Shown piece by piece: positions 1 through 64,000 of a DNA stretch of 64,000 nt (the first letter of the stretch is position 1; every line of letters begins with the position of its first letter). The stretch covers positions 62,001 to 126,000 of the forward strand of contig JAHFED010000005.1 of assembly GCA_023248635.1 (NCBI GenBank), written 5' to 3'. Made by a program: the position numbers and the translations under genes. Source of the DNA: Myxococcales bacterium. GTDB lineage: Bacteria > Myxococcota > UBA727 > VGSZ01. The notes under the pieces are model-generated. The model saw only the letters and a program-made list of their open reading frames with translations, did not search any database and was not told where the DNA came from.

Positions 1-1079
1 TGCAGGCTCTCGATGGCGGCGTGGATGCGGGCTTTGTTCCCCTTGATCATCGTCGACGCCAGCGCGAGGCGGGTCTCGCCGGCGTAGGTGGTGATGGCCA
101 CGCTGTCGTCGTCGCGGAGCTCGTCCACCAACAGGTGCAGGGCATCGCGCGCCAGCGGGAGCTTGTCGGCGGCGTCCATGGAGCCAGAGACGTCGGCGAG
201 GAACACCAGGCTCGTCGGACCGCGCTCCGCTTTGGACACGCGCTTGCCCTGCAAGGCGATGCGCACGAGGTGGGTGTTCTTGGCGATGGGCGAGGGCGCC
301 CCCTGCACCAGCACCGAGAAGGGCACCGACGACGTCTTGGCTGGTCCTTCATAGGAGTAGTGCATGGCGTTGACCCACTCCTCGACGCGGACGGCGCCTT
401 CGGGAGGCACCTGCCCCTGGCGCAAGAAGCGGCGCGCAAAGGTGAAGGAGCCCGTGTCGACGTCGATGGCGAAGGTGGACCGGGCGTCTGTCACCGTGTC
501 GATGAAGGGATTGGTGCCAGCGTGCACGAAGGTCCCGCCCGTCGCAGCGGGGTCGGGCCTCAGGTCGGGGGAAGAGTCCGATGTCGTCGTGGGAGCCTTG
601 GTGGCCGATGTGCTCGCCGTTGCCTTGCGCTTTTCGCTGAGCTCCTCCTTCGCTTGGGCACGCGCGCTTTCGATCGCGAATTCTCTGCCCTCTGTTTTTG
701 ACCCGACTTTCCCTGCGCCCAGCGAGCCCAGACCGACGCCGCTGCCGACGCCGGCGCTGCCGCCCACGCTCAGGAGGCCGCTGTCCCCCAGACCCAGCGG
801 GCCCTCGGCGCCATGGACGCGTTTGGCCGCGTCCTGTCGGAGCTCCACGGGCGGCGCTGCGGGGACTGGGACCTCAGCGGCGACGGCGGGTGCGGACTCG
901 CCCGCCGCGGGCGAAGGCTTGCTGGCCTCAGGGGCCACCCGGGGCGCAGCGTCGTTGCCGCCGTCATCGCGGGGCGCGGCTGGGGCACTTTCGATGTTGG
1001 CGCCGGCGCAGGAAACGAGGCCGGCGGCGCAGATCAGGGCGACGGCAGTCAGGATGTGGAGACCAGGGCGGCGGAGCAT
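1..1079 (-). CDS. von Willebrand factor A domain lipoprotein (YfbK-like), 3' end outside window
   Basis: The reading frame is open from an ATG at 1079 down to the window edge, so the protein is cut at its C-terminus. It begins with a signal peptide ending in the lipobox LVSC, followed by a Pro/Ala- and Gly-rich low-complexity linker. Then comes the segment NPFIDTVTDARSTFAIDVDT, typical of the N-terminal domain found in YfbK-type vWA proteins, and further on a vWA MIDAS-like motif (FLADVSGSMDAADKL, the DxSGS signature). About 359 codons are visible. The role of the family is not settled; vWA domains bind partners through a metal ion. It is divergent from the lytic transglycosylase gene. The family call is firm; the function is not known. 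Confidence 0.88.
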   Translation of the reverse strand, partial: MLRRPGLHILTAVALICAAGLVSCAGANIESAPAAPRDDGGNDAAPRVAPEASKPSPAAGESAPAVAAEVPVPAAPPVELRQDAAKRVHGAEGPLGLGDSGLLSVGGSAGVGSGVGLGSLGAGKVGSKTEGREFAIESARAQAKEELSEKRKATASTSATKAPTTTSDSSPDLRPDPAATGGTFVHAGTNPFIDTVTDARSTFAIDVDTGSFTFARRFLRQGQVPPEGAVRVEEWVNAMHYSYEGPAKTSSVPFSVLVQGAPSPIAKNTHLVRIALQGKRVSKAERGPTSLVFLADVSGSMDAADKLPLARDALHLLVDELRDDDSVAITTYAGETRLALASTMIKGNKARIHAAIESL

Positions 1080-1219
1080 CGGTTCACCTCGGAGGGCTCG
1101 ACAGCGCAGCGGCGGCACAAGTTCTGGGACGCAGCCACACCAACTGCAGCAGGAACGAATGACCCAGGGCCCCGGTCTGTTGCTTGTGCTCCAGATCTGC
1201 GCCGCGCAGGCTCCGCCCG

Positions 1220-3430
1220 ATGATCCCCCTGCTCTTTTCCTTGCTGGCGAGCGCGGTGGTGCCCTTGACTCCCGAACACGCCGATGTGCGCAACGCCCTG
1301 GCCCAGGGCGACGTCGACGGCGCCGCCGCCTTGCTGGCCGCCGATCCGGCCGGAGCCACGGCACCGGGGCTGCTCTTTCGGGTGCGGAACCCCAAGGATC
1401 CAGCAGCCGCCTGCGACGTCGTCAAAGGGCTGCTCGGCTCTGGCCTCGCCGAGGTTGCACGCGTGCATGTGGCGGCCTGCGCTCCCAGCCTCGCCGTCCT
1501 GCGGGCCCTGGCTGCCGGACCCTTTCGCCACGATCCCCGGGCCCTGAGCAGCGCCAACGACTTCGTGCGGCAGAACCTCCTGCTGCCCAGCATCGACGTC
1601 GACGCCGTCCTGGCGGCCGCCCTGGATGCGCCTCTGTCTCTCTCGTTGGCCCCACAACGGCGAGCGGCAGCGGGCGCGCTCCTGACGCTGACGACGCGCG
1701 GAAGCCCCGCCACCCAGGGACCAGCCCGGCTGCGTCTGATCGACGAGCTGCCAGAGCAACCCGAGGCCAAGAGCCTCACCCCGGTCGACGACGACGACCG
1801 CCCCGCGCGCCGGCTGCAGCGGGCTGCCGTGCTCGAGAAGCTGCACAACAACGACGACGTCGTTGCGGCCCTCGCGGATCGTGTGCCCCCGCCAACGCGA
1901 CCCAAGGCCGTCGGCGCCGCTTTGGCAGGCATGCCCTTGTACACAGGATTCAGCGTCGAGCAGGACTGCCAGGCGGCGCTGTTGGTGGGCAAGGCCGAAC
2001 GCAGCTTGCGCCACTACGCCAAAGCCCGCGCCGCCCTGGCCAACGCCACCAAACCCGGGTGCGGCGAGGCGCGCAAGAAGGCCCAATACCTTGAAGCCCG
2101 CGTGGCCAAGGTGCAGGGGGGCGGCGGTGCCGAGAAGCTGTTGGCGAACTTCGTGACGACGTGGGGCACAGATCCCCTCGTCGACGACGTCTTGCTGTGG
2201 CTCTCGGAAGTGCGGCAAGCCAAAGGCGACGGCGACGGCGCCGACAAAGCCCTGCGTGCGATCGTGACCGAGCATCCGGGCGGCGACATGGCCGACGAAG
2301 CCCGCTTCCGCTTGGGCTTGAGGGCCGCGAAGGCGAACAAGACCGCCGAGGCTGTGAAGCTCCTCGACGACGCCGTGCTCGCGCTGCGCGCCGCCGAGCG
2401 TCCCCGCATCGACCTGCTCGATCGCGCTCGCTATTGGAGGGCGCGACTGGGCGTGTTTCCCCAGGTCGAATCCCTTACCCCCCGGCCGTCGTCGAAGGCA
2501 GACAAGGTGTCCTTCGACGCCGACGTCGCTGCCCTGCAGGCCTTCGCTGTGGAGCGGGGGGCCTCGTTCTACGGCTTCGTCGCCCACCAATTGCTGCGCT
2601 CGGTCGACGAGGCGGCCCTATCGTCGACAGCGGCAGGTGAGCCCCGCAGTGCGGCTGCGCTGTCGATGGCGCTGCCGCTGGCCTGGGAAAAAGATCCCCG
2701 CGCGATCTTGGCGCGAGCAGCATTGCAGCAGGGCTTCGACGACGACGCCGCGGTGTTGATCGCTGCCCTCACCGCCGACAGCAGCGACCCAAGCGTCGTC
2801 TTTGCCGGTGCTGCGCTCTTGGTGCAGGCCGGACGCCCCGAGCTTGCCCACCAAAGCGCCCGCAACGCTGGCTTTTCCCAGCTCGATGGACGCCCTGCCG
2901 GCGACGAGCTCGTGCGCTGGAGCCTTGCCTGGCCGCGCGCCCACGCCGCGGCCCTCGACGCGGCCGCCCGCGCCCAGGAGGTGCCGCCGCCCTTGTTGAT
3001 GGGGCTCGCCCGCGAAGAGAGCGCGTTTGCCGCCGACGTCGTCTCCTGGGCCGGTGCGGTGGGCTTGTGCCAGCTGATGGTGCCCACGGCGAAAGACGAA
3101 GCCCTCGCGCTCAAACGGCCGTCGCCCTCGACCAGCGACCTCGTCGACCCCACGCTCAACGCGCTGTTGGGAGCGGCCCACCTGGGACGACGACTGCGGG
3201 GCCTGAGCCATCCCTTGTTGGCCATTGGCGCCTACAACGCCGGCCCCGGCATGGTGGCGACGTGGATGCCACCCAAGGGCCGCAAGCGCCCGCTCGACGC
3301 CTTCGTCGAAGACATCCCCGTCGACGAGACCCGCGGCTACATCAAGAGGGTCACCGGCAGCTGGATCACCTACGCCGTCCTCGACGGCGGCTACGACGAC
3401 ATCGCCTTCGACCTTTGGATCAAGGGCTGA
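1220..3430 (+). CDS. Soluble lytic murein transglycosylase (Slt-type), exported
   Basis: I chose the ATG at 1220 because it gives a signal peptide (MIPLLFSLLASAVV); an in-frame start at 1184 would add an Arg-rich prefix. The 736-residue protein has a long Ala/Leu-rich helical, TPR-like region followed by a C-terminal SLT domain. That domain shows the catalytic Glu in REESAF (about residue 600), GAVGLCQLMVPTA and the YNAGPG motif near residue 675. Such enzymes cleave the MurNAc-GlcNAc bond of peptidoglycan in the periplasm, forming 1,6-anhydro ends. The architecture (superhelical N-terminus plus SLT) and length fit Slt70-like enzymes. It is convergent with the phosphatase gene, with only 4 bp between the stops. 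Confidence 0.9.
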   Translation: MIPLLFSLLASAVVPLTPEHADVRNALAQGDVDGAAALLAADPAGATAPGLLFRVRNPKDPAAACDVVKGLLGSGLAEVARVHVAACAPSLAVLRALAAGPFRHDPRALSSANDFVRQNLLLPSIDVDAVLAAALDAPLSLSLAPQRRAAAGALLTLTTRGSPATQGPARLRLIDELPEQPEAKSLTPVDDDDRPARRLQRAAVLEKLHNNDDVVAALADRVPPPTRPKAVGAALAGMPLYTGFSVEQDCQAALLVGKAERSLRHYAKARAALANATKPGCGEARKKAQYLEARVAKVQGGGGAEKLLANFVTTWGTDPLVDDVLLWLSEVRQAKGDGDGADKALRAIVTEHPGGDMADEARFRLGLRAAKANKTAEAVKLLDDAVLALRAAERPRIDLLDRARYWRARLGVFPQVESLTPRPSSKADKVSFDADVAALQAFAVERGASFYGFVAHQLLRSVDEAALSSTAAGEPRSAAALSMALPLAWEKDPRAILARAALQQGFDDDAAVLIAALTADSSDPSVVFAGAALLVQAGRPELAHQSARNAGFSQLDGRPAGDELVRWSLAWPRAHAAALDAAARAQEVPPPLLMGLAREESAFAADVVSWAGAVGLCQLMVPTAKDEALALKRPSPSTSDLVDPTLNALLGAAHLGRRLRGLSHPLLAIGAYNAGPGMVATWMPPKGRKRPLDAFVEDIPVDETRGYIKRVTGSWITYAVLDGGYDDIAFDLWIKG

Positions 3431-3434
3431 ACAC

Positions 3435-3977
3435 TCAGGCCGTCGGCTCGTCGTCGATGACCCATTTGTCCTGGGCGCGCAAAATGCGCTCCACCAGCTC
3501 GCGCAACACGCCCTCGCCCCCGCGCCGCGCGGTGATCCAATGGGCACAGGCCTCGGCATCGGGCACAGCGTCGGCGGGCACCACGGCAAGCCCAGCCCGG
3601 CGCAAACAGGAGACATCGTTGACGTCGTCGCCGACGTAGCAGCACTGGCTCCACTCACACCCAACCAAGGTGAGGATCGATTGCAGCTCCGCGGCCTTGT
3701 GCACCACGCCCTGGCGAAGGTGGGCGACCTTGAGCTCCGACAGTCGGGACTCGACGTTTTTCGAACGACGTCCGCTGATGGCCACGAGCACCAATCCGGC
3801 GAGGCGCGCGCGCACGATGCCCAGCCCGTCGCGGGCGTGGAAGGCGTGCAGCGCGCAGCCATCGGGCCCATAGAATAAGCGCCCGTCGGTGCAGACGCCG
3901 TCGACGTCGAAGGCCAACACCTTGATCTGGGCGGCGCGAGCGTCGACGTCGGCCACCCTTTCCCTGGCACCGATCAT
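3435..3977 (-). CDS. KdsC-like HAD phosphatase (3-deoxy-D-manno-octulosonate 8-phosphate phosphatase family)
   Basis: A 180-residue HAD-superfamily protein with motif I FDVDGVCTDG near residue 20, the Ser motif AISGRRS, the Lys motif (HKAAEL) and motif IV GDDVNDVSC. Size and motif order match KdsC, a capless tetrameric phosphatase that releases Kdo from Kdo-8-phosphate during lipopolysaccharide core synthesis. The start ATG at 3977 overlaps the stop of the upstream htrA-like gene (ATGA), so the two genes are probably translationally coupled. No kdsA/kdsB or lpt genes lie nearby, so a related sugar phosphatase cannot be excluded. Confidence 0.82.
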   Translation of the reverse strand: MIGARERVADVDARAAQIKVLAFDVDGVCTDGRLFYGPDGCALHAFHARDGLGIVRARLAGLVLVAISGRRSKNVESRLSELKVAHLRQGVVHKAAELQSILTLVGCEWSQCCYVGDDVNDVSCLRRAGLAVVPADAVPDAEACAHWITARRGGEGVLRELVERILRAQDKWVIDDEPTA

Positions 3978-5401
3978 GGCTTCTTCATTACCGCGAAGAT
4001 CGTCGACGATCCCCGACGCAACGAGAGCTTCAAGAGCTCGCCCGCCGGAGTGGCTTTGACGATGGCGGCGAACTCCTCGCCGGTGTTCACGCGCTTGCCA
4101 TTGGCCACGATGACGATGTCGTCGGGGGCGATGCCGGCGAAGAAGGAGACGCTGCCCGGTCGCACTTTGGTGACGCGGGCCCCCTTGAGATCCTTGGGGA
4201 GCTCGAGGCGCACGCGATCGTCGCCGTCGAGGGTGAGGACCGAGACGCCAATGCTCGGATCGGGTGCGCCCTTGGCTTTCTTCAGCTCCAACAACGGCGC
4301 CGCCAGCTTCTGGGCGCTGTTGTCGGGATGACTGCCCAGGATGAGCGGCAGGCTCAGGGGTTTCTTGTCGCGCACCAAGGCCAGGGTGACGGCGGTGTCG
4401 ACGCCGGCGTCGCCTGCGAGCAGGGGCAGCTCGTTGGCCTCGCGCACGGGGTGACCATCGAAGGAAACAATGACGTCGCCGGGGAGCACGCCAGCCTTCT
4501 CCGCCGGACCCCCGCTGACCACCTCGCGCACCAGAGCACCTCGCGTCGATGTGAGGCCCAGCCCGGGAGCGACATCTTGATCGACGGGTTGGATGGAGAC
4601 CCCGATCCACGAGCGCTCGTAGCGACCGTTCTTCTGCAGCGAGGGCAGCATCCTTTTGACCATGTTGATGGGGATCGCGAACCCGATGCCCGATCCGGCG
4701 GCATTCACTGCACTGTTGATTCCGACGACGGATCCATAGATGTCGAGGAGGGGACCGCCGGAATTGCCTGGATTGATCGACGCATCCGTCTGCAAAAAAT
4801 CATACAGCCCCTGGCGACCCGAGGGAGCGATGTCCCGGCGCCCCCGCGCGGACACGATGCCGAGGCTCACCGACTGCTCGAGGCCAAAGGGCGATCCAAT
4901 GGCGACGACGTAATCGCCGACCCTCACGTTGTCGGAATCGGCCAGGGGGATCACCGGCCAATCCGTGCGCTCGGACGTGATCTTGATGAGGGCGACGTCG
5001 GTCTTTTCGTCGGAGCCGACCAGGCTCGCATCGAGCTCGGAGCGGTCGTCGCCGACGAAGACGCTGATGTGGGTGGCGCCTTCGACGACGTGGTGGTTGG
5101 TGAGGGCGTAGCCGTCGCGGGTGATCAAGAACCCCGCCCCCTGCCCGCGCATCAGGTCGTCATCGTCGTCGGGTCCGAGCGGACCCGGCAGCGCCGGATG
5201 ATCGGGCGGCAGGCCTTCGGGCAGATCGCGGCCGGCGAGCTCGGCTGGGCCTTGTCCTTCGGTGAAGACCACCAGCACGGCGGGCTCCATCTTTTCCACC
5301 AGGGGGGCCACGCTCGGCGCGCTCAGGAGCGGTTTCAGCTTCGGATCGGCCTCCGTCCACAACACAGGAGCAGTCGCGACCACGAGAGCAAGGTGCAGCA
5401 T
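3974..5401 (-). CDS. HtrA/DegP-like periplasmic serine protease with two PDZ domains
   Basis: The ATG at 5401 gives a signal peptide (MLHLALVVATAPVL); the frame stays open upstream to 5461 but without a better start. The trypsin-like domain shows a complete triad: His in TNHHVVEG (about 104), Asp in TDVALIKI (about 135) and Ser in NPGNSGGPLLD (about 214). Two PDZ segments follow, one around VLPGDVIVSFDGHPV and a second around IAPDDIVIVANGKRV. The 475-residue length fits DegP/MucD. Such proteases degrade or refold damaged envelope proteins. The stop overlaps the start of the KdsC-like gene. Confidence 0.93.
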   Translation of the reverse strand: MLHLALVVATAPVLWTEADPKLKPLLSAPSVAPLVEKMEPAVLVVFTEGQGPAELAGRDLPEGLPPDHPALPGPLGPDDDDDLMRGQGAGFLITRDGYALTNHHVVEGATHISVFVGDDRSELDASLVGSDEKTDVALIKITSERTDWPVIPLADSDNVRVGDYVVAIGSPFGLEQSVSLGIVSARGRRDIAPSGRQGLYDFLQTDASINPGNSGGPLLDIYGSVVGINSAVNAAGSGIGFAIPINMVKRMLPSLQKNGRYERSWIGVSIQPVDQDVAPGLGLTSTRGALVREVVSGGPAEKAGVLPGDVIVSFDGHPVREANELPLLAGDAGVDTAVTLALVRDKKPLSLPLILGSHPDNSAQKLAAPLLELKKAKGAPDPSIGVSVLTLDGDDRVRLELPKDLKGARVTKVRPGSVSFFAGIAPDDIVIVANGKRVNTGEEFAAIVKATPAGELLKLSLRRGSSTIFAVMKKP

Positions 5402-5525
5402 GAGGTCGTCATAGCAGCCCTGCCGAAAGGCGTCCGGATGCGCCGACGTCGACGAGCCCACGCCGCGTACGAGAATTTGATCCGACTTCGGACCCCCGCT
5501 ACGGTGCGGAAGCAGTGACGACGTA

Positions 5526-5583
5526 CTTCAGGCGGGCAGCGCCTGGAGCGTGGGTCCAGCAGGCGCGCCAGCGCCTGAAGCAT
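5526..5583. repeat. Hairpin region with a C-type TGGC-loop palindrome (copy C4)
   Basis: Non-coding DNA between the divergent htrA-like gene and the 113-aa gene. An outer 9-bp inverted repeat (CTTCAGGCG near 5526 and CGCCTGAAG ending at 5580) encloses the segment. On the minus strand the inner part reads CAGGCGC, loop TGGC, GCGCCTG. This resembles the three C-type hairpins near 45.7, 53.8 and 58.8 kb, with A-T to G-C changes on both sides of the stem. Confidence 0.5.
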
Positions 5584-5623
5584 GAGTACACATCGCCGGT
5601 GGCGGCGGTGCAGTGGAGACGGC

Positions 5624-5965
5624 ATGGCCCGCAAGACGGCGACGACGACGACGACCACCAAGACGACGGCCACCGAGGCCCGCCGCATCCAGAGCCTCGA
5701 GCCCCGGGTCGGACGCCAATTGTCTTCCCTCGAAGAAGCGGTGGTCCGCATGCACCATGGCGTCAGCGTGCGGGCCGAGGGCACCCTGCAGAGCAACGCC
5801 GTCACCGACGAGCTGGCCACGGAGCTGCTCGATCGTGAAGTCGACGCCCACATCGCCACCGGCCGCGCCGACGAGCTGCCCGACGTGCCCCAAGAGAGCA
5901 CCAACGGCAACAAGCCCAAGGGCAACGCCAAGTCACAGAAGCTGGTGGCCGCGCTCAAGAAGTGA
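5624..5965 (+). CDS. Small conserved-looking protein of unknown function (113 aa)
   Basis: The ATG at 5624 follows a GGAG ribosome-binding site; an earlier in-frame ATG at 5582 lies inside the hairpin region and is less likely. The N-terminus is a Thr-rich run (TATTTTTTKTTATEA) made by GACGAC-type trinucleotide repeats. It is followed by a helical, charged segment (LSSLEEAVVRMHHGVSVRAE) and a Lys/Asn-rich tail. There are no signal peptide or membrane segments. The stop overlaps the GTG start of the alpha/beta hydrolase (GTGA), so it heads a coupled three-gene unit. I do not recognise the family. Confidence 0.65.
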   Translation: MARKTATTTTTTKTTATEARRIQSLEPRVGRQLSSLEEAVVRMHHGVSVRAEGTLQSNAVTDELATELLDREVDAHIATGRADELPDVPQESTNGNKPKGNAKSQKLVAALKK

Positions 5966-6993
5966 CGCCGCTGCTGGCCTACGACCTGAACGTCGGATCC
6001 GGAGCTCAATCCCGATCCGACGTCGTCGTTTTCGCCCACGGCATCCTCGGCTCTCGTTCCAACTGGAAGAGCTTCGCGCGCAAGTTCTGCGAGAGCAGCG
6101 GCTGCAGCACCCTCGCCGTCGACCTGCGCAACCACGGCCAATCCCACGGGCTCCCGCCGCCCCACAGCGTGCAGGCCGCCGCCGACGATGTCAGCGCGCT
6201 GTGTGCTTCGCTCGGCCTGCGCCCCGTGGTCGTCGTCGGCCATTCCTGGGGAGGCAAAGCGATGCTGCAGATGGCCCTGGACAACGCAGCCGTCGCCGTC
6301 GCCGTCGTCGTCGACGCGCCCTTCGGCCTGCGTCGCTTTGGTCAAGGGGAGGAGATCGATCGGGTGCTCGACGCCGTCGCTGCCGTCTCCCTGCCGGTCC
6401 CGTCGCGCAAGGCGCTGGTCGACATCTTGGTCGCGCGCGGGCTCTCCCTGCCGCTGGCCCAATGGATGACCACCAACCTGAACGAGCAGCTCCGGTGGAA
6501 ATTCGATCTGGCGGCGATCCCGCCGATGTTGGCCTCCTTCGGATCTCTCGATCTCTGGCCGGCTGTGCTCCGCCACCGGCCATCCCTAGCGGTGCATGTG
6601 GTGCGCGGGGGACGCAGCGATCGCTGGTCCGACGGCGAATTGTCTACCGGTTCATCGCCTGGCGGCGCGGAATTCACCGGCAGCGCTTCGCGTGCCGGTG
6701 AATTGTCTACCGGTTCATCGCCTGGCGGCGAGGAATTCACCGGCAGCGCTTCGCGTGCCGGTGAATTGTCTACCGGTTCATCGCCTGGCGGCGAGGAATT
6801 CACCGGCAGCGCTTCGCGTGCCGGTGAATTGTCCACAGGTTCATCGCCTGGCGGCGATGAATTGCGGCGGCTGCACGAAGCGGTGGGCGCTGGCGTCGTC
6901 GTCGAGCACGTGCTGAAAAAGGCTGCTCACTGGGTGCACACCGACGATCCCGAGGGCCTGCTGGCTGTGCTTCTGGCATCGTTGCCGCCGTGA
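5962..6993 (+). CDS. Alpha/beta hydrolase (YbfF-like) carrying an in-frame palindromic-repeat insertion
   Basis: A GTG start at 5962 overlaps the previous stop. The fold is clear from VVFAHGILGSRSNW (oxyanion loop), GHSWGGKAM (nucleophile elbow Ser) and the C-terminal AAHWVHTDDPEGL, which holds the catalytic His. Between VVRGGRSDRWSDG and LRRLHEAVG, where relatives have a short surface loop, there are three and a half 21-residue repeats of the type ELSTGSSPGGEEFTGSASRAG. The acidic triad residue may lie in the SDRWSD segment just before the insertion. Likely an esterase or other hydrolase; the substrate is unknown. The stop overlaps the GTG of the M14 peptidase gene. Confidence 0.85.
   Translation: MTPLLAYDLNVGSGAQSRSDVVVFAHGILGSRSNWKSFARKFCESSGCSTLAVDLRNHGQSHGLPPPHSVQAAADDVSALCASLGLRPVVVVGHSWGGKAMLQMALDNAAVAVAVVVDAPFGLRRFGQGEEIDRVLDAVAAVSLPVPSRKALVDILVARGLSLPLAQWMTTNLNEQLRWKFDLAAIPPMLASFGSLDLWPAVLRHRPSLAVHVVRGGRSDRWSDGELSTGSSPGGAEFTGSASRAGELSTGSSPGGEEFTGSASRAGELSTGSSPGGEEFTGSASRAGELSTGSSPGGDELRRLHEAVGAGVVVEHVLKKAAHWVHTDDPEGLLAVLLASLPP
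6637..6864 (+). repeat. Tandem array of palindromic elements A and B (63-bp unit) inside a coding region
   Basis: Three full 63-bp units start at 6637, 6700 and 6763, followed by a partial unit from 6826. Each unit contains palindrome A (stem TTCATCGCC / GGCGATGAA, loop TGGC, with small variations) and palindrome B (stem TTCACCGGCA / TGCCGGTGAA around a GCGCTTCGCG loop). Because 63 is divisible by three, the hydrolase frame is kept through every copy. Confidence 0.9.
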
Positions 6994-7946
6994 GCTCGCC
7001 CGATTGGCCCTTGGCCCTGCGCCACTACGGCAGCTGCGACGAGCGCGAAGCTCGCCTCGAGCGCGCCGCGGCCACGGCCGGTGCCAACGTCGTCGAATTC
7101 GGGCGCTCAGTGGAAGATCGCCCGCTGCGAGCCGCGGTGGTGCCGTCGTCGTCGTCGTCGTCGGTTCCGAGCGTGTTGGTCGATGCCAACCTGCACGGCA
7201 TCGAATGGATCGGGGCCCAGTGCGCCCTCGGCATCCTCGATGCCCTCGCCGGCCCCCAAGGACGAGCGCTGAGAGAACGAGCCGTCGTCGTCGTCGCCCC
7301 CTGCCTGAACCCCGATGGAGCCGCCCGCACCGAGCGCCAACGCGGCCACGGCACCCTGAAGGAGCTACGCACCAACGCCCACGGCGTCGACCTCAACCGC
7401 AATTTTCCCCTCCCCCACGGCGCTCAGCCCTTCTTCTTGACGGCGACGGGATCTGCCGATCCTGCAGCGGCCACCTACCGCGGCACCGCAGCCTTCTCCG
7501 AGCCCGAGACGCGCGCCGTCGAAGCCCTGGCCGAGCAACACCACTTTCACGCCGTCTTGTCCTTCCATTCCTTCATGGGAACCCTGATCCCCCCCAAAGT
7601 GACGTCGTCGTCGGAGGCTGCGGTCTATCGCTCGCTCTGCCGCACTTTTCGCAAGGGGCAGACCCATTGGTTTGCGCCCACCTTCATGTGCGCGCCCCTG
7701 GATGTCTTCACCGGCGAGCTCGAGGATCATCTGCACCACGTGCACCACGCCTGGTCGTTGACCGTCGAAGTCTTTCCCTTCTGGCGCTCCCTGGCCCAGC
7801 ACCTGTGGGCGCCGTCGATCTTCCAGCGCTTCAACCCCCAAGATCCCGGCGTCGCCGTCGACGACGCTGTTGCTGGCGGCCTGGCCTGCTTGCTGGCCGC
7901 TCTCGATCGCCCGCGGCCCGCGGCCCTGATAGGTTCGACGTCGTGA
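6990..7946 (+). CDS. M14-family zinc carboxypeptidase-like protein
   Basis: A GTG start at 6990 overlaps the hydrolase stop (GTGA). The 318-residue protein shows the M14 zinc motif HxxE in DANLHGIEWIGA (about residues 70-73), NPDGAART, the substrate-binding motif VDLNRNFPL, the third zinc ligand in LSFHSF, and a Glu in SLTVEVFPFW near the C-terminus as candidate catalytic base. No signal peptide is seen, so it may act in the cytoplasm, as do peptidoglycan-peptide or gamma-D-glutamyl-type carboxypeptidases. A six-Ser run (VVPSSSSSSVPS) comes from a GTC trinucleotide expansion. It is the last gene of the coupled unit. Confidence 0.85.
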   Translation: MSSPDWPLALRHYGSCDEREARLERAAATAGANVVEFGRSVEDRPLRAAVVPSSSSSSVPSVLVDANLHGIEWIGAQCALGILDALAGPQGRALRERAVVVVAPCLNPDGAARTERQRGHGTLKELRTNAHGVDLNRNFPLPHGAQPFFLTATGSADPAAATYRGTAAFSEPETRAVEALAEQHHFHAVLSFHSFMGTLIPPKVTSSSEAAVYRSLCRTFRKGQTHWFAPTFMCAPLDVFTGELEDHLHHVHHAWSLTVEVFPFWRSLAQHLWAPSIFQRFNPQDPGVAVDDAVAGGLACLLAALDRPRPAALIGSTS

Positions 7947-7950
7947 GGGG

Positions 7951-8014
7951 CCGCAGCCAAGCGTTCTGGGGGGGCCACGCGGAGGGGCAACGCTGGGCGG
8001 GGACGAGATCATGA
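7951..8014 (+). repeat. Leader hairpin element E, copy 1
   Basis: A segment of about 64 bp directly before and including the start of the FHA gene. It is about 85% identical, by eye, to 15674-15740, which sits at the same place before the DUF1552 gene. The stem is CCAAGCGTT / AACGCTGGG here. The element carries the purine-rich GGGGACGAG ribosome-binding site and the ATCATGA start context. Confidence 0.7.
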
Positions 8015-8484
8015 GCGACAAACCAGAGAGCACGGGATCGTCGGCGACACCGATGGCGACCACGCCCGGGGAAGAGGCGGCGCCGGCGCCGGCGGAAGAA
8101 AAGACCCAGCCCTTTCGACTGCGGGAGCTGGCGGCCAAGATGGCCCAACGTCGACGGCGCAGCACCGCTGCTGAGCTGACCTTCAAGCGGGGCAAGGGTG
8201 CCGAGGTGCGGGTCCCGCTGGAGCGCAGCGAGACCGTCATCGGCCGCGATCCTATGTGCGACATCGTGCTCGCAGAGAGGGCGGCGTCGGCGCGGCATGC
8301 GCGCATTCGTCGGGGACCGGGGGGCTTCTTCGAGCTGGAAGATCTGGGCAGCACCAACGGCGTCCTCGTTGAAGGCGAGCGCGTCGAGAAGATCACCCTG
8401 CTCGACGGCGACACCTTTCAGATCGGCGACACCCGCTTTGCCATCCTGGTGGCCCCCGTCGTCGGCGAAGAGGGGGGCGCGTGA
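8011..8484 (+). CDS. FHA-domain protein
   Basis: A 157-residue protein. The N-terminal 50 residues are Pro/Ala/Glu-rich and basic (LAAKMAQRRRRS). The rest is an FHA domain: VIGRDPMCDIVL (GR motif), ASARHARI (S/H motif) and LEDLGSTNGVLVEG (N-G pair). FHA domains bind phosphothreonine peptides, so a partner phosphorylated by a Ser/Thr kinase is expected; a Hanks-type kinase with T-x-x-L repeats lies at 45-47 kb. The ATG at 8011 lies at the end of leader element E. The stop overlaps the GTG start of the next gene, a membrane protein, so the two are probably coupled. Confidence 0.9.
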   Translation: MSDKPESTGSSATPMATTPGEEAAPAPAEEKTQPFRLRELAAKMAQRRRRSTAAELTFKRGKGAEVRVPLERSETVIGRDPMCDIVLAERAASARHARIRRGPGGFFELEDLGSTNGVLVEGERVEKITLLDGDTFQIGDTRFAILVAPVVGEEGGA

Positions 8485-8870
8485 AGCCGGTTCCTCCCAG
8501 CGCCTCCGTCGACGTCTTTGCGGTACCTGCGGCCCGCGAGAGTGCAGGCTGGCAGACCCTCTCGCTGCTGCCGCTGGCGGCTTTTGTCTTTGCCCTGGTC
8601 GCCTGGGGTGTCACGGGTTTCTTGGCCTACGGCAGCGAGAGCCAAGGCATCGCCGGCGCCACGGTCGCCATGTTCCCCACCGGTTTTGGCACGGCCGGCG
8701 TCATCGCCCGCCGGCTGGAATTGTCGATGGGTTCATCGCCTGGCGGCGATGAATTGGCATCCAAGCGTCCTCCCAGCGCGCTGCGGCTGCTGTTGATCTC
8801 GGGCGCGGGCGGCGTCTTGTCGATGATCCTCTTTGGCGGCTTCATGAGCGCCGTCTGGCCCTCGCTCTGA
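8481..8870 (+). CDS. Small two-to-three-helix membrane protein with an in-frame palindromic element
   Basis: A GTG start at 8481 overlaps the FHA gene stop. The protein has 129 residues and hydrophobic segments around LSLLPLAAFVFALVAWGVTGFLA, IAGATVAMFPTGFGTAGVIA and LRLLLISGAGGVLSMILFGGFM. Between the second and third segments lies ARRLELSMGSSPGGDELASKR, a translated copy of palindrome A. No family is recognised. Coupling with the FHA gene suggests the FHA protein may act at the membrane through this partner, which is inference. Confidence 0.72.
   Translation: MKPVPPSASVDVFAVPAARESAGWQTLSLLPLAAFVFALVAWGVTGFLAYGSESQGIAGATVAMFPTGFGTAGVIARRLELSMGSSPGGDELASKRPPSALRLLLISGAGGVLSMILFGGFMSAVWPSL
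8718..8756 (+). repeat. Palindromic element A, in-frame copy in a membrane-protein gene
   Basis: A 39-bp copy of element A: stem TTCATCGCC / GGCGATGAA with loop TGGC, flanked by GAATT on both sides. It is translated as ELSMGSSPGGDEL, the same frame as in the hydrolase at 6.6 kb. Confidence 0.85.
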
Positions 8871-8918
8871 CGACGGCGCTCCCTTGCGCCCAGCCCAAGG
8901 CGACGCCATTGCGCTGAG

Positions 8919-10868
8919 ATGACCTACCAGGTGCTCGCCCGGAAATACCGGCCGCAGACGTTTCAAGACGTCGTCGGCCAAGACAGCGTCGTGCAGACCC
9001 TGGTGCGCGCGTTGTCGACGGGGCGCATCGCCCACGCCTTTTTGTTCACCGGGAGCCGCGGGGTCGGCAAGACGACCTTGGCCCGCATCCTTGCGCGCTG
9101 CCTGACCTGCGAGCAGGGACCCACCGGCACGCCCTGCGGCACCTGTCGCATGTGCACCAGCATCCAGCAGGGCCAGGCCGTCGACGTCGTCGAAATCGAT
9201 GGGGCCTCCAACAACGGTGTGGAGCAGGTGCGCGATCTCCAAGAGATGGCCCGCTACCTGCCGCAGATGGCGCGCAGCAAAATCTTCATCATCGACGAGG
9301 TGCACATGCTTTCGTCGGGGGCCTTCAACGCCCTGCTGAAGACCCTCGAAGAACCGCCGCCCCACCTGAAGTTCATCTTTGCGACGACGGAGCCCCACAA
9401 GATCCCGGTGACGATCTTGTCGCGCTGTCAGCGCTATGACTTTCGACGCATCCCCTCCGTGACCATGGTGCAGCGGCTCAAGGCCGTGCTCACCACCGAA
9501 TTCCCCGGCCGGGCCCAGGTCATCGACGACGACGGCCTGCAGATCATCGCCAGGGCCGCCGAGGGAGGCATGCGCGATGCCCTCTCGCTCGCCGACCAAG
9601 TGCTCTCCTTCGCGGGTGCTGTCGACGACGCCGTCATCAACTCGGTGCAGGTGACCGAGGCCCTGGGCCTCATCGATCGGCGCACCATCGCCGCCGCCGT
9701 CGACGCCGTCCTCGTTGGCGATGCCCGGGCCGCGCTCACCATCATCGAGGGCGCGTTCTTGCGTGGCTTCGACCTGAAGCAGCTCTTGAGCCTCGTCGCC
9801 GAAGAGCTGCGGCACATCTCGGTCTCTCAATCCTGCGGGACCATCGCGGGCTTCGCGGATCTCGCCGACGACGACGTCTCGCGCATCGATGCCCGCGCCA
9901 AAGGCAGCGATCCCCGCGATGCCCTGCGCCTGCTCGGCATGGCCCTCGACGGCATCGACGTCGTCGCCCGCGCCGAAGACGCCCGCCTCGCGCTCGAGCT
10001 GGTGTTCCTGAAGATGTGCCGTCGGGCTCCCATCGGCGACGCCCTGTTGATCAGCGAAGCCCTGGTGCGCCTCGAACGCCTGAGCAAAGGACAACCCGTG
10101 CCGCCCCTCATCCAGCGCACGCCGACGTCGACGACGGCGCTGGGCATTGCTGTCCAGGCCTTCGCCCGCATCGAGCCGCCGATGGTGGTGCCGTCGCCGA
10201 CGATCCGCTCCGCCGACTCCGCCGCAGCCCCGGCGATCGGCGTTTCGCCAGCACCGGCGACGACGACGACGACCTTGCCGATCGCCCCGCCTTTGGCCGT
10301 CAACGCCGACGGCGAAGACGAACCGCTCATCGCTCACCCGAGCCTGCCGCCAAGCCCGAGCCCCGATGCCGACGACGACGAGCGCAGCGCCAGCTTCGAG
10401 GTCCCGGTCGCGCCAGCTCCGATCGAGCCGGTCGCCGCGGTGCCCGACGACGAAGACGACGACGTCGACCCCCTGGCTGGCTTCGAGCTGCCCGGAGTCG
10501 ATCCCCGCTGGCGCGCCTTCGTGCAGGCCCTGCAGAAAGCGCGCGCAGGTACCTTCAGACTCGGACGCCTGAAAAGCGTGGCCAACGACGTCGTCGAGGT
10601 CTGCTTCGCCACGGGTCATGCCGTGGACGAAGCCACCCGCATGGCCGTGGAACCCGAGGTGCTCGCGCGCCTCGAGAAGTCCTTTGGCAAGAGGCTCAAG
10701 CTGAGCGTGCTGCGCGAAGACGCCGGCGCTGTCTCCGTCCACGATGCTGAAGAGGCGTTGAGGCGCGAGCTCCAAGCGCAGCTCGAGACCCACGCCAAGG
10801 CCCATCCCGTCGTGCAGAAGGCGTTGTCCCTGTTCGGCGGCGAAGTGCGGGCCGTGCGCCGGGTCTGA
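8919..10868 (+). CDS. dnaX: DNA polymerase III subunit gamma/tau
   Basis: The 649-residue protein begins MTYQVLARKYRPQTFQDVVGQ, the classic DnaX start. It has Walker A GSRGVGKTT, the zinc-module cysteines (CLTC, CGTCRMC), the DEVH box in IIDEVHMLS, and SRC (sensor region) in ILSRCQRYDFRRI. Domain III follows. A Pro/Thr/Asp-rich linker (about residues 400-520) precedes a C-terminal domain that binds the polymerase core or DnaB in tau. DnaX is the clamp-loader ATPase of the replisome. The usual ybaB/recR neighbours are absent; the gene is convergent with a propeller-like protein 24 bp away. Confidence 0.96.
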   Translation: MTYQVLARKYRPQTFQDVVGQDSVVQTLVRALSTGRIAHAFLFTGSRGVGKTTLARILARCLTCEQGPTGTPCGTCRMCTSIQQGQAVDVVEIDGASNNGVEQVRDLQEMARYLPQMARSKIFIIDEVHMLSSGAFNALLKTLEEPPPHLKFIFATTEPHKIPVTILSRCQRYDFRRIPSVTMVQRLKAVLTTEFPGRAQVIDDDGLQIIARAAEGGMRDALSLADQVLSFAGAVDDAVINSVQVTEALGLIDRRTIAAAVDAVLVGDARAALTIIEGAFLRGFDLKQLLSLVAEELRHISVSQSCGTIAGFADLADDDVSRIDARAKGSDPRDALRLLGMALDGIDVVARAEDARLALELVFLKMCRRAPIGDALLISEALVRLERLSKGQPVPPLIQRTPTSTTALGIAVQAFARIEPPMVVPSPTIRSADSAAAPAIGVSPAPATTTTTLPIAPPLAVNADGEDEPLIAHPSLPPSPSPDADDDERSASFEVPVAPAPIEPVAAVPDDEDDDVDPLAGFELPGVDPRWRAFVQALQKARAGTFRLGRLKSVANDVVEVCFATGHAVDEATRMAVEPEVLARLEKSFGKRLKLSVLREDAGAVSVHDAEEALRRELQAQLETHAKAHPVVQKALSLFGGEVRAVRRV

Positions 10869-10892
10869 CCCGCCCGAACTCAAGCGGACCGC

Positions 10893-11789
10893 TCAGGGGC
10901 TCTGTTGGGCGTGCTTGGCGCTCGGCCGGACGCTCTCCTTCTCGGCGAGGCGCACGTAGGACGCCAGATCGCGGCTGATGAAGTCGACGCCGTCCTCGGA
11001 GGTGGCGACCATGAGATCGCTCACCACCAAGAGGCCGTCGTTGAGCACCGTGAGCGTGTGGGCCCGCAGCGAGGGACGCAGCGCGCGCAGACCGTGTTCG
11101 TCGACGACGGACAGGCCGCTGATGTTGCTGCTCACGAAGCAGTCGCCGAAGGCGAAGCACAAGGCATGAGCGGGCTGGCGCAAAACGAAGGGGCGACCGT
11201 CGACGACGAGGTTGCGGCCTTTGGCCCAGGCCAGGCGATGGCCCGAGCTGGCAGCGACGTCGACGGGGCCGTTGTGGGCCTTGACGCCATCAAGGGTGTA
11301 CAGCGCGTCGGAGGTGACGACGGCGCCGCCGCGGATCGAGCGCGCCCCCCGCACCCGCAACACCGCAGCCCCCGTAACGACGTCGACGACCTCCCCGCTT
11401 CCTTGCAGGGCCAAGAGCCGGCTCTCTGGCGGACTGCCCGACAACGAGGCCCCCTCGCCGTCTTCGAAGAGATCGATCACATCCTCGAGCACGCGGCCGC
11501 CCTCGAGGGTGCGCAAATCGCCGCGCGCATCGATGAAGACGACGTCGTCGCCGCAGCAGGCGATGGCCCGGGCTGGTCCTGCGAGCGCAGCCACAGCATC
11601 GAGGCGTCCGGGACGCAGGCGGAGCGCGAGGGTGTCGCCAATGCTGGGGTCTTCGTCGTCGAAGCGCACCCCCAGGACCATGACGTCGGCGACGCTTCGT
11701 CCACAGGCACCAGCGAAGCGGTGGGCAGCGGAGCGCAGGACGCTCGCCGGCCGGGGAAAACGACCGCTCGGGGTGGGGTTGGGGCCCAT
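10893..11789 (-). CDS. Propeller-like repeat protein of unknown function
   Basis: The start is uncertain: ATG at 11789 is used, but GTG at 11843 and ATG at 11681 are also in frame, and none has a strong ribosome-binding site. The protein of about 298 residues is built of short beta-rich repeats such as CGDDVVFIDARGDLRTLEGG, LLALQGSGEVVDVVTGAA, VTSDALYTLDG and FVSSNISGLSVVDEHG. They look like blades of a WD40/PQQ-like propeller, without a recognisable family motif. There is no signal peptide or membrane segment, which suggests a cytoplasmic scaffold. It is convergent with dnaX and divergent from the YbjN-like genes. Confidence 0.62.
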   Translation of the reverse strand: MGPNPTPSGRFPRPASVLRSAAHRFAGACGRSVADVMVLGVRFDDEDPSIGDTLALRLRPGRLDAVAALAGPARAIACCGDDVVFIDARGDLRTLEGGRVLEDVIDLFEDGEGASLSGSPPESRLLALQGSGEVVDVVTGAAVLRVRGARSIRGGAVVTSDALYTLDGVKAHNGPVDVAASSGHRLAWAKGRNLVVDGRPFVLRQPAHALCFAFGDCFVSSNISGLSVVDEHGLRALRPSLRAHTLTVLNDGLLVVSDLMVATSEDGVDFISRDLASYVRLAEKESVRPSAKHAQQSP

Positions 11790-11929
11790 CGCGAGGGAGC
11801 GTAGCCCCGCCCGCAACCGCACCGCAGCTGAGACTGCGGTCACGTCCGAATCCGAGGCCCACGACGGCGGTGACGAGGCTTCTTCGGCTCCTGCGTCCCC
11901 TGCCGGGGCGGGTCTGTTACTGTTCTTCC

Positions 11930-12361
11930 GTGGTCGCCGACGCGCTGCCGGGCTTTTTCGATTTGTACGGCTGGCGCTACGAGCGTCGCGAGCCGACGGT
12001 CTTTCGGACCGGTTTCGCCGGCGACATCGGATCCTGGGATATCTGGGTCAAGGTCAGCGACGCCTTCATCGTCTTTCTCATCAGCCCCTATGCGGCCCGA
12101 GACACCGACACCCACGCTGGCCCGGTGCTGCTGCGGGCCTTGCTGCAGGCCAACCACGAGCTGAACCTGGCCAAGCTCGGCATCGACGACGACCTCGACA
12201 TCTGCCTTTCGGTCGAGATGCCGGCCGACGGCTTCACGTACGTGCACTTCTCCGACGCCCTGACCGCGCTCGCCCACTACGCCGACGACTTCAAGATCCG
12301 CATCGACGATGCGGTCGCTGCCGACGTCCGCGATCTCAAAGATCGATTGGGGGTCGCTTGA
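11930..12361 (+). CDS. YbjN-like / T3S-chaperone-fold protein, copy 1
   Basis: I prefer the GTG at 11930 (143 aa, MVADALPGFFDLYGW); the frame is open upstream to 11870, but that stretch is Arg-rich and unlike the family. The pattern is an alpha-beta sandwich: FDLYGWRYERREPTVFRTGF, then VSDAFIVFLISPYA, LLRALLQANHELNLAKLGID and ICLSVEMPA. This resembles YbjN or type III chaperone-like (CesT-fold) domains; these bind protein partners. The stop overlaps the TTG start of a paralogue (TTGA). The partner is unknown. Confidence 0.7.
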   Translation: MVADALPGFFDLYGWRYERREPTVFRTGFAGDIGSWDIWVKVSDAFIVFLISPYAARDTDTHAGPVLLRALLQANHELNLAKLGIDDDLDICLSVEMPADGFTYVHFSDALTALAHYADDFKIRIDDAVAADVRDLKDRLGVA

Positions 12362-12792
12362 CCTCGGAGGAGCCGACCCACACCTCCGCCGCCGAGGTCG
12401 CGCGCTTTTTCCGCCGTTACGGCTGGACCTTCGATCACCTCGACGACGACACCTTTCGCACCAGCTTTCGCGGCAAGAACGCTGCCTTCGTGGCCTTGGT
12501 CCGGGTCACGGAGCACTGGGTGGTCTTCACCATCAACCCTTTCATCAAGGCTCCCGACTCTGGCTTTGGGCCCGTCGCGTTGAAGCTGCTCGCCTGCGCC
12601 AACCAACAAGCCAATCTGGTGAAGCTGGGCCTCGACGACGACGATGACGCCTTCATCAATGTGGAGCTCCCGGCGGAGGGCTTTGCCTATCCCCAGTTCG
12701 CTGCTGCCCTCACCGCTCTCACCCACTCCGCCGACACCCTGCTCTTGCCCATCCTGCAGGCGGCTGTCGTCGACGAACGGAATGTCGCTTGA
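12358..12792 (+). CDS. YbjN-like protein, copy 2 (tandem paralogue)
   Basis: It starts with TTG at 12358, overlapping the previous stop, and is 144 residues long. It has the same layout as copy 1: VARFFRRYGWTFDHLDDDTF, HWVVFTINPFIKAP, LLACANQQANLVKLGLDD, INVELPAEGFAYPQFAAALTAL. The shared NQQANLVKLG / NHELNLAKLG segment shows an old tandem duplication. Coupled translation would give matched amounts, as for a heterodimer (inference). Its stop overlaps the TTG start of the following lipoprotein gene. Confidence 0.72.
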   Translation: MTSEEPTHTSAAEVARFFRRYGWTFDHLDDDTFRTSFRGKNAAFVALVRVTEHWVVFTINPFIKAPDSGFGPVALKLLACANQQANLVKLGLDDDDDAFINVELPAEGFAYPQFAAALTALTHSADTLLLPILQAAVVDERNVA

Positions 12793-13331
12793 GATCTGCG
12801 TTTCCATTTGTGGTGGGCGCGCTGCTGGCCGCGTGCGGAGCGCCGTCAGAGCGGCAGAGCTGGGAGAACTCCTTCCAAGGCGAGGGCGAAGACGCCTTCC
12901 TCCTCGACGACGACTTCGTCTGCCTCGGCGATGAGCGCTTTGAGAACGTCGAAGGCCGCCGCATGTGGAATGCCCTGGGACACCAACTCGAGGCGGTCGA
13001 GCATGGACGTCTTCGCTCGCTGGGCGAATACCCGGTCGGAACCGTGATCCAATTGTTCCCCGACGAAGCCAGCGTGAAACGGGGCCGCGGCTTTTCTCCG
13101 GCGACTGGCGACTGGGAGTTCCTGGCCCTGTCGTTCGACGACGATGGCCGCAGCATCATCCACAACCGGGGCACCACGGAGATCGCCAACGCCGCGGGCT
13201 CGTGCATCAGCTGCCATGCGCGCGCCAACGCCTTCGACTACGTCTGTTTCACCAACGACGGCTGCGGCTCCTTTCCCTTCTTTGTCGACGCCACCGTGGA
13301 TCCCGACGCCGACGATCCCCGCTGTCGCTGA
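12789..13331 (+). CDS. Cytochrome P460-like lipoprotein with one CxxCH heme site
   Basis: A TTG start at 12789 overlaps the previous stop. The signal peptide MRSAFPFVVGALLAAC ends in a lipobox, so the 180-residue protein should be membrane-anchored. The middle contains VGTVIQLFPDEASVKRG and WEFLALSFD, then the heme-binding motif CISCH in AAGSCISCHARANAFDYVC; this arrangement resembles cytochrome P460-type domains. It may take part in extracytoplasmic redox chemistry. The family call rests on pattern only. Confidence 0.66.
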   Translation: MRSAFPFVVGALLAACGAPSERQSWENSFQGEGEDAFLLDDDFVCLGDERFENVEGRRMWNALGHQLEAVEHGRLRSLGEYPVGTVIQLFPDEASVKRGRGFSPATGDWEFLALSFDDDGRSIIHNRGTTEIANAAGSCISCHARANAFDYVCFTNDGCGSFPFFVDATVDPDADDPRCR

Positions 13332-13533
13332 CCCGCTGTGGGGTTGAGTCCCCAGATCGCGGATTGCGCACCCCAACACCTGCCGACCGCAGACCCCAGC
13401 CGTCGGCGTTCCGTCGCATCCCAACGTGCTGACATGGCTGGCTCGCTTCTTTCGTACGCACAGGCCGAGACACCGTGAGCGTCGGCGCCGAAGAACGAGA
13501 AGTGAGCGGCGGAACAGGAGCGCGGAGAAGCCT

Positions 13534-15669
13534 GTGGACGAAAAACGAACGTGCGCTGAGGCCTCGACAGCCTGGCGTCACCAACACAGCCCAGTGCTCG
13601 CCCTGGGCGTCTGGATCGCCCTGTGCCTGGGCTGCCCCCAAGAAGGCGCGGCAGGCGAAGGCGACGTCGACGAACCCGATGCGCCCCTGTTGCCGGATTC
13701 ACCGCGCGGCCCCGGCGATCCCCTCGCTTGTGACCCCGGCGCAAAGACCCTGCACCGCCTCAACCGCAGCGAATACGCCCGCACCGTCGCCGACCTGCTG
13801 GGACCAGCAGCCGGCGCCGCCGCCGCCGTGCACGCCGCCGCCTTTCCCGCCGACGACGTCGCTGGCGGCTTCGACAACAACGCCGACGTGCTCTCCACCT
13901 CTCCCCTTTTGGTCGAGAAGCTCGATGCCGCGGCCTTGGCGATCGCGGCGGCGGTCTTTCCCGACGGCGCGGCGGCGACCATCGACCGTCAGGAGGCCGA
14001 AGCCGTCGGCTCCGACGTCGGCACAGCCGCAGGCTCGGTCTGGAACCTCTTCAGCAACGGCGACCTCACCGCCTCTTTCACCATCGCCACCACCGGCCGC
14101 TACGCGGTGCGGGTGCGCGCGGACCAAGAAGCCGCCGGCGACGACGACGCCCACCTCGGCATTGTGGTCGATGGCCGCTCGGTGCTCGACGTCGACGTCA
14201 CGGGCCTCGCCACCTACGAGGTCGAGACCGAGCTCACCGCCGGCGCCCATAGCATCGGCGCGCGCTTCGACAACGACTTCTTCGATGCCGGCACCGACGC
14301 CGACCGCAACCTGTTGGTGGATTTTCTCGAGGTCGAAGGTCCCCTCGACGTCGCGAGCACCAGTCCCGGGCGCGCGCGCTTTGTCTCCTGCAATCCCAGC
14401 AGCGAGGTCGAGGGCTGCGCGCGCGCGTCGCTCACGCCCTTGCTGCGACGGGCCTTTCGCCGACCGGTTCTCGACGAAGAAGTGACCCCCTACGTCGCCC
14501 TGGTCGTGCTCGCGACGGGCGCAGGCGACTCCTTCGATGCCGGTTTGCGCCTGGCCACCCAAGCGATGTTGCTCTCGCCGAACTTCCTCTACCGCGCCGA
14601 ATTTGACGACGACGGCGACCAAACCCACCGCATCTCCACCCACGAGTTGGCCGCGCGCCTCAGCTATTTCTTGTGGGCCTCGATGCCGGACGAGACCTTG
14701 ACGCTGAAGGCCGACGACGGCGTGCTCGACCGGCCGGCGGTGCTCGAGGCCGAAGTCACGCGCATGCTGGCCGATCCCAAAGCCCGCGGCGGCGTCGCCG
14801 AAGCTCTGGCTGCTCAATGGCTCAACACCCGCGGTCTCGACGTCGTCGCACCCGACGCCGATCTCTATCCCCTCTCCGACGACGTGCGCGCCGCACTCAA
14901 GCAAGAGACCAAGCTCGTGGTGCAGGCCCTGCTCGACAGCGACCGACCAGCCCCCGATCTCCTCGACGTCGACTTCACCTTCGTCAACGCTCCCCTGGCC
15001 GCCTTCTACGGCCTGCCCTTCGATGCCGGCGACGACGACGACGGCGACGGCTTTGTGCGCGTCTCCTTGGCTGGCACCAACCGCGCCGGCGTCTTGACCC
15101 ACGGGGCCTTCCTCACCGCCAACAGCTATCCCTTCCGCACCAGCCCGGTGAAGCGTGGCCGTTGGGTCGTCGATCAGCTGCTGTGCCTCGATCCCGGCGA
15201 CGTTCCCCCCGACGTCCCGCCGCTGAACGAAGACCCCGCGTCGGGCTCGGTGCGCGAACGCATGGAAGCCCACCGCAGCGAGCCCCGCTGTGCCGCGTGC
15301 CATGTGTTGATGGATCCCATCGGCTTCGGCCTCGAGAGCTTCGATCCCATCGGCCGCTCCCGCACGCAAGACGCCGACGGCTACGACATCGACGACGACG
15401 ACGTCTTCTTCGACACCCCCTTCACCAACCCCGCCGGCCTCGCGGCGGCGCTCAAAGCGCAAGAGACCTTGCCTTCGTGCATGGCCGAGAAGCTGGGCAG
15501 CTACACCCTCGGACGCGGCCTCGATGTCGCCGTGGCCGGCGACGCCTGCACCATCGACGACGTCACCGCTCGGGCTGCGGCTGCCGGCTTCTCCTTGCGC
15601 GCCATCCTCGGCGCGATCGTCGAGAGCGACGCCTTCCAGATGCGCACCCCGACGAGGAGCCTTGAATGA
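13534..15669 (+). CDS. DUF1592/DUF1588/DUF1585 (Planctomycete-type) secreted cytochrome-like lipoprotein
   Basis: The start is uncertain: GTG at 13534 has a GGAGA ribosome-binding site; GTG at 13594 would give a shorter signal peptide ending at the same lipobox LCLGC. Domains in order: DUF1587-like LHRLNRSEYARTVADLLGP; a carbohydrate-binding-type beta domain (WNLFSNGDLTASF ... VDFLEVEG); DUF1595; DUF1592 (THELAARLSYFLWASMPDE); DUF1588 (GVLTHGAFLTANSYP, RGRWVVDQLLC) with a heme motif CAACH; and DUF1585 (LGSYTLGRGL). These proteins are usually encoded next to a DUF1552 partner, as here. Their substrates are unknown. Confidence 0.88.
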   Translation: MDEKRTCAEASTAWRHQHSPVLALGVWIALCLGCPQEGAAGEGDVDEPDAPLLPDSPRGPGDPLACDPGAKTLHRLNRSEYARTVADLLGPAAGAAAAVHAAAFPADDVAGGFDNNADVLSTSPLLVEKLDAAALAIAAAVFPDGAAATIDRQEAEAVGSDVGTAAGSVWNLFSNGDLTASFTIATTGRYAVRVRADQEAAGDDDAHLGIVVDGRSVLDVDVTGLATYEVETELTAGAHSIGARFDNDFFDAGTDADRNLLVDFLEVEGPLDVASTSPGRARFVSCNPSSEVEGCARASLTPLLRRAFRRPVLDEEVTPYVALVVLATGAGDSFDAGLRLATQAMLLSPNFLYRAEFDDDGDQTHRISTHELAARLSYFLWASMPDETLTLKADDGVLDRPAVLEAEVTRMLADPKARGGVAEALAAQWLNTRGLDVVAPDADLYPLSDDVRAALKQETKLVVQALLDSDRPAPDLLDVDFTFVNAPLAAFYGLPFDAGDDDDGDGFVRVSLAGTNRAGVLTHGAFLTANSYPFRTSPVKRGRWVVDQLLCLDPGDVPPDVPPLNEDPASGSVRERMEAHRSEPRCAACHVLMDPIGFGLESFDPIGRSRTQDADGYDIDDDDVFFDTPFTNPAGLAAALKAQETLPSCMAEKLGSYTLGRGLDVAVAGDACTIDDVTARAAAAGFSLRAILGAIVESDAFQMRTPTRSLE

Positions 15670-15673
15670 TCTT

Positions 15674-15740
15674 CCGCAGCCGGGTGTTCTGGGGGGTCCA
15701 CGCAGAGCAGGGGCAACACCCGGCGAGGACGAAATCATGA
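15674..15740 (+). repeat. Leader hairpin element E, copy 2
   Basis: This fills the gap between the DUF1592 and DUF1552 genes. The stem CCGGGTGTT / AACACCCGG is perfect, whereas copy 1 at 7951 has CCAAGCGTT / AACGCTGGG, so base pairs changed together. It ends in GAGGACGAAATCATGA, which supplies the ribosome-binding site and start of the DUF1552 gene. Confidence 0.7.
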
Positions 15741-17092
15741 CGTTGATCCGCACCGATCGCCCCCGTTGGGGTTTGTCGCGCCGCACCTTGTTGCGCAGTG
15801 GTTTGTCGACGTTGATCGGGCTGCCGGTGCTCGAAGCCATGGCCCCCGCCATCGCCCGCGCCCAGGCCAACGGCGACGATCCCCCGCGCCGCTTCTTCGC
15901 CTTCTATTTGCCCAACGGCATGCACATGCCCAGCTTCACGCCGACGACGGTGGGTGCTTTGGGCACCTTGCCGCTGATCCTCGAGCCCCTCGAACCGGTG
16001 AAGCAGCACGTCACCGTCGTCAGCGGACTCGAAAACCGCGCGGCCTTTCCCGGCGACGACGGCCCCGGCGACCACGCCCGCGGCACCGGGACCTTCTTGA
16101 GCGTCGCGCGTTTGCTGAAGTCCGACGTCGACATCCAAAACGGCATCTCGGTGGATCAGGCCATCGCCGGCCACCTGCGCTCCCGCGGCTACTCGGGCTT
16201 GTCATCGTTGGAGCTGGGCTGCGAAAGCGGCGGCTCCACCGGCAATTGCGACTCCGGCTACTCCTGCGCCTACGTCGTCAACGTCGCCTGGGCCGGCGCC
16301 CAATCGCCCCTGCCCAAAGAGACCAACCCCCGTGCCGTCTTCGACCGCCTCTTTGCAGGCCTTGATCCCCTCGCGTCGGCGGTGGAGCGTGAGAAGCAGC
16401 GGCGCTACCGACAGAGCATTCTCGACGTCGTCAAAGGCGACAGCGCGCGCTTGAACGCCCGCCTCGGCGCCAAGGATCGACTCAAGCTCGACGAGCACCT
16501 GACCGGCATTCGCGAGCTCGAGCGACAGATCGAAGGCGAGCCCCTGACCAGCTGCAGTCCCGGCGAAAGGCCCGTCGGCGTCGACGTCGACGTCACCGCT
16601 TATGTGCGCTCCATGCTCGATCTCGTGGTCGCGAGCTTCACCTGCGACCGCACCCGGGTCGCGAGCTTCATGCTCGGCAACGGCGGCTCGAACCGGAACT
16701 TCTCCTTCATCGGCGTCAACGGCGCCCACCACGAGATCTCCCACCACCAGGGCGATCCCGCGAAGTTTGCCCAGCTCGAGCAGATCGATCGCTGGGAGAT
16801 GGAGCAGCTCGCCTACGTCGTCGAACGCCTCTCCCACGTCGACGACGGCAACGGCCAAACCGCCCTCGATACCTCGATGGTCTTTTGCGCCGCCGAGATC
16901 GAAGACGGCAACACGCACAACCACCGCAACCTCCCGGTTGTCGTCGCCGGACGCGCGGGGGGATGCATCACCAGCGGTCGCCATGTGCGGGCCGACGGTC
17001 GCTCCATCGCCGATCTCTTCCTGACGGGCATGCAGAGCTGCGGGATGACGTCGACGTCCTTTGCGGATTCCAGCGGCGTCTTGGTGCTGTAG
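15737..17092 (+). CDS. DUF1552 secreted protein (Tat signal)
   Basis: The ATG at 15737 gives a twin-arginine signal (LSRRTLLRSGLSTLIGLPVL) and follows a GAGGA ribosome-binding site inside element E. The 451-residue protein shows typical DUF1552 features: RRFFAFYLPNGMHMPSFTP, VVSGLENRAA, DHARGTGTFLS, CESGGSTGNCDSGYSCAYV, and the C-terminal NGAHHEISHHQGD and NHRNLPVVVAGRAGG. It belongs to the alkaline-phosphatase/DUF1501-like secreted group and is nearly always paired with DUF1592 proteins, here 67 bp upstream. Export in folded form suggests a bound cofactor or metal. The reaction is unknown. Confidence 0.9.
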   Translation: MTLIRTDRPRWGLSRRTLLRSGLSTLIGLPVLEAMAPAIARAQANGDDPPRRFFAFYLPNGMHMPSFTPTTVGALGTLPLILEPLEPVKQHVTVVSGLENRAAFPGDDGPGDHARGTGTFLSVARLLKSDVDIQNGISVDQAIAGHLRSRGYSGLSSLELGCESGGSTGNCDSGYSCAYVVNVAWAGAQSPLPKETNPRAVFDRLFAGLDPLASAVEREKQRRYRQSILDVVKGDSARLNARLGAKDRLKLDEHLTGIRELERQIEGEPLTSCSPGERPVGVDVDVTAYVRSMLDLVVASFTCDRTRVASFMLGNGGSNRNFSFIGVNGAHHEISHHQGDPAKFAQLEQIDRWEMEQLAYVVERLSHVDDGNGQTALDTSMVFCAAEIEDGNTHNHRNLPVVVAGRAGGCITSGRHVRADGRSIADLFLTGMQSCGMTSTSFADSSGVLVL

Positions 17093-17103
17093 ATCGGGGG
17101 TCA

Positions 17104-17172
17104 GAATTCATCGACAGCGCTTCGCGTGTCGGTGACTTGTCTACGGGTTCATCGCCTGGCGGCGATGAATTC
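17104..17172 (+). repeat. Intergenic copy of palindromes B and A
   Basis: A diverged B palindrome (TTCATCGACA / TGTCGGTGAC around the GCGCTTCGCG loop) is followed by a perfect A hairpin (TTCATCGCC, TGGC, GGCGATGAA). The whole is framed by GAATTCATCG and CGATGAATTC, a 10-bp inverted repeat. It lies just after the DUF1552 stop, outside any gene. Confidence 0.85.
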
Positions 17173-17216
17173 CGCCCCGCGGTGGCGCGGCTCCCGATCA
17201 ATCCCTAGGTCTTGTT

Positions 17217-17286
17217 TGCGTGGGCGGTTCCTCCCTTCGGCCCACGCAGAGGCGTCGGTGCTGCCTTTCCCCTCTCGGTGGCACCG
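17217..17286 (+). other. Two consecutive stem-loops in the gap before the MCP-like gene
   Basis: Stem 1 is TGCGTGGGC / GCCCACGCA (17217-17225 with 17240-17248). Stem 2 is CGGTGC / GCACCG (17256-17261 with 17281-17286) and is followed by a T-rich stretch. Together they may terminate transcription from the DUF1592/DUF1552 operon. The rest of the gap 17093-17351 holds the A/B repeat and no gene. Confidence 0.45.
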
Positions 17287-17351
17287 GCGCTTCTTTCTTT
17301 TTCCGCTCCTCGGAAACCGTTGACGGCGCGCCGACGCGCTAACCTGCAGCC

Positions 17352-18134
17352 ATGCCCGATCTCCAGCTGCACGAGACGCTGACCCAGCGCTTGGAAGTGT
17401 TCGCCCGCGATCAGGTGCTGGAGCGGGCAGAACGCACCTGCGACCTGCTCTTGGCCCTGCTGCGACGCGAAGGCGGGCTGGCTGTGCAAGACGGGCTCGC
17501 GCGCATCGGCGGCAAGTCCGTGGGAACCATCGCGGGTCTGCTCAACGACGTCGCCCAATCTGCGGGCTTGTCGGTGAGCATCTTTGCCAACGAGCGCTTG
17601 TTGGTGTCGTCGACGCCAGGGCTCGCCCGCGACGGTGCGGCGTCGTTGCCACGCGAGCTCGTCACCGTGTGTCAGGTGCGAGGCGAGACCTTCTCTGGCG
17701 GGGCCGACATCGGCGAACAGGGCGTGCTCGTCGTCGCCAAACCCATCCTTCAGCATGGTGAAGCCGTCGCCATCGTCGCCTGCGGCCTGGCGGCGGCGGA
17801 GGGCAACACCGCGTTCATGGGGCTCTCGTCCATCGAGCAGGACATCATCGAGCTTGCCGACCAGGTGCAAGCAGAGAGGCAGCGCGCCGTCGCCGACTTC
17901 TTGAAGATCATTCGCAGCATCGCCAAGCGCATCCACTTGCTGGCCCTCAATGCCTCGATCCTCTCGGCTCAGGCTGGGGAGCAGGGGCGGGGCTTCGCCG
18001 TCGTCGCCCGTGAGATCGGCGATCTGGCCGAGCGCACCCGCTTGTCGACGCAGGAGCTCGAAGAGGAGTTCCTCGGCCGCAGCAACGCCGAGGTCGAGAG
18101 GCGCACCGGCGGACGCAGCGGTCGAGCTGCCTGA
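17352..18134 (+). CDS. Soluble methyl-accepting-chemotaxis-like signalling protein
   Basis: A 260-residue protein without membrane segments. Residues 1-170 form a PocR/GAF-like sensory region ([38 protein letters not shown]). A short MCP signalling module follows: [21 protein letters not shown] and [22 protein letters not shown], the hairpin tip that contacts CheA/CheW in chemoreceptors. The coiled coil is much shorter than in standard receptors and ends in a Gly/Arg tail. It may feed a non-motility Che-like or twitching/gliding pathway; no che genes are in the window. Confidence 0.75.
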
Positions 18135-18171
18135 CCGCTTGGGAGGTGACCAGCGGATCGGGCGCAGACGC

Positions 18172-18651
18172 TCAGTGGCAGTGGGCAGAAGGGCTCTCGG
18201 CGCCCAAGGCCGCGGCGACAGTGTCGACGAGGGGCCGGCGGCGGCGCAGCCAGGATCCGCAGAAGGAAAAGAGCCCCACGTCTCCCTCGGCGTTGGCGAC
18301 CGCGCACAGCTCTTCGACGACGACCAGACCCTCGCGCAGCAGCTTGAGCGTGTTGCCTGCCGGCTCTCGCAGGGCTCGCTCGATGTTGGGCACCCCCCGA
18401 ACGGCCGCGACGTCGCGCCAGCAGGGCCCCACGGCCCGCGCGTGCTCGGCGACGGCGCTCAAGGCCTTGGCGGCGTGGGGAAAACGCCGGGCGTCGTCGG
18501 CACAGACGGCGTCGACGATGCGTTCTGCCCGCACCATCTCCTGCAATGAGGGTCCCAAGCGCGGTCGGCTGGGCTGGGGCTCGAGGGGAAAGAGCAGGCA
18601 AGCGGAGTTGGACGGCGGGCAGGACATGGGCCGTCGCCGTGCAGCAGCCAT
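18172..18651 (-). CDS. Small helical protein of unknown function
   Basis: The start is uncertain (ATG 18651, or ATG 18627 giving MSCPPSNSACLLF). The product of about 159 residues is helical with the segments LQEMVRAERIVDAVCADDARRF, AAKALSAVAEHARAVGPCW, NTLKLLREGLVVVEELCAVAN and GSWLRRRRPLVDTVAAALG, and ends with SAHCH. I see no family motif. Frame choice rests on natural-looking composition compared with the Arg-rich overlapping frames. It is convergent with the MCP-like gene. Confidence 0.5.
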   Translation of the reverse strand: MAAARRRPMSCPPSNSACLLFPLEPQPSRPRLGPSLQEMVRAERIVDAVCADDARRFPHAAKALSAVAEHARAVGPCWRDVAAVRGVPNIERALREPAGNTLKLLREGLVVVEELCAVANAEGDVGLFSFCGSWLRRRRPLVDTVAAALGAESPSAHCH

Positions 18652-18805
18652 GCCCCCGTCGACATCCTTGGCCCGCGATCGCGGCGACCGGCGATGGGGC
18701 GCTTTTGTCGCTGTGGGGCAGTTCTGCGTGCGCTGGGCAAAGGCCGACGTCGACGCCGCTGCTTGCGCGTGAAACGGTGCGTCGCTCTCTCTCCCTGAGG
18801 ACACC

Positions 18806-19057
18806 ATGCGCGAAACACTCCAAGACGCCGCCAAGAAGCTGCTGGCCGAACCCATCGGTACCGAGCGCAAGATCGTGATCAACGTCAGCGACGGTCTGAC
18901 CGGCCTGCCACCGGGTGTGCCGGCGCGGGGAAGTCGCCAGAAGACCATGGCGGTGCGGGTCGAGGAGCAGACCCGCGAGGGCAAGAGGCGCGTCGTCGTA
19001 AAAGAGCTCGGCAAAGACGTCGTCGTCGCCACCGGCACCTGGACTGCGTCTGCCTGA
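18806..19057 (+). CDS. Small protein of unknown function (83 aa)
   Basis: The ATG at 18806 starts an 83-residue protein. Helical start MRETLQDAAKKLLAEP, then beta-rich segments (ERKIVINVSDGLTG, MAVRVEEQTREGKRRVVVKELGKDVVVATGTW). Composition is natural and the overlapping frames are not. Its stop directly abuts the stop of the convergent sulfatase gene. No family is recognised. Confidence 0.6.
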   Translation: MRETLQDAAKKLLAEPIGTERKIVINVSDGLTGLPPGVPARGSRQKTMAVRVEEQTREGKRRVVVKELGKDVVVATGTWTASA

Positions 19058-21472
19058 TCAGGGGCGCCAGCCTTGGTCGCTGAAGGTCACACACAGGGGA
19101 GGACCTCCTTCGATGCGCAGCGTCCACGACGACGACGGCGTCTTGTGGCTGATCCGCTTGTCACCTTTGCCTTTGAGGCTGCGGCTGCTGAAGGGGCCGT
19201 CGTCGACGGCGACGCCGATGGTGCTTTCTCCCGTGCCTCCGGCAGAGAGATCGGCGCCCGGCTCGTCGAGAGCGGTGACGCGCACCCGCGCGAGCAAGGG
19301 CAACACCGCGGCCTCGCGCAGGCTCATCTCGATCACGGCCCCCGGTGGCGGGGCAAAGGCGGCGCAATAACGCCGCGATTGGGCTTGACGCTTGGCGGGA
19401 GGGGCGACGACGAGCCTCGGGCCGGCTGCCGCGTCGCTGCCGCAGGTCCATCCTTGGGGACCTCGCTGGCAGGCTGTGAGCTGGTCGCCGCGCCGCAGTT
19501 GCACGCTCGCCTGGTCGTAGACGCTGCGCTCGACGTCGAGGGTCGGCAGCGATGGAGCCTTGCGCAGGTGGCGTTCCTGACCCTCGGCCAAAGCAGAGAG
19601 CTCCGCGAGCAACTTGTCGAGCTCGGCGGGGTCGAGGGCCGCATGGACGTCGTCGAGCTCTTCAGGATCTTTGGCGAGGTCGTAGAATTCCACCTGTCCG
19701 GCGGTGCGGTTGAGGATCAGCTTCTGGTCGCCGTCGACGAAGCCGATGAACTTCTCGCCGTTGGCTCCGCCCAAGAGCACCCGGCGCGGTGGCGCGTCGA
19801 CAAAGACCGAACGACCGCGGTGTCGGGCATCGGCGGGCAGTCCCATCAAATCGAGGATGGTGGGCAAGAGGTCGACGTGGGCGCTGTTGCGATCGGAGTG
19901 CTGCGGGGTGGGAAAGAGCTTGGGTGCCAGCATCAGCAGGGGCACCCGCACGCTCGGCTCATAGACCAGCCGACGCCCGGGACTCTTGCGCGGATGTTCG
20001 CCGATGGTCTCGCCGTGGTCGCCGGTGAAGATCACCAGGGTGTCGTCGGCGAGGCCGCGTTGCTCGAGGCCCGTCATCAGGCGCTCGAAGGCTTCGTCGA
20101 CGAAGTGAACGGCGGAGAGATAGCGGCTGCGTCCGGCGAAGCCCGGGAAGGCCCGCTCGTGATCGGGTGGAAAACCATAGGGATAATGCGCGGTGATGGG
20201 GATGATCCAAGCCGCGAAGCGTTCGTCCTTGGGCAGACTGTCGATCCACGAGAGGGTGGCGTCGACGACGACGCGATCGTCGATGCCCCATTTGTTCTGC
20301 CAGTCGCCGGGTTTGAGCAGGGCCTGTCGATCGCGCTGCACCTCGTAGCCGCGCAGCCCAAGCAGGGCCAGCTTGTCGTAGAAGCCGAAGTCACCGCCGT
20401 GAAAGAGCCCGGTGTGCACGTCGTTTTGGGCCATCACCTCGGAGAATTCTCCGCAGTCGATGCGCGGTCGGATCTCAGTGATGGACTTCGACGACGGCGG
20501 CGGCCAGTCCGAGCAGGCCATGGAGAAGATGGCCGCGATGCTCTTGTGAAAGGGCGAGTAGTGGTGGGTGAGCTCGAGTCCCCCTTGCTGGGCGCGTCGG
20601 GCGAGATGGGGCGTGGCCGCGCTGCCGCCGAGAGAGGTGTGCTCGCGCGCGATACCTTCGGCGAAGAACACGATCACGTTGCGCGCGTGCTCCGGCGGAC
20701 GCGGGGGCACTGCCGGCTGCGGCCGTCGACCCAAGAGCAGACGATCCAGCGCTGCCGTCGTCGTCGGCACCGGAATCTTGGTCTGCAGCACCAGGGGCGT
20801 CGGCGGGGAGAGGGACTGCAACCAAGTCTCGCCCAAGTAGACCAGCGGTTGAGCGCCGACGCCGTGGTTGAAGGGCCGCAACACCGCCCCATCCAAGCAG
20901 GTGGCCCCCAGCGCCACGGCGGCAACGACCAGCCACCCTCGGGTCAGCGGTGCTGGCAGCCGATGGGCAAGCGCGCGGGCAACCAGAGCGCCGACGACGA
21001 GGGCGATGACGGCGTAGGCATAGCCTGGGTAGCGATCGATGTTGTCCACCAGGTGGGCGTCGGCGAAGGTCACGCCTTCGTCTCCCCGCATGCGCTCCCA
21101 GCGAATGCCGGTGCGCGACACCAACCAGCTCACCAGCGACACGCTCTGCCAGGCGACGTCGATGACGACGACGACGAGGGACAAGAGCGCCGCCACCACC
21201 CCGCGCCAGCCGCGCGATCCAACGACCGCCGAAACCGCGACCGGGAGCAGTCCCAAGAGCAGCTCGGAGAGGATCCCAAGCGGAGCCCAGAAAAAGCCGG
21301 TGGCGCTGTCGTCGTCGACCAAGAGTGAGAGCGCCAGGCCCAGCTTGGCCAGGGCTCCGGCAGTCACGATCCAAAGGCAGAAAAACCAGGGCGAGGGCAG
21401 CACGAAGGCCGCACTCGCTGCTGACGCCGGCGCCGCGATGGTGGCCTGGGGAGCGGTCGGCGTTTTCGTCAT
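19058..21472 (-). CDS. LtaS-like membrane sulfatase/phosphoglycerol-transferase family protein
   Basis: The 804-residue protein has about five N-terminal membrane helices (for example FFCLWIVTAGALAKLGLALSL and GVVAALLSLVVVVIDVAW) and then an extracytoplasmic sulfatase/alkaline-phosphatase-fold domain. Motifs include NVIVFFAEGIAREHTSLGGS (first metal region with Thr/Ser nucleophile candidates), AAWIIPITAHYPYG and the strongly conserved FTGDHGETIGEH. The C-terminal 170 residues form an extra beta-rich domain. LtaS-type enzymes transfer phosphoglycerol or phosphoethanolamine to envelope glycans or lipids, or cleave sulfate esters. It is the last gene of an operon with two unrecognised proteins, 9 bp after the 450-aa gene. 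Confidence 0.82.
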   Translation of the reverse strand: MTKTPTAPQATIAAPASAASAAFVLPSPWFFCLWIVTAGALAKLGLALSLLVDDDSATGFFWAPLGILSELLLGLLPVAVSAVVGSRGWRGVVAALLSLVVVVIDVAWQSVSLVSWLVSRTGIRWERMRGDEGVTFADAHLVDNIDRYPGYAYAVIALVVGALVARALAHRLPAPLTRGWLVVAAVALGATCLDGAVLRPFNHGVGAQPLVYLGETWLQSLSPPTPLVLQTKIPVPTTTAALDRLLLGRRPQPAVPPRPPEHARNVIVFFAEGIAREHTSLGGSAATPHLARRAQQGGLELTHHYSPFHKSIAAIFSMACSDWPPPSSKSITEIRPRIDCGEFSEVMAQNDVHTGLFHGGDFGFYDKLALLGLRGYEVQRDRQALLKPGDWQNKWGIDDRVVVDATLSWIDSLPKDERFAAWIIPITAHYPYGFPPDHERAFPGFAGRSRYLSAVHFVDEAFERLMTGLEQRGLADDTLVIFTGDHGETIGEHPRKSPGRRLVYEPSVRVPLLMLAPKLFPTPQHSDRNSAHVDLLPTILDLMGLPADARHRGRSVFVDAPPRRVLLGGANGEKFIGFVDGDQKLILNRTAGQVEFYDLAKDPEELDDVHAALDPAELDKLLAELSALAEGQERHLRKAPSLPTLDVERSVYDQASVQLRRGDQLTACQRGPQGWTCGSDAAAGPRLVVAPPAKRQAQSRRYCAAFAPPPGAVIEMSLREAAVLPLLARVRVTALDEPGADLSAGGTGESTIGVAVDDGPFSSRSLKGKGDKRISHKTPSSSWTLRIEGGPPLCVTFSDQGWRP

Positions 21473-21481
21473 CGCTTCGGG

Positions 21482-22834
21482 TCAGCGATCGAGGGGCGCG
21501 CCATCGGGTCGATCCCGCGCGTGCGGCTCCGACGACGACGACGGCTCGGTCAGCGGCATCCCTTCTGGGGAGGACAGCTCGGTGTCTGGCGGCGGTGGCG
21601 GCGGCAGGGACTGCGGAGGCTGGGTTCTGGGCAGACGCGCGCCCAACTGGTTCACCAAGGAGCTGCAGAGCTTGCCGAACTGCTTGTGCTTCAGGCGCGT
21701 CTGCAATCGCGCGAGCACCGCACGCGCCGACGAGGGCAGCGCGCCCATGTCGGGCAGCTCGATGGCGCCCTTGCCCTCGGCCCCCAGGGTCAACGTCGCC
21801 GCCACCAACGACCAATAGGCCCGGGCGGCGTCGTTTAGGGCCGCAGGATCGCCGTCGACGAAGGCCACCAGGGGTTTGGCCTCCGGAGCACCCGGTGCTT
21901 CTCCTTCGATGATGCAGGCCATCAAGGCCAGGTGCGTGCACAGCTCGGCCGTGCGCCGGAGCAGCAGCGGGCTCGGCCCTCCTTCGCGCAGCGAGGTGAG
22001 CAGGGCCAGCGCCAGCACCGCGCCGCCGACGTCGAGGCCATCGTTCAGGAGTGAATCGGTGACGATACGGGCGATTTTCTTGTCCTCGAGCACATCGAGC
22101 GGGGAAGCGCGTCGGCCATTTATTTTGTACGGTAGTATCAGCGAGAACCCGAGATTTCTCTGCACCGGATCGCCGGCCATCATCAGCCGTGTCAGCGGGC
22201 TCGCATCGAGCAGGGCGACCATGAGCGCCAGGCGGGCGACCCGCAGCTCTTCGTCGCCGCCTTGCAGGGCCAGCCGCCACATTGGTTGGGTCAGGCGGTT
22301 TTGTTGCACTCGCCGCATCGAGGGCCATTGGGTCAAACGCCACGGTGGCTCTTCGCCGTAGAAGGAGGCGTTTCCGGTCCACCACTTCACGTGCACGTCG
22401 GTGCGCGTGGTCTTGAAGGCCCGGCGCACGATCAGGTGGCGCGTGATCAGCAGCGCGGGATCGAGGGTGCGCGGCAGCAGGTTGACCTCATTGGCGGCGG
22501 CGCGCGCGAAGAGGTGGGTGCGCGCATAAAACGACGTCGCCTGCGGGTGCGTGGTCGCGAAGAGCTCGTGGGCTGCATAGAGCAGGGTGGCAGCGTCGTG
22601 GTCGAAGGGAGCGGGGGTGATGTCGCCCAAGAGCGCGGCCTGGATGAACTGAGCATCGCAGGCATCTTTGAGATCGGCGTCGATGCCGAGGCCGTGGCGG
22701 ATGGCGTTGAAGCCCGGCTTGCCGAGGGGATCGGCGATCAGGCACTTCTGGCCCATCAAGAAAGGCACGCCGAAGTCGGCGCTGAACCGGTGCAAGACCA
22801 CTCCAGCGTTGGCGGGGGGTGAGGGCGGCTTCAT
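21482..22834 (-). CDS. Unrecognised 450-aa protein, middle gene of the sulfatase operon
   Basis: The ATG at 22834 overlaps the stop of the 574-aa gene (ATGA); the frame is open further upstream, but that part is antisense to the neighbour. It has no signal peptide. It appears mostly alpha-helical: VVLHRFSADFGVPFLMGQKCLI, LYAAHELFATTHPQATSFYAR, HVKWWTGNASFYGEEPPWRL, LALMVALLDASPLTRLMMAGD, a block of Leu-rich helices, and a Pro/Ser-rich tail after LGARLPRTQPP. The region near 22.13 kb (ILPYKINGRR) uses locally AT-rich codons. I do not recognise a family. Coupling with the 574-aa protein suggests a complex. Confidence 0.75.
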   Translation of the reverse strand: MKPPSPPANAGVVLHRFSADFGVPFLMGQKCLIADPLGKPGFNAIRHGLGIDADLKDACDAQFIQAALLGDITPAPFDHDAATLLYAAHELFATTHPQATSFYARTHLFARAAANEVNLLPRTLDPALLITRHLIVRRAFKTTRTDVHVKWWTGNASFYGEEPPWRLTQWPSMRRVQQNRLTQPMWRLALQGGDEELRVARLALMVALLDASPLTRLMMAGDPVQRNLGFSLILPYKINGRRASPLDVLEDKKIARIVTDSLLNDGLDVGGAVLALALLTSLREGGPSPLLLRRTAELCTHLALMACIIEGEAPGAPEAKPLVAFVDGDPAALNDAARAYWSLVAATLTLGAEGKGAIELPDMGALPSSARAVLARLQTRLKHKQFGKLCSSLVNQLGARLPRTQPPQSLPPPPPPDTELSSPEGMPLTEPSSSSEPHARDRPDGAPLDR

Positions 22835-24555
22835 GGGCCCTCGCCCTCGCCGTCGGGCTTCGTCTCTTCTGCAGAGGGAGGGGCGCCCACCGGCGTTGGA
22901 ACAGCCCGGGGCCGCGGGGGGGGCAACTCTCGGGGCGTGTTGCGGGGCTGCAAGACAGCAGCCGGTGGCGACGACGACGACGGCGGCAGCGCCTTCGGGT
23001 CGGGCACCGAGGGGGGATCGAGCTTGGTGCCGCGCCAGAGGGAGAACGCTCCTTGGCGTTTGTGGGTGACCGTGGGCAGCGCCAGCTCCTCGGCGATGGT
23101 GCGCGACGCGATCTCGATGATCGAGGCCTTGGCCCTCTCGGGAGCGACGACGGCGCGGCTCAGCGGCTTGAGGTCGGCGACGGGGATGGCGAAAGGGGGA
23201 GCGTCTTCGGGAAAGAAGGTGAGGTTCTGGTCGGGTCGGATCTGCAGGTGCTCGCGCAACAGGTCGTAGTCGACGCGGGGCAAGAGGCTCATGCCGACGG
23301 GGCAGAAGATCTGCGGATAGATCTCGGTCATGGGGGCGCCGAAGGGGATGCCGTGCACGCCGCGGCGGTTGATGACGATGATGTGCTGCTCGGTGAGCAC
23401 CGCCTCGTAGGTACGCAGGATCGCCGCCGGCAGCAGATAGACGAGCTTTTGAAACCAGCGCAGTCGGTCGAGATCGATGAGCAGCGCCGTCGTCGATGAC
23501 TGCGCGCGCGGCAGCCGGGCCAGCTTGAGCTCGACGTCGAGGGACTCGATGCCAATGGCCTTCACGTCGACGGGTGGGGGGATGATGCCGTCTTTGCCTC
23601 GCACGGTGACGTCGACCAGATCGCGGATGTCGACGGCGTCTTCTTCGACGACCAGCCTTTCGGTGCGACTGGTGGCCCGCGGATCGTTGGCATCGGTGGA
23701 CCCGTAAAAGAGCACGGTCTCGCCGTCGGCGAAGGCGGCGCCACAGCTCTCCAGCGCGATGGGATGGCGAAAGCCCCACTCGACCAGCAGGTGCTTCTGC
23801 GTCGGCACAAAGACCTTCATGCCCGGCGTGACGGCGAGGAGCTGGGCCACGTGCCGCGGCAGTCCTTCGCAGCTCACGAGCTGGATCTCGCGCGGCTTGC
23901 CCGAGAACATCGATTTGCGAGCGCTCATCGCCGACGTCACCCGGGCCTGCACCTGTCGCGACCACAGATAGCGGCACAGCATCTTGCTGAGCCCTTGTTC
24001 ACAACGGATCACGAGGGCGTCATGGGTCTCGGACGTTTTTTCCACCTCGCTGAGGGGCCGCGGCGACAAACCAAGGATGAAGTCCCGCAGCTGGATCTTG
24101 CGCCCGAGCTTGCGGCGATCGGGACCGGCTTCGCCGTACAAGACCAAGTCGACGACGGCGTCTTGCACCACGTCTTCGGGCCCGGACAGATCGGAGCCCA
24201 GTGGACTCTTGCGATCGCGAAAGGGCACGAAGTGCTGCTCGCTGCCCGTGAAGGCACGGCCTCGGTGCAGACGACCGGCCTGGGCAGCGCGGTCGGCGGC
24301 GAAGGAACCCTGCACCTCGAAGCGCACCATCATCTCGCGGCCACCGCGCTCCGACACCGTCTCTTGGATCTCGAGGCTGCGCAGGATCTCGTCGAGGGAG
24401 ACCTCGCGCGAATAGGCCCGAAAGAAGCCAACCGCCCGGGCGACGTCGGGGAAAAACAGCGCCAGCCGGCGCCCCATCACCACGCCGCGTTCGTCGGCGC
24501 TGAGGCCGGGGCAGTGCGTGCGTCCTTGTCCCAGGGAAACCGGCTCGAGCGACAT
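22831..24555 (-). CDS. Unrecognised 574-aa protein, first gene of the sulfatase operon
   Basis: It starts with ATG at 24555. It has no signal peptide and is rich in beta and helical segments: GRRLALFFPDVARAVGFFRAY, MVRFEVQGSFAADRAAQAG (PilZ-like in feel but without the RxxxR signature), MKVFVPTQKHLLVEWGFRHP, ALLIDLDRLRWFQKLVYLLP, IIVINRRGVHGIPFGAPM, MTEIYPQIFCPVGMSLLPRVD and LTFFPEDAPPFAIPVADLK. A Pro/Ser-rich tail ends in GEGEGP. It may be a paralogue-rich Myxococcota-specific family. Stop and start overlap with the 450-aa gene. Confidence 0.75.
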   Translation of the reverse strand: MSLEPVSLGQGRTHCPGLSADERGVVMGRRLALFFPDVARAVGFFRAYSREVSLDEILRSLEIQETVSERGGREMMVRFEVQGSFAADRAAQAGRLHRGRAFTGSEQHFVPFRDRKSPLGSDLSGPEDVVQDAVVDLVLYGEAGPDRRKLGRKIQLRDFILGLSPRPLSEVEKTSETHDALVIRCEQGLSKMLCRYLWSRQVQARVTSAMSARKSMFSGKPREIQLVSCEGLPRHVAQLLAVTPGMKVFVPTQKHLLVEWGFRHPIALESCGAAFADGETVLFYGSTDANDPRATSRTERLVVEEDAVDIRDLVDVTVRGKDGIIPPPVDVKAIGIESLDVELKLARLPRAQSSTTALLIDLDRLRWFQKLVYLLPAAILRTYEAVLTEQHIIVINRRGVHGIPFGAPMTEIYPQIFCPVGMSLLPRVDYDLLREHLQIRPDQNLTFFPEDAPPFAIPVADLKPLSRAVVAPERAKASIIEIASRTIAEELALPTVTHKRQGAFSLWRGTKLDPPSVPDPKALPPSSSSPPAAVLQPRNTPRELPPPRPRAVPTPVGAPPSAEETKPDGEGEGP

Positions 24556-24633
24556 CGTCGAGCACCTTACAGCGGCGATCTCCTGGGTAGAACCGGCATC
24601 GGTCGACGTCGACGGCGAACCCCAAGCCTTCGT

Positions 24634-25047
24634 TCACCGCTCGCTGGTCAAGGGCAAGCCGTGCTGGCGGCGCGCGCGCAGGCACTCCTCGTCGCCGGCC
24701 TCGACCTTGCGGCACCCCGCGGGACGCCACCCATAGATCTCGCAGCCCACGCCGTGGCCGACGTCTCCGTCGAGGGCCACACAGCGCTGCTCCTCGCCCA
24801 CCAGCTTCAAGTGGAAAACGCCGTCTTCGTTGCGCACTGCCAATTGCTTCAGCAGCTCCTTGCGCTGCTTGAAGAGCTCATCGGTCTTTGCCACCTCGAC
24901 GTAGTCCCGGCTGCCGCTGGCGAGGTTGCGCACGGTGTTGCAGCAACAAGCCCCGCAGCCCTGGCAGTCGAAGCGCTGCCGCGGACCCGCGGGGTTGACG
25001 TCGTCAAGCCCTGCGCTCCAGGGCTCGCCCAGGGCCTTGAACCTCAT
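24634..25047 (-). CDS. YkgJ-family cysteine-cluster protein
   Basis: A 137-residue protein with the family signature FDCQGCGACCCNTV near residue 27 and the second cysteine group GVGCEIYGWRPAGCR near residue 105, eight cysteines in all. YkgJ/CxxCxxCC proteins are thought to bind zinc or an iron-sulfur cluster; the family function is not established. The start ATG shares its A with the TGA stop of pyruvate kinase (TGATG), so the two are coupled. Confidence 0.85.
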   Translation of the reverse strand: MRFKALGEPWSAGLDDVNPAGPRQRFDCQGCGACCCNTVRNLASGSRDYVEVAKTDELFKQRKELLKQLAVRNEDGVFHLKLVGEEQRCVALDGDVGHGVGCEIYGWRPAGCRKVEAGDEECLRARRQHGLPLTSER

Positions 25048-26534
25048 CAGGCGTGCAAGATGGAGACGGTGGGCTCGACGCGGTTGCCGGCGCCGGTGGA
25101 GGCGTCCCAGACCAACAACACGGGCTGCCCGGGTTCGGCGAGAGCGAAGCGGCGCACGGCCTCGAGAGCGGCGTGCTGGGGGCGCGTGAGCTCAGCCTCG
25201 GACTTGACCTCGGCGATCACACCCCAACACAGAGACAAGCGCCGGGCGAGGGCTGCTTCGTGGGTGAGGCCGACGATGGGAGCGGCGGGTCTCTCCGCTG
25301 ATACCAGGCGCGCAGTGCGACCAGAGCGGGTGGGGACGACGATGGCCTGCACCTGCAAGTCACGGCTCAACGTCGACGTCGCCCGTGACAAGGCTTCGCT
25401 GGGATCGTTGGCGTGGGCGCCCAGGCCTTCGCGGCCCAAGATGTCGTCGACGACGCGGCCGTGCTGACCGTGCTTCCACTGGTAGCCCTCCACCAAGCGC
25501 AGCACCCTGTCCATGGTGGCGACGGCTTCGATGGGGAACTTTCCCGCGGCAGTCTCCGCCGAGAGCATGACGGCATCAGCGCGAGACAGGGCGGCAGCGG
25601 CGACGTCGGTGACCTCGGCGCGGGTGGGACGGCTCGACTCGATCATGCTCTCGAGCATCTGGGTAGCGACGATGACGGGCTTGTTCTTCTTGATGGCCAG
25701 GCGCACGAGCTCGTTTTGAATGAGCGGAACCTCCTCGGGGAGCATCTCGACGCCGAGGTCACCGCGGGCCACCATGATGCCGTCGCAGGCCTCGAAGATG
25801 CCTTCGATGTTGTCGATGGCCTGGGGCATCTCGATCTTGGCGATGATCGGCAAGGTGCCGTGTCCCTGGCCCTGCAAGAGCTCGCGCAAAATGCCGACGT
25901 CTTTGGCGTCGCGCACGAAGGACAAGGCCAAGAAATCGACCCCGCGGGAGGCGGCGAAGATGGCGTCGGCCTTGTCTTTGTCGGTCACCGCCGGCGTCGA
26001 CACCGCGACCCCGGGCAGGTTCATGCCCTTTTTGTCTTTGAGCTTGCCGCCCTGCACGACGACGACCTGGACCTCGGTCTTTTTGTCCGTCGACAACACC
26101 TTCATCTCGAGCTTGCCGTCGTCGAGGAGGATGCGGTCGCCGACGCTGATGTCTTCGGCGAGCTCGACATACTGCGACGGCACTAAAGTGGCGTTGCCGA
26201 CGACGTTGCGCGTGGTGACCGTGATGGTGCTGCCGGTCTTCAGATCGATGGCGCCGCCCTCGAAGGTGCCGACGCGAATCTTGGGACCGCAGAGGTCGCC
26301 GAGGATGGCGGTGTGACGACCGAGGGCGCCAGCGATGCGGCGCACGCGTTCGATGTTCTCGCCGTGCACCTCGTGGGTGCCATGGGAGAAATTCAGCCGA
26401 AAGACGTCGACGCCGGCGGTGATCAGGCGCTCGATCACGTCGTCTGACGACGACGCTGGTCCGAGGGTGGCCACGATGCGGGTGCGGCGACGCTTGAGAG
26501 CAGCGCGGGCGAGGTCGAGGCGAAGTTCTTTCAT
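25047..26534 (-). CDS. pyk: Pyruvate kinase
   Basis: The ATG at 26534 (MKELRLDLARAALKRRR) is used; an ATG at 26546 is possible. The 495-residue enzyme shows RTRIVATLGPASSS, VDVFRLNFSHGTHE, LGDLCGPKIRVG, the active-site signature IAKIEMPQAIDNIEGIFEA with its Lys and Glu, MVARGDLGVEMLP, KPVIVATQMLESMI and the ADAVMLSAETAAGKFP motif. The C-terminal regulatory domain follows (VQAIVVPTRSGRTARLVSAERP). It catalyses phosphoenolpyruvate + ADP to pyruvate + ATP. It is divergent from the Gly-Glu-repeat lipoprotein gene. Confidence 0.96.
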   Translation of the reverse strand: MKELRLDLARAALKRRRTRIVATLGPASSSDDVIERLITAGVDVFRLNFSHGTHEVHGENIERVRRIAGALGRHTAILGDLCGPKIRVGTFEGGAIDLKTGSTITVTTRNVVGNATLVPSQYVELAEDISVGDRILLDDGKLEMKVLSTDKKTEVQVVVVQGGKLKDKKGMNLPGVAVSTPAVTDKDKADAIFAASRGVDFLALSFVRDAKDVGILRELLQGQGHGTLPIIAKIEMPQAIDNIEGIFEACDGIMVARGDLGVEMLPEEVPLIQNELVRLAIKKNKPVIVATQMLESMIESSRPTRAEVTDVAAAALSRADAVMLSAETAAGKFPIEAVATMDRVLRLVEGYQWKHGQHGRVVDDILGREGLGAHANDPSEALSRATSTLSRDLQVQAIVVPTRSGRTARLVSAERPAAPIVGLTHEAALARRLSLCWGVIAEVKSEAELTRPQHAALEAVRRFALAEPGQPVLLVWDASTGAGNRVEPTVSILHA

Positions 26535-26614
26535 GGGGCGCAGCATGGGTCGGTCAAGCAGGCGCTAGCAAGCAAGCCGTTGCGCCTTCCTTTCGACAGG
26601 GTGAAAGAACGCCC

Positions 26615-27688
26615 ATGCGTCTGCCGCTCTCTGTCGTGGTCGTCGTGCTTTTGGTGCTCGCCAACGGTTGCGACAGCTGCACCGATCGCGTGGGCCGCGG
26701 CGAAGGAGAAGGAGAAGGAGAAGGAGAAGGAGAAGGAGAGATTCCCGCGGGCGAAGGCGAAGGCGAAGGCGACGTCGCCGAAGGCGAGGGCGAAGGCGAA
26801 GGCGAAGGCGAAGGCGAGGTCGTCGACGGCGGCAACGGCTTCGACCTCGGTGACCTGCTCGACGGCGGACTCCCTGAAGAGCTCGATTGCCTGCCCGACG
26901 CGCTGCCCGAGCTCTCGATCAGCGGCGCGCTCGACGCGCTCGGTTTCAGCCCCTACGGCGGCGGACGCGAAGACGGCGTGCGTTGCGGCGACGTCACTTG
27001 CGACGACGACGTTCCCTGTTGCGCCTTGTGCGGCTTTGGTGCTTGTGCCGTCGACATCGGCGACGCTGGTGCACCCGACTGCCCCGCCTTCACCACGGTC
27101 TACAATTGCGACGGCGACGAGGAGTGTCCCGGCAGCGAGATCTGCTGCTTCACCTTGCAGGGCACCGAGTGCCGTGCCGCGGGCGATTGTGATTTCAGCG
27201 CCACCGACACTCTGGGCACCTTCTTCAGCGACGGCGGCTTCGCTTTCCCCGACGGCGGCCCCCCTGTCGACGGCGGCTTCCTCGACGGTGGCTTCGCTCC
27301 GGCCACCGCCCTCGATGGCGGCTTCGCCGACGGCGGCTTCGTCGTCGATGGCGGCTTCGCCGATGGCGGCTTCGTCGATGGCGGCGACGTCGACGGCGGC
27401 CCGGTCTTGGGCGTCCCCCTGCCGGGCGACCCGATCTCCGGATCCCCTGTCGACGGCGGCTTCAGCGGTGGCGGACCTCTCGACGGCGGACCGGGGCCCC
27501 AGCTCGACGGCGGCAGCCTGCTCGATTCTCTGCAGCAGACTCTCGATCAGGGGGTGCCGGTGTGCCGCTCGCTTTTTGACTGCGACATCTTCGCCGCCGA
27601 GATCTGCTGCACTTCTGATCGCCTGACATCCGTCGACGTCGGCTTCTGCTTGCCGGCCTTGCTGTGCGCTGGCGATTTTCTGCCCTGA
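26615..27688 (+). CDS. Gly-Glu-repeat lipoprotein, cysteine-rich
   Basis: The signal peptide MRLPLSVVVVVLLVLANGC ends in a lipobox. After it come GEGEGE stretches (about residues 28-67) encoded by GAAGGA and GAAGGC repeats, a spacer often seen in Myxococcota lipoproteins. The body has paired cysteines (CGDVTCDDDVPCCALCGFGAC, CPGSEICCFTLQGTEC and near the end CRSLFDCDIFAAEICC). Between them is a DGGF/DGG repeat region of about 100 residues. Probably an anchored surface protein; function unknown. Slippage in the repeats would change length but keep frame in steps of three. Confidence 0.85.
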   Translation: MRLPLSVVVVVLLVLANGCDSCTDRVGRGEGEGEGEGEGEGEIPAGEGEGEGDVAEGEGEGEGEGEGEVVDGGNGFDLGDLLDGGLPEELDCLPDALPELSISGALDALGFSPYGGGREDGVRCGDVTCDDDVPCCALCGFGACAVDIGDAGAPDCPAFTTVYNCDGDEECPGSEICCFTLQGTECRAAGDCDFSATDTLGTFFSDGGFAFPDGGPPVDGGFLDGGFAPATALDGGFADGGFVVDGGFADGGFVDGGDVDGGPVLGVPLPGDPISGSPVDGGFSGGGPLDGGPGPQLDGGSLLDSLQQTLDQGVPVCRSLFDCDIFAAEICCTSDRLTSVDVGFCLPALLCAGDFLP

Positions 27689-27701
27689 CGGTCGGTGGAA
27701 C

Positions 27702-27783
27702 GTGCTCCGCGCGGAAGAGCGCTCCGCGCGGAGAACGCCTCCGGCGGGGCCAAAGGGGCTCCAGGGCAAGCCCCTCTGGCCCC
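27702..27783. other. Strong stem-loops between convergent genes, probable bidirectional terminator
   Basis: Two copies of the palindrome CTCCGCGCGGA (27705-27735) are followed by a 15-bp stem with one mismatch: GGGGCCA + AGGGGCT pairs with AGCCCCT + TGGCCCC (27746-27783) around an 8-nt loop. It sits between the convergent lipoprotein and FHA genes. There is no T-run after it. Elsewhere in the gap 27689-27949 I see no gene. Confidence 0.5.
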
Positions 27784-27949
27784 TCTTCCAGAGATACGGC
27801 TGCCCTTTGGGCTCGCGCCGCCCTCGAGCAGTTGCCCCTGAAGAATTCCTTGGTGCGAGCAGCCTCGTGGCAAGTGCTCGCGGGAGCGGGCTTCGATGAT
27901 CCGACGCTTGCGTTCGGGGGATGAAGGCGCTCACACGCCTTGATCAGAT

Positions 27950-29938
27950 CTATCGTGAAAGCTCGTAGAGCTCTTCGTAAATCTTGGTGCCGCTCTTGGC
28001 CAGGCACAGGTGCTCGACGGCGATGGCGCGGGCGCGATCCCTGTCTGCCGCCTTGGCACCGCGGGCTTTGCCCAGTCCCTGCTCGGCGCGGCTGGCGAGC
28101 TTTTGCAGCTCTGCTTGCACCCGGCTGTCGTCGGGCACTACGCGACCGGCGCGGAACAACTCGCGGGCCGCGCCGCACAGATCGCCGGATTCCAGCTTTT
28201 CAGTGCCTGATAAATAGAGCGCATCTGCGTAGGGTTTCTGCACCGTCGCAAAAATGGGCGACGACGCCCGCGCTCCCAGCGATCCCAGCAAGCGGAAAGC
28301 TTCGTCGAGGGGAGCCCGGGCGCGGCTGCCGTCGAAGCGCACCAGCAAAGCCTTGCCTTCGTCGAAGGAGCGCTGGAAGCGATCGAGCTCGGCGGTGTAG
28401 CCCGGGTAGCCAGCAGCGGCGGCGATGCTGCGGGCGTCGTCGATGCGACCGTCGGCGAAGGCGGCGCGGGCCGGGCCCAAAGCAGGATCCCGGGGCTGCG
28501 TCTTCAGCGTCTGCTGCACGCGCACCAACAAAGCCTGGCCGCCGGCGTCGGCGGGGAAGAGCTTCACGTGGGCTTCGGCGCGGGCCAGGGCTTCGGCGAA
28601 GCGTCCCTGATCGAGCAGGCTCTCGACGGCGCGCAGGGAGTGCACCAGGGCGCGCTCGGCCAGCGAGGTGCGCAGGCGATCCCTGTCCCGCATGAACACG
28701 CTGCTGTTGGCGATGCGCGACAGGGCAGCGAGGGCTTCGTCGTCGCGGTCTTCGTCGCCCAGGCGCAGGGCCAACTGCAGGGCGTCGCGCGAACCAAGCT
28801 CTGTGGACACCGTGCGATCCAGGCTGCGCGCCTCGTCGTTGTTGGGATCGAGCACCAACACGGTGGCCACGCGGGCGGCGGCCTCGTCGACGTCGCCTTG
28901 CAGGAGCTTTTCTTTGGCCTCGGCCAGCAAGACCGAGACCTGCAAGCGAATCTGGGCCGGCGCCTTGTCCGAAAGTGCGGTCTGCCACACGAAGCGGACG
29001 ACGACGACCGCGAGGAACACACCCAAACACAGGGCAATGACCCACAGGGCTTGGCGCCGCACCTTCTGTCGTCGTCGCGCGGCCTCGATGGCGGCCAGCT
29101 CGCGCACAGCGCGCACGTGGGTCGACGTGCGCTCGCGGGGCGCGGGAGCGCGTTCGGGAAGGCGCTCGGTGCCCTCGAGGGGTGCGAGCTTGGGCTCGGG
29201 CTCGGGCTCGGGCTCGGGGCGGGGCTGGGGGGCTTTGTCGGCGGTGAGAAAGCGCAGCTCAGTCTTGCCGAATTGCACGACGTCGCCGAAGACCAAGGAC
29301 ACGCGGCCGTCGACGACGACGCCGTTCTTCAGCGTTCCCGAGCTCGATCCCAGATCGGCCAGGCTGAAGGCGCCGTCGTCGAAGCCGATCTCGGCGTGGC
29401 GCAGCGACACCGTCGGATCGGCGAGCACCAGGTCAGCGCCGGCCGTGCGCCCCACCAAGCAGGGGTACACCGCGATGGCCAGCTCCGCTGGCGTCGGCGG
29501 CGCGCTGCCGTCTTGAAGAGTGGCGATGACGATGAAGCGGCCGCCGGGCTTGGGCTTGCGCTGGCGGGTCTCTTTGACCTCGGTGACCTCCACGCCGGCG
29601 CGGGCCCGCGTGTTCTCTTGGGGGCGACGCTTGAGCTCGCGCACCAAGCTCTTTTCGGCGTCACTGGTGCTCGGCACCTCTTCGTCGATCACCATCGAAG
29701 CGCGCGGAGGCCCCTCGGCGACCGCCGGTGGCCGCCCTGCCTTCGACGACGAGGCGACCTCGAGCTCCTGCTCGCGCGAGGACACGGCGTTTTTGGCGGC
29801 GATGGAGGCCTCGACCTCCTCGTAGTCGTCGTGGGGAACAGCGTCGGGCGACGCGCCATTGGTGTCGTCGCCGTCGCCGGCGTCGTCGTCCCCCTTGCGC
29901 TCGCGGCGTCGGTCGGCTGCCCGCCGTCCTTTGACCAT
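27950..29938 (-). CDS. FHA-domain, single-pass membrane protein with TPR-like C-terminus
   Basis: The ATG at 29938 gives 662 residues; the frame runs on upstream to 30304 but overlaps the promoter region of the next gene. Layout: charged, disordered N-terminus; FHA domain at about 170-250 (CLVGRTAGADLVLADPTVSLRHAEIGF, LADLGSSSGTLKNG); an EPEPEPEP linker; a basic helix and a membrane span (ALWVIALCLGVFLAVVVVRFVW, about residue 305); then helical TPR-like repeats (ARVATVLVLDPNNDEARSL, RFAEALARAEAHVKLFPADAG). The FHA part should be cytoplasmic and the repeats periplasmic. It may relay Ser/Thr-kinase signals to the envelope, which is inference. Confidence 0.85.
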   Translation of the reverse strand: MVKGRRAADRRRERKGDDDAGDGDDTNGASPDAVPHDDYEEVEASIAAKNAVSSREQELEVASSSKAGRPPAVAEGPPRASMVIDEEVPSTSDAEKSLVRELKRRPQENTRARAGVEVTEVKETRQRKPKPGGRFIVIATLQDGSAPPTPAELAIAVYPCLVGRTAGADLVLADPTVSLRHAEIGFDDGAFSLADLGSSSGTLKNGVVVDGRVSLVFGDVVQFGKTELRFLTADKAPQPRPEPEPEPEPKLAPLEGTERLPERAPAPRERTSTHVRAVRELAAIEAARRRQKVRRQALWVIALCLGVFLAVVVVRFVWQTALSDKAPAQIRLQVSVLLAEAKEKLLQGDVDEAAARVATVLVLDPNNDEARSLDRTVSTELGSRDALQLALRLGDEDRDDEALAALSRIANSSVFMRDRDRLRTSLAERALVHSLRAVESLLDQGRFAEALARAEAHVKLFPADAGGQALLVRVQQTLKTQPRDPALGPARAAFADGRIDDARSIAAAAGYPGYTAELDRFQRSFDEGKALLVRFDGSRARAPLDEAFRLLGSLGARASSPIFATVQKPYADALYLSGTEKLESGDLCGAARELFRAGRVVPDDSRVQAELQKLASRAEQGLGKARGAKAADRDRARAIAVEHLCLAKSGTKIYEELYELSR

Positions 29939-30074
29939 GGAGGCGACCCTAGCAGCACCGGCCCTTTGACCGGGATCACGGCTGCGCCGACGAACACCTG
30001 CGAAATCAGTCCGCCTTCGGCGTGCGCCGACACAGATCTCGCCCGACCCCGCCAATCCCTGGGTGGAGGACCCC

Positions 30075-30617
30075 ATGCATTTGACCCGTTTTCTTCCGGC
30101 CCTGGTCTCGCTCGCGCTGCCAGCGTTGAGCGGCGGCTGTCTCATCATCGGCACCGGCGGTTGGCGCGATGGGCCCTTTGGAGAAGGCGACCAGTGTCTG
30201 GAGGACTGCGACGTCGAGGACCGCGACAACGACGGTCTCCCCGACGAAAGCGAAGCCAGCTGCAACACCGATCCCGACGACGCCGACTCCGACGGCGACG
30301 GCACTCTCGACGGCGCCGAAGACAGCGACCGCGACGGCTACACCAACGAAGACGAAATCGATTTGGACTCCGATCCCAGCGACGCCGACAGCGTGCCCCA
30401 AGACGACGACCAGGTGCCCGTTGAGGAAACGCCTCCGCCTCCGCCTCCTCCGCCTCCGCCGCCGCCGGACGCCGACGAGGATGGGCTCAGCGACGACGAA
30501 GAAGCGGCCCGCGGCACCGATGCCAACAACCCCGACACCGATGGCGACGGCCAGTGCGACGCCGCCGAAGTCGAGTGCAATTCGTCGCCCCTGGATCCCT
30601 TCTTCACCTGCACCTGA
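30075..30617 (+). CDS. Thrombospondin type-3-repeat lipoprotein
   Basis: The ATG at 30075 follows a GGTGGAGG ribosome-binding site. Signal peptide MHLTRFLPALVSLALPALSGGC with lipobox. The mature part is a series of calcium-binding Asp-rich repeats (DRDNDGLPDESEASCNTDPD, DSDGDGTLDGAEDSD, DEDGLSDDEEAARGTD), split by a poly-Pro run of about 12 residues. It ends with a cysteine-containing segment. Such repeats are common on outer-membrane and surface proteins. First of four small secreted-protein genes in a row. Confidence 0.85.
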   Translation: MHLTRFLPALVSLALPALSGGCLIIGTGGWRDGPFGEGDQCLEDCDVEDRDNDGLPDESEASCNTDPDDADSDGDGTLDGAEDSDRDGYTNEDEIDLDSDPSDADSVPQDDDQVPVEETPPPPPPPPPPPPDADEDGLSDDEEAARGTDANNPDTDGDGQCDAAEVECNSSPLDPFFTCT

Positions 30618-30712
30618 TCGCTCGCGCAGGCCGCGAGCAGCCACCCGAAGCGAACCTCAAGGTCGTCGGGGGCGATCGACGACGACGCCGTGGGTGTGGT
30701 AGCGAGGCGCAC

Positions 30713-31399
30713 ATGCGCCTCGCTCTCTTTCTGCTGCTGCTCTCTGTCACGGGTTGTCGCTTTGGCGAGGCCCAGTTCACCACCGACCTCGAGACCGTCT
30801 TCGATCCGGGGGGCACGGTGTTTTCCTATCTCGACGAACGCGACGCGAACCTCGCCGAAGACAGCGACCCCCGCGTCGTCGTCGCCATGACCTGGATCGT
30901 CTTTGATCCCCAGAGCGACCTCAACGACCTCGACGGCGCGGCACTGTCGGCCATGTCCCACGAGATGGGGCTGCGCGACACGCTGGTGCTCGTCTTCGAC
31001 GGCCGCGGCGCCGTCGACGCCGGCGAAGAATTCTCTTGCACCAAAGATGGCGACGTCATCGTCGAGAGCTCGGGCCTCGATGCCCGTGTACATCTCGCGC
31101 CCGAGCGGCTGACGGCGACGTCGACCTTCGCCAACCTCGAGCCCATCGCCAGCCGCAGCGTGAGCGTGGTCAGCATCGACGTCGCGGCCTTCGACGACGC
31201 CGACGCGGTGGTGGCCGGCCGCTTGGCCCTCGACTTCGTCGCCATCGAAGGGCGCGATGGTGCGTCGGCGCGCGAGGGAAAGATCGAAGGCACCTTCCGT
31301 GCCCCCGTGGTCGATGAGCGCATCGCCGAGAGCAACCTCGCCCTCCTCGACAGCGACGACCTGCTGGGCTTGCCCTTGAGCCCCCGGCCGCAGCCATGA
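30713..31399 (+). CDS. Lipoprotein of unknown function
   Basis: The ATG at 30713 gives MRLALFLLLLSVTGC, a lipobox signal peptide. The 228-residue product is acidic and beta-rich (VVVAMTWIVFDPQSDLNDLD, TLVLVFDGRGAVDAGEEFSC, SRSVSVVSIDVAAFDDADAV). Only one extra Cys is visible after the lipobox. The stop overlaps the start of the following lipoprotein gene (ATGA). No family recognised; the pair looks like a co-expressed, perhaps interacting, surface pair. Confidence 0.75.
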   Translation: MRLALFLLLLSVTGCRFGEAQFTTDLETVFDPGGTVFSYLDERDANLAEDSDPRVVVAMTWIVFDPQSDLNDLDGAALSAMSHEMGLRDTLVLVFDGRGAVDAGEEFSCTKDGDVIVESSGLDARVHLAPERLTATSTFANLEPIASRSVSVVSIDVAAFDDADAVVAGRLALDFVAIEGRDGASAREGKIEGTFRAPVVDERIAESNLALLDSDDLLGLPLSPRPQP

Positions 31400-32127
31400 G
31401 GTGGCCAGCGCTCGCCGTCGTCGTTGTCGCGCTCTGGGCGATCATGGGTTGCGCGGTGTTGACCGAAGGCAGCTTCGACGACGTCGAACTGCAGGTGGCT
31501 GCCACCGCCGTGGCCGTGCTCGACCAACACGATGTGTTGCAACGCGACGGCGCCCTCATCCCTGTGCAACGCGCGCCCCGCGATCGGCGCCTGCACCTGT
31601 GGCTCTCGGGAGCCGACCTCCCAGAGACCGAAGACTGGCAACACCTCGACGACGAGCGGCTCCTCGACGTCAAACACCAACTGGCCAGCAACGATCTGCT
31701 GGTGCTGCGCGACCTCTCCTTCGACGATCTCAACGATGGTGACGACGTCGCCGCCGCCTCCGACGACGACGGCTCGGACTTCTCTTTTGCTCTGTCCCAC
31801 CGCCGGCTCGAAAACGGCGTCGTCGGCGCCGGGCTCGGCGCGCGCATCTCCGTCGAAGTCGAGCCCATCTCGGTCGATGAAGAGGTATTTCAAGCCAAGC
31901 TCTTCGTGCGGCGGGCGCGCGCCGTCGATCAACCCCCCGCTGACGTCGTCACCGGCGAAGTCATCCTCTCTTTGGCTTTGGCCTTGGCCCCCGAGCGACT
32001 GGGGGAGGCCAACCTCGCGTTCGTCGCTCCCATCGCTGCTTGCGGACAGGCGCGAGGGCCAGGAGCGGCCCAGGCCTGCAAAGACGCGCCGCGGGAGCCG
32101 ATCATCGATGAGAGCGGCGTTCACTAG
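31396..32127 (+). CDS. Lipoprotein of unknown function, coupled to the previous gene
   Basis: The start overlaps the previous stop (ATGA). Signal peptide MRWPALAVVVVALWAIMGC with lipobox. The 243-residue protein is acidic with repeated strands (FDDVELQVAATAVAVLDQHD, RRLHLWLSGADLP, GARISVEVEPISVDEEVFQA, ADVVTGEVILSLALALAP) and two cysteines near the C-terminus (AACGQARG, QACKDAP). The final motif (VTGEVILSLAL) mirrors the end of its neighbour (VAGRLALDFVAI), so the two may be distant paralogues. Confidence 0.75.
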   Translation: MRWPALAVVVVALWAIMGCAVLTEGSFDDVELQVAATAVAVLDQHDVLQRDGALIPVQRAPRDRRLHLWLSGADLPETEDWQHLDDERLLDVKHQLASNDLLVLRDLSFDDLNDGDDVAAASDDDGSDFSFALSHRRLENGVVGAGLGARISVEVEPISVDEEVFQAKLFVRRARAVDQPPADVVTGEVILSLALALAPERLGEANLAFVAPIAACGQARGPGAAQACKDAPREPIIDESGVH

Positions 32128-32196
32128 TCCCTGGGTTCAGTTGAGTTTGCACTCAACTGAACCCAGGGATCGTGTTTCAAGGGGGCTGCGCCCCCT
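32128..32196. other. Perfect 18-bp stem-loop plus a second palindrome
   Basis: An exact 18-bp inverted repeat (TCCCTGGGTTCAGTTGAG at 32128-32145 and its complement at 32152-32169) with a 6-nt loop TTTGCA follows the lipoprotein stop at once. A second palindrome, AGGGGGC TGC GCCCCCT with G following TGC, lies at 32180-32196. It could be a terminator or one copy of a dispersed repeat; no second copy is visible here. Confidence 0.6.
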
Positions 32197-32257
32197 CCCG
32201 TCGTCGAGCAAGTCGCCGACGGGGCCCTCCCCATCCGTGGTCGCTCCGCTCCCGAAG

Positions 32258-32527
32258 ATGCAGATTCAACTGGTCTCTGGGATGAGTTTGCTTCTCTTCG
32301 CTGCGGCCTGCGGCCCCTCTCCGGAGTGCCGCAGCTACGTGCAGTGCCAGCAGGCCGTCGACGAAAACGCTGCTGGCATCGACGTCGACGTCTCGGCCTT
32401 CGACGACGGCGGCTCCTGCTGGGCGCTGCCTGAAAGCGCGCGCGCCTGCACCGCCATCTGCGTACAGGCCCTGGCCGCGCTGCGCGAGCTCCCCGATCCA
32501 CCGGCGGCTTGCGTCGACGACAACTGA
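32258..32527 (+). CDS. Very small cysteine-rich lipoprotein
   Basis: Either ATG at 32258 (MQIQLVSGMSLLLFAAAC) or at 32282 (MSLLLFAAAC) gives a lipobox; no strong ribosome-binding site decides, and a GTG slightly upstream is possible. The mature part (about 70 residues) has six further cysteines (ECRSYVQCQQAVD, GSCWALPESARACTAICVQ, PPAACVDDN). The pattern resembles other small Cys-rich Myxococcota lipoproteins, including the one at 50.2-50.5 kb. Function unknown. Confidence 0.62.
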   Translation: MQIQLVSGMSLLLFAAACGPSPECRSYVQCQQAVDENAAGIDVDVSAFDDGGSCWALPESARACTAICVQALAALRELPDPPAACVDDN

Positions 32528-32532
32528 ACCCG

Positions 32533-33096
32533 CTACTTCTTGCCTTGCCAGGGGATGTCGCCGTGGCCGTTTGCGTGGGCGGCGAAGCGGGCCCAGGCAA
32601 AGAGCAGGTCGCTGAGGCGGTTCAGGTAGACGACGACGACGGCGCGCAGCTCGACGTCTTCGGCCAAGGCGACCACCTCGCGTTCGGCGCGGCGAACCAC
32701 CGTGCGGGCCAGGTGCAAGCGGGCGGCGGCCTCCCCTCCCGTCGGCAACACAAAGGTCGACAGCGGAGGACAGCGAGCCACAGCATCGTCGATGGCGTCT
32801 TCGAGCTCCTTCACGCGCGCGTCGTCAACCCGAGACTGCAGGCGCGCCTCGAGCTTCTTGCCAGCGGTCGCGGGGGTGGCCAGCTCGGCGCCAACGTCGA
32901 AGAGATCGCTCATGACCCCCAGCAGCGCGCTTTTCAAAAGAGCGGGCAGATCGGGGGACACATGGGCCAAGCCCACGGCGGCGTTGGCTTCGTCGACGGC
33001 GCCATAGCTGCGCACCCGGGCGTGGTGCTTCTTCACGCGTTCGCCCCCAAACAGAGCGGTGCCGCCGTCGTCGCCGGTGCGCGTGTAGATCTTCAT
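32533..33096 (-). CDS. Cob(I)yrinic acid a,c-diamide adenosyltransferase (PduO/MMAB type)
   Basis: 187 residues with the ATP-binding N-terminus YTRTGDDGGTALFGGERVKK and the family signatures YGAVDEANAAVG (D and E active-site region), LPTGGEAAARLHLARTVVRRAERE and YLNRLSDLLFAWAR. The enzyme moves adenosyl from ATP to cob(I)alamin, making coenzyme B12. The start ATG overlaps the stop of the next upstream gene (ATGA). No B12-dependent mutase is in the window. Confidence 0.93.
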   Translation of the reverse strand: MKIYTRTGDDGGTALFGGERVKKHHARVRSYGAVDEANAAVGLAHVSPDLPALLKSALLGVMSDLFDVGAELATPATAGKKLEARLQSRVDDARVKELEDAIDDAVARCPPLSTFVLPTGGEAAARLHLARTVVRRAEREVVALAEDVELRAVVVVYLNRLSDLLFAWARFAAHANGHGDIPWQGKK

Positions 33097-33998
33097 GGCG
33101 TTCTCTCGGTGAGCAAGGTGAGCAGCAGCGCCGTCGTCGACGCCGCGGCGGTGGTGGCCGCGGCGATGCCCAGCGGCAGGTGCAGATCAGGATCGGACGC
33201 CGGTGCCGTCAGCGCGTTTGCCAGCACCCCCAGCAGCAAACTCGCCGACACCGCCGCCGTCGCGCCGTGCACCCACACGGGCAGCAGCGGCGAGATCACC
33301 GCGCTGGGCTCGGAGGTCGCGACGTCGACGACGACAAGCCCTTCGAAAGGGACGACAAAGGCGACCTTGATCTCGGGTCTCGGGCCTGGGCTCCGCACCC
33401 GAGCCTCATGCAATCCAGGGCGCAGGGCGGTCTCGTTGCGCTCGTCCAGACGCAGACCATCGATCAGCACCTCGTCGCCGGCACCGACGCCGCGCAGTTG
33501 CAGACGACCGCTGTAGGCGACTGGTGCGAGAGCGCGCACGACCAGGGCGCGCAGATCGATGACCCCGGTGCTGTTGGTGATCGTCTGCTCGAAGCGCAGC
33601 AGCGGCACCCCCTGGCTGTCGAAGAGCAGCAGCCTGAGGTTGGCGTAGACGTCGGCGTCTTGCTCCGGCGTGGGTCGGGTGGCCTTGACCCAGACCAGCT
33701 CATCGGCCCCGACGGCGGCAGCCGCCTCTTGCAGACAGCCCGGCGACTCCGTGCAGCGGGCAACACCACCCACGACGTCGACGTCGGGCACCGCGCGGTA
33801 GCGATCCTTCAGCACATCCTGGAGCACCATCGGCACCTCGCGCTTCAGCTTGGCCTCGGCCGATCCCATGTCGGTGGCATCGATGGGCAACACGCCGCTG
33901 GCCTCAGCGAGGGCGATGTCGGCGGCCAACGCGGAGCAGAGGACGAGAAAAGCTGCTGCGCGCACCGCGCACCTACTCGGAGCGCACCGTCGGAACAC
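33093..33998 (-). CDS. Exported protein with PEGA-like segment and membrane helices
   Basis: GTG start at 33998, with a signal peptide (AVRAAAFLVLCSALAADIALA). The 301-residue protein contains a domain that compares its length and organisation with the protein at 47-48.5 kb: VLQDVLKDRYRAVPDVDVVGG, CTESPGCLQEAAAAVGADELVWV (a conserved CxxxxxCxxxxAxxxGAd pattern), a PEGA-like stretch (GAGDEVLIDGLRLDERNETALRPGLHEARV) and two C-terminal helices (ATAAVSASLLLGVLANALTA, GIAAATTAAASTTALLLTLL). Such proteins are usually anchored in the inner membrane. It overlaps the lipase-like gene by 26 bp. Confidence 0.75.
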   Translation of the reverse strand: MFRRCAPSRCAVRAAAFLVLCSALAADIALAEASGVLPIDATDMGSAEAKLKREVPMVLQDVLKDRYRAVPDVDVVGGVARCTESPGCLQEAAAAVGADELVWVKATRPTPEQDADVYANLRLLLFDSQGVPLLRFEQTITNSTGVIDLRALVVRALAPVAYSGRLQLRGVGAGDEVLIDGLRLDERNETALRPGLHEARVRSPGPRPEIKVAFVVPFEGLVVVDVATSEPSAVISPLLPVWVHGATAAVSASLLLGVLANALTAPASDPDLHLPLGIAAATTAAASTTALLLTLLTERTP

Positions 33999-35874
33999 CC
34001 TCCTGAAAGAGGCTCCGAAAGAAGTCCGTGAAGATCTGTTGCGCCACCGGGTTGCGGAACACGGCGAAGTGTCCGTCGTTGGGGAACTGGACCATGGCGG
34101 CAGTCAAAGGCGCGCCGTCGTCGGTGAGCAAGTTGGCCGTGACGACGTCGCCGGTGGTGCCGATGCCGAGGATCTCGGTCACCGCCAAGGGCTCAGACAC
34201 CGGCTCGGCCACGGGCAGGCCGAAGGCGCCGGCAAGTCCGGCGTGGTTGCGTTTGGGCGTGAAGGTGTCGGCGAGGCCCGAGGTGGCAATGAGGTGCGGC
34301 GTCGTGCGACCGCTGCGGTGTCGCCACAGCTGCCCATAGTTGAGGGGGTCGGCGGCGTCGACGAAGGTCTGCAACACGGCTGGGACTGGATGAAAGACAT
34401 CGATCTCCTCATCGTCGGGCATGGAGAGCACCAAGCGAAGGAGATCGGCGATGGCCGGCGGCGGATCGACCTTCTCCACCATGCTGGTCGCGAAGCCCGC
34501 ACCCGCACCCGAGAGCAGCGCGCCCTGGATGCGATCTTCGACGGGCACGAACAAGGCGCCGGCGATGCCGCCCTGCGAATGGCCGAAGTAGGCGATCTTG
34601 GCGGGGTCGAAGTGATGGGTGACGTCGCCGTCGACGAATTGCAGCTCGGTGATGGCGCCGACCTGCTGCACTTTTTCGAGCGCGCTCTGCCGCCAGTTGT
34701 CGCGCCCCGCCAGAGGATTGAAGAAGTTGAAGGTCAGCACGTTCTCCTGCCCTTCGCGAAAACCTTCCCGGGTGCGGTGCAGGGGCTCAGACATCGCAAA
34801 CATCACCGCGTGGGCCTGGGTGATGTGGAAGGCCTCGTTGCCCGCCGTGCGCCCGAGCCCGCTCTCGAGGTCGCCGCCGGTGCCATGGGACTGGATGACG
34901 ACGGGCCACCCTGCGACCGGCATGGTTTCCTTCGGGATGGTGAGCACGAAGGGCACCACCTCTTCCTTTTGGATGATGGGCGCGCCGTCGTCGCCAAAGA
35001 CGAAGCCGCCCGATGATCCGTCGTAGGTGTCGTAGGGCGCACGCCCCTTTTGGAACTTCGCCACCGTGAGGGTGCCGTCGTAGATCGTGTAGGGATCGCG
35101 CTCGTCGACGGCGCGGGGAAGCACTGGTCCAAAGGTGGGCACGTAGTCGCGAGCGACGGCGACGGCATCCAGCAGGCCCCGGGTCGCATCCTGGGGCGTG
35201 ATTTTGACGACGACGGCGATGTCGATGACCTCGCGTCTCAGATCGGTGCGCAGCTGCTGGTAGGGCACGCAGTCGGCATCTTTGACGTCGACAGCGCCTT
35301 CGAGGGCCTCGCAGGAGAGCAGGGCGCGCAGGTCGGCGTCGGGTCCCAGAGCGATGCCCTTGGCGTTTTTGGCGTCGGAGGTGACCACCAACGCGTAGGG
35401 CCCCTGGGGCACAGCACCGAGCAGCAGGTTCACAGCGACGGTGCCAGCAGGGTAAAATGAGGTGCCATCGGCATAGTGCTTCCACTCGATGGGCAGCCGC
35501 CGAAGTGTGGCGAGCTCGACGACGAACATGGCCGATCCCTCAGCGACCGAAGCCGCCGCATCAACCGGCAGGGTGCTTTCGTCGACGCCGCCGTCGATGC
35601 GAAAGGCCATGGTCGTGTTGCGCGAATAGGCGGGCGCCGTGGCGAAGATGCCGAGGAACTCCTCGAGGGTCGCGGAGTCGTAGGGGTTCGGGAAGGCGCG
35701 CAGGTTGAGCAGCCCGTCCTCGTGAATCATGAGATCCGAGGGCCACGGTTCGTCGAGAAAGGCTTGGCGTTCGCCGCGGTAGACCCCAAAGGAGATCGCA
35801 GCCCGCTCGGGCTCCGGCGTCTGTACGCAGGAACCCAGAAAAACAGCGACGACGACGCAAGCGGTGAAGCGCAT
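33973..35874 (-). CDS. Large secreted alpha/beta-hydrolase (lipase-like) lipoprotein
   Basis: Signal peptide MRFTACVVVAVFLGSC with a lipobox. 633 residues: N-terminal 300 residues resemble the domain found before the catalytic part of bacterial virulence-type lipases (WPSDLMIHEDGLLNLRAFPN, GPYALVVTSDAKNAKGIALGP); then the alpha/beta-hydrolase part with VVIQSHGTGGD (oxyanion loop), AYFGHSQGGIAGALFV (nucleophile Ser) and FPNDGHFAVFRNP (His). It is probably an esterase at the cell surface. It is first in an operon with the PEGA-like protein and the adenosyltransferase. Confidence 0.83.
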   Translation of the reverse strand: MRFTACVVVAVFLGSCVQTPEPERAAISFGVYRGERQAFLDEPWPSDLMIHEDGLLNLRAFPNPYDSATLEEFLGIFATAPAYSRNTTMAFRIDGGVDESTLPVDAAASVAEGSAMFVVELATLRRLPIEWKHYADGTSFYPAGTVAVNLLLGAVPQGPYALVVTSDAKNAKGIALGPDADLRALLSCEALEGAVDVKDADCVPYQQLRTDLRREVIDIAVVVKITPQDATRGLLDAVAVARDYVPTFGPVLPRAVDERDPYTIYDGTLTVAKFQKGRAPYDTYDGSSGGFVFGDDGAPIIQKEEVVPFVLTIPKETMPVAGWPVVIQSHGTGGDLESGLGRTAGNEAFHITQAHAVMFAMSEPLHRTREGFREGQENVLTFNFFNPLAGRDNWRQSALEKVQQVGAITELQFVDGDVTHHFDPAKIAYFGHSQGGIAGALFVPVEDRIQGALLSGAGAGFATSMVEKVDPPPAIADLLRLVLSMPDDEEIDVFHPVPAVLQTFVDAADPLNYGQLWRHRSGRTTPHLIATSGLADTFTPKRNHAGLAGAFGLPVAEPVSEPLAVTEILGIGTTGDVVTANLLTDDGAPLTAAMVQFPNDGHFAVFRNPVAQQIFTDFFRSLFQEGVPTVRSE

Positions 35875-35942
35875 GCCGCAGCATGGCAGACAAGTCTGGA
35901 CAACGCTCGCGGGTCCAGTTAGGGAATGACGCCTGACGACGT

Positions 35943-36017
35943 GGGCGCATAACTCAGCGGTAGAGTATTACCTTCACACGGTAGGAGTCGCAGGTTCGAA
36001 TCCTGCTGTGCCCACCA
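35943..36017 (+). tRNA. tRNA-Val (anticodon CAC)
   Basis: Cloverleaf: acceptor GGGCGCA / TGTGCCC with A discriminator and encoded CCA, D arm ACTC-AGCGGTA-GAGT, anticodon arm TTACC-TTCACAC-GGTAG with anticodon CAC, and T arm GCAGG-TTCGAAT-CCTGC. It reads GUG codons, frequent in this GC-rich genome. A terminator follows directly. Confidence 0.95.
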
Positions 36018-36021
36018 CCAA

Positions 36022-36046
36022 CCCCGCTCCAGAGCGGGGTTTTTTC
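36022..36046 (+). terminator. Rho-independent terminator after tRNA-Val
   Basis: Stem CCCCGCTC / GAGCGGGG with a 2-nt CA loop, followed by six T residues. It is placed 5 bp after the tRNA 3' end. Confidence 0.9.
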
Positions 36047-36088
36047 TTGCCTGCGCCGCGCGACGACTGGAGCAGAAGGACGACGACG

Positions 36089-36553
36089 TCAGACCGAACG
36101 CGGCCCGAAGGTGATCTGCCCGCCGGGGAGGAAATAAAGGATGTCCATGGTGCCCCCGCTCACCGTCGGCACATGCCAAGTGCCGGGCGCGTAGACGGTC
36201 CAGCCCTCGACGTTGCCATCGAAGCGGGGCGCTCCATCGACGGCGAAGCAGAGATCGAATTCGCCGCCGGGGTGGGTGTGGCCGGCGCCCGCACCGTTCA
36301 TGTGGACGGCGTCGACGGAGAAGGCTGGTCCGGCTGCTTTGAGCACCCGCGAGAAACGCACGCCCTCGTGCTCACGATCGCACAGCCAACGCTGGTCGAC
36401 GCCGCTGCGCACCAGGGCCCGCACCGCCGCCAACGACGACAAGGGAAAGAGGCGGTCGAGCTCGGCCTTGGCCTGCGCCGGATCTTGGTCAACCAGCGCG
36501 GGCAGAGCCTGCAACAGGGGCGCGAGCGCAGAAAGCAGGGCATCTTTGGACAT
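36089..36553 (-). CDS. DUF4863 family protein (4-hydroxylaminobenzoate-lyase-like, cupin fold)
   Basis: The ATG at 36553 gives 154 residues; an in-frame start a few codons upstream is possible. A helical N-terminus (LLSALAPLLQALPALVDQDP) precedes a small cupin-type domain with GAGAGHTHPGGEFDLCFAV (metal-binding His/Glu), YAPGTWHVPTVSGG and MDILYFLPGGQITF. DUF4863 contains PnbB-type 4-hydroxylaminobenzoate lyases, and such genes often accompany aerobic benzoyl-CoA (box) genes; boxB and boxC lie 16 kb away. The role here is inference. Confidence 0.8.
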   Translation of the reverse strand: MSKDALLSALAPLLQALPALVDQDPAQAKAELDRLFPLSSLAAVRALVRSGVDQRWLCDREHEGVRFSRVLKAAGPAFSVDAVHMNGAGAGHTHPGGEFDLCFAVDGAPRFDGNVEGWTVYAPGTWHVPTVSGGTMDILYFLPGGQITFGPRSV

Positions 36554-36594
36554 GGCCTGCGCATAGCAGGCCATGCCGCAGAATCTCAGGGCGA

Positions 36595-37563
36595 TCAGGC
36601 GACGTCGACGACGCTGCGGCAGGCTCTTTCGATGCGCGCCAATTTGTCGACGAGGGGTACATCGCGCTCGGGTTGGCCCGCCGGCAGCAGGTGGCCGTCG
36701 ACGAAGTCCGCGGCGTGCAGCTCGAGAGAGACGTCGTCGGCGGCGCGGGCCGCGGTGCTCAACCAGTGGGCGCAGCCATCGGGCAGGAGGGCCAACATGG
36801 TTCCGGTGAAGGGGATCCCCCAGGGCGCGCTGAGGGGAAACTCGAGCAGTCCATTGGGATGTCGTCGTCGAGGTCGTCGGCCGGGCCAAAACGCGCGGGG
36901 ATCGCCCAGCAGCGAAGCCGAACGTCGACCCGCCAGCGCGGTGCGGGCGATGACCAGAGCGCGGGCGCCAAAGTAGGCCGGCGCCGGCAGCAGGCTTGAA
37001 GACCAGTGCACTCCAGCATCTTTGACGGCGTCGAGGAGGGGGGGCGAGAGGTTGTAGCCGGGTGCACGAAAGCCCCGAGGGGCACAGCCGGTGACAGCAG
37101 CGATGGCGTCGACGGAGGCCCGGATGTCGTCGTCGATGCGCGAGCGGGGCCAGCGCGAAAGATCGTAGGCGTGGCTGTGGCTGTGGCTCATGACCTCGTG
37201 ACCGGCGCGGGCGGCCTCTTCGATCAGGCGCGCATAAGGCTCAGAGCGCAGATCGGCGCCGACGACAAACAGCGTCGCGGTGGCCGAGAGCCGCGCACAC
37301 AGCTCGAGGAAACGGGGCAGGCCCAGCAGCAGCACGTCGTCGTCGTCGTCGCTGGCGCCGGGCGCGTTGACGCCGTGGATCTGGCGGTAACACCAGGCGC
37401 CGTCGAGGTCGATGGTCAGCCGCCGCGGTCCCTTCGCGGGCGCTCTGGGCTCAGGCTCAGCCTGGGGCATGGGCGCAGCGTCCTTCGTCGTCGTTGGCAG
37501 ATCCTCCCTCAGGCCGGCGGGCAATTCTTCGCCGTCAGGCGATGAACCTGTAGATAATTCCAT
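36595..37563 (-). CDS. Polysaccharide deacetylase (NodB-like)
   Basis: Start uncertain: ATG 37563 begins MELSTGSSPDGEELP, where residues 2-14 are a translated copy of palindromic element A; ATG 37470 (MPQAEPEPRAP) gives a 291-residue form. The NodB domain shows RRLTIDLDGAWCYRQ (catalytic Asp region), ATLFVVGADLRSEPY, AARAGHEVMSHSHSHAYDLS (the HxxxH metal motif) and APRGFRAPGYNLSPPL (RxPG). Members remove N-acetyl groups from GlcNAc- or similar sugar polymers. No signal peptide is clear. It is divergent from the phosphate genes across a repeat-rich gap. Confidence 0.8.
   Translation of the reverse strand: MELSTGSSPDGEELPAGLREDLPTTTKDAAPMPQAEPEPRAPAKGPRRLTIDLDGAWCYRQIHGVNAPGASDDDDDVLLLGLPRFLELCARLSATATLFVVGADLRSEPYARLIEEAARAGHEVMSHSHSHAYDLSRWPRSRIDDDIRASVDAIAAVTGCAPRGFRAPGYNLSPPLLDAVKDAGVHWSSSLLPAPAYFGARALVIARTALAGRRSASLLGDPRAFWPGRRPRRRHPNGLLEFPLSAPWGIPFTGTMLALLPDGCAHWLSTAARAADDVSLELHAADFVDGHLLPAGQPERDVPLVDKLARIERACRSVVDVA
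37522..37560 (-). repeat. Palindromic element A at the start of the deacetylase reading frame
   Basis: On the minus strand: GAATTATCTACAGG, then stem TTCATCGCC / GGCGAAGAA with loop TGAC. It is more diverged than the other copies but keeps the reading frame ELSTGSSPDGEEL. It directly follows the ATG at 37563. Confidence 0.8.
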
Positions 37564-37648
37564 CGGCGCTCCCGCCTTCGGCCTCAAAGCCGCATTCTCC
37601 GGTGTTTGGGTGGCGACGACGCTCGCCCCTGCGCGCCAGAGTACTACC

Positions 37649-37922
37649 TGCTTTGCGCCGCTGGCACGGCGCAAAGTGCTTCCTGCTTTGCGCCGCTGGC
37701 ACGGCGCAAGTGCTTCCTGCTTTGCGCCGCTGGCACGGCGCAAAGTGCTTCCTGCTTTGCGCCGTTGGCACGGCGCAAAGTGCTTCCTGCTTTGCGCCGT
37801 TGGCACTGCGCAAGTGCTTCCTGCTTTGCGCCGTTGGCACGGCGCAAAGTGCTTCCTGCTTTGCGCCGTTGGCACTGCGCAAGTGCTTCCTGCTTTGCGC
37901 CGTTGGCACGGCTCAAATGTCG
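37649..37922 (+). repeat. Tandem array of eight palindromes (element D, period 34-35 bp)
   Basis: Eight copies start at 37652, 37687, 37721, 37756, 37791, 37825, 37860 and 37894. Each has stem TTTGCGCCG / CGGCGCAAA (with C-to-T or G-to-T changes in some) around a CTGGCA or TTGGCA loop, and the constant spacer TGCTTCCTGC. The array fills most of the 418-bp divergent gap (37564-37981) between the deacetylase and phosphate genes. Open frames through it are not genes. Confidence 0.92.
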
Positions 37923-37981
37923 CTGAATTGTCACACAGCTTCAGGACCCGACGCCGACCGACTCTGCTAAGGCACGGCGGC

Positions 37982-38629
37982 ATGTGGGTTGATCGCTTCG
38001 TAAAATTGTTGCTGCCGCGCGAAGACCATTTCTTCGAGCTGCTCGAAAAAGGCGCCGCCGTCACCGTCAACGCGGGCAAATTGCTCGCCCAGCTCTGCAC
38101 CACCGGCGACGCTGCCGGCCGCGATGTCATCGTCAAGTCGCTCAACGACGTCGAGCACGAGTCCGATGCCATCATCCACGAGGTGTATGACGCGCTCAAC
38201 CGCACCTTCGTGACGCCCCTCGACCGCAGCGACATCTACAGCCTGGCCACCCACCTCGAAGACGTCGTCGACCTCAGCCATGCCACGGCCATGCAGCTGC
38301 GGGTGCACGCCATGGACGACCTGCCCGAGGGCGCGCGGGAGCTGGGCGAGCTCATCTCGGCGGCCACCCTCGAGGCCCAAGCCGCCGTCGCCTTGTTGCG
38401 GGATTTGAAAAAGCTCTCCGACATTCGCCGGCACTGCACCCAGCTCTCGAAGCTCGAGCACGACGGCGACGAGATCTACCGCGCCCGCGTGGGCGCCCTC
38501 TTTCGCAGCGAGAAGAACGCGGTGCGCCTGATCCAGCACAAGGAATTCCTCGAGGGGCTCGAGCGCACGCTCGACGCCTGCGACCACGCCGGGCACGCCC
38601 TCTCGGGCATCGTCATCAAGAACGCTTGA
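37982..38629 (+). CDS. DUF47 / PhoU-like phosphate-transport accessory protein
   Basis: 215 residues, all helical: MWVDRFVKLLLPREDHFFELLEK, KSLNDVEHESDAIIHEVYDALNRTF, TPLDRSDIYSLATHLEDVVDLSHA, and ending with a mirrored helix (QLSKLEHDGDEIYRARVGALF). The E/DxxxD pairs typical of PhoU/DUF47 metal binding are seen (EHESD, EHDGDEI). DUF47 proteins are usually encoded directly before a PiT transporter, as here (2 bp gap), and modulate its activity. Confidence 0.9.
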   Translation: MWVDRFVKLLLPREDHFFELLEKGAAVTVNAGKLLAQLCTTGDAAGRDVIVKSLNDVEHESDAIIHEVYDALNRTFVTPLDRSDIYSLATHLEDVVDLSHATAMQLRVHAMDDLPEGARELGELISAATLEAQAAVALLRDLKKLSDIRRHCTQLSKLEHDGDEIYRARVGALFRSEKNAVRLIQHKEFLEGLERTLDACDHAGHALSGIVIKNA

Positions 38630-38631
38630 GC

Positions 38632-39630
38632 ATGGACCTCGTCCTCTTCACCCTGGTCGCTGTCGTCGTCGCCGCCTTGGTCTTTGACTACATCAACGGC
38701 TTTCATGACACCGCCAACGCCATCGCCACCGTCGTCTCCACCGGGGTGTTGCCGCTGCGCACCGCGATCATCCTGGCGGCGAGCATGAACCTCTTGGGTG
38801 CATTTTGGGGCACCGAGGTCGCCAACACCATTGCCAAGATGGTCCACGAGGAATCGGTTTCTCAAGTGATGGTTGCCGCCGGCCTGCTCGGGGCCATCAC
38901 CTGGAACCTCGTGACCTGGTGGTTCGGCATTCCCTCGTCGTCGTCTCATGCTTTGTTGGGTGGTATCCTCGGCGCTGCGGTCACCAAGGCCGGCTTCGAC
39001 GCGGTGCAGGTGTCGAACCTCGAGAAAACCCTGCTCGGGTTGTTCGTGTCTCCGCTGGTCGGTTTCGTGCTCGGATTTTTCATCATGGTTTTGGTCACCT
39101 GGATCGTGCGCAAAAGCCGTCCTAGACAGGTCAACCGCACGTTTCGGGTGCTGCAGATGATTTCGGCGGCCGGCATGGCCCTGGCCCACGGCAAGGCCGA
39201 CGCGCAAAAGACCATGGGCATCATCGTGATGGCGCTGGTGAGCTACGGGGCGATGAAGAGTGGCGCCCATCCACCGACGTGGGTGGTGTTGGGGTGTGCG
39301 ACGGCGATGGCGCTGGGCACGGCGGCGGGCGGCGTGCGCATCATCAAGACCATGGGCAGCAAGATCATCGATCTCAAGCCCATCCACGGCTTCGCCGCCG
39401 AGCTGTCGGCGGCCACCACCATCATCGTCGCCGCCAACTTCGGCGCGCCTTTGTCGACGACGCACGTGATTTCGTCGGCGATCATGGGCGTGGGCTCATC
39501 ACAGCGGGTCAGCGCGGTGCGCTGGGGCGTCAGCTCGAAGATTCTCTGGGCCTGGGTGCTCACCATTCCGATCAGCGGTGTCGTCGGCAGCGGCTGCTAC
39601 CTGCTGCTCAGCGCGTTGCTGGGGGCCTGA
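38632..39630 (+). CDS. PiT-family inorganic phosphate transporter
   Basis: ATG at 38632 (a TTG at 38626 overlapping the previous stop is possible). 332 residues with about ten membrane helices and the two PiT signatures: FDYINGFHDTANAIATVVST near the N-terminus and GFAAELSAATTIIVAANFGAPLSTTHVISSAIMGVG near the C-terminus. These use H+ or Na+ gradients to import phosphate or metal-phosphate. Co-transcribed with the DUF47 gene. Confidence 0.94.
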   Translation: MDLVLFTLVAVVVAALVFDYINGFHDTANAIATVVSTGVLPLRTAIILAASMNLLGAFWGTEVANTIAKMVHEESVSQVMVAAGLLGAITWNLVTWWFGIPSSSSHALLGGILGAAVTKAGFDAVQVSNLEKTLLGLFVSPLVGFVLGFFIMVLVTWIVRKSRPRQVNRTFRVLQMISAAGMALAHGKADAQKTMGIIVMALVSYGAMKSGAHPPTWVVLGCATAMALGTAAGGVRIIKTMGSKIIDLKPIHGFAAELSAATTIIVAANFGAPLSTTHVISSAIMGVGSSQRVSAVRWGVSSKILWAWVLTIPISGVVGSGCYLLLSALLGA

Positions 39631-39693
39631 CGCACTCTGGCCTAGGGCAGTGGGCCGCTCGACGGCGTCGCCGGCCAGGTTCTAGAATTTGGC

Positions 39694-40350
39694 ATGGGCC
39701 CACAGACCCTCTGCGGATCGGCGCTGATCGTGCTGGCTGTTGCTGGCGGCTGCGGCTCGCCGCCGCCTCTTGCAGGCGCGCCGCCGACGACGACGACGAC
39801 GGCCCCGGTTACCGTGGCCCGGCTGACGCCGGAGCAAATGAGCAAGTCCTTCGTCGCGGCCTTGGGCACCGACTACGGCATCGTCCTCAGCCAGGTGAAC
39901 CCGGTCGATCAGGTGGAGTTCTACAGCTACGTCGCGCGCGACTTCGCTGTGCCGCTGGGCGGCGTCGATTTTCTGGCCCACGTGCGCGACCGGGACCCTC
40001 TGACCAAAGTGCAAACGCTGCTGGTCTCGCGCGCCGTCGCCTGGCCCCTCGCGCTGCAAATCGTGCAAAAGGGCCTCGAGCTGCCGACGCCGCCCGACAC
40101 CCTGTTTGTGCTCTGTGACATCGCCGTCGATCGGCCCAGCGGCGACGCGGCCTCCGCTGCCCGTTGGGAGGCCCAGCTGCAGGACTTCTACCTGCGCCTC
40201 TTTGCCCGACAGGCCACACCAGAAGAGCTGGCGCGCATCGCCCAGACCTTCGAGCGGGTGGCGGCGGCCGAGGACGACACAGGCGCGGCCTGGCTGGTGA
40301 CGGTCTATGCGCTCTTGGCGAGCCTGGAGACCTGGCACTCATGGCGCTGA
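39694..40350 (+). CDS. Lipoprotein of unknown function in the DUF1501 cluster
   Basis: Signal peptide MGPQTLCGSALIVLAVAGGC with a lipobox, then a Thr run (PPTTTTTAPVT). The 218-residue helical protein includes LTPEQMSKSFVAALGTDYG, DFLAHVRDRDPLTKVQTLLVSRAVAW and LYLRLFARQATPEELARIAQTF (read as DFYLRLFARQATPEE), the last resembling the DUF1549/DUF1592-type 'LYLRLLGRPAT' segment of planctomycete-like proteins. It overlaps the DUF1501 gene by 10 bp and is likely co-translated. Confidence 0.78.
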   Translation: MGPQTLCGSALIVLAVAGGCGSPPPLAGAPPTTTTTAPVTVARLTPEQMSKSFVAALGTDYGIVLSQVNPVDQVEFYSYVARDFAVPLGGVDFLAHVRDRDPLTKVQTLLVSRAVAWPLALQIVQKGLELPTPPDTLFVLCDIAVDRPSGDAASAARWEAQLQDFYLRLFARQATPEELARIAQTFERVAAAEDDTGAAWLVTVYALLASLETWHSWR

Positions 40351-41714
40351 ACCACCCCAAACCCGCTCGGCCATCGCTCACCCGACGCGAGCTCTTGAGG
40401 GCCGGCGTCGTCGGCGTCGGCGGCGCCTTGCTTCCCGGAGCCCGCGCGCGGGCCGGCAGCGGCGTGGCACCTCGACGCTTCTTGCAAATCAACCTCGAGG
40501 GCGGCTGGGACAGTGCCTTTGCCACCGACCCCGTCGTCGGCACCAAGATGGGCTCCGGCAACTACGAGGCGGTCTACCTGTCCTCGGAGCTCGCGCCCCA
40601 AGCCGTCTTCGGCAAGCCGAGCCTGATGCTCGGTCCTGGCCTCGCTCCAGCAGCCAACGCCTTCGCGCGCATTCCGACGGCCTTCGTGAACGGCATGTTC
40701 ATGGAGGTCTCGGGCCACGACTTCGCGCAGCAGTACATGAGCTCCGGCATTCTCAGCCTGTCGAACTCGCGCAACTACCCCGCCATCCCGGCGATCCTGG
40801 GGGCAGCGTCTGAGACCTTCCCGCCTCACGTCGTCATCGGCACCGCAGCTCCGTTGGGGGACACCCGCTTCACGTCGCCGCCGCTGCAGGCCTATTCCAT
40901 CGACGCCCTCAACTCGATGATCACCGGACCTTCAGAGGCGCTGGTCGCCAGCCCCTTGCGCGAGCACTACAACGATGGGCTCGTCGCCGAAGCCCATGCC
41001 TTGATCGAAGATCTCGACGCCCTGGTCGCGGATCGCGCCCCTCCCAGCGTGCAGCAAGACCTCGCTGCCTGGCGGACGTCGTCGTCGAAGATCGAGCAGA
41101 TCTATGCCAAGCGCCTCGCCGGTGTGCTGACGGCGACACCCGAGATGGCCCTGCGCTATGGCTTTGAACCCGGCGCCGTCGACGTGTCGCCCGAGACCCA
41201 ACTCGCCGCCGCCTTGTTGTTGCTGCAAAGCAATCTCAGCCCCTACATCACGGTGACCTTCGCCTCCTTCGACACCCACACCCAGCAAATGGAAGTGCAG
41301 CTCCCGCTGCAGCAGCGCTTCGCCCGCGCCCTCGACGTCTTCATCAGCGATCTGCTGGCCACCGGCGACCCCACCGACGAGAGCCTCACGCTGGCCGACA
41401 CAACGACGGTCTACATCACCTCCGAATTCGTACGCACGCCCACGTTCAGCACGCTGGGCGGCACCGAACACTGGCCCAGCGCCTCGGCCATCGTGCTCGG
41501 CCGCGGCGTCAACGACGGCGTCGTCATCGGGGCCACCGACGACGGCGCCGAAGCCCTGGGTTGGGATGGCTTCGAGCCCGTGCCGACCACGGAGACCACC
41601 CAACTCCTGCCCGACCATCTCGTCGCCACCCTGCTCTCCCACGTCGGCACCCAAGAGCAAGCCGACAGCGTCAGTCCCGTCCGTCTCGATGGACTCTTCG
41701 TGAGCAAGGGCTGA
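40341..41714 (+). CDS. DUF1501 secreted protein (Tat signal)
   Basis: ATG at 40341 gives a twin-arginine signal LTRRELLRAGVVGVGGALLPG. 457 residues with RRFLQINLEGGWDSAFATDP, the region GHDFAQQYMSSG, ITVTFASFDTHTQQMEVQLP and TSEFVRTPTFSTLGGTEHWP, which is the DUF1501 core (alkaline-phosphatase superfamily relatives, a metal-binding DTH and the EFGRTP-like motif altered to EFVRTP). Exported folded. Usually paired with a DUF1800 or DUF1592-type partner; here the partners are the flanking lipoprotein and heme-motif genes. Confidence 0.88.
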   Translation: MALNHPKPARPSLTRRELLRAGVVGVGGALLPGARARAGSGVAPRRFLQINLEGGWDSAFATDPVVGTKMGSGNYEAVYLSSELAPQAVFGKPSLMLGPGLAPAANAFARIPTAFVNGMFMEVSGHDFAQQYMSSGILSLSNSRNYPAIPAILGAASETFPPHVVIGTAAPLGDTRFTSPPLQAYSIDALNSMITGPSEALVASPLREHYNDGLVAEAHALIEDLDALVADRAPPSVQQDLAAWRTSSSKIEQIYAKRLAGVLTATPEMALRYGFEPGAVDVSPETQLAAALLLLQSNLSPYITVTFASFDTHTQQMEVQLPLQQRFARALDVFISDLLATGDPTDESLTLADTTTVYITSEFVRTPTFSTLGGTEHWPSASAIVLGRGVNDGVVIGATDDGAEALGWDGFEPVPTTETTQLLPDHLVATLLSHVGTQEQADSVSPVRLDGLFVSKG

Positions 41715-41721
41715 GGTGTCC

Positions 41722-43182
41722 ATGCGCGCGCTCCTGCTGACTGTCTTTCTCGGCGCGACGATGGGGGCGTCGTGCACGAGACCCAGCGCTGCCACCCCGG
41801 AGCCCACCACGAGCGACGTCGTCACAGCGCCTGCGACGGGACGAACGCTGCGCTTCTTGTCGCTGGCCGTGCGCGACCAGCCGCCCTCCCTCGAAGAAAC
41901 GCGGGCCTTCGCCGCCGGTGAACGCCCGCTGGACTCCTTCACCAACGAGTGGCTCGCCTCGCCGCAGCACCTGGCCCACGTGCGCCGCTACTTCGCCGAC
42001 TTCTTCGGCATCTCAGCGGGGTTCACCCCCTTCGATCAGTTTCTCCTCGAGAAAAACGCCGACGGCGTCTACCGACTCCCGAAAAAACCCGACTGCACCC
42101 TCGACGAAGCCGTCTTGGTGCCCGCGTGGTGGCTGGAGGAGGGCGAGACCATCCTCATCTGTCCGACGTCGACCTCCGACGCCTTCGTGTTCCCCTCGGA
42201 AGACCCCGAGGTCGTGGCCGTCTGCGGCGATCACGATCCCAAGAACACCAGCGATGGCTGCAGCGTGCTGTGCAACAGCGTCTTCAACCTCGAGCTCGAC
42301 CCACGCTGCGGCTGCGGGCCTGGACAGCTGATGTGCATGCCCTGCGAGCTGCCCGGCACCGACTTTTGCGACGCCGAGCAGGGCCGAGCACGCAGCCGCG
42401 ACGTCGAGCGTGAGTTCAACATCGAGACCATCGAGCGTGGCGTCTTCGCTTATGAAAACGGACTCTCGTGGTTCGACTATCTCGGCGGCGACTTCTTCTA
42501 CGGCAACCGCTCGCTCTATCTCTATTACGTGCTGGCCCAGGGCCATCACCTGACGGGAGAGCTCAGCGGCGACGACGCCCTGGCTCAAGTCTGGGCGATC
42601 CCCATGCACGAGCGCGTGCGAGCCCCGTGGCCAGCAGGCTTTGCGCGCGCCGGCGTCGTCACCTCGCCAGGCTTTCTCAGCACCTACAACACCTTTCGGG
42701 GACGGGCCCGGGTCTTGAGCCAGCGCTTGCTCTGCCACGACGTCGACGAAACCTTGAACGTCGACGGCTACCAGACCTTTCGCAACCCAAGCCTGAGCGA
42801 CGCCGACCGCGCCCACGGCGAAAATCCCTCGTGCAACTTCTGCCACTACGGCCTCGACAACCAGGCCTCGATGCTCTTCGGCTACGACCTCACCGCCACC
42901 GCCGCTTACGACCACACGCCCATTCCCTCGCAGCTGGGACACGTGTTCGGCGTCGACGACGAAGGACCAGCGGCCCTGGTGCGCGGCTACGTCGAAGGCG
43001 CCGACGGCTTCGATGCTTGCATGGCGCAGCGCGCGTTCGCGTCCTTCACCGGCCTCGATTGGCAGCAAGCCCTCACCGACGCCGACCGGGCCGAGCTCAC
43101 GCGCGTGGCCCACGACGGACCGCGCGGCCTCATCCAGACAATTTTGACGTCGCCGGTGTTGCGCACGGCCTCAGCTGAGTAA
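41722..43182 (+). CDS. DUF1592/DUF1585-like lipoprotein with one CxxCH motif
   Basis: ATG at 41722 (a GTG two codons upstream is possible). Signal peptide ends in a lipobox (GATMGASC). 486 residues. LASPQHLAHVRRYFADFFGI and LLCHDVDETLNVDGYQTFRN resemble DUF1592/DUF1588 segments; ENPSCNFCHYGLDNQASMLFGYD has a CxxCH heme motif at the place of the DUF1588 CxxCH. An unusual cysteine-rich insert (DGCSVLCNSVFNLELDPRCG, QLMCMPCELPGTDFC) lies near residues 170-220. It is the third gene of the DUF1501 cluster. Confidence 0.8.
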   Translation: MRALLLTVFLGATMGASCTRPSAATPEPTTSDVVTAPATGRTLRFLSLAVRDQPPSLEETRAFAAGERPLDSFTNEWLASPQHLAHVRRYFADFFGISAGFTPFDQFLLEKNADGVYRLPKKPDCTLDEAVLVPAWWLEEGETILICPTSTSDAFVFPSEDPEVVAVCGDHDPKNTSDGCSVLCNSVFNLELDPRCGCGPGQLMCMPCELPGTDFCDAEQGRARSRDVEREFNIETIERGVFAYENGLSWFDYLGGDFFYGNRSLYLYYVLAQGHHLTGELSGDDALAQVWAIPMHERVRAPWPAGFARAGVVTSPGFLSTYNTFRGRARVLSQRLLCHDVDETLNVDGYQTFRNPSLSDADRAHGENPSCNFCHYGLDNQASMLFGYDLTATAAYDHTPIPSQLGHVFGVDDEGPAALVRGYVEGADGFDACMAQRAFASFTGLDWQQALTDADRAELTRVAHDGPRGLIQTILTSPVLRTASAE

Positions 43183-43187
43183 TCTCG

Positions 43188-43391
43188 CATCCCCTTGATG
43201 TTCGACCGCGTTCCGAGCTGGGAAAGACGCGGGATGATGCGCGTGAAGCACGCCCGCGAAACGCGGAGTTGGTGGGGGGCCCCGCGTCCGGCTCTGCTGG
43301 CGCGGGGGAGGTCTGCATCAGACCTCCCAGAAGAGCATCCCCGACGGAGCTGAACGAGACCGCTCAGCGAGATCGGGGATAAGGCCCGAGC
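43188..43391. repeat. Dispersed 200-bp element F, copy 1
   Basis: The whole gap between the convergent DUF1592-like and etfA genes is nearly identical to 58032-58240. Inner hairpins include GGAGGTCTG / CAGACCTCC, and ACGCGG / CCGCGT. This copy has an extra 10 bp (TTCCGAGCTG) and lacks 14 bp found in the other. No open frame is conserved between copies. Confidence 0.85.
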
Positions 43392-44339
43392 TCAGCCCCG
43401 CGAGGCTTTGATCGCTGCTGTGAGCTCAGGAACCACCTTGAACAAGTCGGCCACCAAGCCGTAGTCGGCGATCTGAAAGATCGGCGCTTCGGGCTCTTTG
43501 TTGATGGCCACGATGCACTTGCTGCCCTTCATGCCGGCGACGTGCTGGATGGCGCCGGAGATGCCGACGGCGATGTAGAGCTCGGGGGCCACCACTTTGC
43601 CGGTCTGGCCCACTTGCCAATCGTTGGGCACCCAGCCGGCGTCGCACACCGCGCGCGAAGCACCGATGGCCGCACCCAGGGCGTCAGCGAGGGGCTCGAT
43701 GATGGTCTTGAAGCCCTCGGGACCCTTGAGGCCGCGGCCGCCGCTGACGACGACGCGGGCGTCGGACAAGGCCGGGCGATCGCTGACGACGGCGTCGAAC
43801 TTCACCCAGCTCATCTTGGACACACCGGGATCGACGTCGATGCTGCCGATCTCTCCCGCGGCTCCCGGCGCCGGCGGCGTGAACTCGGTGGGCCGCACAC
43901 TGACGACCTTCTTCGCCGTGGTGATCTCGACGGTGCCGGTGATGTTGCCGGCCCACATGGGGCGCTTGAAGGTCCTGTCGTCGACGACAGCGCTGATGTC
44001 CGAGGCCATGCCGGCGTTCAAGCGCGCGGCCACACGGGGCAGCAGATCTTTGCCCGCCCCCGTGGCTGCACCCCACACGTGGGTGATGCCCGCGCCAGTG
44101 GCGGCGTCGGCGATGACCTTGGCCCAAGGCTGAGCCAAACGATCTTTCAAACCCTCGTGCTCACCGACCTGCACCTTCTTCACATAAGGAGCGATCTCGG
44201 CAGCGACGCCGGCGACGCCCTGACCCAAGACCACGGCGTAGATGTCTCCGCCGACTTTCTGGGCTGCAGCGACGGCGGCGAGGGTGGCTTTCACGAGCTT
44301 GCCAGCGCTGTGTTCGACGACGATGAGATGGGTGGCCAT
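43392..44339 (-). CDS. etfA: Electron transfer flavoprotein subunit alpha
   Basis: The ATG at 44339 gives [19 protein letters not shown]; 315 residues. Domain I is followed by the FAD-binding C-terminal domain with [50 protein letters not shown] and [22 protein letters not shown]. With EtfB it carries electrons from acyl-CoA dehydrogenases to ETF:quinone oxidoreductase. It follows etfB by 89 bp in the same operon. Confidence 0.95.
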
Positions 44340-44428
44340 GTTCGCTCCGGGTGTCAAAGTGCCGATGCTTTGAGCCCTTGGGACGGCTCGACATCAAGAA
44401 GAAGAGAAGACGCTTCGCTGCGCGCGAG

Positions 44429-45175
44429 CTAGAGGACCTTGGCTTCGGTCTTGAGCTTTTCCAGGAGGGTGGCGACGTCGGCGACCTTCTGGCCGGCCTT
44501 CTTCGCCGCGGGCTCTTCGAAGCCGATCAGTTTCACCTTGGGCGCCAGATCGACCCCGAGGGTGGCGATGTCTACCTCCTCGAGGGGCTTCTTCTTGGCC
44601 TTCATGATGCCGGGCAACGATGCATAGCGCGGCTCGTTCAAGCGCAAGTCGGTGCTGATCACCGCCGGCAACGTCGTCGACACCGTCTCGAGGCCGCCGT
44701 CGGCTTCGCGCACCACGGTGGCCGTGCGTCCGTCGATGTTGATGGTGTTGGCAAAGGTGGCCTGTCCCCAGCCCAGGAGCTCGGCGAGGATCTGCGAAGC
44801 CTGGTTGCTGTCGTCGTCGATGGCCTGCTTGCCCATCAACACCACATCGGGCTTTTCTTTTTCGACGACCTTGGCCAGCACCTGGGCGACGGCGAAGGAA
44901 TCGAGGGCGGCGTCGCTGCGCACCAAGATGGCGCGGTCGGCACCCATGGCCAGGGCCGAGCGCAGCTGAGCGACGGCGTCGGTGGTGCCGAGGGTGACGA
45001 CGACGACTTCGCCGCCGTGCTTTTCTTTTTGGCGCAGGGCCTCCTCGACGCCGATCTCGTCGAAGGGGTTCATGATCATGTTGACGCCGTCGGTGACGAT
45101 CCCCGATTTGTCGGCCTTGAGCTTGATCTTGGCCTCGTAATCGGTCACGCGCTTCACGGTCACCAGGAACTTCAT
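44429..45175 (-). CDS. etfB: Electron transfer flavoprotein subunit beta
   Basis: The ATG at 45175 follows an AGGAG ribosome-binding site; a GTG two codons upstream is in frame. 248 residues: MKFLVTVKRVTDYEAKIKLK, MNPFDEIGVEEALRQKEKHG, and the family signature DLRLNEPRYASLPGIMKAKKKP near residue 178, which contacts partner dehydrogenases. Binds AMP and pairs with EtfA. A palindrome lies just upstream of the start. Confidence 0.95.
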   Translation of the reverse strand: MKFLVTVKRVTDYEAKIKLKADKSGIVTDGVNMIMNPFDEIGVEEALRQKEKHGGEVVVVTLGTTDAVAQLRSALAMGADRAILVRSDAALDSFAVAQVLAKVVEKEKPDVVLMGKQAIDDDSNQASQILAELLGWGQATFANTINIDGRTATVVREADGGLETVSTTLPAVISTDLRLNEPRYASLPGIMKAKKKPLEEVDIATLGVDLAPKVKLIGFEEPAAKKAGQKVADVATLLEKLKTEAKVL

Positions 45176-45208
45176 CGGCACTCCTCAAACGTCGTCGTCA
45201 ACGACGGA

Positions 45209-45224
45209 TTGACATTCTTGTCAA
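45209..45224 (-). promoter_or_regulatory. TTGACA/TGTCAA palindrome upstream of etfB, possible operator
   Basis: Perfect inverted repeat TTGACA-N4-TGTCAA, 34 bp before the etfB start. One arm could also serve as a sigma-70-type -35 box on the minus strand, so a repressor or activator binding here would control the etf operon. The rest of the gap 45176-45317 shows no gene. Confidence 0.4.
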
Positions 45225-45317
45225 CAGGCACGCTTGGTGGCGCTCTAGCGGCTCTGCATCAAGGCTGCAATCTCGACGATGCCTCGCGCCCCATCGCCGT
45301 CGCGGAGTCCCAGCTCG

Positions 45318-46964
45318 TCAGTCGTCGTCGCCGTCGACGTAGACGGGCAGATCGAGGGTTGGTCTGGGCGTCATCGCGATCGGGGGCTTGGGCTTTGGCG
45401 CCGTCGGCATCGCCGACAGGAGCATCGTGGGCGCGGCGTCTGCAGACCCGGGCTTCGCCGTCGCGGCGCGCAGCAGAACCGTGGCCGCGGCGTCGACCGA
45501 GGCTGGTTTGGCCGTCGCCGCGTGCAGCAGGACCGTAGGAGCCTCGCCTGAGCCCGGACCGACGGAGGACGCGCGCAACACCACGGTGGGGGCGGCGTCG
45601 CTCGATCCTGGAGCGGTGTGAGCGGCGCTGAGCATCACCGTCGGCGGCGCCATCGACGACGGCGTCGCCATGGCCGGCATGGCGATGGTGCGGGCAGCAT
45701 CGATGGGGGGTGACTCGGCCGTCCGGCCTGAAGTTTGGATGTTCAAGACGCTGGCGTGTCCTGAAAGCTGAGCACTGGCAGCCCGAACGGAGGGCGGTGC
45801 ACGGGCGGCCGCGACGGGGGGCGCGGGACCATCGAGCTCCGAGAGGTCGACGTCTTCTTCGAACACGATGATGGGAATCGACAGCGTCGAAACGGGATCG
45901 ACCTTGGTGCGGGGGGACCGCAGGGCTTGGGTCGGCGACGACACCTCCAGGGCCGATTCGTCGTCGAGGGACCGGGGATCCGGCGGCGGCGGAAGAGGAA
46001 AGGGATGTTGACCCAGCGCCGACGACGCCTGTGCGCCGGCATCGGGGATGGTGGGCACCACGTCGTCGGCGCCGAATTCGCCGGAGACGTCGCCTTGGGG
46101 TTGGGTGGCCATGATCCGCCGGGCCACCTCGGCGCCATCGCCGAGCTTGCTCTCGATCTGAGCAAAGACCTGCGCGAGCTGAGCGGCGTCGCACATCCGG
46201 CGGCTGCGATCGTCCATGCGGAGCATGCTGAAAAAAGTGCGCTCCAAGAGGTGGTGCAGCTGCTCGTCGACGCCCTTGTTCATGATGCGGCCGTCGAGGA
46301 TGGCGGCCAGCACGGCTTGTTGATGCCCCCGTGCCGCCTTGCGCCCTACGGCCGCTTCGAAGAGGGAGACGCCCAGGGCCCAGATGTCGGTGCCAGGCGA
46401 ATAGGACATGCCGGCGAAGAGATCGGGGCTGAGATAGCGAAAGGTGCCCTTCAACATGCCCGTCATCGTCTTGCCGGCAGTGTTCTCGTCGGAGCGCGCG
46501 ATGCCGAGGTCGATGAGCAACACGTGGCCGCGACGGTCCACCAGGATGTTTCCCGGCGTGACATCGCGGTGCAGCATGTGCAGCGGTCGGCCTTCTTCGT
46601 CTTTGGCCTGGTGAATCCAAGCCAGCGCGCTGCAGATCTGTTTGCCGATGTGGGCCACCATCACCGCCGGCAGCGGTCCCACCTGCTCGCGCAGATCTTT
46701 GAGCGAAGCGCCGTCGACGAAGTCGATGACCAGCACCGGTTTTTTGCCGGCGAAGAAAAAATCCCGCGTCTTGACGATGTGGTCGTGGCGCAGCCGAAAC
46801 CCGACGCGAGCTTCGTCTTTGAGGCGGGCGGCGGTCTCTGCTGAAGGGTGCAGCGGAACCTTCAACACCACGAGTTGGTCGTCGGGAGCGCGGCCCAGGA
46901 GCACCTCGCCCATGCCGCCTTCGCCGAGCTTCCGAATCACGCGGTAGGCGCCGAGCATCTCCAT
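45318..46964 (-). CDS. Hanks-type Ser/Thr protein kinase with repetitive C-terminal tail
   Basis: 548 residues. Kinase domain 5-280: glycine loop LGEGGMGEV, Lys35 in VVLKVPL, Glu in KDEARVGF, catalytic HRDVTPGN (Asp134), DLG in place of DFG (152-154), and GTFRYLSPDLFAG. There is no membrane segment. The remainder is Ala/Pro/Ser-rich with regularly spaced T-x-x-L motifs (PTVML, PTVVL, PTVLL, ATVLL, PTMLL, PTLDL), candidate autophosphorylation and FHA-docking sites. A C-type palindrome lies in frame at 45738-45765 (about residues 400-409). Divergent from the PEGA protein. Confidence 0.9.
   Translation of the reverse strand: MEMLGAYRVIRKLGEGGMGEVLLGRAPDDQLVVLKVPLHPSAETAARLKDEARVGFRLRHDHIVKTRDFFFAGKKPVLVIDFVDGASLKDLREQVGPLPAVMVAHIGKQICSALAWIHQAKDEEGRPLHMLHRDVTPGNILVDRRGHVLLIDLGIARSDENTAGKTMTGMLKGTFRYLSPDLFAGMSYSPGTDIWALGVSLFEAAVGRKAARGHQQAVLAAILDGRIMNKGVDEQLHHLLERTFFSMLRMDDRSRRMCDAAQLAQVFAQIESKLGDGAEVARRIMATQPQGDVSGEFGADDVVPTIPDAGAQASSALGQHPFPLPPPPDPRSLDDESALEVSSPTQALRSPRTKVDPVSTLSIPIIVFEEDVDLSELDGPAPPVAAARAPPSVRAASAQLSGHASVLNIQTSGRTAESPPIDAARTIAMPAMATPSSMAPPTVMLSAAHTAPGSSDAAPTVVLRASSVGPGSGEAPTVLLHAATAKPASVDAAATVLLRAATAKPGSADAAPTMLLSAMPTAPKPKPPIAMTPRPTLDLPVYVDGDDD
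45738..45765 (+). repeat. C-type TGGC-loop palindrome, copy C1
   Basis: GTTCAAGACGC, loop TGGC, then GTGTCCTGAA; the full consensus stem would be GTTCAAGACGC / GCGTCTTGAAC. It lies inside the kinase gene, where the opposite strand codes for GHASVLNIQ. Confidence 0.7.
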
Positions 46965-47120
46965 CTCGGCGGAGCGTACAGTGCAGCGGATGTCGAGAGC
47001 ACATCAGCAGCGGGACAGTCCGTCTTGGCGCCCACCCCAGCGCACATGCCCGGCTAGACTCGACCAGAACCAGACCACGACGACACCTCTGACCAGACCG
47101 CAGCGCAAGCAGGTGCCTTC

Positions 47121-48518
47121 TTGACAGCTCCCCACCGACCCCTCGGCGCCGCCGCCGTCCTTGTCCTTGTCGTTGCCCTGGGAGCAGCGCCAGAAGCCCG
47201 CGCCGTTCGCACCATCTGCACCACCAACAAGGCGCTCAAGGTCAGCCTGAAAAAGCCCGACAAGTCGACGTCGTGGGTGGTGCTGCCGACGGGGACACTC
47301 GTCGAGATCCGCGCCCGCGCCAAAGACTGGAGCGAGGTCGGCACCGTCGACGGCTTCGCCCGCGCCGCCTCCATCTACCTCGACCAGGCTTGTGCCCTGC
47401 CTGCGCTGCGGGCCGCGGGGGCACGCATCGCGAAGAAGCCCGAGGCCACGACCGAGCCCAAGACCCCGCCAAAGACCGAGGCCGAGACCGAGCCGACGAC
47501 GACGACGCCGACGCCGCCGACGGTTGCGCTTGCCACGCCGACGCCAACGACGCCCGAGCCCACGCCCGAGCCGACGCCACCTGAAGCACCGCGCTGGGTG
47601 ATTCCAGAAGGGGTCACGGCGCCCGATTCGACGCAGCCCGAGCTTCCGGCCGAACAGACCGTGAGCGCGCAGCCACAGCGACCCTGGGAAGCCGAGGGCA
47701 GCGTCTACGAAGAGCTCGACCTCAAGGACATCGGCACCGGCGTGGGTCGACGGTTGGTGGCGGTGCTCGATCTTAAGGCCAACGCTGGGGCCGAGAAGCT
47801 CTCTGAAGCCTTGACGACGGTGTTGAACGCCGACCTCGGCGGCCGCGACGGGCTGCGGGCCATCTCGCGCAACGAAGTGAAGTCGGTGATCGAGCACCAG
47901 GCCGAGGCCCAGCTCACCGGCTGCGCATCGGTGAATTGCGCCGCCGATCTCGCCAAGCTGCTCGACGCCGAGCTGGTGGTGGCGGGCAGCGTCGACGTCA
48001 TCGAAGACGCTCACGTGCTCTCGGTCTCGTTGATCGATCCCGCGGTACCGATGGTGCTGACCCGCGAGCAGATCGCTTGGCGCGACGACCCCGACGAAAT
48101 GATCGCTGCCATTCGTCCCGTGGTCGATCGCCTCTTGGCAGGCTCTGGGGCTTCCGCGCTGTCGGGAACGTTGGAGGTCTTTGCCCAAGGAGGCACCACC
48201 ATCGTCGTCGACGGCAAAGAAGTCGGCCGCACGCCCCTCGACCTGCCGTTGACCCTCGGCGTCGGCATCCACCGCCTGCTGCTCACCCAGGGCGGCTTCG
48301 AAAGCCAGACCCACGACGCCGCCGTCGCCAACGGCGAAAACACCATCTTGCGCGCCGAGCTCGTCGAAGAGCCCTACTACACGCAGTGGTGGTTCTGGAC
48401 GGCCACCGGTGGAGGGCTCTTGGCCGCCGCCGGCGTCGCTGTCGGCGTCACCGCCTACGGGGTGCTCGAAAACGCCAAGAGCCAGCCGCCCCGCCTCGTC
48501 GTGGGCGCCAAGGAATAG
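47121..48518 (+). CDS. Membrane-anchored PEGA-domain protein
   Basis: It starts with TTG at 47121 after AGGTG. Signal peptide to about residue 28 (GAAAVLVLVVALGAAPEARA). An SH3-like part follows (VSLKKPDKSTSWVVLPTGTLVEIRARAKDW), then a Thr/Pro/Glu-rich linker (about 105-195). Next comes a domain like that at 33-34 kb (GRRLVAVLDLKANAGAEKLSEALTTVL, LTGCASVNCAADLAKLLDAELVVAG), a PEGA domain (GGTTIVVDGKEVGRTPLDLPLTLGVGIHRL) and a C-terminal membrane helix (WWFWTATGGGLLAAAGVAVGV). The CxxxxxCAADLA motif is shared with the 33-34 kb protein, so the two are paralogues. Convergent with a GNAT gene. Confidence 0.82.
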   Translation: MTAPHRPLGAAAVLVLVVALGAAPEARAVRTICTTNKALKVSLKKPDKSTSWVVLPTGTLVEIRARAKDWSEVGTVDGFARAASIYLDQACALPALRAAGARIAKKPEATTEPKTPPKTEAETEPTTTTPTPPTVALATPTPTTPEPTPEPTPPEAPRWVIPEGVTAPDSTQPELPAEQTVSAQPQRPWEAEGSVYEELDLKDIGTGVGRRLVAVLDLKANAGAEKLSEALTTVLNADLGGRDGLRAISRNEVKSVIEHQAEAQLTGCASVNCAADLAKLLDAELVVAGSVDVIEDAHVLSVSLIDPAVPMVLTREQIAWRDDPDEMIAAIRPVVDRLLAGSGASALSGTLEVFAQGGTTIVVDGKEVGRTPLDLPLTLGVGIHRLLLTQGGFESQTHDAAVANGENTILRAELVEEPYYTQWWFWTATGGGLLAAAGVAVGVTAYGVLENAKSQPPRLVVGAKE

Positions 48519-49034
48519 TCAGCGCAGCAGGCGCAGGGTCGCGTTTTTGCGGGAGACGAAGCCGAGGCGTTCATAGAGAGCACGAGCGCGGAGGTTGCGC
48601 GGCGAGACCTCGAGCTCGAAGGCCACCGCCCGTCGACAAAAGGGCAAGGTGCCGCGGGCGAGTCCCTGCACCAACATGGAGCCCAGGCCCCGATTCCGCT
48701 GCGCGGCGACGACATAGAGCTCGTCGATGGTGCACACCTCCCCGTGCAGCTCGTTGCTCCAAAAGGAGCAGAGCAGCGCGTAGCCGACGAGCGCCTCGCC
48801 AGCGCCCGCCGCGACGACCTCACGCCCCATCTTGGCGGCGCAGACGACGGCGAGGCCTCGCACCGGCTCCCGCGCGAAGGTGCGCAAGGTGCGCGCGATG
48901 ACCCGCGCGCTCATGGGCTTTTGGCCCGGGTCTTCTTGGTAGAGAGCCTGGCTCATGGCGATGATGACGCTGTGATCCCTCAGGCGCGCGCGACGCCAGC
49001 GGGGCCCAGTCGAAGCCGACGTCGTCGCCCTCAC
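48519..49034 (-). CDS. GNAT-family N-acetyltransferase
   Basis: GTG start at 49034 overlaps the stop of the upstream lipoprotein gene. 171 residues with the GNAT core: EALVGYALLCSFWSNELHGEVCTIDELYV (beta4), AAQRNRGLGSMLVQGLARG (the Q/RxxGxG/A acetyl-CoA loop), and NLRARALYERLGFVSRKNATL. The substrate is unknown; it may be a small molecule or protein N-terminus. Confidence 0.9.
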   Translation of the reverse strand: MRATTSASTGPRWRRARLRDHSVIIAMSQALYQEDPGQKPMSARVIARTLRTFAREPVRGLAVVCAAKMGREVVAAGAGEALVGYALLCSFWSNELHGEVCTIDELYVVAAQRNRGLGSMLVQGLARGTLPFCRRAVAFELEVSPRNLRARALYERLGFVSRKNATLRLLR

Positions 49035-49456
49035 TCGCTGATCTTGAGTGTGATCTCTTGGGTGCTTGAGCTGTGCTGCAAACCATCGGTGGCCCGCGCG
49101 CCGATGCGAAAGGTGCCTCCTGGCACAGCAGAGCTGTCGAGCGCGAGCTCCAGCACGAATTCAAGCGTGCCGTCGGTGACGCCGAGAGCGAGGCCACTCT
49201 CGAGAAAAAGCGCGGTCAAGCCGAGAGCACCAGCTGTGGTGGGCCGATCATCGATGAAGGTCTCCAACACCCCGTCCGAGAGGTCTCCGTCGCCGTCGTG
49301 GAAGTCCACGGACAGGAGCAGCACCAGGGCCGAGTCCTCGGCCGATCCATCGAAGCGGAAGTCCGAGAGAGCAGGCGTGACGCCGTCGTCGCAGCCGATG
49401 GTCCCGATCAGCCCAAGCGAGAGCACCCACGCCCACCGAGGGGCCCGACGCGCCAT
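49031..49456 (-). CDS. Small lipoprotein of unknown function
   Basis: ATG 49456 is chosen because of a GAGG sequence 7 bp upstream; a TTG at 49462 is in frame. Signal peptide with lipobox LIGTIGC. 141 residues, beta-rich, acidic (LSDFRFDGSAEDSALVLLLSVDFHDGDGDL, LEFVLELALDSSAVPGGTFRIGARATDGLQ), the last piece resembling an Ig-like or cadherin-type strand pair. Stop overlaps the GNAT start. Confidence 0.75.
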   Translation of the reverse strand: MARRAPRWAWVLSLGLIGTIGCDDGVTPALSDFRFDGSAEDSALVLLLSVDFHDGDGDLSDGVLETFIDDRPTTAGALGLTALFLESGLALGVTDGTLEFVLELALDSSAVPGGTFRIGARATDGLQHSSSTQEITLKISE

Positions 49457-49458
49457 GA

Positions 49459-50055
49459 TCAATCCTCGTCGTCGTCGATGTCGTCGTCGTCGATGTCCTC
49501 ATCATCGCCGATGATGCTGCGCACCTTGGAGCGGCCGTAGGTGTCGCCGCCGATGCCGCCGATGACGCCGCCGATCACGGAGCCCACCATGGTACCAACG
49601 ATGGGCATCGCGAGCGTACCGACCATCGAGCCCACCCAAGCGCCGCCGGCCGCGCCGACGAGGCCGACGCCGTTGCCGCCCATCCGCTCCGCGAATTCGC
49701 GGCCGTCGATGTCGCCCTTGGCCAGGCGCAGGCCATCGCGCGCGGTGTCGAATGCAAACAGGGCCGCCGACGCCGCCGCGATGGGGCGCTTGCCGATCTC
49801 CTTGAACACCCGCTTGGCGGTCTCGTTGGTCAGGCGCTTGGCGAGCTCCTTGGCACCGAGGTGCGCGGTCTGGCTGACGACGACCTTGCCGAAGCCTTCC
49901 TTGGCGATCGCGTTCCAGCGTTGCCGGGCCCGCTCGCCGAGTGCCTTGGGGCGCCCGTCTTCGTGCACGGTCTCCATGTCACGGTCGCGCTCGCGGCTGG
50001 CCGCGTTGCCGACCGCCACACTCGCGGACATCACCACATCGCTGATGATCGACAT
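49459..50055 (-). CDS. Glycine-zipper protein with acidic tail
   Basis: ATG 50055 gives MSIISDVVMSASVAVGN, 198 residues. A helical middle (RWNAIAKEGFGKVVVSQTAHLGAKELAKRL) is followed by a glycine-zipper hydrophobic stretch (GGNGVGLVGAAGGAWVGSMV, GTMVGSVIGGVIGGIGGDTYG) able to insert in or associate with membranes, and an Asp-rich end (DDEDIDDDDIDDDED) made by GAC/GAT repeats. No family is recognised. It precedes the lipoprotein and GNAT genes in a probable operon. Confidence 0.75.
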   Translation of the reverse strand: MSIISDVVMSASVAVGNAASRERDRDMETVHEDGRPKALGERARQRWNAIAKEGFGKVVVSQTAHLGAKELAKRLTNETAKRVFKEIGKRPIAAASAALFAFDTARDGLRLAKGDIDGREFAERMGGNGVGLVGAAGGAWVGSMVGTLAMPIVGTMVGSVIGGVIGGIGGDTYGRSKVRSIIGDDEDIDDDDIDDDED

Positions 50056-50169
50056 CGTTCGCCTTCGCCTTCCAGAGCAGCCCGTGTCCTTCGACCTGGG
50101 AACGATGCGCACGCTCGCTCCAGCGGACAAGCTACTCCAGAGCCGGCCGTCGATCCCGCTTCTGACCGG

Positions 50170-50508
50170 TTAGTTCGACATCACGATCACCCCAGCGCAC
50201 TCGTTGAAGCAGGTGATGAAGTCGCCCGGACAGGTGTCGGCGTTGGTGAGGCAGTCCCGGCACTCCTCGACGTCGGCTTCAAAGTTGTCGCTGGTGCGGG
50301 CTTCGGACATGCAGTCGTCGGTGCAGCTCACCGGATCGAATCCGTCGCGGGGGTTGCACTCGTCCCAACGGTCGCAGACGTCGGTGCACTCCGGACTGGA
50401 GTTGCCGTCGGCGCGGGCGTCGTTGTTGTCGAAGTCCAGGTCGCAGGCGACCATGAGAGCAGCGACGGGAACCACACCAAAAGCAAGGATGCGAAGGGCG
50501 TTGAACAT
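50170..50508 (-). CDS. Small cysteine-rich lipoprotein
   Basis: ATG 50508 after a CAGGAG ribosome-binding site. Signal peptide with lipobox AALMVAC. 112 residues with ten further cysteines in a pattern of pairs (ECTDVCDRWDEC, SCTDDCMSEA, ECRDCLTNADTCPGDFITCFNEC). Related in style to the small lipoprotein at 32.3-32.5 kb. Function unknown; probably surface-anchored and disulfide-stabilised. Confidence 0.82.
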   Translation of the reverse strand: MFNALRILAFGVVPVAALMVACDLDFDNNDARADGNSSPECTDVCDRWDECNPRDGFDPVSCTDDCMSEARTSDNFEADVEECRDCLTNADTCPGDFITCFNECAGVIVMSN

Positions 50509-50810
50509 GATCGACTCCTGGCAGCGACCCAACAGCGGGTCAGCAGACGTCGTCGCAGGCCTCATGCCACGACGAGGGCTCGCAGCAGCGCGGGCGAGGG
50601 CGCATTGCCTGGGGATTTTTCCGCCCCTGCGCGGGGGGTGGGGCGCAACGTCCCACCAGCCCGAGGCACTCCGCCGACGGAGATCGGCCCGATGACGACG
50701 ACGATGCGAGGGAGCACCACGTCGTCAGCGGCGGGATCGGCCGCTTTCAGGACAGCTGCGAGTGCGGGCGCTAAGGTGGAGTCCTGATCGTCAAGGAGGG
50801 CAATTCGCCG
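50509..50810. other. Intergenic region, no gene seen
   Basis: This 302-bp gap between divergent genes has no supported ORF. It should hold both promoters; I cannot pick convincing -35/-10 boxes. AGGAGG lies 12 bp before the ATG of the 201-aa gene. Confidence 0.5.
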
Positions 50811-51416
50811 ATGCTTGTCGCCAACATGCGGGAGTACTTCCGAGAGAGCTTGCAGCAGTCGTTGAAGGAGTCGGGCACAAAGCTCTCCGAAACTGCGCAG
50901 GTCTACATCGTCAACTTGCTGGCCGAGTTCGCTCGCAGTGAGAACGTCTTCGCTGGCACCGATCGCGGTGAACGTCCGGTGCTCGTCGAGCTCTTGGCGC
51001 GCGCTCAGGAGAGTGACCCAGTCGAGGCCCTGCGCATCTACAAACACATGGGCGACAGCTCGCTCTATCTCACGGGCTTTTTCAAGGACTCGATGGCCGA
51101 TCAAGCGGTCTCGGTCGACTACTACGTGTCGATGGGCGGCACCGCTTACGACGCCGTCGCCCGCTTGATGCGCCCCACCGCCGCGACGTCGTCGGCGTTG
51201 TTTGCCGAGCTCGCCTGCCGCTTTCCCGATCTCGTCGAGCTCTTGTGCGCGATGAGTCTGCACGGCGAACGCAGCCGCAAGCTCAACGACGGCGCCGTAC
51301 TCGGGCTGGTCGATCGCTATCGTCGCACCGGCAGCCGCGAAGTGCTGAGCGCGTTGAAGTCACAAGGAGTCGTGCTGCGCCCCGGCCTCGATGACGACGA
51401 CGACCTCATCCACTGA
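50811..51416 (+). CDS. Helical protein of unknown function (201 aa)
   Basis: ATG 50811. 201 residues, helical throughout: MREYFRESLQQSLKESGTKL, AQVYIVNLLAEFARSENVF, PVLVELLARAQESDPVEALRIYKHMGDSSLYLTGFFKDSM, VSVDYYVSMGGTAYDAVARLM. The YKHMGDSSLYLTGFF/YYVSMGGTAYD block looks like a conserved core. No signal peptide. An acidic tail (GLDDDDDLIH) arises from GAC repeats. I do not recognise the family with certainty; it looks conserved in Myxococcota. Convergent with the gene at 51.4-52 kb. Confidence 0.78.
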   Translation: MLVANMREYFRESLQQSLKESGTKLSETAQVYIVNLLAEFARSENVFAGTDRGERPVLVELLARAQESDPVEALRIYKHMGDSSLYLTGFFKDSMADQAVSVDYYVSMGGTAYDAVARLMRPTAATSSALFAELACRFPDLVELLCAMSLHGERSRKLNDGAVLGLVDRYRRTGSREVLSALKSQGVVLRPGLDDDDDLIH

Positions 51417-51419
51417 CCC

Positions 51420-51980
51420 TCATCCGCTGAGACTGGGCTGCTCATTCAGAGCCGCCTGTTGGGCGCGCAGCTCGGTGACGAAGGCCATCAAATCGCGCCG
51501 ATGGGCGGTGGCGTCGCCGGCGACAACGCCCGGTTGCACGACGACCCAGCGCACGGCCTCTTCGGCAGTGGGAAAAAACACGAAGGGGAACTTCACGCGC
51601 GCGATCAAAGCCACGCCGCGCAGCAATGCCCGCACCGCAACCCCTCGCACGCCGCTGCCCTCCACTGCGTGACAGACGAAGCGGATTTTCTTTCCCATGC
51701 GGCTGAGCTGTTCGGTGGTGACCTCACGGCTGGCTACGTCGGGCAGCAGCCCGCTCATGGTGTCGATGATCGACAAGATGCCCAAGCTGGCGTCTGGCGC
51801 ATCGAGGCATTCCTGAAACCAGGGCTCTCGACGGCGCAAGAGCTCGGCGGCGGGTCGCGCTCGATAGACCATGACGAAGACGCTGCCGTGGCGCGCAAAA
51901 GACTGCCCCGCGCCGGCGTAGAAGATCTTCCTGAAGGGCGGGCGGGTCGAGGCCACAGGCTTTCTGACTAGCAGAAACAA
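51420..51980 (-). CDS. Protein of unknown function downstream of boxB
   Basis: The start is uncertain. No ATG is found near the natural-looking N-terminus; TTG 51980 (MFLLVRKPVASTRPPFRK) is used. About 186 residues, with alternating strands and helices (KIFYAGAGQSFARHGSVFVMVYRARP, ASLGILSIIDTMSGLLPDVA, VSFVCHAVEG-like RFVCHAVEGSGVRGVAVRAL, KFPFVFFPTAEEAVRWVV). The layout resembles a small SpoIIAA/STAS-like fold; no family is certain. It is transcribed in the same direction as boxB, 50 bp after it. Confidence 0.55.
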   Translation of the reverse strand: MFLLVRKPVASTRPPFRKIFYAGAGQSFARHGSVFVMVYRARPAAELLRRREPWFQECLDAPDASLGILSIIDTMSGLLPDVASREVTTEQLSRMGKKIRFVCHAVEGSGVRGVAVRALLRGVALIARVKFPFVFFPTAEEAVRWVVVQPGVVAGDATAHRRDLMAFVTELRAQQAALNEQPSLSG

Positions 51981-52030
51981 CGGGGCCCCGTGCGCCGTTC
52001 CCCATGGTGCTTCACGCCGTCGTCGTCGGA

Positions 52031-53443
52031 TCAGAGCTTCACGTAGTCGTAGGCGACGGGCTGATCGTTGATGCCCTTCAGCGGCGGGGCGATCCAGTTC
52101 GCCATCTTGCCGGGCTCGGTCACCTGCACCATCAGGGACCGCACCCATGCGCGCTCGGCTTCGGTCGGCAGCCACTGATCTTTCTTGAGATCATATTCAG
52201 CCTGCGAAATCTGGTTTCCCTGTGGATCGAATGTCGACTCACTCCACTGACCTACCTTGCGATGAAATCGACGAGAAGGTAATGTGAATTGGAAGTCGAC
52301 GCCGGCATCCTTGGTCTCCAGATTCCATTTGCTGAGCACGTTGACGCAGTCCTTCACATAGTCATCGCGCAGGATCTCGTTCATGGCGTTACGCAGCGGC
52401 ACCGCACTTTGGCTGATGGCGTCGCCGGCGAGCACGTCCATGAGGTAGCTGCCCTCTTTGGCGACGTGATCGGCATACTTGCTCTCGTCGGCGCGACCCT
52501 TGAGACCCGAGGCGAAGTAGGCGGCGGCGTTGGTCGAGACCTCGCTGCCAAAGAGATCGACTGAGCTCGAATACCAAAAGTTTACATACTTTTGAATCAG
52601 GCTCAGTGGGATACCACCCTGGGACTTGATGTCGTCGGTATTGTGCTCTTTCATCATTTCGCAAGCCCGCTTGATCACTCGACGAACGCTGGTCTGTCCA
52701 ACGAACATGTGATGGGCTTCTTCAGTGAGCATGAAACGACACGTGCGCGACAAGGGATCGAAGCCGGACTCCGCCAGGCTCTTGAGTTGGTACTTGCCGT
52801 CGCGGTCCGTGAAGGTCGTGAACATGAAAAACGAGAGCCAATCAGAGATGGGCTCGTTGAAGGTCGTGAGGATGCGGGGTTTGTCGACGTTGCCGGAGCG
52901 GCGCTGCAGCAGCTCTTCGGCTTCCTCCCGGCCGTCGGAGCCGAAGTAGGAGTGAAGCAGATACACCATGGCCCAGAGGTGGCGGCCTTCTTCGACGTTA
53001 ACCTGAAAGAGGTTGCGCATGTCGTACAGCGAGGGCGCGGTCTGGGCCAGCAAGCGCTGCTGCTCGACGGAAGCCGGCTCGGTGTCGCCCTGGGTCACGA
53101 TCAAGCGGCGCAGCGAATTGCGGTGCTCGCCGGGGATCTCTTGCCAGGCAGGTTGGCCGACGTTGTCGCCGAAGGGGATGGTGCGCTTGGGATCGGGCTC
53201 CGCCAAAAAGATGCCCCAGCGGTAGTCCGGCATCTTGACGTGATCGAAGATGGCCCAGCCGTCGACGTCGACGCTGATGGCGGTGCGCAGGTAGGTCTGC
53301 TTCTCCTGGAAACCCTCGGGCCCCATCTCTTTCCACCAGGAGATGAAGTTGGGCTGCCACTGCTCGAGCGCGCGCTGCAGACGCTTGTCCGACGAAAGGT
53401 TGACGTTGTTGGGGATCTTGTCGTTGCTGATGGTCGCGGCCAC
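52031..53443 (-). CDS. boxB: Benzoyl-CoA 2,3-epoxidase, oxygenase component
   Basis: 470 residues with characteristic BoxB segments: WQPNFISWWKEMGPEGFQEK, YLRTAISVDVDGWAIFDHVK, RWGIFLAEPDP. Diiron ligands appear as ExxH pairs in FQVNVEEGRHLWAMVYLL (about 152/155) and FMLTEEAHHMFVGQTSV (about 241/244), with TFNEPISDWLSFFMFT between. It forms 2,3-epoxybenzoyl-CoA using O2 and electrons from the reductase BoxA, which is not in the window. Together with BoxC it is part of the aerobic CoA-thioester benzoate pathway. Confidence 0.95.
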   Translation of the reverse strand: MAATISNDKIPNNVNLSSDKRLQRALEQWQPNFISWWKEMGPEGFQEKQTYLRTAISVDVDGWAIFDHVKMPDYRWGIFLAEPDPKRTIPFGDNVGQPAWQEIPGEHRNSLRRLIVTQGDTEPASVEQQRLLAQTAPSLYDMRNLFQVNVEEGRHLWAMVYLLHSYFGSDGREEAEELLQRRSGNVDKPRILTTFNEPISDWLSFFMFTTFTDRDGKYQLKSLAESGFDPLSRTCRFMLTEEAHHMFVGQTSVRRVIKRACEMMKEHNTDDIKSQGGIPLSLIQKYVNFWYSSSVDLFGSEVSTNAAAYFASGLKGRADESKYADHVAKEGSYLMDVLAGDAISQSAVPLRNAMNEILRDDYVKDCVNVLSKWNLETKDAGVDFQFTLPSRRFHRKVGQWSESTFDPQGNQISQAEYDLKKDQWLPTEAERAWVRSLMVQVTEPGKMANWIAPPLKGINDQPVAYDYVKL

Positions 53444-53465
53444 TGGCTGCTCCGTCTGAATGATT

Positions 53466-53891
53466 TTATAGAGTGTGAATCACGGCTTCGAGGTTGTGTC
53501 CCTCGGGATCGACGACGAAGGCGCCGTAGTAGTTGGGGTGGTAAATCTCGCGCACACCCGGCTTTCCATTGTCCTTACCGCCGGCAGCGATGGCGGCGGC
53601 GTAGAAGGCGTCGACTGCGGCCCGGGATTGGGCCAGCAGCGCGATGTGCAGGTGCGGACGGGTGGCCGTGGTGCCGGTGCTCATCCACAGCTCGGGCTTG
53701 ACACGCCCAAAGCCGATGGCCCGCTGCGGAGGTCCGTGGCCCCCGTCGCCATCACTGTGTTGATGTTCAAGACGCTGGCGCGTCTCGAAGTCCATCAGCG
53801 GGGTGATGCCCAAGGGCGCGAGGGCGGCGGTGTAGAAGGCCTTCATCTTGTCGATGTCGACGACGTTGAAGCCGAGGTGGTCGATGATCAA
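53466..53891 (-). CDS. Glyoxalase/VOC-superfamily protein in the box operon
   Basis: 141 residues: MIIDHLGFNVVDIDKMKAFYTAALAPLGI and a C-terminal NYYGAFVVDPEGHNLEAVIH, the two halves of a VOC domain. Metal-binding candidates are His5, His in RPHLHIALLA and Glu in HNLEAV. The stretch DFETRQRLEHQHSDGDGGHG between them is coded in part by a C-type palindrome and is probably an inserted loop. It is 22 bp before boxB. Role in benzoate metabolism is unknown; an isomerase or lyase is possible. Confidence 0.85.
   Translation of the reverse strand: MIIDHLGFNVVDIDKMKAFYTAALAPLGITPLMDFETRQRLEHQHSDGDGGHGPPQRAIGFGRVKPELWMSTGTTATRPHLHIALLAQSRAAVDAFYAAAIAAGGKDNGKPGVREIYHPNYYGAFVVDPEGHNLEAVIHTL
53762..53789 (+). 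repeat. C-type TGGC-loop palindrome, copy C2
   Basis: GATGTTCAAGACGC, loop TGGC, then GCGTCTCGAA. It lies inside the VOC gene in the same window orientation as C1 and C3, but is read in another frame than C1. Confidence 0.75.
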
Positions 53892-53934
53892 GGTACTTCT
53901 CCCACGGACGAGCCGGGGCTCGTCATCACTGAGC

Positions 53935-54108
53935 TCACGGTGCGGCCTGCTGTTCGTGGCTGGTGGTGCGCGCAGCGCTCCAACTCATGACGGCGACGGC
54001 AACACCGCCGACGAGGAGGGCGAAGAGGTAGGCAAAGAGCTTGCGCATCATGGAGCGATCGGGTGGCTCGATCATGGGCGTCCTGCTTCCGTCTGCCGTT
54101 GAGGGCAT
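53935..54108 (-). CDS. Small single-pass membrane protein
   Basis: ATG 54108 (57 aa) or ATG 54075 (46 aa, MIEPPDRSMMRKL). One hydrophobic span (LFAYLFALLVGGVAVAVMSW) follows basic residues and is followed by a short hydrophilic tail (SAARTTSHEQQAAP). Located between boxC and the VOC gene in the same direction. No family is known; it could be a small accessory or simply a conserved membrane peptide. Confidence 0.5.
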   Translation of the reverse strand: MPSTADGSRTPMIEPPDRSMMRKLFAYLFALLVGGVAVAVMSWSAARTTSHEQQAAP

Positions 54109-54160
54109 GGGGCCTCCGCTGCTCACGCGTTGGTCGCGTCGTCGACGATGAAACCGTCCA

Positions 54161-55843
54161 TCAGGTGCGACGCATGTCGAAGCTCGGTCGATCCGGCTTG
54201 CCGTAGAGACTGAGCGCGCCCTTTTCGCCGGTGGAATTGGGACGCGTAAAAATCCAATTTTGCCAGGCACTGAGACGACCAAAGATGCGCGTCTCCATTG
54301 TCTCGGGACCGGGCCAGCGTAGGTTCTGCTCCATGCCCGTGAGCGCGTCCGGGCTCAAGCTGGTGCGCTCCTCGACAAACAAGCGGACTTCGTCGGGGTA
54401 GTCGATGTCGTCACGGGCGAAGGTGACCAGGCCGGCTTTGTCAGCGGCGAGGCCTTCAAAAGTCTTTTGTTCCTTCATCGCCGATCGCAATCGTTCTACA
54501 GCAGCGGCGTCGCCGTAGAAGCGGGTCTGGGTGCGCGTCAGCCCATTGCCCATGGGCAAGGGGCCGTCGGACAGGGGTGACAGGGTGATCACCGCCGGTC
54601 GGTCGCCGTCGTCGAGCAGGTAGCTGCGATCGGCGGTGAGCAAGAGCTCGACAAAGGAACCAGCCCAGCACGATCCCGGTTCGACGAGGGCGAGCAGGGT
54701 CTTGCTGGTCATGTCGACGCGCTTGAGCACGCGCTTCATGTGCTGCAGCACCTCGTTGGCGAACCAGTCACCGGCGGCCACGGCATCAAGCAGGGCGGCT
54801 TCGGCGTCGAGCAGCATCTTGGCGTCGCCCTGGGTCTTCAGCGTCAGCAACCCCACCTCGAGAAACTGGCAGCGCAAGCGCAAGATGGCGTCGTCGAGCT
54901 CTCGATACGCGCGCAGGGCCCACAGCTCGCTGCCCTTGTCGCGCAGGTTCTTGGTCGGCTCTTTCTCGAAAGGTGCTTTGAGGGTGATCTCGGCGGTGCG
55001 GCGCTTGGGATCGACGATGACGTCGACGTAACGGTAGGCAAACGATGTTCCGTCGCGTTTGCAGTTGATCTCCTCGAGCACCACGCCTTGGCCCGCAGCC
55101 TTGGATCCCGGCCGCGTCGACGTCGTCGCCAGCCTCAGGGCCTTCTCTTTGACGGCCTCGTTGAACTTCGACTTCGGCGCCAGGTGGTCGACGAGCTTCC
55201 ACTCGACGGCGCGCTTGCCCTTCACGCCCTCGGCCATGGTCGAGAACACGTCGCAGAGGTCTTTGCGCACCTTGCGCTTGTCGGTGATGCGCGTGAGGCC
55301 GCCGGTGCCCGGCAACACGCCCAGCAAAGGCACCTCGGGGAAGCTGATGGCCGAGCTCGCGTCGTCGAGCAGCAAGATCTCGTCACAGGCCAAGGCCAGC
55401 TCGTAGCCGCCGCCCGCCGCGGTGCCATTGAGAGCAGCCAAGAAGCGCAACGACGACGACGACGACGCGTCTTCGATGCCCAGGCGGGTCTCGTTGGTGA
55501 ATTTGCAGAAGTTCACCTTGAAGGCGTGGCTCGACATGCCGAGCATGAAGATGTTGGCGCCGGCGCAAAACACCTTGTCCTTCAAGCCGGTGACGACGAC
55601 GGCCTTGGTCTCTGGATGCCCGAAGCGGATGCGCTCGATGGCATCCCACAATTCGACGTCGACGCCGAGGTCGTAGGAGTTCTGCTTGAGCACGTAGTCG
55701 CCCAGGCCGCCATCTTCGTCGACGTCCATGGCCAAGGTGCAGAGCTCGCCGTCGAAGGAGAGCTTCCAGTGCCTATACCGGGAGGGGTTGGTCTGGAAGG
55801 ACACCTGCAAGTCGAGTCCGCCCTGGTTGCCGTGCTCCGCCAT
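54161..55843 (-). CDS. boxC: 2,3-epoxybenzoyl-CoA dihydrolase (benzoyl-CoA-dihydrodiol lyase)
   Basis: ATG 55843 (MAEHGNQGGLDLQVSFQT) is chosen; the frame is open upstream to 55894. 560 residues of the double crotonase-type BoxC family: NPSRYRHWKLSFDGELCTLAMD, AIERIRFGHPETKAVVVTGL, KVFCAGANIFMLGMSSHAFK, NGTAAGGGYELALACDEILL and SFPEVPLLGVLPGTGGLTRITDKRKVRKD. It hydrolyses the epoxide ring to 3,4-dehydroadipyl-CoA semialdehyde and formate. The conserved loop after GIEDAS carries a five-Ser run caused by a GTC expansion. First gene of the box operon. Confidence 0.95.
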   Translation of the reverse strand: MAEHGNQGGLDLQVSFQTNPSRYRHWKLSFDGELCTLAMDVDEDGGLGDYVLKQNSYDLGVDVELWDAIERIRFGHPETKAVVVTGLKDKVFCAGANIFMLGMSSHAFKVNFCKFTNETRLGIEDASSSSSLRFLAALNGTAAGGGYELALACDEILLLDDASSAISFPEVPLLGVLPGTGGLTRITDKRKVRKDLCDVFSTMAEGVKGKRAVEWKLVDHLAPKSKFNEAVKEKALRLATTSTRPGSKAAGQGVVLEEINCKRDGTSFAYRYVDVIVDPKRRTAEITLKAPFEKEPTKNLRDKGSELWALRAYRELDDAILRLRCQFLEVGLLTLKTQGDAKMLLDAEAALLDAVAAGDWFANEVLQHMKRVLKRVDMTSKTLLALVEPGSCWAGSFVELLLTADRSYLLDDGDRPAVITLSPLSDGPLPMGNGLTRTQTRFYGDAAAVERLRSAMKEQKTFEGLAADKAGLVTFARDDIDYPDEVRLFVEERTSLSPDALTGMEQNLRWPGPETMETRIFGRLSAWQNWIFTRPNSTGEKGALSLYGKPDRPSFDMRRT

Positions 55844-55929
55844 GTCGTGCTCCGAGAGGGGGGCCAATGGTTTGAGCCGTTGCCTGGCCCACACGAGTGC
55901 AGCCTAGTGCAGCCCCGCCGCCCAACAAC

Positions 55930-55943
55930 TGCATTATCCTGCA
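55930..55943 (-). promoter_or_regulatory. Candidate BoxR/BzdR-type operator (TGCA-N6-TGCA)
   Basis: TGCA-TTATCC-TGCA, inside a wider near-palindrome CAACTGCA...TGCAAGTTG, 87 bp upstream of the boxC start in the 160-bp gap shared with the divergent histidine kinase. TGCA half-sites are, as I recall, the core of operators for BzdR/BoxR benzoyl-CoA-responsive repressors in Azoarcus. No boxR gene is in this window. Confidence 0.45.
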
Positions 55944-56003
55944 AGTTGTCGACGGGAGGGAAGGATAGGCTCCCGCCATGATCCCGGGCCCGAAGCGCAC
56001 TTC

Positions 56004-57965
56004 ATGAGCCTACAGAGCCGCGTCTTCGCCGGCTTTCTGGTGCTGCTCCTGGTGTTCGGGGCGGCCAGCGCCTTCTCGGTGCGCGCGCTGCACGGGGTGC
56101 GCGGCGACTTGGTGGTGCTGACCCGCGGCTACCTGCAGCTCGGGCGTGCGGCGACCCAGCTGCGCACTTTGCAGGAGCTCCGCGACGCCACCGTCGACCG
56201 CGCCCTCGAAGAAGACGACGCCCTGCTGCGCCGGCCGCTGCTGGCCCTGCCCCGCGAGCTCTACCCCGAGGTCATGGCCGAGAAGCTCAAGGAGATCCAA
56301 GCCCTCGCGCGCCAACTGCAGGGAACGCCGGCGGCGACGTCGGACACGCTCTTTCTCGAAACCGTCTTTGCCCAGGCGCGGCGGGCCATCGACCTCGCCT
56401 CCGCCTACGACGACGCCACCGCCCGCCTGCTCGACGCCCTCGAGGCGCCCACGTTTCGGGCCGAAGACGACGCCGACGCCCAGGCGCGCGCGGCTCTGGT
56501 CGACGATTGGCGCAAGCGCCGCGAGGTCTACAGCCGCGAGCTGCGCGCCATCGCCCTGGGCGTCGACAACCGTGCCGCCGATGCCCTCGCCCGGGTCGAA
56601 CGCGGGGAGAAGCGCAGCGAGGCCTCCGTCGTCGCCGTCGCCACGGCCGCTGCCGCCATCGGTCTGCTGGTGTTGGGCATGATGATCCGCGCGCTGCGAC
56701 CCTTGCGCACGCTGGTAACCGCCACCCAAGCGCTGCAAAAAGGTGAGAGCGCCGCCGTCGTCGATGACGTCACCGCGGTCATCACCGGCGCCGGCCACGA
56801 CGACGAGGTCGCGGTGCTGGCACGGGAGCTGGTCAATCTCGCGCGGGCCCTGGAGGAGCGCGAAGGCACCCTCGCCGAACGATCCCAAGAGCTGTTGCGG
56901 CTGAGCGCCTTCGCCGAAAACGTGATCCGCTCGGTGCGGGTCGGCATCGTCGTCGTCGACGAACAGGGGCGCATCCGCACGCTCAACCCCGCCGCCCGCT
57001 CGGTCTTTGCCCTGCCCCTGCAAGATGTCGAGCAACGCCGGCTCAAGGACGTCGTCGACGAAGCCTTGTCTGCGGCCTTGCCCCTGGTCGAGGAGGTGAG
57101 AGCCACGGGAGCTCTGCGCGCGCTGCCCTTGTTGGCCGTGAAGGACAAGGTCGTCGACGTCGTCATCGTCCCGCTGCGCGATCGGGCGGGTTCGTCGGCG
57201 GGCGAGGTGTTGTTGCTCGGCGAAGACGTCACTGCCCGCGAGGAGGCGCGCGGCAAGCTCGTGCAGTCCGAGCGCTTGGCGGCCATTGGTCGACTGGCGG
57301 CGCAAATCACCCACGAGATTCGAAATCCTTTGTCGTCGATCGGGCTGAACATCGAGCTCTTGGGCGACGACGTCGTTCACCTGCCGGCCGAGCGTCGGGC
57401 CGAGGTGAAGAGCATCCTCGATGCCGTGCTCAGCGAGGTGCGGCGGCTGGCGGAGATCACCGAGGGTTACCTGCGCTACGCCCGCCTGCCCGCGCCCCAG
57501 AAGCAGGAAAAAGACGCCGGCGATCTCTGCGCCGATCTGGTCGCCTTCTTCGCCAACGAGGCCAGCCAAAAGGGGGTCAACGTCGAGCTGCATGTGCAAG
57601 AGGCGCTGCCCAAGATCTCCATCGACGTCGACCGCTTGCGCCAGGCCCTGTTGAACCTGCTGCGCAACGGCGTCGAAGCCTGTGGTCGCGGGGGCACGGT
57701 GCGCATCTCGGCCCGCCGCGATCACCAAGGCGACGACGACGCCGTCGTGGTCGGCGTGAAGATCGTCGTCGAGGACAACGGTCCGGGCGTGGCCCCCGAG
57801 CTGCGCGACAAGCTCTTCTCCCCCTTCTTCACCACCAAGAAGGAGGGCACCGGCCTCGGCCTGCTGCTCACGCGGGAGATCGTGCGCGAACAAAAGGGCG
57901 ACGTCGTCGTCGACGACGGCGCCCTGGGGGGTGCGGCCTTCGTGGTCAGCTTGCCAGCTGCGTGA
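56004..57965 (+). CDS. Membrane sensor histidine kinase (HAMP, PAS, HisKA, HATPase)
   Basis: 653 residues. N-terminal membrane helix (RVFAGFLVLLLVFGAASAFSV), a helical periplasmic sensor part to about 208, second helix (ATAAAAIGLLVLGMMIRAL), HAMP (PLRTLVTATQALQKGESAA), PAS (AFAENVIRSVRVGIVVVDEQGRIRTLNPA), HisKA with AAQITHEIRNPLSSIGLN (His437), and HATPase with NLLRNGVEACG (N box), VVEDNGPGV (G1), FSPFFTTKKEGTGLGLLLTR. Resembles NtrB/AtoS-type kinases. No response regulator is adjacent. Divergent from boxC; whether it controls the box genes is open. Confidence 0.92.
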   Translation: MSLQSRVFAGFLVLLLVFGAASAFSVRALHGVRGDLVVLTRGYLQLGRAATQLRTLQELRDATVDRALEEDDALLRRPLLALPRELYPEVMAEKLKEIQALARQLQGTPAATSDTLFLETVFAQARRAIDLASAYDDATARLLDALEAPTFRAEDDADAQARAALVDDWRKRREVYSRELRAIALGVDNRAADALARVERGEKRSEASVVAVATAAAAIGLLVLGMMIRALRPLRTLVTATQALQKGESAAVVDDVTAVITGAGHDDEVAVLARELVNLARALEEREGTLAERSQELLRLSAFAENVIRSVRVGIVVVDEQGRIRTLNPAARSVFALPLQDVEQRRLKDVVDEALSAALPLVEEVRATGALRALPLLAVKDKVVDVVIVPLRDRAGSSAGEVLLLGEDVTAREEARGKLVQSERLAAIGRLAAQITHEIRNPLSSIGLNIELLGDDVVHLPAERRAEVKSILDAVLSEVRRLAEITEGYLRYARLPAPQKQEKDAGDLCADLVAFFANEASQKGVNVELHVQEALPKISIDVDRLRQALLNLLRNGVEACGRGGTVRISARRDHQGDDDAVVVGVKIVVEDNGPGVAPELRDKLFSPFFTTKKEGTGLGLLLTREIVREQKGDVVVDDGALGGAAFVVSLPAA

Positions 57966-58031
57966 TCAGTCGCGCAGGGTCGCTTCTCGGTGACTGCCCG
58001 ATTCCGCGTCAGTGAAGCGACCCCAAGAGCT

Positions 58032-58240
58032 TCATCCCACGTCCGCTTGATGTTCGACCGCGGGAAAGATGCGGGATGGTGCGCGTGAAGCGCGCCCGCG
58101 GAACGCGGAGTTGGTGGGGGCCCCGCGTCCGGCTCTGCCGGCGCGAGGGGAGGTCTGCACCAGACCTCCCAGAAGAGCATCCCCGAGGGAGATGAACGAG
58201 ACCGCTCTGCGGTCGAAGTTCAGCGAGATCGGGGATCAGT
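58032..58240. repeat. Dispersed 200-bp element F, copy 2
   Basis: Nearly identical to 43188-43391, in the same orientation, and again between convergent genes (histidine kinase and WGR protein). Hairpins GGTCTG / CAGACC and others are kept. It has a 14-bp insert (CTGCGGTCGAAGTT) absent from copy 1. The rest of the gap 57966-58235 is empty. Confidence 0.85.
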
Positions 58241-58787
58241 CCCTGAGCTCTTCGTAGCCCTTCTTGGTCTTTTCTTTGACCAGCTTGTCGTAATCCTTCT
58301 GGGCTTCGTCGTCGTCGCCGAAGTCCTTGGTCTTTTCGGCCCCGGCCGTGCCGATCTTTCCGTACTTCACCGTGTGTGAAGAACCGTCGAGCTTGATGGC
58401 CCAGAATTTCTCGTCGACTTCGAAACGACGCCAACCGGCGCCGCCGCCGCCCTCGCCTGCTTCGTCGTCGTCGTCGTCGTCGTCGTCCTCATCGCCGTCG
58501 TCGTCGTCTTCCGCTTTGGCCTTGGCCGGCGGCTTGGGAGCGGGGGCTGCCTTGGCGGCGGGAGCGGGGGCGCCGCCCTTTTCGGCGTAACCCTTCTTGG
58601 TCTTTTCCGCGACGAGCTTGTCGTGAAGCTTCTGCGCCTTCTCGGGCGTTCCTTCGTCTTTGACGGTCACCGAGCCCCCGGTCCCGATCTTGCCGTAGCG
58701 GGTGCGCAGCTCACTGCCGTCGACCCACACCTCCCAGAACTTGTTCGATGTGCCCTCGGAAAACTCGAAATAGCGCTTCGTCGTCAT
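58236..58787 (-). CDS. Protein with two WGR domains
   Basis: 183 residues: WGR domain 1 (RYFEFSEGTSNKFWEVWVDG, LRTRYGKIGTGGSVTVKDEG, KLVAEKTKKGYAEK), an Ala/Pro/Lys linker and a long Asp run (about 95-115, from GTC/GAC repeats), and WGR domain 2 (WRRFEVDEKFWAIKLDGSSHTVKYGKIGTAG, KLVKEKTKKGYEEL). The WGR core W-x-x-x and Y/RGKIGT is present in both. WGR domains occur in MolR, ligases and PARPs and bind nucleic-acid ends. Stand-alone double WGR proteins have no settled role. Confidence 0.88.
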   Translation of the reverse strand: MTTKRYFEFSEGTSNKFWEVWVDGSELRTRYGKIGTGGSVTVKDEGTPEKAQKLHDKLVAEKTKKGYAEKGGAPAPAAKAAPAPKPPAKAKAEDDDDGDEDDDDDDDDEAGEGGGGAGWRRFEVDEKFWAIKLDGSSHTVKYGKIGTAGAEKTKDFGDDDEAQKDYDKLVKEKTKKGYEELRD

Positions 58788-58817
58788 GGGACCTCCTCAG
58801 TCAAAGCTTGAAGTTCT

Positions 58818-58847
58818 GATGGTTCAAAACGCTGGCGCGTCTTGAAC
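58818..58847 (+). repeat. C-type TGGC-loop palindrome, copy C3 (intergenic)
   Basis: GGTTCAAAACGC, loop TGGC, GCGTCTTGAAC, in the divergent gap between the WGR gene and the lipoprotein gene. The stem has one mismatch compared with the consensus. This copy is not in a gene. Confidence 0.75.
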
Positions 58848-58981
58848 TTCACCAGGCCCGGTGATGGCTCGTTCACGGCCCGCGCGACGAGAGCTCTGGC
58901 CGCAGGGTGTGACTGCGATCACGCTTCCCAGGACACGGATTCCCGCATCTGCGACCAATCCCGGCACACCCAGGAGAGCTC

Positions 58982-59545
58982 ATGCACCGAAGCCTCGCAT
59001 TCGTCGCCCTGTCTGCCGCCCTGACGGGGATGCCCGCCTGCATCATCATCGACGTCGGCAGCGAGGGCTTCGACGGCTTCGAGGAATTCGCCGACGACTT
59101 CGGCGACGACGGCTTCGACGACTTCGACGACGGCATCGACAGCGCCCAGATCCGCGGCGACATCGGACCCTCACGCGGCATCGACAGCCCCGGCCGCGCC
59201 GACGGCTGGGTGGGCGAGGGGTCCTTCAGCGTCGAGGTCGCAGCCACCGACCCAAACGGGCTGCAGGTCCTGTCCATCGTCGACATCTACGGCCTGCAGC
59301 TCGAGCCCGGCCAACGTAGCTCCGACGTCTCGGTCACAGGCTGCGCAGGTGCCGGCGAGTACGACGACGACTACGAATACGACGACTACACCGACGACGC
59401 CGAAGCCGTGGTGGTCGAGTGCGGCTGCCAAGACGAAGGCGTGATCGACGTCGTCGTCACCAGCCGTTTCGGCGACCGCGACGCCCAATACGGCAGCCAG
59501 CAGCACGTCACGACCCTGCGCGTGCGCCACCTGAGCGCGCGTTAG
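58982..59545 (+). CDS. Lipoprotein of unknown function, Asp-rich
   Basis: Signal peptide MHRSLAFVALSAALTGMPAC with lipobox. 187 residues: acidic, Phe/Gly-rich start (FDGFEEFADDFGDDGFDDFDD) followed by a beta-rich part (GEGSFSVEVAATDPNGLQVLSI) with a cysteine group (VTGCAGAGEYDDDYEYDD, VVECGCQDEGVID). Its stop overlaps the stop of the convergent PilX-like gene by 4 bp. No family recognised; could be a calcium-dependent surface protein. Confidence 0.78.
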   Translation: MHRSLAFVALSAALTGMPACIIIDVGSEGFDGFEEFADDFGDDGFDDFDDGIDSAQIRGDIGPSRGIDSPGRADGWVGEGSFSVEVAATDPNGLQVLSIVDIYGLQLEPGQRSSDVSVTGCAGAGEYDDDYEYDDYTDDAEAVVVECGCQDEGVIDVVVTSRFGDRDAQYGSQQHVTTLRVRHLSAR

Positions 59546-61863
59546 AGCCGGTCCCAGCGCTCGATGGCCTGCACGAAAAACGACGGCGACCCCGGCGGCT
59601 GCTGGGCCGGATTCGAGAGGTTGTCGTCGTAGTGCCAGTGGCGGTCGGGCGCTTGGTAGACGTCGTCGTCCCAGGGCTCGTGTTGGTAGACGCTGCGGTA
59701 ACCAATCACCAATGAGCCATGAATCACTGTATCAACATTGTGCCAGCACTCGAGGAAGCGAGGGAAATTATTGATCCCACCTCCCCACTTTGCAGTTGAT
59801 GTTTCGACGTGGCCGGCCAAGATCGACAAAACATAAGTGGTGTTGACGGTGTCGACGGTGCAAGAGCTGTCGAGGGCGACGAAGGCGCGGTTGAAGAGGC
59901 GGTTGTTGTCGTCCCAGGCATCCGAAAGCAGCGTAACCGCGTCGCCGGCGACCAGGAAGGGCACCCAGGGTCCAGCGGCGTCGACCTTGCGGGGCACGCC
60001 CGGGCTTCCCCCTGGCAACGACGAGGTGTTCACCTGGCCGAGCACGTAGACCGGCCCGTTGGTGGCGATGGTCAAGCCGTTGGGGATGACGTCGGCGTCG
60101 AGGTTGGCGGCGTTGTAGATGCGGACGGCGTTGACCCGCGCGAGCCCCGCACTGCAGGGCACTTGAGAGACGCCGTTTGCCAGGTTGTCGACGCCGACGG
60201 CGCCACCACACAGCGGATAGGGAACGTCGGCGCTCTGCAGGTCGCCGTTGCCGGGGGTGACGTTGGGGGCAGCTCCCGCCGCACCATCGGGAAAGCCGCT
60301 GAGATGGTTGGGCCAGGTGTTGGCGATCCACACAATGCCGTTGAAGGTCCCCGGCGGAAAATGCTGGCCCAGCTCATTGTTGGTGCCGTCACTCAACGCC
60401 TGCAGGAAGGCGCCGACGTCGAAGTTGAGGGGCAGGATGTGGGCGTGGGGCCGATTGCCCGTGTTGCCCTGCTCGACGCGAAAATCCACGAAGCCAGTAC
60501 GGCTCGCCTCGGCCACGTCTGCAGCGTTGCCGGCAGCAACCAAGCTCCCGCCGCTGATGTGTCCCGGCGTCCAGGCACCGCTGGCCCCCACCCGCTTGAG
60601 CCCGCCGTAAGAGACGACGCTGGGCACGCTGGGCTCGGCGATGGTCCCGCCTGGGCCCGTGAGCTCGTAGTGGCTGTAGCGACGGGCGTTGGTGAAGGTG
60701 CTGCTAGCCAAAAGACCGGTGACTCCCACGAGACTCGACTCATCCGCCGCTGATGAATCTGCCACGGGATGATCCGACCAAATGGGGACCCCCGGAAAGA
60801 CACCACTCTTCTTATACCATACACCATTGATAATGCGGATGTCGGCCTTCTCAGCGAACTTTTCAGCCCTGGTCTCGGCCGAGTCTTCGTGACGCGGCGG
60901 ATCGACCAGCAAGCGCAGGGTGCCGGCGTTGCTGAGGGCAGCACCGCTGGCGTTCTTGCCCGCCTGCGTGTCGGCGCCGGTGGCGACGGGGAGCCGCAAG
61001 TTGGGGACACCATGGGACACGTCCTGGGCATTGCCATTCCAGACAGCGAGGGCATGGGCCCGCCATCCGACTTCGTCGCCGTCTTCGGTCTCCAGCAGCT
61101 GCTGGGGCGCGTTGGCGGCATCGCGGATGAAGTAGTGACCAGCCCCGGGGCTCTCCTCGTCGCGGGCACAGAACTGGGTGCCGGGGGGCAGCGCGGCGAG
61201 CTCGGCGGGCGTGCACGCAGCCGTGCAACGGACGGTGAGGATGCGACCTGAGGCTGTGACCCTTTCGATGGTGAGATCGCTGTTGGTCAGCGGGTGGGCG
61301 CAGAAGTCGCCGTTGACGTGCACACGGCCTTCGATGTCCATGGTCGGGCCGTTGAAGAGGTCCATGTACATCGCCGAGAACACCGCGAACTGGAAGAGCC
61401 CGATCTCGCTGTTCACCAGAGCCTGGGTCACCTCACAGCGCTGGGTGGATCCGATCTTGGTCATCTTCACCGTCACCGTCATGTCGGTGCGCCGCGAGCT
61501 CTGACCGCGAAAGGGACCAGTGGTGACGTCGCCGATGACGTTGGTGCCCTTGGTGGTGACCACGACGTCGTCGAGAGTGTAGGCGGGCATCCAATCCGCC
61601 GCCGGCGCGCACTGGCCTGGCGCCCCGCACAAAAAAGCCCGCAACGTGTCCGCCGCCGGCGCCGCCGTCGTTTGAAAGTACTCGCGGGCCTTGATGGAGA
61701 GCCCCCGGGCCACGCCGTCGCAGGCGTAGAGCGAATCGCGACGCCCCAAGATGGCGCCGGTGCTCTTGGCGCTGGCGGCGAGCACGAAGGTCATCACCGT
61801 GATGGTCGTGGCCAGCACCGTGAGAACGACGAGGACCAGAGGCAGAGAATAGCCACGACGCAT
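59542..61863 (-). CDS. PilX-like pilus assembly protein (large, 773 aa)
   Basis: ATG 61863 gives MRRGYSLPLVLVVLTVLATTITVMTFVLAASAKSTGAILG, a type-IV-pilin-like membrane helix followed by a long soluble part. PilX-family proteins begin with MRRG-(F/Y)SLPLVL rather than GFTLLE, as here. The middle has repeated strands and loops with cysteines (VRCTAACTPAELAALPPGTQFC), probably an anti-parallel beta domain. Very large for PilX (usually about 200 aa). The AT-rich stretches near 59.77 and 60.82 kb are unusual for the window. Last gene of the minor-pilin operon. Confidence 0.8.
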   Translation of the reverse strand: MRRGYSLPLVLVVLTVLATTITVMTFVLAASAKSTGAILGRRDSLYACDGVARGLSIKAREYFQTTAAPAADTLRAFLCGAPGQCAPAADWMPAYTLDDVVVTTKGTNVIGDVTTGPFRGQSSRRTDMTVTVKMTKIGSTQRCEVTQALVNSEIGLFQFAVFSAMYMDLFNGPTMDIEGRVHVNGDFCAHPLTNSDLTIERVTASGRILTVRCTAACTPAELAALPPGTQFCARDEESPGAGHYFIRDAANAPQQLLETEDGDEVGWRAHALAVWNGNAQDVSHGVPNLRLPVATGADTQAGKNASGAALSNAGTLRLLVDPPRHEDSAETRAEKFAEKADIRIINGVWYKKSGVFPGVPIWSDHPVADSSAADESSLVGVTGLLASSTFTNARRYSHYELTGPGGTIAEPSVPSVVSYGGLKRVGASGAWTPGHISGGSLVAAGNAADVAEASRTGFVDFRVEQGNTGNRPHAHILPLNFDVGAFLQALSDGTNNELGQHFPPGTFNGIVWIANTWPNHLSGFPDGAAGAAPNVTPGNGDLQSADVPYPLCGGAVGVDNLANGVSQVPCSAGLARVNAVRIYNAANLDADVIPNGLTIATNGPVYVLGQVNTSSLPGGSPGVPRKVDAAGPWVPFLVAGDAVTLLSDAWDDNNRLFNRAFVALDSSCTVDTVNTTYVLSILAGHVETSTAKWGGGINNFPRFLECWHNVDTVIHGSLVIGYRSVYQHEPWDDDVYQAPDRHWHYDDNLSNPAQQPPGSPSFFVQAIERWDRL

Positions 61864-61880
61864 GGAGACGCTCCGCTGGC

Positions 61881-62906
61881 TCAGGGCAAGGCGATGTTCA
61901 GGTTGCGCATCATGACGGCGCCGCGCGTCGTCGCCATGTAGATGCCGGCGGTGTTGCGCACGGGCCCATCCAGCACTTGAGCCGAGCGAGGCCGCGCCGA
62001 AGGCACGCCGACGACGATGCCGACGCCGATCATGCGCAGTTGATCGTTGGTGATGGCCGCAGGGAGAACGTCGCCGGCGACGTTGCCAAACCACTCGTCG
62101 CTGGCCGATCCAAGGTCGATGGCTTCGCCGTCTTCGGGGTTGCCATCGAAGCCGAGGGTCACTTGAAAGTCGTAGACCCGATCGGCGACCAGGAGCATCT
62201 CGGCTGGATCGACGACGCCGTTGGCCTCGACGCCGGCCTGCGGGGCATCGATCCACTGCACCAGCTGGAAGTCACCGCTCGCTTGCTGCAGCGGATACAC
62301 CGTGACCATCTCCACAGCGACCAGGGTGCCGGCCCCCAAGGCGGGGACGCCGGGGTTGCCCTGGCCTTTGGGCGCGTTGACGGTGCAGGGCCCCACCGAC
62401 GTCTCGTGCAGGTTCAGCGATTCGACGGTGCCGTCGGTCTTCACCAGCAGCGCCGCTTGTCGTTCCCAGGGAGACTCGGCGACGTCGGCGCCAAGGGCAT
62501 CGAGAAAGAGGCAGCATTTTCCGGCGCCGTCGACCTCCACCTGCAGGTTGGCCCCGCTGCTGCCCGTTACTTCGCACACCGGAAAATCTGCTTTGACGCG
62601 GGTGACGGTGATGCGGTCGGCGCCGTCGCAGTCGGGCATGTTGTCGCGGGCGGCGCAGTCGTTCTCGACGAGGATGGCTTGGTGTGGGCGCAGGGGATCA
62701 CCCCCGGCCTCTTGCAGCTGCGACAGCATGGCTTCTTCGAGACGCTTGGCCTCGTCCCACAGCACGGCGCGCTTGCGGGTGTCCACCATGGTGCGGTTCA
62801 AGAACATGCCGGCGCCGATGGCCGCCAGCGCGATGATGCCGGCGATGGCCATGGCCACCATGAGCTCCAGGAGCGTGAAGCCCGAAGGAAGAAGATCACG
62901 CCTCAC
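61881..62906 (-). CDS. PilW-like minor pilin
   Basis: GTG 62906 overlaps the PilV-like stop (GTGA). Prepilin signal MRRDLLPSGFTLLELMVAMAIAGIIALAAI with cleavage after Gly and the conserved Glu at +5. 341 residues; the C-terminal part is beta-rich with the pair CCLFLDALGAD and VYDFQVTLGFDGNPEDGEAI. PilW works with PilV and PilX in starting pilus assembly. Confidence 0.88.
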   Translation of the reverse strand: MRRDLLPSGFTLLELMVAMAIAGIIALAAIGAGMFLNRTMVDTRKRAVLWDEAKRLEEAMLSQLQEAGGDPLRPHQAILVENDCAARDNMPDCDGADRITVTRVKADFPVCEVTGSSGANLQVEVDGAGKCCLFLDALGADVAESPWERQAALLVKTDGTVESLNLHETSVGPCTVNAPKGQGNPGVPALGAGTLVAVEMVTVYPLQQASGDFQLVQWIDAPQAGVEANGVVDPAEMLLVADRVYDFQVTLGFDGNPEDGEAIDLGSASDEWFGNVAGDVLPAAITNDQLRMIGVGIVVGVPSARPRSAQVLDGPVRNTAGIYMATTRGAVMMRNLNIALP

Positions 62907-63307
62907 GTCCGAATGGTCCGCAGCCGGGTGCTCTTCGTCGTCGAACGCTCACTCCAGGTCACCACCACTTCGATGGTGCGGGCCCCCGCCAACGGCACGC
63001 CGGCGCCCACGGTCCACGACGTCGCAAACATGCCGGTGCTGCCGCTGAGGTTGCCGATCTTGTCGTAGTGGGGGCCAGTGTGGGCCCCGTCGCTGAGCCG
63101 AGCGTCGTCGGGGTAGAGCAGCAGCAGGGTCTCCATCGTCGTCTCGGCGACGTGGACGGCACCGACCATGTTTTGCTGGTGCCCGCTCATGTTCTCGGCA
63201 TGGCCGGCGAACTGGACGACACCAGCCAAGCCGATGACCAGGAGCGAGCCAGAGATGACGACTTCGAGCAAGCCGAAAGCGCGGGGGCGTCGGCGAAGTC
63301 GCGGCAT
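62903..63307 (-). CDS. PilV-like minor pilin
   Basis: ATG 63307 (MPRLRRRPRAFGLLEVVISGSLLVIGLAGVVQF). The prepilin motif is present as AFGLLEV (Ala before Phe, Gly in the second position), so cleavage by PilD would occur at an atypical site. 134 residues, with the small C-terminal domain ending in RTIEVVVTWSERSTTKSTRL. It overlaps the FimT-like stop by one base (TGATG). Confidence 0.82.
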   Translation of the reverse strand: MPRLRRRPRAFGLLEVVISGSLLVIGLAGVVQFAGHAENMSGHQQNMVGAVHVAETTMETLLLLYPDDARLSDGAHTGPHYDKIGNLSGSTGMFATSWTVGAGVPLAGARTIEVVVTWSERSTTKSTRLRTIRT

Positions 63308-63900
63308 CAGTCCGCCACCCGAACCGACCCCGAGCCCGGCTGGATGACGTACTCCTTCGCCGGGATGTTGCCGCTGGCGTCGAGGACGACCTTGATGTGG
63401 AAGGGCTGCGTCGTGGTGCCGTCGGCCCGGTATTGGAACCAATTGCGAAACTCGTAGCAGTCCTTGGGGAGCTTGGCGGTGCCCACCACAGGGATGCAGC
63501 TCGGCCCGGGTTGGAGCACCTGCACCATCGCGACAGTCTCAGGGTCCATGACGAATCTCTCGATCAGCTCCACATCGGTGGCGCCATCAGCAGCATCGGG
63601 GATGAGGTTGGCGTTGGCGTCGACGAGAGCGGGGTCGGAACCCGCCGGACAAGAGTGGGAGTAGGTGGCAAGACCGATCTCGCCATCGCAGGGTTCGATG
63701 GGGGCGACGGTGACGCACTGAAGTCGCGTGCGAGCGACGTCGCGGGCGTTGCTGACCATCGCCTGCACCCGATCGCCGACGCCGTCGCGACGACGTGCCT
63801 GCAGGGCATCCTGCAGGCTGGGAATTGCCGCCGCCGACACCACGCCGATGACAACGACGGCGATGGTGATCTCCAAGAGGGTGAAAGCTCGGGTTCGCAT
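63307..63900 (-). CDS. FimT/GspH-type pseudopilin
   Basis: ATG 63900 (MRTRAFTLLEITIAVVVIGVVSAAAIPSLQDALQARR) is the better start; the frame goes up to 63969. The prepilin peptide is AFTLLE (Ala instead of Gly before Phe), and Glu+5 is present. 197 residues with cysteine pairs (LQCVTVAPIEPCDGE, SCPAGSDP, SCIPVV, DCYEF). FimT/GspH proteins prime pilus growth or bind DNA in natural transformation. First gene of the four-gene minor-pilin operon; bases 63901-64000 are upstream sequence with no gene seen. Confidence 0.87.
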   Translation of the reverse strand: MRTRAFTLLEITIAVVVIGVVSAAAIPSLQDALQARRRDGVGDRVQAMVSNARDVARTRLQCVTVAPIEPCDGEIGLATYSHSCPAGSDPALVDANANLIPDAADGATDVELIERFVMDPETVAMVQVLQPGPSCIPVVGTAKLPKDCYEFRNWFQYRADGTTTQPFHIKVVLDASGNIPAKEYVIQPGSGSVRVAD

Positions 63901-64000
63901 GGGGTTCAGCGTATGCGTCGGCGACGGAGCCCGAAACCCCCTGAGACAGGGGGCTGGGCCTTCGGTCACATCCGAAAAGTCCCTGGCGAAAGAAGTGCCG

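Follow-up and report, generated by a model that had tools for sequence, protein, structure and literature searches.

The window examined here, the whole stretch of DNA that was analysed, consists of 64,000 nucleotides from a Myxococcales bacterium (GCA_023248635.1, contig JAHFED010000005.1, positions 62,001 to 126,000, forward strand), to which all coordinates refer unless a contig or locus is named. It contains a gene whose open reading frame continues uninterrupted across a tandem array of two alternating hairpins, A and B (Table 1). The original prediction had placed this array within an alpha/beta hydrolase, and the assignment is borne out by a match to Abhydrolase_6 over residues 22-224 (Pfam, E 1.5e-20) together with a C-terminal His block that follows the insert (residues 298-338) and aligns with HWVH of Escherichia coli YbfF. 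Going by the established fold, the insert comes after the strand that bears the probable catalytic Asp and before the block holding the catalytic His.

Table 1. Features of the hydrolase locus and other palindromic elements in the window and elsewhere in the genome.
Feature	Position	Strand	Basis
Host gene, alpha/beta hydrolase, 343 aa	5962-6993	+	open reading frame, Pfam match, homologues
Tandem array A-B-A-B-A-B-A, flanked by GAATTG (6637-6642 and 6859-6864)	6637-6864	+	repeat finding, orthologue alignment
A unit 1 (33 bp), hairpin TTCATCGCC/TGGC at 6651	6637-6669	+	hairpin pattern
B unit 1, 30-bp hairpin, compensated GGCA/TGCC variant	6670-6699	+	hairpin pattern, pair counts
A unit 2	6700-6732	+	hairpin pattern
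B unit 2	6733-6762	+	hairpin pattern
A unit 3	6763-6795	+	hairpin pattern
B unit 3	6796-6825	+	hairpin pattern
A unit 4, near genome consensus	6826-6858	+	hairpin pattern, consensus
Second intragenic copy, single A in frame (ELSMGSSPGGDEL), in ORF 8481-8870	8717-8757	+	ORF list, hairpin pattern
Intergenic B+A copy	17104-17171	+	hairpin pattern, consensus
Single A copy adjoining a gene start	37523-37560	-	hairpin pattern, gene context
Array of 35-bp palindrome, about 8 copies	37640-37917		
Family D copies	45742-45765, 53766-53789, 58823-58846		
Further hairpin module beside A/B	L054:12520-12592; right flank L036:19047; right flank C92:126201-126301 (L361)		

Units of 63 bp with two hairpin palindromes had been predicted, and their order proved more regular than claimed, as A and B alternate strictly from end to end. 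Tandem Repeats Finder (TRF) reports a period of 63 bp with 3.7 copies and 97% matches at 6633-6863, made up of A (33 bp, GAATTGTCTACCGGTTCATCGCCTGGCGGCG plus two variable bases) and B (30 bp). Hairpin A, TTCATCGCC-TGGC-GGCGATGAA, occurs four times in the array and three more times in the window (8732, 17148, and 37522), and was never found in 100 shuffles; hairpin B, AATTCACCGGCA...TGCCGGTGAATT, occurs three times in the array. Folded as RNA, the array reaches a predicted -123 kcal/mol (z = -6.5 against shuffles), and Rfam gave no match within 5800-9000 of the window.

Homologues of the hydrolase were found in 48 of 58 relatives by genome search. In two species of the same genus residues 3-226 and 298-338 match adjoining DNA and the array is skipped, and all six aligned orthologues (G002, G001, G005, G003, G017, and G006) pass from the ...RGGRSDRW block directly into a helix beginning ADEQ or similar, exactly where the insert stands here. 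The net gain is 222 bp, or 74 codons, with GAATTG at both borders. The expectation of about 75 added residues in an unbroken frame was thus close, and the peptide, which orthologues were expected to lack, is missing from every one of the six.

The original prediction had also staked itself on further copies of A, and the 6.53 Mb genome contains about 250 matches (up to 2 mismatches; the reversed control gave 0), usually accompanied by B. The element unit consists of hairpin B (30 bp) followed by a 33-bp stretch made up of the linker TTGTCTACAGG and hairpin A, with the consensus GAATTCACCGACAGCGCTTCGCGTGTCGGT plus GAATTGTCTACAGGTTCATCGCCTGGCGGCGAT, then GAATT, and copies show sharp GAATT...AATT junctions. 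Other arrangements include A by itself in 33-bp tandems, B inverted, and A inverted adjoining B. In a covariance model of 68 positions the top score is common to at least 22 loci. The stems are conserved as stems: 96.7% of cells are paired and five pairs are changed on both sides, which none of 500 shuffles reached, and the B copies of the hydrolase array bear the compensated pair GGCA/TGCC. A further hairpin module, CTTTGCCCTCA...GGGCAAAG or CTCTGCCCTCAG, is frequently found directly against A or B, with AATT at the boundary, which suggests AATT as a joint between hairpin modules.

The search of the genome and its relatives by covariance model, which the original prediction had proposed, placed the A/B element in two of 193 genomes, namely its own and, sparsely, that of the sister species G001 of the same genus; the counts per genome are lower bounds, as the filters are stricter than in the pattern count of hairpin A and no more than 26 candidates were scored in each genome. 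The G001 copies are few and diverged, and in two of them the stem has changed in a compensated way, from CGCC/GGCG to CGGC/GCCG. An exact-pattern scan of a GTDB-based collection for the diverged form retrieved a single contig, from the MAG of an uncultured Myxococcales bacterium. None of the searched genomes outside the genus showed the A/B pattern. In viral contigs there were 97 matches to a 15-base pattern, approximately the estimated chance level, and none in the loci examined forms the hairpin. Within the genome, A units differ by a mean of 1.26 within arrays versus 1.88 between arrays (1 of 300 shuffles as low), and since units of one array are more alike than those of different arrays, array growth is local. 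Variants private to the hydrolase array (TCTACCGG, GAGGAATTC, and GGCA/TGCC), with a last A near consensus, are what local duplication of a derived unit would be expected to leave, and they support the predicted tandem growth inside the host gene.

Most copies lie between genes. In a sample of 1.21 Mb, 43 clusters comprised 29 intergenic, 10 inside ORFs, and 4 at edges; on five contigs picked without regard to gene context, 20 of 25 clusters were intergenic as called by our own gene caller, compared with about 9% non-coding DNA (p = 4e-17). Relative to flanking genes, 28 copies are unidirectional, 10 convergent, and 7 divergent, which is near background (hand-computed chi-square, p about 0.1). 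At least 13 predicted ORFs in sampled and targeted loci carry the element in an open frame, and frame counts among them are biased because the sense-frame peptide served as the query that located some of them. By family these hosts include AroA, TsaB, LipB, a cardiolipin-synthase-like/VTT protein, an RluA-family protein, a kinase, and a histidine kinase. TsaB and LipB orthologues align without the insert, and in the RluA-family protein the element forms a tail past the end of the orthologue. The site in AroA (L048:3079-4446) is less clean as further extra sequence adjoins the insert; this sequence, PAGLTQGPHVYALGLWQ and its neighbours, is also missing in orthologues. ORF 8481-8870 of the window has no Pfam match and is less certain as a gene. 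Three of the six frames of the consensus unit are stop-free, two sense and one antisense. Those used in genes are hydrophilic (sense EFTDSASRVGELSTGSSPGGD, antisense SPPGDEPVDNSPTREALSVNS; an example of a predicted element-encoded peptide is AGELSTGSSPGGEEFTGSASR), and the other open sense frame, NSPTALRVSVNCLQVHRLAAM, was seen in part only, in L054. Unit spacing is a multiple of three in 14 of 14 cases in genes versus 44 of 52 in intergenic DNA, an excess that is not significant (p = 0.13).

A/B is one of several hairpin families that are unrelated to one another, mostly have TTC...GAA stems, and have expanded in this genome; none of them was found in two relatives sampled over 400 kb each. 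Palindrome family D, TTCAAGACGC-NNNN-GCGTCTTGAA, forms tandems of 33 or 34 bp and has 435 matches here, against 0 in six relatives. Of its 54 sampled clusters, 36 are intergenic and 10 lie inside predicted ORFs. The 35-bp palindrome AGTGCTTCCTGCTTTGCGCCGTTGGCACGGCGCAA has related copies elsewhere in the genome. One may tentatively imagine, with more doubt than confidence, that the expanded families share a single non-RAYT mobiliser and that their mostly codon-multiple units favour the colonisation of genes in frame.

A candidate mobiliser was sought over the genome. The transposase profile PF01797 gave no match above its cut-off, and at E up to 10 a single one, a 317-aa protein at C9:359453-360406. 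This protein matches the NCBIfam model of REP-associated tyrosine transposases (RAYT), NF047646, from end to end (E 1.5e-10, short of the cut-off of the model) and ends in a Bac_DnaA_C tail (DnaA-type HTH), the layout of TnpA_REP subclass 2.1 or TIRYT, Y1 transposases with a DnaA-type C-terminal tail (PMC6006769). It differs from these in its catalytic motifs, with LMKSEVRLV at the expected NHVH and WVHLWPVRSG at the expected Y(I/V)xLNP (YI/VHLNP), so that, when the motifs are compared by eye, it has lost the two HUH histidines as well as the Tyr and the Asn. Because the HUH and Tyr are lost, DNA cutting is improbable, and judged by its sequence the protein probably cannot cut DNA. An A element stands 16 bp 3' of its stop codon; the estimated chance of such proximity is about 5%, and the closeness to a RAYT-like gene is suggestive only. 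This one degenerate Y1 relative apart, no intact Y1/RAYT transposase was found in the genome, and the genes between close pairs of copies are ordinary enzymes and regulators with no transposase among them. RAYT-like matches are also present in G001 (C19:1840-2079) and G003 (C13:200534-200812).

The reading we favour, with a probability of about 0.78, is that A/B is a family of species-specific, REP-like dispersed palindromes which landed in the hydrolase, grew there in tandem, and were tolerated in frame. That the observation is real, and that the family is new though its kind is known, is well supported. Most of the spread through the genome would postdate the split from the sister species; the element was probably non-autonomous and mobilised in trans, and the agent was most likely a Y1/HUH-type transposase that is now lost, dead, or unassembled. 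One or more units may have landed in the loop region of the hydrolase and multiplied by slippage or unequal recombination. The insertion would be tolerated because units are a multiple of three, three of six frames are stop-free, and the frames used are hydrophilic; the resulting loop is presumably harmless. The terms mobile and selfish in the original prediction suit the dispersal and the empty orthologous sites; as no active mobiliser was found, movement itself is a supposition drawn from this distribution.

Spread could also have needed no transposase: errors during replication or repair of hairpins, such as slippage, template switching, and gene conversion, would account for the local arrays as well as for inverted modules and compensated arms. 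The missing intact Y1 transposase speaks for this, as do the inverted B, the A joined inverted to B, and the compensated B stem of the hydrolase array; however, more than 100 unlinked loci (an estimate) with such sharp junctions are hard to obtain from local errors alone, and we consider this origin unlikely. A host function as a transcribed hairpin in termination or mRNA stability has been proposed for REPs, and copies in genes would then be side effects. The strong intergenic preference and very stable folding are in keeping with such a role, whereas the placement of copies with respect to flanking genes departs only weakly from random, near background, and absence or rarity in close relatives argues against a general need, which together leave it quite improbable. 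It is very improbable that the repeats were selected as a flexible hydrophilic protein linker, as the host proteins are unrelated, the insert sites differ, and most copies are intergenic, even if the frames used are hydrophilic and the third open frame (NSPTALRVSVNCLQVHRLAAM) is seen in part only. An artefact of draft assembly or binning is scarcely credible: some contigs (C4, C21, and C101) do end in arrays, but many long contigs have copies in their interior, with differing unique flanks and in open frames. Read as dispersed palindromes tolerated in genes, A/B adds a Myxococcales-type lineage to those with in-frame palindromic elements and offers a young case, with near-identical copies and an almost empty sister species, for studying the spread of repeats. 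It would illustrate a route from repeats to protein sequence, even inside housekeeping enzymes, and poses the question of what moves the repeats when the only RAYT relative of the genome is apparently dead.

Elements of comparable kind are widely known. GTAG and CGTC REPs have been described from over 80 species, with intragenic copies in several, and in-frame REP clusters encoding 43-82 amino acids occur in Thauera and R. conorii (Di Nocera et al., 2013, PMC3733652). The string "Myxococc" is absent from the main text of that paper, and our searches of the open literature found no description of such elements in Myxococcota, one elsewhere being possible. A/B shares with GTAG REPs and with REP dimers or BIMEs the short hairpins, mostly intergenic position, tandem clusters, some intragenic copies, sub-family variants with compensated stems, and CTAC (GTAG on the other strand) in the linker, and like the GTAG superfamily it is a short palindrome of high copy number (about 250 copies, 20 of 25 clusters intergenic). 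GTAG REPs carry an unpaired terminal GTAG tag, kept in more than 90% of members of most families (PMC3733652), whereas in A/B the GTAG complement is internal, between hairpins A and B, and exact in 59 of 79 linkers (75%); in place of a cognate RAYT with HUH and catalytic Tyr, the genome has the sole degenerate relative. A/B therefore does not belong to the GTAG-REP superfamily as defined. With CGTC REPs, which include RPE-4 and RPE-6, it shares a 9-bp stem, AT pairs at the first two positions, a 4-nt loop, and the lack of a dedicated transposase. The stem and loop sizes fit, but the terminal CGTC/TGTC tag and CCA-type tail that flank the 8-9 bp stem of CGTC REPs are not matched, as GTC lies 6 nt from the stem and the CCA tail is absent.

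The original prediction had drawn its parallel with the Rickettsia palindromic elements (RPE). Both are small palindromes found between genes and, in frame, in unrelated genes whose orthologues lack them. A/B differs in its two alternating hairpins and codon-multiple units, and its host has a large GC-rich genome of Myxococcales type, whereas that of the RPEs is reduced and intracellular. This kind of element is also known outside Rickettsia (PMC3733652), and so is not new as a kind. As an analogy, in which A/B is set beside RPE by description, the parallel holds for the way of working, namely in-frame copies where orthologues are empty.
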